Source of the DNA: an uncultured Cytophagales bacterium
GTDB taxonomy: Bacteria > Bacteroidota > Bacteroidia > Cytophagales > Thermonemataceae
Reading direction: 5' to 3'
DNA: 37,786 nt
Assembly: GCA_937911505.1 (NCBI GenBank)
Contig: CALEMF010000012.1
Location: forward strand, 1-37,786
The position numbers were made by a program, and so were the translations under genes. Positions 1 to 37,786 of this stretch are shown in pieces (the first letter of the stretch is position 1; each line of letters begins with the position of its first letter). Below the pieces are notes generated by a model. The model did not search any database and was not told where the DNA came from. It saw nothing but the letters and a program-made list of their open reading frames with translations.

Positions 1-343
1 CCTTATGGTGCGATTTAAAGACTCCTATTACAACAAAGTGCCATAGATCAAGAAAATTTCAATTCCTTATGGTGCGATTTAAAGAAGCACTCAGAATTAA
101 GCTTTCCGTTCCAATTGTAACATTTCAATTCCTTATGGTGCGATTTAAAGGGCAAAGACAACGAAAGCGGCGCTTTGAAAACCAAATTTCAATTCCTTAT
201 GGTGCGATTTAAAGTATGTTAGACCCGCTTCAAAACTTCGCCCTTAAAAATTTCAATTCCTTATGGTGCGATTTAAAGGGGAGTTTTTAATGGGTTTCCC
301 TTTTTTGTCCAAGAATTTCAATTCCTTATGGTGCGATTTAAAG
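1..343 (-). CRISPR. Type I-B CRISPR array, leader-proximal part
   Basis: Five complete identical 29-nt repeats lie at 56-84, 122-150, 186-214, 250-278 and 315-343, and a sixth is cut by the window edge at 1-20. The spacers are 35, 37, 35, 35 and 36 nt long and unrelated to each other. Read on the minus strand, the repeat begins CTTTAAATCGCACC and ends in ATTGAAAT, the 8-nt 5' handle typical of type I-B crRNA. This orientation, together with the leader and promoter to the right, means transcription runs right to left. The repeat at 315-343 is therefore the leader end, and older spacers lie outside the window. No base differences are seen among the complete repeats, consistent with an active array. 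Confidence 0.97.
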
Positions 344-553
344 CCGTTTATTTGAGAATGAAAGTAGTCGTTTTTGGGCTCAGAAACAAGTATTTTTCTT
401 GAAAGCTATGGATTGGTTGCGTCGACCTCCAGTAATACGATTTCCCCTGAAGGTCGACGCACTTCTGATTATCAGCTACTTAACCCCTAAATTCATCATT
501 TTTAAGCGTGTGTTTTACTATACAGTCAGTTCAAATATAGGAGGTCGACGCAA
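344..553 (-). promoter_or_regulatory. CRISPR leader with three GTCGAC motifs
   Basis: This 210-bp AT-rich segment lies between the cas2 stop and the first repeat. On the minus strand GTTGCGTCGACCTCC occurs at 554-540, where it overlaps the cas2 stop codon. A near copy, GTGCGTCGACCTTC, follows at 462-449, and the exact reverse complement of the first copy follows at 430-416. The last two can pair as a 10-bp stem (451-460 with 419-428). The motifs are seen directly. A role in leader recognition by the adaptation machinery or in cas2 transcript termination is inferred. Confidence 0.75.
359..389 (-). promoter_or_regulatory. Promoter of the CRISPR array
   Basis: On the minus strand TTG (389-387) is followed after 20 nt by TACTTTCA (366-359). 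This is close to the Bacteroidota sigma factor consensus TTG-N19/20-TAnnTTTG. Transcription would start about 6-8 nt further on, just ahead of the first repeat at 343. The layout resembles that of the crRNA-like RNA promoter at 9421-9451. Confidence 0.65.
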
Positions 554-817
554 CTATAAAAAATTATCTAAGCTATTGCGCTCATTACCAACTACTTCCT
601 TATCGAGCCAAGATTCACTTCTACTTTTAAAAATAATCACACTGTCTTTGTCTTCATCCATTAGTCTACGAGCGCGTAAAAGTAGCTCTTTGAGCTTTAC
701 TTCGGTAATTTCTCCTTCAAAAACAGAGTTCTGAATCCAATGAAGGTACTGCCGGCATAGTTTCAGCATTTTTCCTACTCTTCTTTCACCAATATCATAT
801 ACAAGAATTACATACAT
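554..817 (-). CDS. cas2: CRISPR adaptation endonuclease Cas2
   Basis: This 87-residue protein is the usual size for Cas2. It begins MYVILVYDIGE, the first beta strand of the ferredoxin-like fold, with the conserved Asp at residue 8. Cas2 forms the central dimer of the Cas1-Cas2 integrase that inserts new spacers at the leader end of the array. The gene starts 29 bp downstream of the cas1 stop and is the last gene before the leader, so it is probably cotranscribed with cas1. Its stop codon lies inside the first GTCGAC motif of the leader. Confidence 0.95.
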   Translation of the reverse strand: MYVILVYDIGERRVGKMLKLCRQYLHWIQNSVFEGEITEVKLKELLLRARRLMDEDKDSVIIFKSRSESWLDKEVVGNERNSLDNFL

Positions 818-846
818 AGATCGTAGTTTTGGTATTTTACAGCTAT

Positions 847-1845
847 TTATCTCAATACAAAAGGCTTATAAGTATCAATTCCCAAGATGTGCTTGCTCAG
901 TTTATAACACTCCAGCCGAATGGCATGCTTGTAGCTTACCATTCTTTTGAGGGATGCATGCTTAAAGGTATCTTTCAAGCGCTGGTCCCATTCTCTGAGT
1001 AATTTCTTTCTACTACTTTCTTTTAAACGAACACTATTGATACGCTGATCGAAGTCGTTTTTTTGAAGCTGCTTTTTGTTGAGAAGACTAAAAATCATTC
1101 GATCGACCAATACCGGTTTAAAGATTTCTGCTAAGTCGAGCGCTAGTGAATAACGCCGTGCGCCGGGCTGATGCAGAAAGCTGATGGTAGGATTGAGTTG
1201 CGTATGGTAAATCTGATCGAGGCAAGCCGTGTAGCATAACATATTACCAAAAGAGATCAGTGCATTCACTTCATCGAGGGGAGGTTGCTTGCTACGCTTA
1301 TCCATAGGAAAATCATCAATAATGGCATCAAAAGCACTGTAATAAGCCATTCGTATGTTGCCTTCTATACCCATTAGGGCTTCTGTGGAGGTAACTGTAC
1401 CAATACTCGCTATCAGCGTCTCTATCTCGGTAACTTCTTTGGCTAAGTTTTTCCCCCTATTTTGATAGTAGCGTACGTTACGCAACATATTACGGGCTGC
1501 GCCTTCTATGAGATATTGCGCAAGTACAAGCCGACGCACTCCGTCAAGGTACAATTGGGTTTGGGCTACTTGTACTTTTCCTGCTTGCAAGTATTCTTTA
1601 GGCATAAATGAGCCCGTGTAATGCTCGTAATAGTCAAAGAAATGCACGGTAATCTTATTTTTACCCAAAAAATTATACAGGCTGCTGTTGGCATCTAGGT
1701 TTCCAAAAATATAGAGATTGTCTACGTCCTCTACAGGAATATATTTGGGCTGCCCTTCATTGCCTTCTTCGTCAATGGGAAGAAATTTCAATGTATTGTC
1801 TTTACGACTTAGCCGACCGGGATTGAAGAGGTAGTAGGTTTTCAT
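847..1845 (-). CDS. cas1: CRISPR integrase Cas1 (type I-B)
   Basis: The 332-residue protein has an N-terminal beta domain (about 1-80) and a helical catalytic domain. The expected metal-binding residues are visible: Glu161 in MGIEGNIR, His225 in FLHQPGARR, and the acidic pair in DLAEIFKP around residues 237-240. Cas1 is the transesterase that joins prespacer DNA to the repeat. The ATG at 1845 is the only sensible start, directly ahead of MKTYYLFNPGRLSRK. Between this gene and cas4, normally adjacent in this subtype, sits an inserted S23-type gene. Confidence 0.96.
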   Translation of the reverse strand: MKTYYLFNPGRLSRKDNTLKFLPIDEEGNEGQPKYIPVEDVDNLYIFGNLDANSSLYNFLGKNKITVHFFDYYEHYTGSFMPKEYLQAGKVQVAQTQLYLDGVRRLVLAQYLIEGAARNMLRNVRYYQNRGKNLAKEVTEIETLIASIGTVTSTEALMGIEGNIRMAYYSAFDAIIDDFPMDKRSKQPPLDEVNALISFGNMLCYTACLDQIYHTQLNPTISFLHQPGARRYSLALDLAEIFKPVLVDRMIFSLLNKKQLQKNDFDQRINSVRLKESSRKKLLREWDQRLKDTFKHASLKRMVSYKHAIRLECYKLSKHILGIDTYKPFVLR

Positions 1846-1860
1846 TTCAATGAGTGATTT

Positions 1861-2300
1861 GGTGAATGAGTGGGTGAGTGAATTATGGAGCTTTTGTGTT
1901 TTTTCTAGCGGTTACTACAATCTTTAAGATTTCGGTAATCTCTTTTTTAAGTGAATGTAACTTTGAAGAAGGAATAAGATCAGTTTCCTCTAAGATTTCT
2001 AACCAGAACAGGGTTTCATCAGCTTCTTCTATGACAATACTTATCTTAGCGAAGAATTCTTTTGCTGATCTGGCTCTACACGCTGCTCGATAATTAGCTG
2101 CTACAGAAGTGCTACTTCGTAAAAGCTGTTTCCCAATAATTCTAAATTCGTCGGTTTTATCAATTTGAGCGTACATTTTAACGACTCGCACCGCCATCGC
2201 TTTTGTTCGCTCCCTCATCAACTCGTTAAATCTCACTTTATTTTTCATATATGTATATTTATTAAACTTACTCACCCATTCACTCATTCGCCCATTCACC
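1861..2300. repeat. Imperfect inverted repeats flanking the S23 gene
   Basis: The plus strand at 1861-1880 reads GGTGAATGAGTGGGTGAGTG. The minus strand from 2300 down to 2269 contains GGTGAATGGGCGAATGAGTG and then AATGGGTGAGTAA. The two ends share GAATGAGT and GGGTGAGT blocks and differ by a 4-bp GAAT unit. The right copy forms the last codons and the stop of cas4. The repeats bracket the S23 reading frame and suggest a small element of about 440 bp placed between cas4 and cas1. Confidence 0.6.
1883..2248 (-). CDS. Four-helix bundle protein, S23/IVP family
   Basis: From the ATG at 2248 the product is 121 residues and almost wholly helical. It carries the family signature: a first helix with MAVRVVKMYAQ, then GKQLLRSSTSVAANYRAACRA, then KISIVIEEADETLFWLE. 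This is the S23 (23S rRNA intervening-sequence protein) fold, which also includes the Avd protein of diversity-generating retroelements. No enzymatic role is established. The reading frame stays open further upstream to 2416, but that stretch lies inside cas4 and its end repeat and lacks family similarity. The gene sits inside the cas operon, on the same strand, between inverted repeats. Confidence 0.88.
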   Translation of the reverse strand: MKNKVRFNELMRERTKAMAVRVVKMYAQIDKTDEFRIIGKQLLRSSTSVAANYRAACRARSAKEFFAKISIVIEEADETLFWLEILEETDLIPSSKLHSLKKEITEILKIVVTARKNTKAP

Positions 2301-2807
2301 TTCTTTACTCCAGCAAAAATCAAAGTAAGAGCAACTACGACAAAAGGTCTTTTTAATGCGCGGTGGACAAGCATCTTGCTGAACGATGGCTTGGATGTCA
2401 GCAAGTGTTTTTTCAATCGTTTGGATGTCTTCGTCAGTAAGGGCGGCTACTTCTTGGCGACTGCGTAGCTTGGGATACTCGATGATGGCGGTAGCATCTG
2501 AGATGCCAATTTGTTTGAGTAAGTATAGGTAGTACTTCACCTGTGCGAGATGTGCTTCCTCTACCTTATTAGATTTCTTCACCTCGTGTACCACTCGGTT
2601 TTGTGCATCGTAGAAATCAATCTTGGCGATACCTAAATCTAGTTCTGTATACTGCGTGGCACGTTGCGGGTAGCTAGTTTCGCCAATCATTTTGCCTTCG
2701 TAGACGGTGTCAGAGGTGTGCTCCATGGTGATGCTGTGGGCATGTAGCCACATTTCACGCTTACAAACGTGATAGAGGTTGACGAGAGTGGGGGTGATGG
2801 GTTTCAC
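2280..2807 (-). CDS. cas4: CRISPR adaptation nuclease Cas4
   Basis: This 175-residue RecB-family nuclease trims prespacers and helps select those next to a proper PAM. One iron-sulfur ligand is Cys15 (YHVCKREMW) and the other three are in the C-terminal cluster CPPRIKKTFCRSCSYFDFCW. The nuclease motifs are the Asp in AKIDFYD, the E-x-K in HEVKKS and the QVKYYL helix. The start is a GTG at 2807-2805 that overlaps the cas3 stop as GTGA, implying translational coupling. The C-terminal codons and stop lie within the inverted repeat of the neighbouring S23 element, so the original end of the protein may have been altered. Confidence 0.95.
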   Translation of the reverse strand: MKPITPTLVNLYHVCKREMWLHAHSITMEHTSDTVYEGKMIGETSYPQRATQYTELDLGIAKIDFYDAQNRVVHEVKKSNKVEEAHLAQVKYYLYLLKQIGISDATAIIEYPKLRSRQEVAALTDEDIQTIEKTLADIQAIVQQDACPPRIKKTFCRSCSYFDFCWSKEGEWANE

Positions 2808-5620
2808 AAAATAGCGTTTTCGAAGTCATCAAACTTGGTTGTATCTAGTCCAAATTCTTCACTGTAAAGTTGGTTATCTTTATATCTTGCCAAATAGATA
2901 TAACCGTAAGTAGTTCCCTGATTTTCATCACTTTGATTTTCTTTTTTTACTTTTTCAATATCAGCAAAAGCAATAAGTTTACGGCGTGTTTTTCCTTTGC
3001 TATCATCAAAGATGGAGAAAACAAATTTTGAGAGAATTCCTTGTAACGTTTTTATGTTTACTTGACGCCCAATGAAGTCTGCGCTCTTGTTTTCTATAAG
3101 CTTTATGTAAAGATCGAATATATGCGCACCTTCTACTTTATCGTTTTGAAGAGGCACATCGGCTTTTTCTAGAAAACGTAGATCACTTTTAGTAAAGGTG
3201 TCTTTTGGGATAGCTAACGGGACGAATACAGAGATATTCTTTTGCTCTATGAGTTGAAATTTTTCGTGTGTTTTTCTAAAATCCATATTTTTGATATGTT
3301 CTATATAATCGGGTAGCCCAATTGCCATTTCTGCTTTATTCCAACGATCAATAGCTTTTAGTACAATTTCATAAAGCTTATCAAAATCTTTGTTCTCTAA
3401 AATGTAAGTATAGTCTTCTTTTATGTATTTCATCGCTTGGTAGCGTTTATCACTGCCATACAAAACACGTGGCTCATTTACCTTAAAAAGGTATAGCTCG
3501 CAATCTTCTTTATTCACATTCCTGTTGATTCTTCCTGCTAACTGTTCATCACTGTCTATAAGCGACTGGTTTTTAAAACCTACATCCATATCAATGTCTA
3601 CCCCTGCTTCTACTACCTGTGTAGTGATAAGAAGTATTTTCTTCTTGCGATTCGCCGGATCTTTTAGGAAATTGATGATGTGCTTTCGCCTGTGTTCTAA
3701 GATCGTTCCTGACAGTACAAATACCTCGTCAAAAAATGGATTATCCTCTTGTCTGCGCTTGACTTCTTTATAAAAGTCAGTAGCTGTTTTTTTGAAAATA
3801 AACTCAATAATAGTATATACGCTTCCTAGCGGTTTCGCTTCTCCGAAATCCTTTTGGCTGTACTGCTGAGATTTCTCAAAGAGTACCTTTACAATATGTG
3901 CTAGTGTTATATCAGATTCTTGAAGAAGATCAAGCCTAAATTTTACTCGTTTTGAAAAGTTGGGATTTTGAAAGTACAGCTTTTTGGCGTTAGGCAATAG
4001 TGCCATGAATGGCTGTGTTTCTGAGGGCACTACATTCAGAGTGTCTATTTTCGGTAGGGTTGCCGACATCAAGATGAACTTTATGTTATAATGTTTGGCG
4101 TAGCTTCTTATTAGGTAAACGACTTTATCCCAATGACTAGGATTATAGGACTGTAGCTCGTCGATTACTACTACAGAATTTGCCAAACGGTGTAGTAAGT
4201 AATTAACACTCTTTTCATTGGTTTTGAGTATATTAAAAAACTGGATGTGTGAAAGCAAGCAAAGGGGATAGTTGACGAATAGATGATCTATGTAGTTTTT
4301 TCTGTCGCTTCCGTACACACCATCTTTATCTTCTTCTTTGTTTTGAAAGCTCGCTTTGGAGTGCAGTTGTATGAGCTCGTCGTCACGTAAGCCCATCGTT
4401 TGTTTGATTGCCTCGTAAGTCTGTGTAATCAAAGTTGTAAAAGGAAACACATAATAGACCTTATTGAGCTTTTCGTTGGCTTTCAGTAGCTCGATGGTGG
4501 CTAGCATAGAGAGGTTGGTTTTACCACCACCAGTAGGCGCCTCAATATAGAATAAGCTTTCACTAGAATGCTTTCTTATATTATCGATGACCTCAAAAGC
4601 CATTTCTTTTCTTAGTATGTTCAGGTTTTTACCGTTCCTCTCTTTGGGGTTGGTAAGTTTACAGTAGTTAGGGAATGCTTGGTAGGTGTTCTTATTGTAG
4701 TTTACCTTTCTGCTCTTTTCATCCAAAAAATCTCTTTCGGTAATGTTGCGGTAGATCTCCTCTATACGTTCTCTAGTAAGCGTACCAAATGAACTGACCT
4801 TTATACCACTTGTATATTCCCCTGAAGCGAGGTAGTCTGACGCTGTAAGTAAAGAGAAAGCAAGCCTCATAAGAGAATAAAATGCAAAGTCCTGTAAATA
4901 CTTTTCTACTTTATTAAAGAAATAAATAATATTAATCTCTTTAAGTTGAGCGTTATGCTCAAACAGGGAGCTAGTTACTTTGGGATCAATCTCAAACTGA
5001 TAATGCTCGAGATATTTTTTTAGAAAAGGAAGCTCTTTTTCCGAGAAGCCTATTTTACTTTTTATATCTTCTTTATGATTTAAGAATTTCGCATGGTGTT
5101 TAAAAATCACGTACGAAAATCCTAGTACCACCGCTATCACTATATTTTTCCCTTTTGCAAGGTTATTATCAGTGTACACTTCCTCTATATGTCTTACTAT
5201 ATACATATAAGCTCCTAACCCCGAATGGTAGGTACTTAGCGGGCTTTCTATTTGCTTAAAATGAGGATTATTCATTTTATCAGGATGCGCCTGAAAGTTT
5301 TCATTTATTTTTCCGTAATCGTGGAAAACAACCGTATTGATGAATAATTTCTTCATGAAATTATGGACAATATGCTCTTTATCGACTATCTGATTAGTGT
5401 GTAAAAAGTCTTCTATCAGGCTATTCAGTACGTCATCCAATCGGTGGGCTTTACAGAGGAGTTTAAACTTGTCCAGCACTAGGTTAATATGTTCTGCTAG
5501 TTTCTCAGGCGATTTCCCCTTTTGTACGCTGGCATAATACTTATCAGCCTCTATTAGAAACGTAGTAATATCCAGTGTTTCATTGAGGAGCACCTCTATT
5601 GTTTTAATGGAGTTGTACAT
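2804..5620 (-). CDS. cas3: CRISPR helicase-nuclease Cas3 with HD domain
   Basis: The 938-residue protein is an N-terminal HD nuclease (about 20-260) fused to an SF2 helicase. HD residues seen are His44, His100-Asp101 in FHDYGKI and the KHHAKF segment. Helicase motifs are APTGGGKT (about 359-366), the Walker B variant VVIDELQSY (about 487), SATLP, VVEAGVDIDMDVG and QLAGRINRN. Cas3 is recruited to the Cascade-bound R-loop, unwinds DNA and degrades the displaced strand. Its start overlaps the cas5 end by 17 nt and its stop overlaps the cas4 start, so all three are in one operon. Length and domain order are normal for type I-B. Confidence 0.97.
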   Translation of the reverse strand: MYNSIKTIEVLLNETLDITTFLIEADKYYASVQKGKSPEKLAEHINLVLDKFKLLCKAHRLDDVLNSLIEDFLHTNQIVDKEHIVHNFMKKLFINTVVFHDYGKINENFQAHPDKMNNPHFKQIESPLSTYHSGLGAYMYIVRHIEEVYTDNNLAKGKNIVIAVVLGFSYVIFKHHAKFLNHKEDIKSKIGFSEKELPFLKKYLEHYQFEIDPKVTSSLFEHNAQLKEINIIYFFNKVEKYLQDFAFYSLMRLAFSLLTASDYLASGEYTSGIKVSSFGTLTRERIEEIYRNITERDFLDEKSRKVNYNKNTYQAFPNYCKLTNPKERNGKNLNILRKEMAFEVIDNIRKHSSESLFYIEAPTGGGKTNLSMLATIELLKANEKLNKVYYVFPFTTLITQTYEAIKQTMGLRDDELIQLHSKASFQNKEEDKDGVYGSDRKNYIDHLFVNYPLCLLSHIQFFNILKTNEKSVNYLLHRLANSVVVIDELQSYNPSHWDKVVYLIRSYAKHYNIKFILMSATLPKIDTLNVVPSETQPFMALLPNAKKLYFQNPNFSKRVKFRLDLLQESDITLAHIVKVLFEKSQQYSQKDFGEAKPLGSVYTIIEFIFKKTATDFYKEVKRRQEDNPFFDEVFVLSGTILEHRRKHIINFLKDPANRKKKILLITTQVVEAGVDIDMDVGFKNQSLIDSDEQLAGRINRNVNKEDCELYLFKVNEPRVLYGSDKRYQAMKYIKEDYTYILENKDFDKLYEIVLKAIDRWNKAEMAIGLPDYIEHIKNMDFRKTHEKFQLIEQKNISVFVPLAIPKDTFTKSDLRFLEKADVPLQNDKVEGAHIFDLYIKLIENKSADFIGRQVNIKTLQGILSKFVFSIFDDSKGKTRRKLIAFADIEKVKKENQSDENQGTTYGYIYLARYKDNQLYSEEFGLDTTKFDDFENAIL

Positions 5621-6380
5621 AATAGTTGTGTGTTTTCAAGAAATACAAGTTCTGTATGGCTGAATTTTCTTTGAATTGAAAGGTAGCATAAGTGAACTCC
5701 CCTAGTTCATACTGATTAAGTGTTTCATCAAAGCCCATCGGTAAACGCTCGAAATACAAAAAAGTGAGCTCTTCGTCTTCTAGGTCAAAAATATCTAGGA
5801 TGGCATCTGCTTCTTGATCTTTTACCATTTGTACGGCATCTTTTAGAAAGAGTGTTTTTACTTTGAAGCTTTCTTGAGGTTGCTGATTCGCCTCATAGTC
5901 GTACTCTTGGAAACTACTTCTATTCCACCAAGCATAAAACTCGTTTTTACCAAAATAAGGGATGTACTCTGCTTTTCCTTCTTGTAGATAGGTATACAGT
6001 TTTGCCTGAGCCTCTTGGGTAGTATCAAGTAATATATATACCCTGTAAGCAGGTTGGATAAGAGTTACCTCTTCAGTCAAGAAGTTAGTACCTTTATTGG
6101 CATAGCCGATGGTATTACTATATTTGATGGTAGTTTTCTGGAAGTTCCCCTTATCGTGATTAAGCGGTTGTACCCCTATTTGAACGTCTTTCAGTTTTTG
6201 GTAGTACTCGGGTAACTCTCCAAATTCCTGATAACCCTCTAATCCTATGATAGCTCCAAGTATCCCTAGTAAAGCAGGCTTGTGAAGCATCGTATAGGAA
6301 AGATTGATAGTATTGTTAGTATCTGGCTTTCTAAAGAAGCCAAAGTCTGCTTGAAAGTCTACTGAAATAAGTTTTTGCAT
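5604..6380 (-). CDS. cas5: Cascade subunit Cas5 (type I-B)
   Basis: This 258-residue RAMP protein opens with a beta strand (KLISVDFQADFGFFRKPDTN) and has the family segment ALLGILGAIIGLEGY near residues 34-48, as in the Cas5h group. Cas5 caps the 5' handle of the crRNA and contacts Cas8 and the first Cas7. The start at 6380 is 57 bp downstream of cas7, across a stem-loop, and the end overlaps cas3. No catalytic Cas6-like function is expected because a separate cas6 exists. Confidence 0.93.
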   Translation of the reverse strand: MQKLISVDFQADFGFFRKPDTNNTINLSYTMLHKPALLGILGAIIGLEGYQEFGELPEYYQKLKDVQIGVQPLNHDKGNFQKTTIKYSNTIGYANKGTNFLTEEVTLIQPAYRVYILLDTTQEAQAKLYTYLQEGKAEYIPYFGKNEFYAWWNRSSFQEYDYEANQQPQESFKVKTLFLKDAVQMVKDQEADAILDIFDLEDEELTFLYFERLPMGFDETLNQYELGEFTYATFQFKENSAIQNLYFLKTHNYYVQLH

Positions 6381-6396
6381 ATTTTTAGATGTATGG

Positions 6397-6430
6397 TACC
6401 CTGCCAGCTTGAAAAATAGCTAACAGGGTA
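6397..6430 (-). promoter_or_regulatory. Stem-loop between cas7 and cas5
   Basis: TACCCTG at 6397-6403 pairs with CAGGGTA at 6424-6430. An inner AGCT pair (6406-6409 with 6418-6421) is separated from the outer stem by 2-nt internal mismatches. No run of T follows on the minus strand, so it is not a classical terminator. It could protect the 3' end of cas8-cas7 mRNA or lower expression of cas5 and cas3. That role is inference. Confidence 0.5.
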
Positions 6431-6437
6431 ATGAAAT

Positions 6438-7346
6438 TTACAGTTCTTGTACTTCGGCACCTTCTGGGGCGTTAATAACCTTTGTAATATCTTGATTGTA
6501 ATAGAGTTCTACTTTCTCTATAGCTGATTGTATATGTGGTTTAGCCAGTAGGTTTTTGACTTTCTCTAAATCAATTTGCTTTTCCTCGTTAATCGTTATT
6601 AACTCTACAAAAGAAGGCAATACAATCTTGGCTGCTGGTTGAAGCTGTACCCAAAGCAATAACTCATTTTCTGTCCCAGCTTTGGCGGAAGAGTCGTAGT
6701 AGGTAACACCACTACGTAAACCTTCTTTTAGTTTGGCGATGTCATCTTCAGTAAGCCCTTCTGCTTCTACCCTTGCTACGTCCTGCGCTATATTCTGTGG
6801 ATTCACAGAAAAATGATGTACATAATGCCCTTCCTGCAGTTTTGACTGGTTACCTAGTGTGGTCATTGTGCTTGTAGTATTCTTTTCTCCTGGATTTCGA
6901 AAGGGAGACATAATTTGCTCCGAATAAATGACATTTTCATTGAACCTATTGACTCCGTGAGTAATCTGACAAGTACCGTGAATAGAGATATTTGTTTTTC
7001 CTGCATAAGTACCGCCAAATAACTTTACATCTAAGCAAGAGAGTAGATTCCTTAAAACATTGACTCTTATCTTACTTTTATCTTTCTCTTCGCCAAAATA
7101 ATGCTCGTAAGTCTCATCGAGTGTACGTGGTGACATCTCTTCTGTTAGTGTTTTAACATAAAACACCTTTTCATTGAGTACATTTTTCCAATAGTTGCGT
7201 ACGCTCCATTTCAAGGCTTTGTCGGTAGCGTATACGACTCCATTCGGCAAGGTACGCGGCTGATGCGAAAAATCAGCGTTATAGTTAGAGTTGATAGATT
7301 TAATAATGGCGCAGCCAAATACACGGTTTTTAAATGTATTGCTCAT
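6438..7346 (-). CDS. cas7: Cascade backbone Cas7 (type I-B, Csh2/DevR family)
   Basis: The 302-residue protein has the Cas7 opening NRVFGCAIIKSINSNYNAD, which starts the RRM-like core, followed by LPNGVVYATDKALKWSVRNY. The central segment has LFGGTYAG and SIHGTCQITHGVN. Several copies bind along the crRNA and displace every sixth base of the guide, the property used when judging the self-target described here. The gene follows cas8 by 25 bp and is separated from cas5 by a stem-loop that could raise its level relative to downstream genes. Confidence 0.95.
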   Translation of the reverse strand: MSNTFKNRVFGCAIIKSINSNYNADFSHQPRTLPNGVVYATDKALKWSVRNYWKNVLNEKVFYVKTLTEEMSPRTLDETYEHYFGEEKDKSKIRVNVLRNLLSCLDVKLFGGTYAGKTNISIHGTCQITHGVNRFNENVIYSEQIMSPFRNPGEKNTTSTMTTLGNQSKLQEGHYVHHFSVNPQNIAQDVARVEAEGLTEDDIAKLKEGLRSGVTYYDSSAKAGTENELLLWVQLQPAAKIVLPSFVELITINEEKQIDLEKVKNLLAKPHIQSAIEKVELYYNQDITKVINAPEGAEVQEL

Positions 7347-7371
7347 ATTTAGTAAAATTTTTAAGGGTTAG

Positions 7372-7785
7372 TTATTTATTACTTTCGGTCTCGGTTTCTG
7401 TCTTTTTATCAGACTTATCAGAAAAGAGGTAGTTTTTGCTGAAAATACCTGCTAATAACTCAGGCAGTACTTTCTTTAAATTAGTAGTAGTTTCATAAGT
7501 CAAAACAAAGGCTGCTGCTTTTTCAAACTTAGCAGAATAATTTTCGTGCTTATAGCGTGCGAAATCTCTAGAAATCGCCTTCTTTAGCTCTTCGCATCTT
7601 ACTTGCTGTAAATAAGGTTCTAGACTTTGATAGCTTGTATCGGCAGATTTACTTTTTTGTAAGATATAGTAGATCACTTGCCCAGCCGTAAAAGCAAACT
7701 GTTCTATACTTGCTGTCTCTAAATCGGCCTTGTCCTCGGTTAGTTCCTCTACAAACTGCCTGTATTTTTTTAAATTACTTGCCAT
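7372..7785 (-). CDS. Possible internal start for the small subunit Cas11b
   Basis: Type I-B systems are known to make the small subunit Cas11 by internal translation within cas8. Here an in-frame ATG at 7785 (residue 532 of Cas8, MASNLKKYRQF) would give a 137-residue helical protein of about the expected size. No separate cas11 gene is present in the locus. The sequence alone does not prove use of this start, since no strong Shine-Dalgarno site precedes it, as is usual in Bacteroidota. Confidence 0.4.
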   Translation of the reverse strand: MASNLKKYRQFVEELTEDKADLETASIEQFAFTAGQVIYYILQKSKSADTSYQSLEPYLQQVRCEELKKAISRDFARYKHENYSAKFEKAAAFVLTYETTTNLKKVLPELLAGIFSKNYLFSDKSDKKTETETESNK

Positions 7786-9378
7786 AGTATTTATTGTATG
7801 AGTGTTATTGTTAAATTTTTCGTATAAACTGAACCATATGTTGAGTTTCCTGCGGATGTTTCCCAGCTCACTATGCTGGTTATTCTCTACTTTATCAAGG
7901 CGAATATCTTCCAGAATGGAAGTCTTCATCATCTCGTGAAACATATGTTGGGAGATCGCTTGCCTTTTAGACTTGTAAATAAAATCATAACAAGCTTGTC
8001 GGTAGCGCATTACATTCAGGTAGTTCTTTGCTGACTTGCAATACTTCTCTTCTATATCATCAAAGTATTTATAAACCCATTTATCTCCTTTAGCTTTTAC
8101 TACCAGATTGTTATTAAAGATAATTTGTAGGATTTGAGATTGGAAGATGAAAATATTACTTAGCTCAACTTGGTACTTGATATCAAATAAGTCTTCTACT
8201 AGCCATTTTCTCCCTTCCTTATCTCTGAGTTCGTACTCGAACTTGGTCACAAAATCAAAGTCTTTAAATACCAACCCATCTTTTGTATTTGTGTAGAAAA
8301 GTAAGTAGTAATTCTCAAAATCTTTATCGTGTCGCTCCCAGAGTTTTTCGATAATTTCTTTATAACTGAGCTTGAGCTCATTCTCTTTATATAAACTGAT
8401 GATACTTGCTTGCAGCTCTTCCTTGTAAATAAAAAGCGGTAAAGGGTTAGGCAACGTCTTTCTCCCTAATACTTGCTGGAATTCATAGAGTGCTTTGGCT
8501 TCTTTGTCAGAAATTCTACCGTTAATATCAAAAGTGGCTGTCTTGTGCATCAAAAAGGGCATTTTTTGATTATAGCCATTCAGAAAATTATTCGTACCGT
8601 AAATATCTCCCTGTTCATCAGACGACGTATTGTAGTCAGATGTATTGAATAGTTTGTCTGAAAGATATACCTGATGAGCCGCTTTGTATTTCTTTAGAGG
8701 CTCGTCTAAATAAAAGATGATATAATCGCTGTCCTCTAACGGCTTAAAGTGCTCCTTCTGTAATTCTAGCGAAGCTTTTTGTTGCTTATAAAGCTCTTTT
8801 TCGTCCTTATTATTAGCCTGTTCTAGTTGCTCTACCACATCTTGTAGTTGCAAGTCGAGGTGGTCTACTTTCGTAGCAAATGTATGCGCTATTGTTTCTA
8901 AGGCTGTTTTATATTTTCCTTGGGAGAAGAAGGCTTTAAATACCTTGTATTTCTCTCTTTCTTGTTGATCGGGTAGTAAGTCGAGTGCTTTTGTAAAGTA
9001 GTCTCCAAAACGTTCATCAATCTGCTTTTTATTTTTCTGCTGATTCGCTTCATATTTTACACCACCTTCTAAATGCTCTCTTTTAAACGCTACACAAAAA
9101 GGTGAGCAAGAGTGGATTGCTTTAGTAGGTAAGTCAAAGCATTTATTGGTATCGATACACCAGGCATTCACACTTAGAAACTTACATTTTTGAAGGAAGT
9201 CCGTTTCGGGTAGTTTCTTTGTATAACGTTCATATTGGACGTTATCCACATCTAAAAATATATTTTCCGATTCCTCCACAACTTTAATAAGGATATGTAA
9301 GCCTTCTCTTACTTTTGTACCAAGCGACTTAAAGCCCTCATCAAGCGTATCGGTAAATTGTACTATTTCCTTTATCAT
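7372..9378 (-). CDS. cas8b: Cascade large subunit Cas8 (TM1802/Cas8b type)
   Basis: The 668-residue protein resembles the TM1802 family of type I-B large subunits. A cysteine cluster at 74, 80, 91 and 95 (NAWCIDTNKC to HSCSPFC) is consistent with a zinc site. The C-terminal 130-140 residues are strongly helical, like the Cas11 small subunit. Cas8 recognises the PAM and stabilises the R-loop. It is the first gene of the cas8-cas7-cas5-cas3-cas4 operon. The start at 9378 follows an AT-rich leader whose upstream region is divergent from a crRNA-like RNA gene and contains that RNA's probable target. The end has a charged SDKSDKKTETETES tail. Confidence 0.9.
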   Translation of the reverse strand: MIKEIVQFTDTLDEGFKSLGTKVREGLHILIKVVEESENIFLDVDNVQYERYTKKLPETDFLQKCKFLSVNAWCIDTNKCFDLPTKAIHSCSPFCVAFKREHLEGGVKYEANQQKNKKQIDERFGDYFTKALDLLPDQQEREKYKVFKAFFSQGKYKTALETIAHTFATKVDHLDLQLQDVVEQLEQANNKDEKELYKQQKASLELQKEHFKPLEDSDYIIFYLDEPLKKYKAAHQVYLSDKLFNTSDYNTSSDEQGDIYGTNNFLNGYNQKMPFLMHKTATFDINGRISDKEAKALYEFQQVLGRKTLPNPLPLFIYKEELQASIISLYKENELKLSYKEIIEKLWERHDKDFENYYLLFYTNTKDGLVFKDFDFVTKFEYELRDKEGRKWLVEDLFDIKYQVELSNIFIFQSQILQIIFNNNLVVKAKGDKWVYKYFDDIEEKYCKSAKNYLNVMRYRQACYDFIYKSKRQAISQHMFHEMMKTSILEDIRLDKVENNQHSELGNIRRKLNIWFSLYEKFNNNTHTINTMASNLKKYRQFVEELTEDKADLETASIEQFAFTAGQVIYYILQKSKSADTSYQSLEPYLQQVRCEELKKAISRDFARYKHENYSAKFEKAAAFVLTYETTTNLKKVLPELLAGIFSKNYLFSDKSDKKTETETESNK

Positions 9379-9414
9379 GGTTCTAAGTTTTATAAATATA
9401 AAAATTATTTATCA

Positions 9415-9436
9415 GTATAATTGTAAGTATGTTCCT
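9415..9436 (+). promoter_or_regulatory. Probable self-target of the crRNA-like RNA, upstream of cas8
   Basis: Aligned without gaps from 9415, this segment matches the spacer-like segment beginning at 9483 at positions 1-5, 7-10, 13-17 and 20-22. Mismatches fall at 6, 11, 12, 18 and 19. Positions 6, 12 and 18 are those that type I Cascade flips out of the duplex, so 17 of 19 pairing positions match, including the full seed. The 5' flank is TCA, a plausible I-B PAM, and differs from the handle end AAT. The site lies 37-58 bp upstream of the cas8 start codon and covers the -33 TTG of the RNA's own promoter. Confidence 0.75.
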
Positions 9437-9451
9437 TTTATTATAGCTTTA
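9421..9451 (+). promoter_or_regulatory. Promoter of the crRNA-like RNA
   Basis: TTG at 9421-9423, a 20-nt gap and TAGCTTTA at 9444-9451 match the Bacteroidota pattern TTG-N19/20-TAnnTTTG in all but the last base. The spacing equals that of the CRISPR array promoter. Transcription would begin near 9457, just ahead of the first pseudo-repeat. The -33 element lies inside the probable Cascade target, which predicts negative autoregulation. Confidence 0.6.
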
Positions 9452-9453
9452 CT

Positions 9454-9567
9454 CTATGAGTTCTATAAGTAGGAATTGAAATGTATACTTGTTGGTATGC
9501 ACCTAATTACTTTTAATCGCACCAGTTGTAGGATTCTGCCACTCCCTACTAGTGAGGAGTGGCTTTT
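9454..9567 (+). ncRNA. crRNA-like RNA from a degenerate mini-array (CreR/CreA type)
   Basis: The plus strand carries AGGAATTGAAAT at 9471-9482, identical to the last 12 nt of the array repeat and containing the complete 8-nt handle. A 27-nt spacer-like segment follows (9483-9509). Then CTTTTAATCGCACCA at 9510-9524 equals the first 15 nt of the repeat with one change. The remaining halves of both repeats have decayed. Keeping the 3' half upstream and the 5' half downstream is what Cas6 processing and handle capture need, and is the pattern of known CreA and CreR RNAs. A promoter precedes it and an intrinsic terminator follows. Such RNAs guide Cascade, through partial pairing, to repress cas or toxin promoters without cleavage. 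The pieces are seen; expression and function are inferred. Confidence 0.8.
9538..9567 (+). terminator. Intrinsic terminator of the crRNA-like RNA
   Basis: GCCACTCC (9538-9545) pairs perfectly with GGAGTGGC (9556-9563) around a 10-nt loop and is followed by TTTTATA. It ends the mini-array unit 14 nt after the conserved part of the second pseudo-repeat. It also makes the GTG at 9559 an unlikely start for the following gene. Confidence 0.8.
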
Positions 9568-9588
9568 ATAAAGCCTATTTGTCACGCT

Positions 9589-9876
9589 ATGGATCATTTT
9601 GAGTTTAATTTTGATTACAATACTTCTTATTTAGATTTACCCACCCTTCTTCAAACGTTTGGAATCACTCGCGAAGAAATTATTTCGGCAATTGAAAATC
9701 CTAAGATGCGTCTACACGAAGTAGAAGGAGATAAGCCTACTATTTACCTAGCTACTGCTTATAGTTCAAACAAGAGGATTATAAGAGTGGCTTTTACGCA
9801 TCCTAAACTGACGCTTGATATCCTTGATGTTAAAATCGCCGAAGAAGACGATATAGAGCGCTATTTCTGTGGATAG
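9589..9876 (+). CDS. Small BrnT-like protein of unknown function
   Basis: From the ATG at 9589 the product is 95 residues. A GTG at 9559 would add ten residues but lies inside the terminator stem. The pattern is a short beta-helix start with FGITREEIISAIENP, then strands TIYLATAYSSNKRIIRVAFTH and a final EEDDIERYF. This order resembles BrnT and DUF4258-type RNase toxin folds, although the usual Ala-Arg before the last helix is here Val-Lys. The gene stands opposite in strand to the cas genes, right behind the crRNA-like RNA and without an obvious promoter of its own, so read-through past the terminator could express it. No BrnA-like ribbon-helix-helix partner is present. Family assignment is tentative. 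Confidence 0.55.
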   Translation: MDHFEFNFDYNTSYLDLPTLLQTFGITREEIISAIENPKMRLHEVEGDKPTIYLATAYSSNKRIIRVAFTHPKLTLDILDVKIAEEDDIERYFCG

Positions 9877-9906
9877 TAATTACTTCCTTTACTAGCATCT
9901 TTTCAC

Positions 9907-9914
9907 TATCTTTG
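9907..9914 (+). promoter_or_regulatory. Perfect -7 element ahead of the 50-residue gene
   Basis: TATCTTTG is an exact TAnnTTTG match, 28 bp before the ATG at 9943. The -33 side is only T-rich (around 9884-9891), so promoter strength is uncertain. Confidence 0.45.
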
Positions 9915-9942
9915 TGTAACTCCATGGATAAAAATATTTTTG

Positions 9943-10095
9943 ATGTCTAATAACAAAAAGAAGTTTACTAACCCCTTCAAAGGCAAAGACAAGGCAAAAG
10001 TCTGGAAAGAGCTTTCTGAAAAATCGAAGCCTATTAGCAAAGAGGCTTTTATCAATAAGATTAAAGAAGCCCAAAAGAAAAACACTGATAAATAA
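9943..10095 (+). CDS. Small lysine-rich hypothetical protein
   Basis: This 50-codon frame runs from the ATG at 9943 to TAA at 10093-10095, two bases from the cas6 stop on the other strand. The product is very basic and helical (KKKFTNPFKGKDKAKVWKEL, then ISKEAFINKIKEAQKK). It has no membrane segment, no cysteine and no recognisable DNA-binding motif. A consensus -7 box precedes it, and codon use looks coding. It lies 66 bp after the BrnT-like gene and could be its partner, but there is no family evidence for that. Confidence 0.6.
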   Translation: MSNNKKKFTNPFKGKDKAKVWKELSEKSKPISKEAFINKIKEAQKKNTDK

Positions 10096-10097
10096 CT

Positions 10098-10919
10098 TCA
10101 TCTTCCTTCTCTCTTCTTAGTTTCCAATACAGCTAGGCAACCCATTCCTATCGCATTGGCGCGGCCTACACCGGCTGATAATACTAAGTCGTATACTTCC
10201 TTTTCTTCCGTTTGTAATTCAAAATCCATCAAATAACCCTTCAGCTTGGTTTCGGCTCGCTTGCCTTCCTTAATGGTAATTAGCTTTGACTTGGGTGTAC
10301 GGGTGGGTAATAGTTTAAAAGCAATGGGTAACGCTTCGATGTCTGTCGTCATAAAGCCTAAACCATTCGCCTGAATAGTACGCATTTTCTCTCTGATATT
10401 ATGAATAAGGTACTTGCCAAAGCGTTCGTCAGTAGGGCTGAGGTACTCTTCTCTACTTCCTTGTTTCTCCGCTACCAATACGGGTGAAAGCGTTTTAAAC
10501 TGAGCCGTTTCTGCGGGAATTTCTACAGGCAGTGCCTCTACAGTACTTACTTGGAACATAGCCTGTACTTCAGCGTCAGCAATCTGTATTAATTGATTTT
10601 GGAAAAGTCCTTTAATAAAATTTTTACTTGCCTTGCTAAGGTAGAATGAGGCAATAAAAGAAATCTGCTGACTTTTCACTTCAATGAGCAGCCGCTTCTT
10701 ATCTACATAGCGATAGGGAATATGTAGGTTAGAAAAGGTAAACAACTTGAAGTTTTTCAAGCTGACCGCTCGCTGATAGCCTTGTTCGTGCAAAAATTTT
10801 GAGTAGGTATTATCCGCTTGCGCTAAGGTTTTATAGATAGCAGCCGATAAGTAGTATTGATAGTTGATAGGAATCAAGCAAGGCTTGTTGAGTCGTTCTA
10901 GGGTGATTTTAAAGCGCAT
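10098..10919 (-). CDS. cas6: CRISPR RNA endonuclease Cas6
   Basis: The 273-residue protein has the two-ferredoxin-fold layout of Cas6. It starts MRFKITLERL and ends with the glycine-rich loop SAGVGRANAIGMGCLAV, the RNA-binding G-loop. It cuts within each repeat to leave the ATTGAAAT handle, and would also process the crRNA-like RNA. A candidate catalytic His is in NLHIPYRY, but this cannot be settled by eye. The gene is separated from cas8 by about 0.7 kb holding the RNA gene and two small frames, and has its own promoter behind the WYL regulator gene. Confidence 0.94.
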   Translation of the reverse strand: MRFKITLERLNKPCLIPINYQYYLSAAIYKTLAQADNTYSKFLHEQGYQRAVSLKNFKLFTFSNLHIPYRYVDKKRLLIEVKSQQISFIASFYLSKASKNFIKGLFQNQLIQIADAEVQAMFQVSTVEALPVEIPAETAQFKTLSPVLVAEKQGSREEYLSPTDERFGKYLIHNIREKMRTIQANGLGFMTTDIEALPIAFKLLPTRTPKSKLITIKEGKRAETKLKGYLMDFELQTEEKEVYDLVLSAGVGRANAIGMGCLAVLETKKREGR

Positions 10920-10952
10920 GTTGTTTTTATTTTGGGATTCTACTTTATTGTT

Positions 10953-10995
10953 GTTGATACAAAGGTAATCAACGGGTGCGACAGAAACGGTCGCA
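10953..10995 (-). promoter_or_regulatory. cas6 promoter nested in inverted repeats
   Basis: On the minus strand TACCTTTG (10967-10960) is a perfect -7 box 41 bp before the cas6 start. It fills exactly the 9-nt centre of an inverted repeat, GTTGAT (10953-10958) and ATCAAC (10968-10973). A second inverted repeat, TGCGAC-N7-GTCGCA (10977-10995), lies on the upstream side, 4 bp past the WYL stop. A repressor bound here would cover the promoter. The adjacent WYL regulator is the natural candidate, but that link is inferred. Confidence 0.55.
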
Positions 10996-10999
10996 GCAA

Positions 11000-11917
11000 C
11001 TATTCATCTGTTTTTATATTGTTTTTTGTCCATTGTTGTACTTGCTGTGTAATCCATCCTTTCAATGTCTCCGATTGCAGCACTTTTACGTCATTGAGTA
11101 GGCTCATTACAAAGCGCCCTACTCCCTTTACATCGCAGATATTACCTGTAAAAATATAGTTTTCGCCTTCGGGCTGTATGTAAGGCTTCGCAAGCGGATA
11201 CTCTTTGATGAGCAGCCAATAAGCTTTGGGGGTTAGTTGCAGTTGTACTTCGGTACTCGTTTTACTGCTCATCCCAAATACATCAGTTTGCTCAAAGGTT
11301 TCTTGGTTGATTTGTGGTGCATCTAGTATTGCTACCGCCTCGATACGCGCTAGACTGAATGTTTTCTGTTTTTTGTCTGTCAACTCATAAGCAAGTAAAT
11401 GACTGTTGGGGTATTGTATGTTTAGGGGCTCTACGTGTCGATCACGCTGTGTATCGCTCTCTATGGAGTAGTAGCCTTTTAAAATCACCTGTTGCTTCCT
11501 TTGGATCGCCAGGGTGAGTTGGTCAATATTTTGTATAAGGCGTATATCACCAAGGGCTTTAGCTACATCGGCTTGTGCAGATACCTGATAAAGCTTTTTT
11601 ATAATAGAAGTACGTAAAGGATGATCTATGTGAAGTGTTTTTACCAACTCATTAAGTAGTTTACTTTCATCGAGTGTGAAACTAAGTACTTTTTCGGGGT
11701 ACTCTCCATACCTAATAAGATAGTAACGTTTTTCACGAGAGAAATCAGTGTCTATGTCTATTTCAAAACCTACCGCTCTTAGATGGTTGATGTACCTGTT
11801 TATTGTTCTGGGTGTTACCTTTAAATACCTGGCAAGTGTTTTTGCAGACTTAGAGGGTGTCTCATACAGGAGTCTAATGAGTTTGAGTAGATTTCTGATT
11901 TGAGGTTCTTCAGCCAT
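11000..11917 (-). CDS. WYL-domain transcriptional regulator of the CRISPR locus
   Basis: The 305-residue protein has an N-terminal helix-turn-helix (about 1-65; KSAKTLARYLKVTPRTINRY is the HTH core). A WYL domain at about 135-200 includes VILKGYYS and SHLLAYELTDKKQKTFSLARIEAV, and a C-terminal WCX-like region follows. WYL proteins bind nucleic acid or nucleotide ligands through this domain and often control cas operons and other phage defence genes. The gene lies upstream of cas6 on the same strand, with an 80-bp gap holding the cas6 promoter and two inverted repeats. Repressor versus activator cannot be told from the sequence. Confidence 0.9.
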   Translation of the reverse strand: MAEEPQIRNLLKLIRLLYETPSKSAKTLARYLKVTPRTINRYINHLRAVGFEIDIDTDFSREKRYYLIRYGEYPEKVLSFTLDESKLLNELVKTLHIDHPLRTSIIKKLYQVSAQADVAKALGDIRLIQNIDQLTLAIQRKQQVILKGYYSIESDTQRDRHVEPLNIQYPNSHLLAYELTDKKQKTFSLARIEAVAILDAPQINQETFEQTDVFGMSSKTSTEVQLQLTPKAYWLLIKEYPLAKPYIQPEGENYIFTGNICDVKGVGRFVMSLLNDVKVLQSETLKGWITQQVQQWTKNNIKTDE

Positions 11918-12240
11918 TTTACTTGTTTGCTTAATGTTAGTTGCACTCTGAAAATCATTCAGAGAAATTTCATGTTATTCAATGCTGCAAACAATAGTAG
12001 TATGGCTATCAATTTAATAATTTGTACCTAAAAACCCATCGTACACTAGGATAATTTTAATAAAGAACCCTCTAAAGTAAGCCTTTAGAGGGTTTTTATT
12101 AGGGGTAACGGTAAGTCGTACGAGACGTTACATGTTTGAAGCGCTATCTCACCGAACTGCTATACTATTAATAAAATGTTGCTTGCTTACCTATGATAGA
12201 TGCCGCACGATGCTTTATAATACGAGTTGTACACCTTGCT
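11918..12240. other. Intergenic region upstream of the WYL gene
   Basis: This stretch of 323 bp holds the AT-rich upstream region of the WYL gene and one strong hairpin terminator at 12066-12099. No convincing reading frame is seen. A plus-strand frame opening at 12132 runs into the reverse of the methyltransferase and lacks protein-like composition. No tRNA or repeat of the CRISPR type was found. Confidence 0.6.
12066..12099. terminator. Strong hairpin terminator, probably bidirectional
   Basis: AACCCTCTAAAG (12066-12077) pairs perfectly with CTTTAGAGGGTT (12083-12094) around a 5-nt loop. T-rich tracts follow on both strands (TTTATT on plus, CTTTATT on minus). It most probably ends minus-strand transcription from the methyltransferase gene, 150 bp away, before the WYL promoter. 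Confidence 0.75.
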
Positions 12241-13077
12241 TTATTGTTTTTCAGCATCAATCACAACGAATGGAACGCTTAATTTCATTATTCCGTCTGT
12301 TAGTGCTTTTTTATTTAAATTTTCCTCTATCAATACGAATATTTCTTTTTGTCTATTGTCTGGTACAATTTCTTTCCATCCATCAATGCACGCAAGTCTA
12401 ATGAAATAATGATTGAACATGGTGGTTCCATCAACGAATTTGTATTCAAATTTATCGTGAATCACGTTTTCAATCGAAAATTTATGTGACTCAATTAAAT
12501 CCAGATATTTGTCAAGTGGTTTTCTTTTCTTGTGTATATGATTTTGCATTTTACTCACGCTATCGGTAAGTTTCAAATCGAGTAATACTTTCTCCATTAC
12601 CGAATAGAACTCAATCATTGTGTCGTTGAGATTCATTGTCTGAATAAATTGTCCTCTTTTTTTAATTATTCGTGCGCACTCTGACAACGATTTATCAAGG
12701 TCAGTTACATTGTTTAATCCGTTATTACTTACTATTAAATCAATGGTATTGTTAGGAAGTGGGATGTCCGCTGCCGTTCCACGTATAATTTCTATATTTT
12801 TTATGTTATAAAAATCTATTTTCTTTTCAGCTCTATCCACCGCACCATCCCAAAGGTCAATGCCATAAACCTTAGCATTCTTACCTAATCGCATAGCAAT
12901 CTCAGTCAATGGAAACCCTGCTCCAAATCCAATATCAACTGCCTTAATCCCTTTTTTATATTTGATGTTATCAAGAAGTCTTAATCCAAATGGTGCAGCC
13001 CAGAGTGGTAACTCATCAAATACTTCTACAAGTCTCTCAGCGTTATAGTCCCAATCTGTTTTTAAATAATCTGTCAT
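12241..13077 (-). CDS. Class I SAM-dependent methyltransferase
   Basis: From the ATG at 13077 the product is 278 residues. An ATG at 13110 would add 11 residues and is less likely. Motif I is VDIGFGAGFPLTE, followed by VYGIDLWDGAVDRA (acidic SAM-ribose loop), AADIPLPNNTIDLIVSNNG (motif IV) and SECARIIKKRGQFIQTMNL, all typical of the Methyltransf_11/25 fold. The substrate cannot be deduced. The opening MTDYLKTDWDYNAERLVE is shared by a group of uncharacterised Bacteroidota enzymes. It follows the secreted hypothetical gene by about 41 bp on the same strand. Confidence 0.8.
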   Translation of the reverse strand: MTDYLKTDWDYNAERLVEVFDELPLWAAPFGLRLLDNIKYKKGIKAVDIGFGAGFPLTEIAMRLGKNAKVYGIDLWDGAVDRAEKKIDFYNIKNIEIIRGTAADIPLPNNTIDLIVSNNGLNNVTDLDKSLSECARIIKKRGQFIQTMNLNDTMIEFYSVMEKVLLDLKLTDSVSKMQNHIHKKRKPLDKYLDLIESHKFSIENVIHDKFEYKFVDGTTMFNHYFIRLACIDGWKEIVPDNRQKEIFVLIEENLNKKALTDGIMKLSVPFVVIDAEKQ

Positions 13078-13118
13078 GTCTGCAATACATTGGATTTTAT
13101 GGCGTATCACATGGGACG

Positions 13119-13613
13119 CTACAAGCTTGGCACCAACACATACACCTGCCCTGCTTCGTCTTTTAGTACCATTTTATCGGCGGTGAGCGATTGTACTTCA
13201 TATTGTTTTGTTTCGCGCCCTATCGTAGTTCTTAGCATCTTTCCATTTTTACTCATTTCCCATTCCCCTTTTTCTTCTACTTTCGCTCGCGACTTAAACA
13301 TTTTACTACTTTCCTTATACTGATACTCAGCATCGCGTGCCATCACTTCATTTTCGTAAATCATCTTTCCATTTCTTTTAAAAAGAAACGTAGTGTTGCG
13401 CATCATATCTTTTCGCTTGTCTTGCATAGCACCTATCATATCGTCCATCTCTTCGTCAGGCGATAGCTCGGGCAAGTCACTCATAGGCTTGTCTTGTAAA
13501 TGGATAGCACCTGTTTTAAAACGCCACTTTTGGGCAATGAGCTTTTCAGGATTTTGTGCTTTTACTTGTCCTATGAATATAATGGCTATGATTAGTAGAG
13601 AGAATCGTCGCAT
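13119..13613 (-). CDS. Secreted hypothetical protein, lipocalin-like pattern
   Basis: The 164-residue product has a signal peptide (about 1-20, ending VKAQ) and an exported domain. Its strands alternate with KWRFKTGAIHL, TTFLFKRNGKMIYEN, KGEWEMSKNGKMLRTTI, KQYEVQSLTADKMVLKD and QVYVLVPSL. This is the rhythm of the small Bacteroidota lipocalin-like proteins, which compare a model value against a threshold of fold residues rather than a clear motif, so the match is by pattern only. No lipobox cysteine is present. Function unknown. Confidence 0.7.
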   Translation of the reverse strand: MRRFSLLIIAIIFIGQVKAQNPEKLIAQKWRFKTGAIHLQDKPMSDLPELSPDEEMDDMIGAMQDKRKDMMRNTTFLFKRNGKMIYENEVMARDAEYQYKESSKMFKSRAKVEEKGEWEMSKNGKMLRTTIGRETKQYEVQSLTADKMVLKDEAGQVYVLVPSL

Positions 13614-13737
13614 AAGATTACAGGTTAAATTTTTTAAAGCTTACAGATTAGTTGTATTTTGCTTGCTATACATATACTAATCTAAAGCTTCTGTTTACAA
13701 ATAAGATGCTATTTTTAATTTACAAACCCTAAACTCT

Positions 13738-15927
13738 ATGAAAAAAATGTTTATGAGGAGTAGTTTACTCTGCGCTTTTCTTTTATCCTTTCTATCGCTT
13801 ACCGCGCAACAGCGTTATCAAAACTTACAAGAAGCCCTTGCTTCTAGTGGGAAGCTTAACGGTAAGGCTGGACCCCGTAGTGTCAATTGGATTGATGAAG
13901 GAAAGGCTTTTTCTTTTTTAGAAGAACAAAAGATTACCACTTTTTCACCTGTAATACTGGAAGGGGAAACCATTTTCGATGCTCAACAACAAAGTGAACC
14001 TTTTACTTATCAAAGTTTTGAGTGGTCAAAAGATGCGCAGTATATTCTCTTTCAAAGTAATTTTCGCCCTATTTACCGTCGTTCAGGTATTTCTGACTAT
14101 TATATCTATAGCATAGATGATAAATCTTTGAAACTGGTAGCCAAAGATGCACAAACGGCTCAACTCTCGCCAGATGGTAAAAAAGTAGCTTACGAACGAG
14201 AAGGAAATTTATACACTTATACTTTTGCTACGGAAGAAGAACAAATGCTCACCCGCGATGGCAATCCCGAACAGTTCATTTGGAATGGTCGCTTTGGCTG
14301 GGTGTACGAAGAAGAGTTCGGCCTTGCCCAAGCATGGGTGTGGTCGCCAGATAGTAAATACATTGCTTTTTGGCAAACAGATGAAAGCCAAGTGCCTATT
14401 TTCCAAATGACGGATTACCAGAACATTCCACAGCTAGAATGGGAGAAAATACCTTATCCGAAGGTAGGAGAAGAAAACCCTACGGTGAAAATTGGTATCA
14501 TAGATGTCATACAGCAACGCCGCCAATGGGTCAACATTGATCTAGCTGGTGGGTATATTCCTCGCCTTTACTGGACAAGCGTATCTGGGCAACTAGCAGT
14601 TGCGCATCTCAATCGTAAGCAGAATCATCTAAAGCTATTTTTTACAAACAGCGAGGACGGAAAAGCCAATCTCATTATGGAGGAAAAGTCAGAACAGTGG
14701 ATTGATGTGTTCGATTTTTTCGCAGGCATTATGCACCTTTTCTTTTTTCCTGAAAATAGCAAAGAATTCTTCTGGGTTTCTGATCGTGACGGCTGGAGCC
14801 ATATTTATCGCTATGATTACAAGGGAAAGCTACTCAATCAAGTAACAAAAGGTAATTGGGAAGTGACGTACCTCCACCAGATTGATGCAAAGCGGAAAAC
14901 GATTTACTATACCAGTACAGAGGTGTCGCCTCTGGAACGTCATCTGTATAGTATTGACTTTAGCGGGAAGGATAAAAAGCGACTTACACAAGAGCCAGGA
15001 ACGCATAATATCAATTTCTCTCCTAATGGTCAGTATTATCTTGATACATATTCGAATATCAATACTCCGACACAAGTAGCCTTATGGGATACGAAAGGAA
15101 AGCAACTGAAGACTTTTGAAGATAATCAGGCGGTGAGTGATTATGTAAAAACCGTCGGCTTTGCGCCTAAAGAACTGATGCAGTTTACCAATAGTGATGG
15201 TCAAAGGATCGATATGCATATTATTAAACCAGTTGACTTTGATTCTACCAAAGCTTATCCTTTGTTGCTCAATATCTATGGCGGACCAGGGGCGCAATCA
15301 GTATATAATGAATGGAGAGCGAACGGTTGGGAGCAATACCTCGCGCAGGAAGGCTATGTGATTGCCAGTGTGAATAATCGTGGCTCTGGTGGTTATGGTA
15401 GTCAGTTTGAGAAGATGGTATATGAGCAACTAGGTAAATATGAAAGTAAAGACTTTGTAGAGGCAGCGCAATACCTAGGTAAGCAAGCTTGGGTAGATGC
15501 TAACCGTATGGCCATTAGAGGACACAGTTACGGTGGCTACATGTCGAGCTACACGATGCTCACCCATCCTGAGGTCTTTAAGGTAGCTTTAATAGGCGCA
15601 CCTGTTACTGATTGGCGCTTATACGATAGTATTTATACTGAGCGCTATATGGGTTTAATGCCAGAAAATGAACATAAGTATGTGCAAAGTGCTTCTACTA
15701 CACATGCTAAAAACCTAAAAGGAAAGATGTTTATCGCGCATTCTGCTATGGATGAGAATGTCCACGTACAGAATACTTTTCAACTGGTGAAAGCATTGAT
15801 CGATAACGGGAAAGATGCTGATTTACGTATTTATCCACCTGGTGCACACGGCGTAGCCTATAATGGTGCTAGTTATTTATTGCTCTATCAACAATATGTG
15901 GATTACCTTGCCACACACTTAAAATAG
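13738..15927 (+). CDS. Dipeptidyl-peptidase IV-type S9 peptidase
   Basis: This 729-residue exported enzyme has a signal peptide (about 1-23, LSLTAQQ), an eight-bladed beta-propeller (about 40-480) and an alpha/beta hydrolase domain. The catalytic triad is Ser597 in GHSYGGYMS, Asp672 in AMDENVH and His704 in PGAHGVAY. The propeller carries the DPP4 motif WVYEEEFG (Glu191-193) that holds the substrate N-terminus, so it should remove N-terminal dipeptides, probably with proline at position 2, from peptides in the periplasm. It is a stand-alone plus-strand gene with a terminator directly after it. Confidence 0.93.
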   Translation: MKKMFMRSSLLCAFLLSFLSLTAQQRYQNLQEALASSGKLNGKAGPRSVNWIDEGKAFSFLEEQKITTFSPVILEGETIFDAQQQSEPFTYQSFEWSKDAQYILFQSNFRPIYRRSGISDYYIYSIDDKSLKLVAKDAQTAQLSPDGKKVAYEREGNLYTYTFATEEEQMLTRDGNPEQFIWNGRFGWVYEEEFGLAQAWVWSPDSKYIAFWQTDESQVPIFQMTDYQNIPQLEWEKIPYPKVGEENPTVKIGIIDVIQQRRQWVNIDLAGGYIPRLYWTSVSGQLAVAHLNRKQNHLKLFFTNSEDGKANLIMEEKSEQWIDVFDFFAGIMHLFFFPENSKEFFWVSDRDGWSHIYRYDYKGKLLNQVTKGNWEVTYLHQIDAKRKTIYYTSTEVSPLERHLYSIDFSGKDKKRLTQEPGTHNINFSPNGQYYLDTYSNINTPTQVALWDTKGKQLKTFEDNQAVSDYVKTVGFAPKELMQFTNSDGQRIDMHIIKPVDFDSTKAYPLLLNIYGGPGAQSVYNEWRANGWEQYLAQEGYVIASVNNRGSGGYGSQFEKMVYEQLGKYESKDFVEAAQYLGKQAWVDANRMAIRGHSYGGYMSSYTMLTHPEVFKVALIGAPVTDWRLYDSIYTERYMGLMPENEHKYVQSASTTHAKNLKGKMFIAHSAMDENVHVQNTFQLVKALIDNGKDADLRIYPPGAHGVAYNGASYLLLYQQYVDYLATHLK

Positions 15928-15931
15928 AAAG

Positions 15932-15959
15932 AAACCCCTCGCTGTAAGTGAGGGGTTTT
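15932..15959 (+). terminator. Intrinsic terminator after the S9 peptidase gene
   Basis: AAACCCCTC (15932-15940) pairs with GAGGGGTTT (15950-15958) around a 9-nt loop and ends in TTTT. It lies 4 bp after the stop and separates this gene from the convergent hslU. Confidence 0.85.
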
Positions 15960-15992
15960 GCTTTATAGCTAATGGCTTATAGAATACTTTTC

Positions 15993-17390
15993 CTACAAAA
16001 TATACTGACTTAAATCTCTGTTTTTCACTAAGTCTGCTAGGCGTTCTTCTACCATCTCGGCGGTTACAGTAAGGGTAGTACCTGGGGTGATGGTATCAGG
16101 TATTTCAAACAAGAAGTCGTTAAGTAAACGGCTCATCACGGTCTGTAGGCGTCTTGCACCAATATTTTCTACCTCACTATTGGCATAAAAAGCAATTTCT
16201 GCTAGTTTATCCAAGGCGGCATCTTCAAAGCTGAGCTGTACTTCCTCAGCAGCAAGTAATGCTTCGTATTGCTTAGTGAGTGCGTTTTTAGGCTCTTTAA
16301 GAATCTGATAGAAGTCTTCTTTGGTCAAGGCATTCAGCTCTACCCGAATTGGGAAACGCCCCTGAAGCTCAGGAATCAAGTCTGAGGGCTTCGCTACGTG
16401 AAAAGCGCCTGCAGCAATAAATAAAATATGATCAGTGCGTACAATTCCATATTTTGTATTGACAGCGCTTCCTTCTACAATAGGCAGTAAGTCGCGCTGT
16501 ACGCCTTCTCGGCTTACATCAGGGCCTGATTTACCTGCGCTACCGCCTGCAATTTTATCAATTTCATCAATAAAGATAATGCCTGTATTCTGGGTTTTAC
16601 GAACTGCCTCTTCCTTTACTTCGTCCATATCAATCAGCTTAGCAGCCTCTTCTTCAAGCAATATTTTCTTTGCTTCGGCGATCGTCACCTTTCTCTTCTT
16701 GGTTTTTTTAGGCATAAATCCGCTGAGCATTTCCTGAATGTTCATCATAGACATCTCATCCATGCCTGGCCCTACCACACCAATATTGCTTACAGGATTT
16801 TGACTTATATTGATCTCTATCTTACGATCGTCTAGCTCTCCATTGCGGATTTTTTCTCTAAATTTCTCTCTGGTTTTTTCATTGAGCGCTACATCTTCAT
16901 TCGATACATTGTCATTGGTTTCTGTACCGCCCAAACCAAACAGGCTTCCACCTGACTTTTGCTTTACAGGAGGAATCAGTGCATCCAAGATTACTTCTTC
17001 TGTTGCCTCTATCGCTTTCACTTTTACTGCCTCTTGCTTCTCCTCTTTTACCATATTTACAGCCTGCTCTACCAAGTCACGTACCATACTTTCTACGTCT
17101 CTCCCCACATACCCTACCTCTGTAAATTTGGAAGCCTCTACTTTTACAAAAGGAGCATTAGCGAGTTTAGCCAGGCGGCGAGCAATTTCCGTTTTACCCA
17201 CCCCTGTCGCGCCTATCATGAGAATGTTATTGGGGATGATCTCATTTTGGATTTCAGCAGAAGCATTCATCCTACGCCAACGGTTACGTAAAGCAATCGC
17301 TACATTTTTCTTAGCGTCTTTCTGTCCAATGATATATTTATCGAGTGCCTCAACGATTTGCTTTGGCGTAAGATCAGGATTTTGCGTCAT
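15993..17390 (-). CDS. hslU: ATP-dependent protease ATPase subunit HslU (ClpY)
   Basis: The 465-residue AAA+ unfoldase has [17 protein letters not shown] at the N-terminus, Walker A GATGVGKT (60-67), the pore loop GYVGRDVE, a long I-domain insertion, Walker [14 protein letters not shown] and the sensor-region GRFPIRVEL. The C-terminus ends in RDLSQYIL, the tail that inserts into HslV. It feeds proteins to the HslV peptidase. No hslV is in the window, so the partner is encoded elsewhere. It is preceded by a small unknown gene on the same strand. Confidence 0.97.
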
Positions 17391-17458
17391 AAAGTTGTGT
17401 TTACAGGTAGATTTGGTCGTTTACCTTTTAGTATAATTTTGTTTCTTTCTCAAGATGC

Positions 17459-17722
17459 TTACAGTCCTAAATCTTTTTTCATCTGATTTAGTTCATCATC
17501 GACATCCATCTCCTTAAAAGTCTTTTTCAAAGCAATTTCTTCCTCATCAATCTGCCAATCGTCGACAAGCTGTTGGATGTAGCGTTCTACTTGGTCAATT
17601 TCTTCGAGTGCGATGATCTCTTTGATACGTAAAGCGATATCAGCTCCTACTACCTGCGCGATGTTGTAGCCTTTACGCGCCATTTCTATCAATACATCAA
17701 TAAACTCTCTTTTCTGCTGCAT
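17459..17722 (-). CDS. Small hypothetical protein, 87 residues
   Basis: The product is helical, acidic and soluble, with VLIEMARKGYNIAQVVGADIALRIKEI near the start and ELNQMKKDLGL at the end. No known motif is recognised. It lies 44 bp after ctaB and 68 bp before hslU on the same strand, so it may be cotranscribed with either. Composition and the close spacing support a real gene. Confidence 0.6.
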   Translation of the reverse strand: MQQKREFIDVLIEMARKGYNIAQVVGADIALRIKEIIALEEIDQVERYIQQLVDDWQIDEEEIALKKTFKEMDVDDELNQMKKDLGL

Positions 17723-17766
17723 CTTGTAAAGATTAAAAAATAATATACGTTTTTCCTGTTATTTTT

Positions 17767-18660
17767 CTAGCCTATCTTATCTAATAAAAAAGTAATTTGT
17801 ACCACGGGTAAGTACAGAAAGGAGCCAAACATAATCCTCAAAGCAGCCTTTTTAGAGCCATCTTTCATCAGGTGGAAAGTCTGCGCTAGAAATAAACATC
17901 CACAAATGGTAGCGACGACCGCTGAGATCATGCCTGTCAACTGAAACAAGGCTGGTAAAAGACTCAGTGGGATCAGGAACATCGTATAGATCATGATCTG
18001 TAAAGCTGACCCCGCTGTCCTACCTGCACGAGAAGGCAAAAGCTTGAAACCTGCTTTTTGATAGTCGTCATACAGTACCCAAGCAATGGCCCAGAAGTGG
18101 GGGAACTGCCAGATAAACTGTATACCAAAAATGATCAAAGCTTCGTAGGTAATTGTACCTGTAGCGGCTGTCCATCCTAACAGCGGTGGTAAGGCACCTG
18201 GAATAGCGCCTACAAAAACGGCAATGGGGCCTACACGTTTGAGTGGTGTATATACAAAGCTATATAGAATAGTTGATAAAATAGCCAACGAGACAGTAAG
18301 CATATTGGTGTAAGCCAGTAGTATGCTCATTCCTATGGTAAGCAGTATGATTGAATATGCGAGGGCTTCGTTAGTGGTAATATAGTTTTTAGGCAATGGT
18401 CTTTCCTTGGTTCTATCCATCAAGGCATCCAAGTCTTTCTCCCATATCTGATTGAGTACAATAGAAGCACCTGATATGAGGAATCCACCTAGGGTAAATA
18501 TACCCATGTGTAGCCAATTCACTTGTCCATTTACGCCAAATACATAACCAAAAGCTGCCGAAAAAGCAACTAATAAAGAAAGCCTGAACTTCAATAGCTC
18601 AAAGTAAGCTTTTAACTTTTCAGTGATTGATATAGATGAAGTATTATTAATTGTAATCAT
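17767..18660 (-). CDS. ctaB: Protoheme IX farnesyltransferase (heme O synthase)
   Basis: This 297-residue UbiA-family membrane protein has about eight or nine transmembrane segments. The diphosphate-binding motif is in LNQIWEKDLDALMDRTKERPLP, and a second Asp-rich loop is at LYDDYQKAGFKLLP. It attaches a farnesyl group to heme B to make heme O, the precursor of heme A for the aa3 oxidase encoded upstream. It starts 26 bp after ctaA, so the two form an operon. Confidence 0.96.
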   Translation of the reverse strand: MITINNTSSISITEKLKAYFELLKFRLSLLVAFSAAFGYVFGVNGQVNWLHMGIFTLGGFLISGASIVLNQIWEKDLDALMDRTKERPLPKNYITTNEALAYSIILLTIGMSILLAYTNMLTVSLAILSTILYSFVYTPLKRVGPIAVFVGAIPGALPPLLGWTAATGTITYEALIIFGIQFIWQFPHFWAIAWVLYDDYQKAGFKLLPSRAGRTAGSALQIMIYTMFLIPLSLLPALFQLTGMISAVVATICGCLFLAQTFHLMKDGSKKAALRIMFGSFLYLPVVQITFLLDKIG

Positions 18661-18686
18661 TTTTATTATCTCTTTTTCCTACACTC

Positions 18687-19781
18687 TTATATAGAAACTA
18701 CTTGTTCTAGGGGTTGTTTATGGCCTGTGGCGACTCTTTTGTTTTGTAGCGCCAAAAATACAAAAAATTGTTGTCCTAGCATAACGCTGCTTAGTAACAA
18801 ATGGATCGGTTGTAAATAAGGTGGCACACCAAAATAACCCAAACCAATTCCTGATAATAGTTGTATCAACGTAACTACTAAGACAGAATACCCAACACGT
18901 CGTAAAAGTTTACTGGCTCCTCCACGTTGAATAAAGTAAACTAACGCTAAATTGGCTACAAGCACTACCCAGGAGAAAGATCGGTGAATCAAATACTTCA
19001 ACCCTATTGCTTCAATCCAAGCCCCTCGTTGCGATTCCCCTAAACGCATAGCCACCACATCAATCATTTCTCTTACTTGTGTACCCAAAATAGTCTGTGC
19101 GAAGGTAAGTAAGAAAGCAGCAATAGCTATCCCTTTTAGAAGGGAAAGATGTTGCATCTGTTCCTCAGGAAGTTGCGTTTTGTAGGCTTGAAATACGGTG
19201 TAAATGAGTATCATGACTAATAAGATAGCCAGAAACATATGGAAGGTAATCATCCCTTCTAGGAGATTGGTAGACACGACAATAGAGCCTATCCATCCTT
19301 GAAAACCCGTCAATAAAACCGCTGAAAGAGAAAGCCAAAAGATGCTAGGTTTTGTTTTAAAATACTGAAAAGAAGCAACAAAGGTACCTAATACTAGTAA
19401 CCCAATGACTGCACCGATGAGACGATTAATGTACTCAATCCAAGTCTTGGTGGCATTGAAGTCTTGTTCTATATACATACCCGGATCATTCTTCAGCCGT
19501 GTAGCGAGGTCGTCTTTTCCTAAGAGTTGCATATATTTTATTAAGCGTACATTCTTCTCTTTGCGTTTCTCTGCGTAGATATCCTTGTAGTTGGCAGGAA
19601 GTGCCGAGGCTTCTGTAGGCGGAATATACTCCCCAAAACATTTAGGCCAATCTGGGCAGCCCATTCCTGAACCTGTACTTCTTACAATACCTCCAACGGC
19701 AATGAGCAGATAGACCGCTATAATGGTCGTTACGCCCCATCTTCTATAAGTTCTGCCTTTAGGATTCCCTTGGTTTTGCAT
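18687..19781 (-). CDS. ctaA: Heme A synthase (CtaA/COX15)
   Basis: The 364-residue protein has eight predicted membrane helices and the COX15-type signature GSGMGCPDWPKCFGEYIPP at about 32-50. Heme-binding histidines occur in TFHMFLAI, LIHRSFSWV and PIHLLLS. It oxidises the methyl of heme O to the formyl group of heme A in the membrane. The long form with an N-terminal Cys-containing loop and an extra periplasmic segment (KNVRLIKYMQLLGKDD) is common in Bacteroidota. It pairs with ctaB downstream and serves the oxidase genes upstream. Confidence 0.95.
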   Translation of the reverse strand: MQNQGNPKGRTYRRWGVTTIIAVYLLIAVGGIVRSTGSGMGCPDWPKCFGEYIPPTEASALPANYKDIYAEKRKEKNVRLIKYMQLLGKDDLATRLKNDPGMYIEQDFNATKTWIEYINRLIGAVIGLLVLGTFVASFQYFKTKPSIFWLSLSAVLLTGFQGWIGSIVVSTNLLEGMITFHMFLAILLVMILIYTVFQAYKTQLPEEQMQHLSLLKGIAIAAFLLTFAQTILGTQVREMIDVVAMRLGESQRGAWIEAIGLKYLIHRSFSWVVLVANLALVYFIQRGGASKLLRRVGYSVLVVTLIQLLSGIGLGYFGVPPYLQPIHLLLSSVMLGQQFFVFLALQNKRVATGHKQPLEQVVSI

Positions 19782-19874
19782 GTGCTTTTACGTTAAGACA
19801 AATTTTATCTATCTAATAAATCGTTTGTACGAATAATTGGTTTCAGGATTACGAGCTTCCTGTTGTCAGCTTTC

Positions 19875-20300
19875 TCAGTATCCTTCTGGTAAGGCTATTT
19901 TTGATAACCATACCAATGCCTGTTCAATCTTCAGAGGTCGAGATGTGCTTGCTGGTTGCCACTTCTCTTTCATAAAAAACCTTATGAGGGCTGCGATAAC
20001 AGCAGGCCTATTCAAATTGATATAGGTAATCGTTTCTACACTATCGGGTACGCTTGACCAGATCACTCCAGCATCAGGATAGCCTACACACCATTTAACC
20101 TGCTTATTATCCGTTTCCAATAGTGGATTGTCTTCTTCTCTGAAAAGTAGATACAGCGGAGATTTTTTATACCCTTTAAGAAATATCGTGACTTTCTCCA
20201 CACACTTTGCGTATATAAATTCATCTAAATGCTGATGCTCTCTTTTCCACAGGTAATACTTCCCGTCTACCTTTATGCTACGTAAAGCTACTTTACTCAC
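19875..20300 (-). CDS. Hypothetical protein, 141 residues
   Basis: A soluble protein without recognised family. It has conserved-looking aromatic segments (KYYLWKREHQHLDEFIYAK, KWCVGYPDAGVIWSS) and a C-terminal helical part (ALIRFFMKEKW). It lies between the terminator of the oxidase operon and ctaA, 93 bp upstream of ctaA on the same strand. It may be an independent accessory gene. No signal peptide or membrane helix is seen. Confidence 0.6.
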   Translation of the reverse strand: MSKVALRSIKVDGKYYLWKREHQHLDEFIYAKCVEKVTIFLKGYKKSPLYLLFREEDNPLLETDNKQVKWCVGYPDAGVIWSSVPDSVETITYINLNRPAVIAALIRFFMKEKWQPASTSRPLKIEQALVWLSKIALPEGY

Positions 20301-20333
20301 GGTATTCTTGTTTATTTGACTTGCCTTTCTAGC

Positions 20334-20363
20334 AAAAGAGCCTTACAAGTTTTTGTAAGGCTC
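20334..20363 (-). terminator. Terminator of the act-cta operon
   Basis: GAGCCTTACAA (20338-20348) pairs perfectly with TTGTAAGGCTC (20353-20363) around a 4-nt loop. On the minus strand the stem is followed by TTTT. It sits 37 bp after the ctaD stop and closes the operon beginning at actA. Confidence 0.88.
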
Positions 20364-20399
20364 CTGAATATAATTATACTATATTTTCTGATTAATGAC

Positions 20400-22289
20400 C
20401 TATTCTGGTACTTTCTCCGTATGGAGTGTCGTATCTGTAGGTAACATTTCCTCTTTCTCTATCTCAATCAACTCATTCTCATAAGGTAAATTTGAGTTTG
20501 GTGTTTGAGAGTAAGGTACATTCTGAGGAATAAAATCTGTAAAGCCATCTTGCTCTGCGTTTGGCTTACTGTAATCATATGCCCAACGATACACATAAGG
20601 AATTTGACCTACCCAGTTACCGTGTCCAGGGTTAATAGGCGTAGTCCACTCTAGCGTGTTAGAATTCCAAGGGTTTAGAGGAGCTCTTCTTCCTCTAAAG
20701 ATAGAGTAGAAGAAGTTGAAACCAAACACCAACTGTGCAGAGAAAGTAAGAATAGCAGCTATACTAATGAATGAGTTCAGATCAGCCATAATTCTAAAGG
20801 CATCGAAGGCCGTAAATGAATAGTATCTTCTAGGGAAACCAGCAATTCCTATGAAGTGCATAGGGAAAAACACTAGATAAACCCCAGCAAATGTAAACCA
20901 GAAGTGGATGTATCCTAAGCGATCGTCCATCATTCTACCAAACATTTTAGGGAACCAGTGATAAACCCCGGCCATCATACCAAAAAAGGAAGCACTACCC
21001 ATTACTAAGTGGAAGTGTGCTACCACATAATAAGTATCGTGTAGATAGATATCTAAGGCACTGTTTCCTAAAATAATACCTGTTACCCCACCAGAGATGA
21101 AGAAAGAAACCAATCCAATAGAGAATAACATAGCCGGTGTAAAGCGGATGTTACCCCTCCAAAGGGTAGTAATATAGTTAAAGGCTTTTACTGCGGAAGG
21201 TACTGCAATAATGAGTGTCAGGAACATAAATATGGTTCCTAAGAACGGATTCATACCCGTGACAAACATATGGTGTGCCCATACAATAAACGAGAGCACC
21301 GCAATACCTAACATAGACAGGATCATTGCTTTGTAACCAAAGATAGGCTTACGTGCATTCGTAGCAATTACCTCTGAAGAAATACCTAGTGCAGGAAGAA
21401 GTACAATGTATACCTCAGGGTGACCTAAGAACCAGAATAAGTGCTGGTAGAGTATGGCGCTACCTCCCGTATGGTGTAATGCTTGCCCTGCTACATATAT
21501 GTCTGATAGGTAGAAACTCGTTCCCAACATCCTGTCGAACATCAATAACAATGCTGCAGAGAAAAGTACAGGGAATGACAATAAACCAATAATAGCAGTA
21601 ATAAAGAATGCCCATATGGTAAGTGGCAGTCTTGAGAAGGACATTCCTTTTGTTCTCAAGTTAATTACAGTAGTAATATAGTTAATTCCTCCTAAGAGCT
21701 GAGAAACGATAAAGAAGGTCATTGATAATAACCAATAGGTCATACCGTCACCAGATCCTTTTAGCGCTTGTGGCAAGGCACTTAATGGTGGATATACTAC
21801 CCAGCCTCCTGCTGCTGGTCCGTTTTCTAAGAAAAGTGATTGAAACATTAATACACTTGATACAAAGAAGAACCAGAAAGAAAGCATATTCATAAAGCCT
21901 GATGCCATATCTCTTGCCCCAATCTGTAGTGGAATTAAGAAATTAGAGAAAGTACCACTCAAGCCTGCGGTCAGTACAAAGAACACCATAATTGTTCCGT
22001 GCATGGTAACTAGTGCTAGGTAGAACTCTGGATCTAGCTTACCAGTGGCATCTATCCAATCTCCCAAAAGGAATCTGAGGAAAGATAAATCCATTTCAGG
22101 AAATCCTAATTGGAGACGGAATAAAATAGATAGTAAGCCGCCTATGAATGCCCATAAGATTCCTGAAATAAGAAATTGTTTCGCAATCATCTTATGGTCA
22201 GTCGAGAAAATATACTTCGTTATGAAGTTTTCATGATGCTCGTGTTCGTCGTGTACGTGAGCGTCGTCGTGTTGAACTGCTACTGCCAT
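20400..22289 (-). CDS. ctaD: Cytochrome c oxidase subunit I
   Basis: The 629-residue heme-copper oxidase core has about 12 membrane helices. It carries the heme a ligand region VTMHGTIMVFF, the CuB and cross-linked Tyr site WFLGHPEVYIVLLP, the CuB His pair AHHMF, and HDTYYVVAHFHLVMG with the heme a3 ligands. The Glu of GHPEVY marks the A1-type proton channel. It reduces O2 to water with electrons from subunit II. The N-terminus is unusually rich in His and Asp (HDDAHVHDEHEHH). It follows ctaC by 32 bp and ends the operon. Subunit III is not found next to it. Confidence 0.97.
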   Translation of the reverse strand: MAVAVQHDDAHVHDEHEHHENFITKYIFSTDHKMIAKQFLISGILWAFIGGLLSILFRLQLGFPEMDLSFLRFLLGDWIDATGKLDPEFYLALVTMHGTIMVFFVLTAGLSGTFSNFLIPLQIGARDMASGFMNMLSFWFFFVSSVLMFQSLFLENGPAAGGWVVYPPLSALPQALKGSGDGMTYWLLSMTFFIVSQLLGGINYITTVINLRTKGMSFSRLPLTIWAFFITAIIGLLSFPVLFSAALLLMFDRMLGTSFYLSDIYVAGQALHHTGGSAILYQHLFWFLGHPEVYIVLLPALGISSEVIATNARKPIFGYKAMILSMLGIAVLSFIVWAHHMFVTGMNPFLGTIFMFLTLIIAVPSAVKAFNYITTLWRGNIRFTPAMLFSIGLVSFFISGGVTGIILGNSALDIYLHDTYYVVAHFHLVMGSASFFGMMAGVYHWFPKMFGRMMDDRLGYIHFWFTFAGVYLVFFPMHFIGIAGFPRRYYSFTAFDAFRIMADLNSFISIAAILTFSAQLVFGFNFFYSIFRGRRAPLNPWNSNTLEWTTPINPGHGNWVGQIPYVYRWAYDYSKPNAEQDGFTDFIPQNVPYSQTPNSNLPYENELIEIEKEEMLPTDTTLHTEKVPE

Positions 22290-22321
22290 TTTTTTATTCT
22301 AGGTTTAATAATTTTCAGATT

Positions 22322-23467
22322 TTAAAAAGAAGCCGTTTGTCTAACGCCTTTGTTTGCACTTTCGCGCATAGTTGTTAGTCCTTCCTTTTTAATGCGCTTT
22401 TGCTTTTCTATAGCTTTTACAACATAGTCCTTATTTTTTTCAACGTAAGGTTGTTGCTCTGCTAACCATTTATCGTATTCTTCTTGCGTTTCTACTATAA
22501 TTACCGCTCTCATAGAGAAGTGACCTCTTCCACAAACCTCTTGACAAGCAATTTCGTAGTTGAAGTTTTGGAATCTTGCTTTACCAGTGGTTTCATCAAT
22601 TACTTGCCACTCTGGTCTAGTACTCAACTCTTGCCGCATCTCGGCAGTCGTCATTGTAGGAACAAAGGTCATTCTTGTAGGCATACCTGGTACAGCATCC
22701 ATCTTCTGACGGAAGTGAGGGATAGAAACACTGTGTAATACATCTCTTGCTCTAATCTTCAACTCTATAGGTTTTCCTTTTACCACGTGAATTTCTGCTT
22801 GACCCAATTGGATATCATCATTGGTGCGAGGGTCTGTAAAGTCTAATCCCATCGCATTACTAGCATCTACATACCTGAAGTCAGAACGACCAATTTTGTT
22901 ATCTTCTCCTGCATAGCGTACCATCCAAGCAAATTGATAGCCCATAATTTCTATCACCTGTGCATTTTTAGGTGCGTTTGCTTCGTACATGATATTCCTC
23001 CAAGCTTTCCAACCAGTAAAGATCAGGGTGGTAAGAATAATAGCTGGTACAATAGTCCAGACTATTTCCAGCTTAGTATTATCGGGATAGAAATGCGCCT
23101 TTCCATTTTGTCTGTATCTATACTTGTAAGCAAAATAGAATAAGGCAACATTAGTAATCACGAACATAGCAATGATGATGGCTGTTGCTATCCAAAAGAG
23201 AGGCTCTGTCTGTGAAGCCGCCTCAGAAGCGTGTGGTTGAGTATAAATACCAAAATACTTGTATCCGTACCAACCTGCTGCTCCAAACCCTATTAAGGGT
23301 AATATAATGAATAATGCACCGTGTAATGAGTTGCCAGAAGATACCTGGCTATCTTTCTCTGCACCTGGCTTCTTCATTACGGCAGAAGCTAAAGTGCTAA
23401 TTCTAAAGATCGCGAAAAATATCCCTATTATAAGTATCGCTGCAAAGACTAATATTAGCTGTATCAT
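22322..23467 (-). CDS. ctaC: Cytochrome c oxidase subunit II
   Basis: The 381-residue protein has an extra N-terminal membrane helix (about 1-25), two further helices (about 50-70 and 92-115) and a third before the periplasmic CuA domain. CuA ligands are the His in VLHSVSIP and the set CQEVCGRGHFSM. There is no C-terminal CXXCH, so this is an aa3 rather than caa3 type. It accepts electrons, most likely from ACIII directly or through a cytochrome c. It lies between actF and ctaD, each within about 30 bp. Confidence 0.96.
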   Translation of the reverse strand: MIQLILVFAAILIIGIFFAIFRISTLASAVMKKPGAEKDSQVSSGNSLHGALFIILPLIGFGAAGWYGYKYFGIYTQPHASEAASQTEPLFWIATAIIIAMFVITNVALFYFAYKYRYRQNGKAHFYPDNTKLEIVWTIVPAIILTTLIFTGWKAWRNIMYEANAPKNAQVIEIMGYQFAWMVRYAGEDNKIGRSDFRYVDASNAMGLDFTDPRTNDDIQLGQAEIHVVKGKPIELKIRARDVLHSVSIPHFRQKMDAVPGMPTRMTFVPTMTTAEMRQELSTRPEWQVIDETTGKARFQNFNYEIACQEVCGRGHFSMRAVIIVETQEEYDKWLAEQQPYVEKNKDYVVKAIEKQKRIKKEGLTTMRESANKGVRQTASF

Positions 23468-23497
23468 ATTTTTAAACTGTTTTCAACTAGTGACAAT

Positions 23498-24844
23498 TTA
23501 GATCGAATGATGTAAACTTTCCTCCAACATAGGATGATTCTTAGGGATAAGTCCGTACTTACTAAGCGTATTAGCAAATACCAGCACAAATCCACCAATA
23601 AACATCAACAATGTGCCTATTTCTACTAAAAAGAACCCGCCGTTTTCCTTTACTGTTCCAGGCATAATCATCACAAAGAAGTCCAGATAATGCCCTATAA
23701 GAATACCCCAAGCAGCTACTTTCAAGAAGATTGCTTTTCGCTTGGCATCTCTTGTCATTAAGAATAGGAAAGGAAAGACAAAGTTAATTATAAGATTAAG
23801 AACGAGCATTGGGGAGTAAATCCCATCATATCCATACAATCTTTCGTAGAAGTAAATTGTTTCTTCTGCCATGTTCGCATAATAGATCAAAAGGAACTGA
23901 GAAAACCAGATGTAAGTCCAGAAAATACTGAAAGCAAACATAAACTTTCCAAGGTCGTGTAGGTGGTTTTCATTCACCATCTTTAAGTAGCCCTGTTCTT
24001 TCAGGTAAATGACTGCTAGTGTGATCACTGCCAAACCAGATACCCAACCGCTTGCAAACATATACCAGCCGAACATAGTACTGAACCAGTGTGTATCAAT
24101 ACTCATTACCCAATCCCAAGCGGAAGTGGAAGACGTTACGGCAAAGATTACAATAAAAATAGCAGAGTACACGGTAGCTTTGTCATAATGCTTTACATTA
24201 AGGCGGTTCTCTATGTTATCTTCTGCTAGGTGCTGCTTTTTAATAAGTGTATATAACCAATACCACAGTACAAAGTAAAGCACAAAACGCGCAAGCCAGA
24301 ATACAGGAAACGAGCCGCTTTCAAAGGGCCAAAAGAAGAAAGGTGCTTTGTTAGCGATGATGGAATCATACTCCTCACCCGCTTTGTCATACAGAGACGA
24401 GTGTGTCCAATGGAACAAATCATGGTTAGCAAATAGGAATACAATCAGAAGTACACCTCCTGTAAAGGGTAAGAAATTACCAAAAGCTGTTGGGATCCTT
24501 AGAAATGAAGCAGACCAACCTGCTTTTGCCAAATATTGAATAGCAAGAAATAGTACACCCATCACAGCAATTTCAGTAAAGAATATACCATTTAACCAGA
24601 AATTAGCCCATATACGGGTCATCCAATTATAGCCATGCTCTTCTCCGCCGCCGCCACCTTCGTGATGTCCACCACCGTGATGTTCTCCGCCGCCATGATG
24701 TCCTCCACCCGTATCTAAGGCTAAAAAGACAGCGCCAGCAACAAGCAGCAGTAGTCCAATTCCAATGACCATGAGGAGTTGCTTGCGTAGCTTTGGCGTG
24801 AATTCGTATCTTTCTTCAAGATTATATTGTATGTGATCTGCCAT
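23498..24844 (-). CDS. actF: Alternative complex III subunit ActF
   Basis: The 448-residue membrane protein has about ten helices of the NrfD-like type, related to ActC but shorter. It is the second large quinol-side membrane subunit of ACIII. After the first helix (about 25-45) comes a strongly biased stretch of His, Gly and Glu (about 47-70, GGGHHGGGEHHGGGHH), which is outside the conserved fold. The gene follows actE by 39 bp and precedes ctaC by 30 bp, which places the ACIII and oxidase subunits in one transcript. Confidence 0.93.
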   Translation of the reverse strand: MADHIQYNLEERYEFTPKLRKQLLMVIGIGLLLLVAGAVFLALDTGGGHHGGGEHHGGGHHEGGGGGEEHGYNWMTRIWANFWLNGIFFTEIAVMGVLFLAIQYLAKAGWSASFLRIPTAFGNFLPFTGGVLLIVFLFANHDLFHWTHSSLYDKAGEEYDSIIANKAPFFFWPFESGSFPVFWLARFVLYFVLWYWLYTLIKKQHLAEDNIENRLNVKHYDKATVYSAIFIVIFAVTSSTSAWDWVMSIDTHWFSTMFGWYMFASGWVSGLAVITLAVIYLKEQGYLKMVNENHLHDLGKFMFAFSIFWTYIWFSQFLLIYYANMAEETIYFYERLYGYDGIYSPMLVLNLIINFVFPFLFLMTRDAKRKAIFLKVAAWGILIGHYLDFFVMIMPGTVKENGGFFLVEIGTLLMFIGGFVLVFANTLSKYGLIPKNHPMLEESLHHSI

Positions 24845-24883
24845 TATTCTATTCTTAATCTGTATGCGTCTAATTATTCTTTT

Positions 24884-25630
24884 TTAATTCATCATCGTTT
24901 CAGTAGAGTCAGGGTTGACCATATCCACCCCTTCTGGAATAGTCAAGTTTTGCTCATCTGGCTCCCCTACTTCTGCCTCTTCTTCTTTTTCTGCTTCCTC
25001 GCCTGCCTTCACGCCACTTTCGTCTTGCTGTCCTTGTAATACGTGTACATACTCTACAATTTTCCAGCGATCTACAGGGCTTACCTGAGAAGCGTGCGGC
25101 CACATTCTACCTTTTCCGTGAGTAATTACGTGAAAGATATGCCCACCATTATATTTAGCCACTTGTCCTGCTGCCAAATTAGCTACCCCTGTGTATTTAA
25201 TCCCTACTTTTCCGTTGCCATCACCTTTGGCACCGTGACAAGCTTGGCAATATCGCTCGTAAAGCACTTTACCCTCTGCAATAATTTCTTCATTAGCAGG
25301 AAGCGGATTTTTCAGATTTTTCTGTGCCCATTCGATGCTATCACGATGGGTGTTGTAAATCATAAGACCCAGATCATATTCTTTCCCTTCGTTATCTACG
25401 TAAGTGGTTTTATAATTTCTTCTCGCTATTGTTCCCTTTACTGGCTTACGCATGTTAAGCCCATTATCGTTAATTTTATTAGGGTTATCAGCCTTTTGGC
25501 TTAATGGTTCGTAAGGAATGGAATGATACATATTAGGTGCATATTCTACCCCTGTATCATTAGGATCTTGCCCGCATGAGGCAAGCCCTACTGTTAATAA
25601 TACTATCCAAGTAATATGTTTATAATTCAT
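24884..25630 (-). CDS. actE: Alternative complex III cytochrome c subunit ActE
   Basis: From the ATG at 25630 the product is 248 residues and a lipoprotein, with lipobox GLASC at Cys19. The upstream open frame to 25678 lies within actD and is not needed. A single heme site, CQACHGAKGDG, sits near the middle, with the distal Met probably in GRMWPHASQV. The C-terminus is a long acidic tail. It carries electrons from ActB and ActA toward the oxidase on the periplasmic face. Confidence 0.94.
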   Translation of the reverse strand: MNYKHITWIVLLTVGLASCGQDPNDTGVEYAPNMYHSIPYEPLSQKADNPNKINDNGLNMRKPVKGTIARRNYKTTYVDNEGKEYDLGLMIYNTHRDSIEWAQKNLKNPLPANEEIIAEGKVLYERYCQACHGAKGDGNGKVGIKYTGVANLAAGQVAKYNGGHIFHVITHGKGRMWPHASQVSPVDRWKIVEYVHVLQGQQDESGVKAGEEAEKEEEAEVGEPDEQNLTIPEGVDMVNPDSTETMMN

Positions 25631-25643
25631 GAGTGGGATTCTT

Positions 25644-26189
25644 TTATCTTTCAATAATCTTAGGGTTGGCCTCAGCACCTAGAGACTCTAGTACTACTTT
25701 GATTTCTTCTGATGACTTTGCCACATTTTTATCAAGGTCTACGATCAGCGCATACCTATTATCGGTAGTCCTTCTATCAAACATAGCTTCTTTTTTCCCT
25801 GGTCCCATGTTATTAGCAATGAAGAAGGTTGTTACCATTCCTAAAGCAGAGATAAGTACAGTTGCTTCAAAGGTAACAGGCACCATAGTAGGAATGGGAA
25901 GAAAGTTTTTACCACCAATGATCATTGGCCAGTCTACTGCTAACATGTAGGAGATCATCCAGATAGCCAGTAGCATCCCTGTAGCGCCAAATAAGAAGGC
26001 TGCAATAGGAATACGTGTTCTCGGATGACCAATATAGGTATCAATGTGGTGAATAGGATGAGGAGAATACACTTCGTGTACCTTAACACCTTGTTTTTGT
26101 ACCTCCTTCACTGCCTTTATGATCTTCTCTTCGTGATCATAAATACCCACCATATATTTATGTTTTTCTATTAACTTGCTATCAGCCAT
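25644..26189 (-). CDS. actD: Alternative complex III subunit ActD
   Basis: This 181-residue DUF3341 membrane protein has a soluble N-terminal domain with KYMVGIYDHEEKIIKAVKEV, the conserved segment SPHPIHHIDTYIGHPRTRIP and two membrane helices (about 65-85 and 100-125). It anchors the peripheral part of ACIII. It ends 13 bp before the actE start and lies 36 bp after actC. Confidence 0.93.
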   Translation of the reverse strand: MADSKLIEKHKYMVGIYDHEEKIIKAVKEVQKQGVKVHEVYSPHPIHHIDTYIGHPRTRIPIAAFLFGATGMLLAIWMISYMLAVDWPMIIGGKNFLPIPTMVPVTFEATVLISALGMVTTFFIANNMGPGKKEAMFDRRTTDNRYALIVDLDKNVAKSSEEIKVVLESLGAEANPKIIER

Positions 26190-26225
26190 AATGTATTGTT
26201 TAAAGTCGTCTTATTGATAAGAAGG

Positions 26226-27719
26226 CTATCCAACTGTTTCAGTTTCAGTTTGTTTTTGCTCTTCTCTGATGCGTTGCTCTGCATCTTTCTTAGCTTTCTC
26301 GTCTGTAGAGTTGAGTACTGTTTTCACCTCTGCCATATTGATCACAGGTAAGAACTTAGCGAATAAAAAGAAGAGCGTAAAGAATAAACCAAAGCTGAAT
26401 ACATAGTCTCCTACATCATAAATAGTAGGATAGAACATTGCCCAGCTAGAAGGTAAGTAGTCACGGTGTAGGGAAGTAACAATAATCACGAAGCGTTCAA
26501 ACCACATCCCAATATTTACTACAATAGAAAGTACAAAAGTCCATACCAAGCTTCTTCGGATAGTTCTGAACCAAAAGAGCTGCGGAGAAATCACGTTACA
26601 GGTCATCATAGCGGCATATGCCCACCAGTAAGGACCAAAAGCACGATTGATAAACGCATAACTTTCATACTCTACCCCTGAATACCAAGCTACAAAGAAC
26701 TCAGTGATATAGGCGATCCCCACGATAGACCCCGTAAGAATAATCACCTTGTTCATTACTTCAATATGCTCTATAGTAATATAATCTTCTAGTTTGAACA
26801 CTACCCTTGTAATAAGCATAAGGGTAAGTACCATCGCAAAACCAGAGAAAATCGCTCCTGCTACAAAGTAAGGTGGAAATATAGTAGTATGCCATCCTGG
26901 AATTACCGAGGTAGCAAAGTCAAAACTTACAATGGTGTGTACAGAGAGTACTAGCGGCGTAGAAAGTCCTGCCAAAATAAGCGCTACGTATTCATAACGT
27001 GCCCATACCTTGGCGCCACCTTCCCAGCCAAAAGAAAGTAATCCATACATAAAAGCAGAAATAGGTCTTCTCTTTGCTTTCTTTGCTTTTCTTTCTTCTG
27101 CGGTATCTGTAGGTAATAAAGGATTCTCTTCTAAGGTTATTTTCGCTCTATCTCGTATAGTAGCTAAGTCTGGAATCAACCCTACGTACCAGAATACTAC
27201 CGACACGGTTAGATAAGTACTAATCGCAAATACGTCCCAAACAAGTGGTGAGTTGAAGTTTACCCACAAAGAACCATAAGTATTAGGTAGAGGAAGTGCC
27301 CAGTGTGCTAACCAAGGGCGTCCCATGTGCATTAGAATGAATGAACCCGCACAAAGTACTGCAAAAATGGTCATAGCCTCTGCTGCACGGTTGATGGAGG
27401 TTCTCCATTTCTGGCGGAATAATAATAGGATAGCTGAGATGAGTGTACCAGCGTGACCGATACCCACCCACCAAACGAAGTTGGTGATGTCCCAAGCCCA
27501 ACCGATTGTTTTGTTGAGGCCCCAAACACCAATGCCGTACCACCAAGTAGAAGCAAGTGCTACGCTACCAATCAATAAAGTAGCAACCGATATGGCGAAG
27601 GCCACCAACCAAGCAAGTGTAGGCTTTGCCTCTACTTGCCTGCAGATATCTTGGGTGATATCGTGCATGGTCTTCCCATTGGTTACTAAAGGTTCTCTTA
27701 CATGTGAAGTAACTTGCAT
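26226..27719 (-). CDS. actC: Alternative complex III quinol-binding subunit ActC
   Basis: The 497-residue NrfD/polysulfide-reductase type membrane protein has about ten helices. It includes the typical [21 protein letters not shown] and [19 protein letters not shown] segments that form the menaquinol site. It oxidises quinol and passes electrons to the iron-sulfur clusters of ActB. It follows actB by 33 bp. Confidence 0.95.
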
Positions 27720-27752
27720 ATTTATAGGGATTTAACGATAATCAAACGAATT

Positions 27753-30700
27753 TTATACTTTTTTATTTCTGATCTTAGTAAGGTAAGTCACATTAGGCTT
27801 TACGTTGATTTCATTCAACACGTGGAAAGCCCTTGGTTCCTTCATTACTACACTCAGCTCTGTATCATCTTTTACTTTTTTCACCTCTTTCTCGATACCC
27901 AACACCTTTACAATTTCACTATCAGGATCATTCATATCTCCAAAGACAATCGCATCGGCTGGACAAGCTTGCTGACAAGCTGTTTTTACCTCACCATCTT
28001 TAATCTTACGCTTCTCTGTCTTAGCGGTCAGTTTACTTTGTTGAATGCGCTGTATACAGAAAGAGCACTTCTCCATCACCCCACGAGAACGTACCGTTAC
28101 GTCTGGGTGCAATACCATCTTACCTAAGTCAGTGAAAGACATGTAGTTTACATCTTTGAATTGCCCCTCGTTGGTATAATTGAACCAGTTGAAGCGTCGT
28201 ACTTTGTAAGGACAGTTATTAGCACAGTAGCGTGTACCGATACAGCGGTTATAAGTCATTTGGTTGAGTCCCTCAGAACTGTGGGTAGTTGCTAATACGG
28301 GACAAACCGTCTCACAAGGGGCATTGTTACAGTGCTGACACATCATTGGCTGGAATACTACTTCTGGATCTTCAGAAGCGTTCTCCATTTCCTTATAACC
28401 ATCTATAGTTTTTGCCTCTTCTATTTCGTCTTTAGGAATGATAGAAGAATAATAACGATCGATGCGAATCCAGTGCATTTCACGACGGTTAATTACCTCC
28501 TCTTTTCCTACTACGGGTACGTTATTTTCTGTTTGACAACCAATCAAACAAGCACTACAACCAATACAGGAGTTCATGTCGATGGCCATTCCCCACCAGT
28601 GATTACGATTGTATTCTTCTTCGTGACCGTTCCAAAGGCTGATCTCTGTGGGCTTTTTGAGCCCTTCGTTGGTATGGATCATAATCGCATACTTGTCTTC
28701 CATCGCCTTGGCAAAGACTTTCTCATCTTTGTAAGTCTTTAAGTCTGCTTCTCGTATAATATCACGCCCCATAATAGTCTGATGGGTTTGGGTTTGCGCG
28801 ATTTGATCTTTCTTTTCAGTTTTCTTAATGGCTACATCAAAGGCTGCATACATGGTAGCCAAGCCATTCTTTTTGGCAAATGGATACGCATTTGCTCCTA
28901 CCCCATCGGCTACTTTACCAGCTTTGGTTCTACCGTATCCTAATGCTAAAGATACTGTTCCTCTTGCTTGACCAGGCTGTACCAATACGGGCACTTCTAC
29001 TGTATGACCATTAGCTGTTACTTTTACAATATCACCTTGTTTTACCTCCATCGACTTAGCGTCTGAAATAGAAATACACAAGTAGTTGTCCCAAGTAGCT
29101 TTGGTAATAGGATCAGGTAGCTCTTGTAGCCAAGGAATATTAGCCATTGCCCCACTTCCAATACCCACTTTCTGGTATAGTGCCAATTCCATTTTTCCGC
29201 CAGGCTTGTATACGCTTCGTATATCGCTGATGGCTTTGGCTGCATCTCCTTGGATGTCAACACCTCCACCACCTGCTTCTATCGCAGCAGGCACTTCTTC
29301 GGCCGTTTCCTCGTCGGTAGTGGGCAGCGTTGCTTCCCAGCCTTGAGGTTCATATACCCCATCGTGTAGCACTTGTACCCAGAAGTTTTCAAATCCTCCT
29401 GCTTCGCCCTTGTAAAGATTGTCTTTCCAGTAGCTTCTTAGGTAATCGTAATAAGTGGTATTGTTATCACTCCAAACTAACAAGCTATCTTGAAACTGAC
29501 GTGTTTTAAAAATGGGTGAAATAGTAGGTTGTGCTAAGCTATACATACCTGCACGTGCTTCTGCATCATTCCAAGACTCTAAATAGTGGTGATCAGGCGT
29601 GATGTATTTACAAAGCGTGGTTGTTTCGTCGATGGTGTTAGAGAAAGAGATAGAAAGGGCTACTTTCTTTAACCCTTCTGCTAGATCTTTTCCTCTAGGA
29701 TGATCATACACAGGGTTAGTATCTAAGAACATTACCGCTCCAGCACGACCACCTGCTATGGCATCAATCATTTTATTTACTTCCTCGTCATTCCCTAGCT
29801 TTAAGTAAGTAGGGCGAGTAAGGTCGATGGTACTGTCGTAGTTGCCTAACTCAAAGTTGATGGCATTAACTAGCACTTGTACACTTGGATCATTAGAACC
29901 ACATACTAACAAACTCTTACCACGATTGGCTTTCAGCTCTTCTCCTGCCTGCTTAATCTTCGCCGCTAGTTTAGCGTCTTCTACAGTAGGTGCTTGCTTG
30001 CCGCCCATTACTTCATTGTAAAGCGCTGCAATTACCAACCCTTCTTGAGAAGGCTTTATTTGAATACGATGGTCAGCATTAGCTCCAGAAAGTGACATAC
30101 CACTCTCGAAGTGATAATGGCGTGACATCGTTCTTTTCTTATCGTTTACTTTTCTTGTCTTAGCATACTGACGGCTGTACTCTATAGAAGAGAGCCAAGT
30201 ACCTAGGAAGTCAGCATTCACACTCACAAATGTCTCTGCTTTACTGAAGTCATAAGTAGGTAACGCGTATACACCAAAAGATTCTTCGTTTGCTTTTAAG
30301 ATACCATAGGAAGATACTGCATCGTAAGTGACGTGCTTTGTGTTAGGGTATTTAGCAGCAAACTCCTTTACTACTTGCTTTGTAGAAGGGCTAGCAATGG
30401 TAGGTGTCACGATGTATATCGTTCCTTGAGCACCTTGCAAGGCGCGCTTGATCTCTGCATCAGCTTTCTCTACATCTATAGACTTTCCCCCTTTTAAGAA
30501 ACCTTCTTTGAATTGCTCTCGAGAGAGATCGTATAAACCTAGCAAAGAAGCCTGTACCCTAGCGCTTGTACCGCCTTTGGTAACATTAGACATGGTGTTT
30601 CCTTCAATCTTGATAGGACGTCCTTCTCGTGTCTTTACCAAAATACTACAGTATTCCCCATCCTTCATGTAAGTAGAAGCGTAGATGTTAGGAATACTAG

Positions 30701-30959
30701 GATCAATATTTTCAGGTTTATTGAGATAAGGAATGGCTTTTTTCACAGGTGTTTCGCAAGCCGCTAGTGATACGGCTGCCATTCCAAAACCCATTAATTT
30801 AAGAAAATCTCTGCGCGAATTCCCTCCTTCTTCATTCTTATTTCCTTTTTTATCACTAACAGGTAAGAAATCAGGGAACTCCTTCTCAGCATTTTTCACA
30901 AACTCTATGTCATTGGTGAGTTCCTCAATTCCTTTCCAATATTTCTTATTATTCTTCAT
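27753..30959 (-). CDS. actB: Alternative complex III iron-sulfur subunit ActB
   Basis: This 1068-residue protein is a fusion of a molybdopterin-oxidoreductase-like domain without cofactor (about 75-760) and a ferredoxin domain (about 790-1010). A Tat signal is visible as SRRDFLKLMGF (Arg49-Arg50), followed by LAAC. Cluster-binding motifs are CIGCSACLIGCQ, CQHCNNAPCETVCP, CIGTRYCANNCP and CSFCIQRI with CQQACP, fitting three 4Fe-4S and one 3Fe-4S clusters as known for ACIII. It passes electrons from ActC to the hemes of ActA and ActE. Length is normal. Confidence 0.96.
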   Translation of the reverse strand: MKNNKKYWKGIEELTNDIEFVKNAEKEFPDFLPVSDKKGNKNEEGGNSRRDFLKLMGFGMAAVSLAACETPVKKAIPYLNKPENIDPSIPNIYASTYMKDGEYCSILVKTREGRPIKIEGNTMSNVTKGGTSARVQASLLGLYDLSREQFKEGFLKGGKSIDVEKADAEIKRALQGAQGTIYIVTPTIASPSTKQVVKEFAAKYPNTKHVTYDAVSSYGILKANEESFGVYALPTYDFSKAETFVSVNADFLGTWLSSIEYSRQYAKTRKVNDKKRTMSRHYHFESGMSLSGANADHRIQIKPSQEGLVIAALYNEVMGGKQAPTVEDAKLAAKIKQAGEELKANRGKSLLVCGSNDPSVQVLVNAINFELGNYDSTIDLTRPTYLKLGNDEEVNKMIDAIAGGRAGAVMFLDTNPVYDHPRGKDLAEGLKKVALSISFSNTIDETTTLCKYITPDHHYLESWNDAEARAGMYSLAQPTISPIFKTRQFQDSLLVWSDNNTTYYDYLRSYWKDNLYKGEAGGFENFWVQVLHDGVYEPQGWEATLPTTDEETAEEVPAAIEAGGGGVDIQGDAAKAISDIRSVYKPGGKMELALYQKVGIGSGAMANIPWLQELPDPITKATWDNYLCISISDAKSMEVKQGDIVKVTANGHTVEVPVLVQPGQARGTVSLALGYGRTKAGKVADGVGANAYPFAKKNGLATMYAAFDVAIKKTEKKDQIAQTQTHQTIMGRDIIREADLKTYKDEKVFAKAMEDKYAIMIHTNEGLKKPTEISLWNGHEEEYNRNHWWGMAIDMNSCIGCSACLIGCQTENNVPVVGKEEVINRREMHWIRIDRYYSSIIPKDEIEEAKTIDGYKEMENASEDPEVVFQPMMCQHCNNAPCETVCPVLATTHSSEGLNQMTYNRCIGTRYCANNCPYKVRRFNWFNYTNEGQFKDVNYMSFTDLGKMVLHPDVTVRSRGVMEKCSFCIQRIQQSKLTAKTEKRKIKDGEVKTACQQACPADAIVFGDMNDPDSEIVKVLGIEKEVKKVKDDTELSVVMKEPRAFHVLNEINVKPNVTYLTKIRNKKV

Positions 30960-31021
30960 TATGTGTCTTAATTATCTAGCGTAAAAATAGAAACGGCTTA
31001 TCGAAAGTTTGTATGATAAGA

Positions 31022-32287
31022 TTAATAGTGGCACTTAGAGCACTCTAGCCCACCAATGTCTTTCACTTTGATGTCTGCGGCTTTCAAGCCATCCTTAGCG
31101 TGCGCAGCTCTTAGGCGATCATAGTATTCGTTGCTCTCATCAGCAGCACCTTGTACAACAGTTTCTCTGTGACAATCGATACACCAACCCATGGTAAGCG
31201 GTGCACGTTGCTGTACTACTTCCATTTCTTCTATCTGACCATGGCAGTTTTGACATTCTAGCTGACCCGCTACGGTATGCTGTGCGTGGTTGAAGTAAAC
31301 CAAGTCTGGTAAGTTATGTACTCTCACCCACTCTATCGGCTGATCGTTTTCGATCGCCGCGTAGATTTTTTGGATTTCAGGAGAGGAGCGTTTGATTTGA
31401 TTATGACAATTCATACAAATATTGGCAGAAGGAATGTTAGCTGACTTTCCTTTATATACACCTGTATGGCAATAACCACAATCTACTTCATTTGCACCAG
31501 CGTGTAGCTTGTGAGAGAAGGCGATAGGCTGTGTAGGAGCATACCCTGCTTGAATACCAATGTTCATTACCTTGTCGATCCCTGCTTTAGAAACTACCAA
31601 GAAGAAAAATACGCCTACTACCGTTAAGAAAGCCTTACTTTGGAAGACAGCTCCCAAGTCAAAGCGTTGGTTTACGACCTCTTTATCTGCTTCGTCTAGG
31701 TTTTCATCTTGCTTTAAGAATCTGGTGAGGAGTTGGGTAATGATAATCAACACAACCAATACCAAGAGAAGTAATACGATCATACCGCCTAAAAGGAGAT
31801 TGAGGTATTCACCGCCAGCAGTCGCAGTACCATCTACAGTTGTCTCATCTCCTCCTTTATCATCAACTACAACAGGTTCATAAGCATCAATGTAGGCGAG
31901 AATAGATTTAATATCGTACTCTGTAAAGTCTTCATAAGCAGGCATGGCTAGCTTATTGTATTCTTCGTAGAGTGCTACGGCCTGCTTGTCGCCACTCTGT
32001 ATAAGTTTTTGTGAATTCTGTATCCAAGCAATGATCCATGACTCGCTGCGGCGGTCTGTAACGCCTTTTAAGCCTGGACCTGTTTTGGGTACATCAGTAG
32101 GGTTGTGGCAGGTTAAGCAGTTAGCATTAAAGAGTTCTTTTCCATGATCTACGCTTACGTCACTGTCACCACCCGATTGCGCTTGTGCTTGCGCGGTGGA
32201 ATCCTCTTGGGCCATCATAGCAGGTGCAGCCCACAGAAATACCAATGTAAAAGCCAGTAGACTTTTCACTTTTATTAAACGCTTCAT
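31022..32287 (-). CDS. actA: Alternative complex III multiheme cytochrome ActA
   Basis: From the ATG at 32287 the product is 421 residues with a signal peptide (LVFLWAAPAMMAQ). The longer open frame to 32350 would start at or before the mapped promoter's transcript start. Six CXXCH sites are seen: CLTCH in an N-terminal cytochrome c domain, then, after two membrane helices, CGYCH, CMNCH, CQNCH, CIDCH and CSKCH in the pentaheme part. It is the first gene of the operon and, with ActE, forms the exit path of electrons from ACIII. Confidence 0.94.
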   Translation of the reverse strand: MKRLIKVKSLLAFTLVFLWAAPAMMAQEDSTAQAQAQSGGDSDVSVDHGKELFNANCLTCHNPTDVPKTGPGLKGVTDRRSESWIIAWIQNSQKLIQSGDKQAVALYEEYNKLAMPAYEDFTEYDIKSILAYIDAYEPVVVDDKGGDETTVDGTATAGGEYLNLLLGGMIVLLLLVLVVLIIITQLLTRFLKQDENLDEADKEVVNQRFDLGAVFQSKAFLTVVGVFFFLVVSKAGIDKVMNIGIQAGYAPTQPIAFSHKLHAGANEVDCGYCHTGVYKGKSANIPSANICMNCHNQIKRSSPEIQKIYAAIENDQPIEWVRVHNLPDLVYFNHAQHTVAGQLECQNCHGQIEEMEVVQQRAPLTMGWCIDCHRETVVQGAADESNEYYDRLRAAHAKDGLKAADIKVKDIGGLECSKCHY

Positions 32288-32355
32288 ATAGTGAGAAAAC
32301 ATATCGAAAATTGGGTTGTATCCGTGTACTATTGTGTTTGTAATAATCACTGGTA

Positions 32356-32385
32356 CAAAAATAGCATCGGAAGTTTACGAAACAA
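32356..32385 (-). promoter_or_regulatory. Promoter of the act-cta operon
   Basis: On the minus strand TTG (32385-32383), a 19-nt gap and TATTTTTG (32363-32356) form an exact TTG-N19-TAnnTTTG promoter. Transcription should begin near 32349. That supports the ActA start at 32287 and a leader of about 60 nt. Confidence 0.75.
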
Positions 32386-32740
32386 ATAACATAATGTAAC
32401 AAACTTTTCACTTTTGGTGCGGAGCCTTACAAAATAGCACTCAAGTCATTGATTATCAAAATTATATATACTATTTTGATAGATTTTATATCATAATTTA
32501 GAATGATTTTAAATAGTTTGATTCATTAAATAATTATTACATATTTACAGCTTTAGAACACTTTGTTTAAAAAATAGGGTTTTATAACTACATAAGAATT
32601 CTATCATTTCTTTGCACTACTTTTTCCTTTATTCATTTTTTTTATTCGGATTATCATTTTTACAGATAAAGCGTCTTTATTTTTTTGTCTATATGGGGGA
32701 TATCTGTTAGCTTCGCTTCCATTCCAAATATTTTGCTTGT
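32386..32740. other. Intergenic region between actA and nuoM
   Basis: This AT-rich divergent region of about 355 bp holds no convincing gene. The act promoter lies at its left end, and upstream signals for nuoM must lie near the right end (TATTTTG at about 32729 is only a weak box). Long runs of T at 32620-32690 and A/T-rich tracts at 32450-32560 are notable, but no terminator or repeat could be supported. Confidence 0.6.
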
Positions 32741-34429
32741 ATGAATGCTCCTTGGCTCTCTATTCTCATATTCATGCCGCTTTTGGCCATTGTCTTGTTA
32801 TTGTTTGTACCTGCTCGTTACAAACAAGTCTTTAAAATAGGGACGCTTCTAGTAACAGCTTTACAATTGGCCTTAGGTATATTTTTATTTACAAGCTTCG
32901 ACACAACACTGGGAGGTGTCAAAGAAGAGCAAACCATGCAATGGGTGGAAAAGCTGGCTTGGATTGATTTACGCCTAGGAGAATGGGGACAACTTTCCAT
33001 ACAGTATTTCGTTGGGGCAGATGGCTTGAGTATCTCTATGCTATTATTGGCAGTGATTGTACTTTTTATGGGTGCTATCTCTTCTTGGCAAATCCAACGA
33101 CAAGAGAAGGGGTATTTTATTCTGTATTTATTACTTAGTAGTAGTATTATTGGGTGCTTTGTAGCGCTAGATTTTTTCTTATTTTACTTATTTTTCGAGT
33201 TTATGTTGCTCCCGATGTACTTTCTGATTGGTATCTGGGGTGGAAAGCGCCGTGCTTATGCTTCTATTAAGTTTTTCATTTATACTTTGGTAGGCTCTTT
33301 ATTGATTCTTATCGCGATGATTAGCCTGTATCTGAGCGTTATGGATCCGCAACAAACAGCGCTTGTGATGAATCTTATCTCCTCTTCTGACCAATATACA
33401 CCTGCTATACAAGCGGAAATACAAGCCTTGCTAGCTGCTGGTGAAATTAACCCAGAGGCACTCGTACGTACTTTCGATCTGATTGCCATGACAGACGCTA
33501 AGAACTTTATTCCAGGTAGTTTTTTGGCCAGTAAGGCTTCCATTATGGCAGATTGGTCGCCTAGAATGCTTATTTTCTTTATTGTCCTTGTGGGATTTGC
33601 GATTAAGTTGCCTGTTGTTCCCTTACATACTTGGCTGCCTGACGCCCACGTGGAAGCGCCCACGCCTATCTCGGTTGTATTGGCAGGTATTCTACTTAAG
33701 ATTGGGGGCTATGGTTTGCTACGCATTGGTATTGGTATTTTTCCAGCAGAGGCTTTACAATTTACGTGGCTCATTGGTTGTTTGGGCGTCGTCTCTATCA
33801 TTTATGGGGCTTTCAATGCACTTGCTATGCAAGACTTAAAGAAGCTTGTGGCTTACTCCTCAGTCTCACATATGGGCTTTGTGATGCTCGGTATTGCTTC
33901 TTTTACGCAAGAAGGTTTTAATGGCGCTATTTTTCAGATGTTTAGTCACGGTATTTTATCGGCAATGCTCTTTCTCATCGTAGGAGTACTTTACGATAGA
34001 ACGCACGATCGGCAAATTACCCATTACAGTGGGCTACTTAGCCAAATGCCGCTCTACGGTACATTTACCATTATTGCTTTCTTCGCCTCTTTAGGTTTAC
34101 CTACCTTTTCTGGATTTATTGGTGAGCTTTTTACTATTCTAGGAGGGCTAGGGTCCAGTCATTTACCCGCTTGGATGGCTGTAGTGGCTACTTTAGGGAT
34201 TGTACTAGGGGCAGGTTATTTTCTGTGGACACTCCAGCGTATGTATTTCGGGAAATTGTGGCTTAAATATCCTCAGGAGTGGTCACCACTCTTAAAAGAC
34301 GTTAATGCGAGAGAAATCAGTATGCTGGCGCCGCTGAGCCTAATTGCCTTTGCTACGGGGATTCTCCCGCATCTGCTTTTCGATACAATGACCACGAGTA
34401 TTACACAATTGTTACAATTCACTTTGTGA
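32741..34429 (+). CDS. nuoM: NADH-quinone oxidoreductase subunit M, isolated copy
   Basis: This 562-residue antiporter-like subunit of complex I has about 14 membrane helices. The key charged residues for proton pumping are present: Glu153 in FFEFMLLPMYF and Lys289 in GFAIKLPVVPLHTWLPDAHVEAP. A loop insertion of about 70 residues (about 201-272) makes it longer than the Escherichia coli protein; similar loops occur in Bacteroidota. No other nuo gene is adjacent. Its neighbours are the divergent act operon and a convergent ravA-like gene. Confidence 0.92.
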   Translation: MNAPWLSILIFMPLLAIVLLLFVPARYKQVFKIGTLLVTALQLALGIFLFTSFDTTLGGVKEEQTMQWVEKLAWIDLRLGEWGQLSIQYFVGADGLSISMLLLAVIVLFMGAISSWQIQRQEKGYFILYLLLSSSIIGCFVALDFFLFYLFFEFMLLPMYFLIGIWGGKRRAYASIKFFIYTLVGSLLILIAMISLYLSVMDPQQTALVMNLISSSDQYTPAIQAEIQALLAAGEINPEALVRTFDLIAMTDAKNFIPGSFLASKASIMADWSPRMLIFFIVLVGFAIKLPVVPLHTWLPDAHVEAPTPISVVLAGILLKIGGYGLLRIGIGIFPAEALQFTWLIGCLGVVSIIYGAFNALAMQDLKKLVAYSSVSHMGFVMLGIASFTQEGFNGAIFQMFSHGILSAMLFLIVGVLYDRTHDRQITHYSGLLSQMPLYGTFTIIAFFASLGLPTFSGFIGELFTILGGLGSSHLPAWMAVVATLGIVLGAGYFLWTLQRMYFGKLWLKYPQEWSPLLKDVNAREISMLAPLSLIAFATGILPHLLFDTMTTSITQLLQFTL

Positions 34430-34443
34430 GCAAAAACTGTTGC

Positions 34444-35988
34444 TTAACGGATGTTTTTGTAGCTATGGATGAGCTTCTCAATACGCAGTTGTAAATTGTT
34501 CAAAGACTTGATGGATTCTTGCAAGTTGGCTTCTACGATTTCACTAAGATGAGCAGGAACGAAGAAATTTTCTTTTAGATGCGCAAGCGCTGTGGGACGA
34601 TCGTTGTTGAGCTTCTCTTGTTGCTGTTTCACAAACTGCATGAGTTTATCTGTTCGCTCGTCCCAGAATTGCTCTACCAACTCGTGTGGCTTTTTGGAGG
34701 TCACCTCAGTTTTTTCACGCTGTACGGTCTTCAGTTGTAGAGAAAACACCTGTGCGTTATAGTAAATATCGATGGTATTTTCCTGATCGGAGAGCCTTGC
34801 GTTGATCTTGTTGACTAAGCTATGGCTTTCGTCAAACAGACTAATGGACTGTGTTTCTTCTCGTTTCAGCTTAGCAAATTCTGCTTTTTTGATGAGTTGA
34901 CCCTCAAAGTAGTTGGTAATCCCCAGTACCTCCAAGTAATCATTATCTATAGACTGTGGCTCATTAACGGTAACTGTATGCGGAATACGTACCTCTCGGT
35001 CTACTTCCTCTTCTAAGGCTTTCATTTCTTTTTTAATAGCACTTAGGTTCAACGCAATAGAATAGCCATGTTTACGAATGGTTTCGCTTACAATCTGTAA
35101 AATGGTATCGAATTGAGAAGGCTTTTGCCAAAGACAATGATTAATGAGGAAGCAATCCATCAAGTTTACCTCTTCTCGTCCGTTCAGGAAGGCAGCAGTC
35201 CGTAGGAGCCGTACGATTTTCTTCCAGCGACGGTCATAGATGAGTATTCGTGTCTCTGGGCTACTTTGCTTTTGGTTGTATTCCTCTATTTTGTATTTGA
35301 TTACCTGAATGGTATTCAACACTTCATCTGTCAGATGAATCTGATCGATGGTCTCGCTCCAATCTTCTACTTGTTCGTCGCTTATTTTATCTTCTTCTGC
35401 CAAGGTATCTGTATAGACATCCTTCGTAGCAGTAATCATGTTCAAGAAATTCTGGTGATTGCGAATTTCCCCAATCTCATACCTTACTAAAAAGCGATCC
35501 CACAAGGCATCTAGTCCTTCACCTAGTTGAGGGATTTCGTTGGAGGCAGCGATGATTCCTCGAATATCTACCTCAATCTCTTGCTCTCCGTTGCGATAAA
35601 TTTTTTCGTTGAGGATCGTGAGTAAAGCATTTTGAATAGAAGGACCTGCTTTCCATATTTCGTCTAAAAAGACAATATTGGCATCAGGCAAGTACTTGGT
35701 GACGATGCGTTCGTACTTGTCCTCATCTTTCAAACGCTTAATGGAGATAGGACCAAAAATTTCGTCGGGCGTACTGAAACGGCTCATTAAATACTCAAAG
35801 GCTTTTCCTTCTTTAAAGGCATACTTTAAGCGACGAGCAATTAAACTTTTCGCCACACCGGGAGGACCTAATAAAAAAATACTTTCTCCCGCAATAGCAG
35901 TGAGAAAGGCCAAATGGATGGCTTCATCTTTTTCATAAATTCCTTCTGAAAGGCTTTTCAGTATTTTAGCAACCGTTTCTTTTATCAT
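34444..35988 (-). CDS. ravA: RavA/MoxR-family AAA+ ATPase
   Basis: The 514-residue protein has an N-terminal AAA+ module with Walker A GPPGVAKS (41-48), MSRFSTPDEIFGP, Walker B NIVFLDEIWKAGPSIQNALL and sensor AASNEIPQ, then a helical lid. The C-terminal region (about 330-514) has coiled-coil-like segments. This is the RavA branch of MoxR chaperone-like ATPases, usually paired with a VWA protein (ViaA) for cofactor or complex assembly. No ViaA gene is adjacent here. It is convergent with nuoM at 14 bp. Confidence 0.9.
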   Translation of the reverse strand: MIKETVAKILKSLSEGIYEKDEAIHLAFLTAIAGESIFLLGPPGVAKSLIARRLKYAFKEGKAFEYLMSRFSTPDEIFGPISIKRLKDEDKYERIVTKYLPDANIVFLDEIWKAGPSIQNALLTILNEKIYRNGEQEIEVDIRGIIAASNEIPQLGEGLDALWDRFLVRYEIGEIRNHQNFLNMITATKDVYTDTLAEEDKISDEQVEDWSETIDQIHLTDEVLNTIQVIKYKIEEYNQKQSSPETRILIYDRRWKKIVRLLRTAAFLNGREEVNLMDCFLINHCLWQKPSQFDTILQIVSETIRKHGYSIALNLSAIKKEMKALEEEVDREVRIPHTVTVNEPQSIDNDYLEVLGITNYFEGQLIKKAEFAKLKREETQSISLFDESHSLVNKINARLSDQENTIDIYYNAQVFSLQLKTVQREKTEVTSKKPHELVEQFWDERTDKLMQFVKQQQEKLNNDRPTALAHLKENFFVPAHLSEIVEANLQESIKSLNNLQLRIEKLIHSYKNIR

Positions 35989-36121
35989 ATTTGGTAAAAG
36001 CGTTTGAAAGCGGAAATGTTTGAAATTAATTGTTCCTAGCTTTTACGGTCTTAGGCTTCCTGTTTCTCTACTATTTTCATTTTTTTCTACCGTTGGTATT
36101 TTTGTTATCTTTGGTAACTAA
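35989..36121. other. Upstream region shared by ravA and the small frame
   Basis: This divergent region of 133 bp has a perfect -7 box TATCTTTG at 36106-36113 on the plus strand with only a T-rich -33 side. It points to the small antitoxin-like frame at 36122. On the minus strand no clear promoter for ravA could be recognised. Confidence 0.4.
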
Positions 36122-36322
36122 ATCGATATAAAAGATGATAAAGCAGCCTTCATTCTTGAGTTACTCAAAAATTTCAAGTTTGTGAGAGTTCAACCTTTAA
36201 CTTCTCAAAAAGCAGAAATGATAGAAAGTATTAAACAGGCTGTTGAAGAAATGAAACTGATTAAAGAAGGTAAGCTTGAGGGATTCCCTGCTAACGAATT
36301 ACTTAAAGAGCTACCGAGCTAA
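36122..36322 (+). pseudogene. Antitoxin-like small protein frame lacking a start codon
   Basis: 66 codons read IDIKDDKAAFILELLKNF and continue with FVRVQPLTSQKAEMIESIKQ and EGKLEGFPANELLKELPS before TAA. This is the layout of small Bacteroidota antitoxin-like proteins that sit ahead of RelE-type toxins. A TAA in the same frame at 36119-36121 precedes the first codon and no ATG, GTG or TTG lies at the usual position, so the N-terminus seems lost or a rare start is used. No toxin gene follows. Codon pattern is clearly protein-like. Confidence 0.5.
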
Positions 36323-36366
36323 ATCACCCCCTTAGTTTATTTACACTTAACACACTTTATATTTTT

Positions 36367-37683
36367 ATGAGACCTCTCTATTGCTTTCTATTTTTATATC
36401 TTTTTACGCTTTCTACCTATGGTCAAATACTACCTGAACGCCAAAGAGCTGCCGTAGTGGATAGTATTTTGGCAGATCGTTTCGATCGACTCTTACCAAA
36501 ACTGATGGATCGTACGGGCTTTGATATGTGGGTGATTATTGCCAGAGAATACAATGAAGACCCTGTATTGAGAACGATGCTTCCTGCCAACTGGCTTAAC
36601 GCGCGTAGGAGAACGATCTTGGTCTTTTATAGAGATAAAGCACAAAATAAACTTGAAAAACTGGCCGTAGCCCGCTACAATATTGGGGAAAGTATTCGCT
36701 CTGCTTGGGACAAAGAGAAGCAACCCTATCAGTGGAAAGCGCTTGTAGATATCATTACCGCTAGAAACCCACAAGAGATTGGACTCAACTATTCAAAAGA
36801 TTTTGGGATTGCAGATGGCATAGTAAAGACAGACTACGAAGCTTTTATGCAAGTACTGCCGGCTGACTTTAAGTCTCGCATCACTTCTGCTGAAAAGCTA
36901 GCGATTGCTTGGATCGAAACCCGTACGCCTCAGGAAATGAAGCTTTATGAGGAGTTGGTGACCATTACACGTAACATCATTCACGAGGCTTTTAGTGCTA
37001 AGGTAGTTATTCCGGGTAAAACGACTACTGATGATGTAGAATGGTGGTTTAGGCAGAAGGCAACAGATATGGGACTTGAAACGTGGTTTCACCCAACGGT
37101 AGACATCCAACGATCAGGAGAGCAACTGGAAAGCCATATTACTTCTTTTTCCAACCGCCCCGACGACAAGATAATTCAGAGAGGTGACTTGCTTCACTGT
37201 GATTTTGGTGTTACCTATCTTCGTCTCAATACGGACTGCCAGCAGCACGCCTATGTACTTAAAAAAGGAGAGACTACCCCTCCTACCTTTTTAGTAAAAG
37301 CTTTGGCGGCCGGCAATCAAATACAGGATATTTTTACAGATAATTTCGCCACGGGTAAAACAGGTAATGAAATTTTACTTGCCTCACTCAAAGAAGGAAA
37401 AGCAGCAGGTTTACAACCTGCCATCTACACCCATCCCCTCGGTATTTATGGGCATTCCGCAGGTCCTACCATCGGGATGTGGGACGCACAGGGTGGTGTG
37501 CCAGGTACAGGCGACTATCCACTTTACCCAAATACCGTTTATGCCATTGAGTTGAATACCACCGTGACGCTTCCTGAATGGAACAAAGATATTCGCATTA
37601 TGCTAGAAGAAGCAGGTTTTTGGGGTGAAAATGGGTTTCGCTACGTAAACGGTCGGCAAACCCAACTGATTCTTCTTCCTTAG
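36367..37683 (+). CDS. Secreted M24-family metallopeptidase (Xaa-Pro aminopeptidase type)
   Basis: The 438-residue protein has a signal peptide (about 1-20), an N-terminal creatinase-like domain (about 25-180) and a pita-bread catalytic domain (about 190-435). Metal ligands are Asp279 (LLHCDFGV), Asp290 (LNTDCQQH), His363 (IYGHSAGP), Glu395 (AIELNTTV) and Glu414 or 415 (MLEEAGFW). The family removes N-terminal residues before proline, so it may work with the S9 peptidase in peptide breakdown in the periplasm. It stands alone on the plus strand; 103 bp after it to the window end show no feature. Confidence 0.88.
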   Translation: MRPLYCFLFLYLFTLSTYGQILPERQRAAVVDSILADRFDRLLPKLMDRTGFDMWVIIAREYNEDPVLRTMLPANWLNARRRTILVFYRDKAQNKLEKLAVARYNIGESIRSAWDKEKQPYQWKALVDIITARNPQEIGLNYSKDFGIADGIVKTDYEAFMQVLPADFKSRITSAEKLAIAWIETRTPQEMKLYEELVTITRNIIHEAFSAKVVIPGKTTTDDVEWWFRQKATDMGLETWFHPTVDIQRSGEQLESHITSFSNRPDDKIIQRGDLLHCDFGVTYLRLNTDCQQHAYVLKKGETTPPTFLVKALAAGNQIQDIFTDNFATGKTGNEILLASLKEGKAAGLQPAIYTHPLGIYGHSAGPTIGMWDAQGGVPGTGDYPLYPNTVYAIELNTTVTLPEWNKDIRIMLEEAGFWGENGFRYVNGRQTQLILLP

Positions 37684-37786
37684 ATTACTTTTTTTAGAAA
37701 TTAAATTCCGTGCAAGTAATATTTTACAAAGAAATAATCGAAACTACTTCGATTTACCTATAGTTCATATTTCCTTGATGAAAAAC

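What the first reader, a model, noticed from the sequence alone, without database searches (positions are those of the whole stretch)
9454..9567. Degenerate one-spacer mini-array between cas8 and cas6: a CreR/CreA-type crRNA-like RNA gene
Repeat halves are preserved exactly where processing needs them: 12 of 12 nt at the 3' end of the first pseudo-repeat (9471-9482), including the full handle ATTGAAAT, and 14 of 15 nt at the 5' end of the second (9510-9524). The other halves have decayed. The unit lies far from the array and on the opposite strand to the cas genes, with its own promoter (9421-9451) and terminator (9538-9567). CreA antitoxins and CreR RNAs described in type I systems have this layout and this location. 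A Bacteroidota I-B case with promoter, self-target and terminator all visible would be a valuable new example. Array annotation tools would miss it because there is only one spacer and the repeats are broken.
Basis: partly seen in the sequence, partly recalled or inferred. Interest (0 to 1): 0.93.

Follow-up and report, generated by a model that had tools for sequence, protein, structure and literature searches.

The report
CRISPR self-brake RNA beside toxin-like gene
Beside its CRISPR genes this bacterium carries a one-guide CRISPR-like RNA gene whose guide matches the control region of those same genes; it is predicted to hold its own immune system in check and would possibly restrain a neighbouring toxin-like gene too, and the same layout with different guides recurs in relatives.

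Summary
Between cas8 and cas6 of a type I-B locus, at 9444-9569 (+), lies a one-guide CRISPR-like RNA gene. Its guide matches 9415-9436, in the divergent cas8/RNA-gene promoter region, beside TCA; the seed-plus-CA pattern occurs exactly once in the genome. Of 16 comparable elements from 15 Bacteroidota loci, 13 carry different guides that match their own cas upstream region, 13 of 13 beside YCA, with mismatches piling up at positions 6, 12 and 18 as expected for Cascade. This is CreR-type cas autorepression: a known kind, in a new group. Two features look new. (1) Flank and second half-repeat pair in 8 of 10 two-half elements, so the guide would sit in the loop of a permuted repeat hairpin. 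(2) The gene pair downstream (9589-9876, predicted BrnT/RelE-like fold; 9943-10095, candidate antitoxin) was found in 7 of 390 genomes of the order, each time beside CRISPR genes. Here and in three relatives the target also overlaps the RNA gene's own promoter region, so one guide may control cas genes and toxin. Against: only 12 of 40 cas8 loci showed an element, three elements lack a target, and nothing is tested by experiment.

The parts
9444..9451 (+). predicted -7 box (TAGCTTTA) of the CreR gene
   Evidence: 5 of 6 fixed letters of TAnnTTTG; boxes with 5 or 6 of 6 start 29-39 nt before the guide in 7 of 7 two-half elements looked at
9458..9468 (+). 5' strand of the predicted outer stem of the RNA (stands where the 5' half of repeat 1 would be)
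9471..9482 (+). half-repeat 1, with 8-nt handle 9475-9482
   Evidence: 12 of 12 to the array repeat
9483..9509 (+). guide (27 nt); positions 1-22 match 9415-9436
9510..9524 (+). half-repeat 2 (5' half)
   Evidence: 14 of 15 to this array, 15 of 15 to the C91 array
9526..9536 (+). altered 3' half of repeat 2, 3' strand of the predicted outer stem
9538..9569 (+). terminator-like hairpin and T run
9412..9436 (+). target site: TCA (9412-9414) and protospacer (9415-9436)
9393..9400 (-). predicted -7 box (TATATTTA) of cas8
   Evidence: 5 of 6 fixed letters; no clear -33 box seen
7372..9378 (-). cas8b, first gene of the targeted operon
   Evidence: PADLOC Cas8b 1.3e-103
9589..9876 (+). ORF A, 95 aa, predicted BrnT/RelE-like fold
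9907..9914 (+). exact TAnnTTTG box (TATCTTTG) before ORF B
9943..10095 (+). ORF B, 50 aa, candidate antitoxin
10098..10919 (-). cas6, outside the targeted operon
1..345 (-). CRISPR array, cut by the contig start

Best explanation
The unit at 9444-9569 (+) has the sequence anatomy of a gene for a small crRNA-like RNA whose guide matches the cas8 promoter region beside a TCA motif, and it is predicted to lead the cell's own Cascade to that site and repress, not cut, its own cas operon (CreR-type autorepression). Shown by sequence: the half-repeats, the self-match with its motif and six-nucleotide mismatch rhythm, the same arrangement with other guides in relatives, and the conserved gene pair downstream. 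Inferred: transcription from the box at 9444-9451; capture by Cas6/Cascade; too little pairing (17 of 22) to call in Cas3; relief of repression when ordinary crRNAs or anti-CRISPR proteins tie up Cascade. Also inferred, with less confidence: because the target covers the place of the CreR promoter's -33 element too, the same complex damps the rightward transcript, including the BrnT-like ORF A behind a leaky terminator, while ORF B has its own promoter; loss of Cascade would then raise both cas genes and the toxin-like gene. cas6 lies outside the targeted operon, so the RNA could still be processed while cas8 to cas1 are held down.
For: Guide to own cas upstream region in 13 of 16 elements from 15 loci; with every sixth position free 0-6 of 3000 shuffled guides reach the score, with plain scoring 0-108 of 3000 (window 0 and 3). 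Own region is the best of 13 for 11 of 13 guides. YCA beside 13 of 13 targets against 3.4 percent background; it was not used to choose them. Mismatches over 13 under plain scoring: none at 1-5, 9 at 6, 10 at 12, 10 at 18. One exact seed-plus-CA match in the whole genome, at the cas8 promoter. Published: CreA needs seed bases 1-5 and 7-11, not 6 and 12 (PMC8501985, section read); spacers of 24 nt or less repress without interference (PMC10989794, passages). Pair ORF A/B beside CRISPR genes in 7 of 7 genomes that have it.
Against: No RNA or expression data. 28 of 40 distinct cas8 loci showed no element by the motif used, some of them with under 1 kb of upstream sequence; the closest relative L006 has none. 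3 of 16 elements (L009, L020 opposite strand, L067) have no target. In one search the handle scan also gave 13 of 24 rows without YCA (array repeats and chance matches), and the reversed control gave two chance rows. The PAM could not be checked against phage protospacers (none). No clear -33 box for cas8. A terminator stands between the RNA gene and ORF A, so control of ORF A by this promoter is the weak link; ORF A is a toxin by predicted fold only.
Confidence: 0.85

Rival explanations
1. Guard only (CreA/CrePA type): the RNA exists chiefly to silence the downstream BrnT-like toxin gene, and the fit to the cas8 promoter follows from the divergent layout.
For: In 4 of 4 ORF A/B loci with a target (window, L038, L068, L069) the target lies 56-68 nt before the guide, over the place of the CreR -33 element, against 99-154 nt in 8 others (noticed after the fact). 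ORF B has its own box in 7 of 7, ORF A in 0 of 6.
Against: Most self-targeting elements have no ORF A/B next door yet still fit the cas upstream region. No KilA-N domain as described for CreP (PMC12737573 section 3.3).
Confidence: 0.12
2. A dying remnant of an old CRISPR array with no function.
For: Broken repeats, single short spacer, patchy presence (12 of 40 loci).
Against: Thirteen different guides each fitting their own cas upstream region with YCA and six-base rhythm cannot be remnants by chance.
Confidence: 0.02
3. A solitary-repeat RNA that blocks Cas proteins by mimicry, as phage RNA anti-CRISPRs (Racr) do, with no DNA target.
For: Half or single repeats resemble Racr repeats (PMC10651486, start of abstract seen in search listings only); 3 of 16 elements have no target.
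Against: YCA beside 13 of 13 targets and free drift at positions 6, 12, 18 are marks of DNA targeting; the element lies in the host's own cas locus.
Confidence: 0.04

Closest known systems
CreR, cas-regulating RNAs of types I-B, I-E and V-A (primary paper, Liu et al. 2023, recalled and not held; seen through passages of PMC12737573, PMC13131331, PMC12948488)
   Same: crRNA-like RNA from a mini-CRISPR outside the array, guide with limited complementarity to the cognate cas promoter.
   Different: Bacteroidota; half-repeats that pair with each other across the guide; a toxin-like gene pair downstream, whereas CreR is described as generally not coupled with toxin genes (PMC12737573 passage).
CreTA (CreA guide RNA and CreT RNA toxin)
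   Same: Two degenerate repeats around a short guide; pairing at 1-5 and 7-11, free at 6 and 12 (PMC8501985 sections read).
   Different: CreA repeats both keep what Cas6 needs and yield an 8-nt and a 22-nt handle (PMC8501985 abstract); here repeat 2 has lost the cleavage-side half. Target is the cas promoter; toxin-like gene is a protein gene.
CrePA (CreA guide RNA and KilA-N protein toxin CreP; PMC12737573 section 3.3)
   Same: Protein toxin-like gene near a crRNA-like RNA in a CRISPR locus.
   Different: BrnT/RelE-like fold, no KilA-N hit; a small second gene with its own promoter box; guide fits the cas promoter too.
BrnT/BrnA type II toxin-antitoxin
   Different: No sequence family match; all relatives found in whole genomes lie beside CRISPR genes.

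Membership tests
CreR | crRNA-like unit (degenerate repeat - guide - degenerate repeat) outside the array, near the cas genes | tested here: met
CreR | guide with limited complementarity, beside a PAM, to the cognate cas promoter region | tested here: met
   17 of 22 at 9415-9436 beside TCA; 13 of 16 elements in 15 loci; PAM inferred from these targets only
CreR | RNA is made, processed by Cas6 and bound by Cascade | not testable with these tools
   needs small-RNA sequencing
CreR | represses cas genes and yields to crRNA competition or anti-CRISPR proteins | not testable with these tools
   needs gene removal and transcript measurement
CreR | generally not coupled with a toxin gene (PMC12737573 passage) | tested here: inconclusive
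   a gene with BrnT-like predicted fold follows at 22 nt, toxicity untested
CreTA | second repeat keeps the Cas6 cleavage side and yields a 22-nt 3' handle | tested here: not met
   repeat 2 has GGATT in place of GGAATTGAAAT in the window; judged from sequence only
CreTA | guide targets the promoter of a toxin | tested here: inconclusive
   target overlaps the place of the -33 element of the promoter upstream of CreR and ORF A
CreTA | toxin is a small RNA that sequesters a tRNA | not tested
   not searched for
CrePA | CreP protein, typically with KilA-N domain | tested here: not met
   no Pfam KilA-N hit for ORF A or B
BrnTA | BrnT fold in the toxin | tested here: inconclusive
BrnTA | antitoxin gene downstream that neutralises the toxin | not testable with these tools
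   ORF B follows ORF A in 7 of 7 genomes; its action is unknown

The most novel reading that the evidence does not exclude
One guide RNA, folded as a circularly permuted CRISPR repeat with the guide in its loop, holds two back-to-back promoters: that of the cas operon, and that of its own gene plus a BrnT-like toxin whose antitoxin has an independent promoter. When Cascade is lost or blocked, cas genes and toxin rise together: immune refill and self-destruct on one switch. The same toxin pair next to Cas9 and a tracrRNA-like sequence points to a CRISPR-guarding toxin family across types I-B and II.
Probability: 0.35. Interest if true: 0.87.

Novelty: new variant of a known kind. Interest (0 to 1): 0.74.

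Why it matters
It carries RNA-guided cas autorepression to Bacteroidota with an evolutionary argument: 13 unlike guides, each fitting its own cas upstream region, with the six-base pairing rhythm of Cascade written in the mismatches. It ties cas autorepression to a toxin-like gene pair that lay beside CRISPR genes in 7 of 7 genomes found, so the idea of a CRISPR-guarding toxin becomes directly testable there. It also offers a set of natural short guides that are predicted to bind without cutting.

Tried and rejected
Second target elsewhere in the genome: the seed-plus-CA pattern has one exact match and none with one mismatch; 56 with two or three mismatches (one of them the guide itself) against 39 for the reversed control, not followed. 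Phage protospacers for both arrays, to learn the PAM: none. Rfam: two matches far below gathering scores, taken as chance. Pfam, NCBIfam and PADLOC for ORF A and B: nothing over a cut-off (ORF B not given to NCBIfam). ORF A alone found only itself; a two-row profile found ten, itself included. tracrRNA-like sequences in L070/L071 were looked at by eye for a guide-like 5' part: none seen. A first target scan missed L038 because my exclusion zone was too wide; include it. The L068 handle (GGTATTGAAAT) escaped the motif and was set by hand. For the window the longest pure Watson-Crick run of the outer stem is only 3, no better than swapped pairs; its 11 pairs need G-U, although its energy of -11.9 is the best of its row. 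L067 was added to the stem test after its stem had been seen. Loci dropped as duplicates: L003, L004, L027, L028, L031, L032, L043, L044; of the 44 kept, 40 are distinct; L025 and L026 lack the start of cas8.

Full report
Setting. The window is the whole of contig C12 of a 5.0 Mb genome in 123 contigs. On the - strand lie cas8b, cas7, cas5, cas3, cas4, an IVP-like ORF, cas1, cas2 and an array that runs off the contig; cas6 is upstream at 10098-10919. The finding lies on the + strand between cas8 and cas6.

The unit. Half-repeats 9471-9482 (12 of 12) and 9510-9524 (14 of 15; 15 of 15 to a second array of this genome) flank a 27-nt guide, with a -7-like box at 9444-9451 and a terminator-like hairpin at 9538-9563. 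In the window the paired half-repeat pattern occurs only in the array and here; 0 in 100 shuffles.

Self-target. The guide matches 9415-9436 on the same strand beside TCA (9412-9414), between the divergent promoters. With every sixth position left free 0 of 3000 shuffled guides reach the score, with plain scoring 3 of 3000. The seed-plus-CA pattern occurs once exactly in the genome, there.

Relatives. cas8 searches gave 21 loci from named genomes and matches in 3 of 8, 19 of 390 and 8 of 395 genomes at family, order and phylum level (overlapping samples). Of 40 distinct loci, some with under 1 kb of upstream sequence, 12 showed a repeat-like element within 1.6 kb upstream of cas8 (judged by eye from a motif scan). 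Two more elements with a target (L068, L069) and one without (L067) came through ORF A. Of these 16 elements in 15 loci, 13 have a target in their own cas upstream region and 3 (L009, the opposite-strand one of L020, L067) have none. Guides differ from locus to locus; the own region is the best of 13 for 11 of the 13 guides put into a cross-table, and the other two are two of those without a target. YCA stands beside 13 of 13 targets against 3.4 percent of trinucleotides. In a blind scan of handles, 11 of 24 rows were such YCA targets; the other 13 were array repeats or chance, extra L008 rows included; a reversed-handle control gave 12 rows: nine array repeats, the L008 target itself and two chance rows. 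cas6 lies upstream of cas8 in 14 of 14 related loci searched for it; the element lies between the two except in L033, where it precedes cas6; in L020 it is on the cas strand.

Pairing rhythm. Under plain scoring, mismatches over 13 elements are 0 at positions 1-5, 9 of 13 at 6, 6 of 65 over 7-11, 10 of 13 at 12, 7 of 65 over 13-17, 10 of 13 at 18, and 10, 9, 8, 7 of 13 at 19-22. Positions 6, 12 and 18 drift freely and constraint ends at about 17. In Haloarcula, changes at 6 and 12 of CreA had no effect while each of the other ten seed bases mattered (PMC8501985, section read), and spacers of 24 nt or less repressed without interference or priming (PMC10989794, passages).

Structure. In 8 of 10 two-half elements the 5' flank of repeat 1 pairs with the altered 3' half of repeat 2 by runs of 7-14 pairs with G-U allowed; L008 and L009 do not. 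Own pairs beat swapped pairs: permutation p 5e-5 by energy over 9, 3.5e-5 by Watson-Crick run over 10; by the second measure the window itself does not stand out. Inside, the TTTAAT/ATTGAAA pairing of the repeat can form across the guide. The RNA then looks like a permuted repeat hairpin. Four other elements (L010, L013, L019, L021) have one near-full repeat, three of them between inverted arms (by eye).

Reading and print. The CreR part is strong by sequence; double control of the toxin-like pair is a plausible, untested extension. CreR is described for types I-B, I-E and V-A (PMC13131331, one passage; PMC12737573, passages on CreR and section 3.3; PMC12948488, one passage); the primary paper is not held and is recalled. 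PMC9458426 was seen as abstract and outline, PMC8501985 as abstract, passages and two sections. Searches listed no paper on a BrnT-like pair in such a locus or on CreR in Bacteroidota; the library lacks most subscription journals.

Noticed in passing
window 1883-2416 (-): A 23S rRNA intervening-sequence (IVP, four-helix bundle) ORF sits between cas4 and cas1 and overlaps cas4; similar-looking ORFs lie near cas4/cas1 in L068 and L069 (by eye).
   Followed up: partly
G000:C91:100909-102049 (L059): A second array of 18 repeats, one letter different from the window's, with no cas gene found in C91:88000-116737.
   Followed up: partly
G000:C110 (L058): A second cas locus: cas1 63 percent, cas4 52 percent and cas6 39 percent identical to the window's, Cas10d-like and Cas3d-like genes, own repeat; no ectopic handle seen.
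   Followed up: partly
L020:2861-3592: DUF433 and DUF5615 genes, recalled as a toxin-antitoxin pair, stand divergently; the target of the CreR-like element lies between them, and the element lies on the cas strand right before cas8.
   Followed up: partly
L036:668-1376 (-): A DUF6934 gene and a 60-aa ORF follow the CreR-like element directly.
   Followed up: partly
L010:4825-4998 and like places in L013, L019, L021: Single-repeat elements go with a small ORF (57 aa in L010) between the targeted promoter and cas8; no family hit for the L010 one.
   Followed up: no
L070:5855-7473 and L071:7055-7740: ORF A/B pair next to cas9 with a tracrRNA-like sequence in between.
   Followed up: partly
window 11000-11917 (-): HTH/WYL-domain regulator gene upstream of cas6; a similar-looking gene stands before cas6 in L067 (by eye).
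   Followed up: no
L067:8489-8614 (-): A possible two-half element with altered handle (ATTGCAAG) and a strong outer stem (-17.2 kcal/mol), no clear target; a near-full solitary repeat lies nearby next to cas6.
   Followed up: partly
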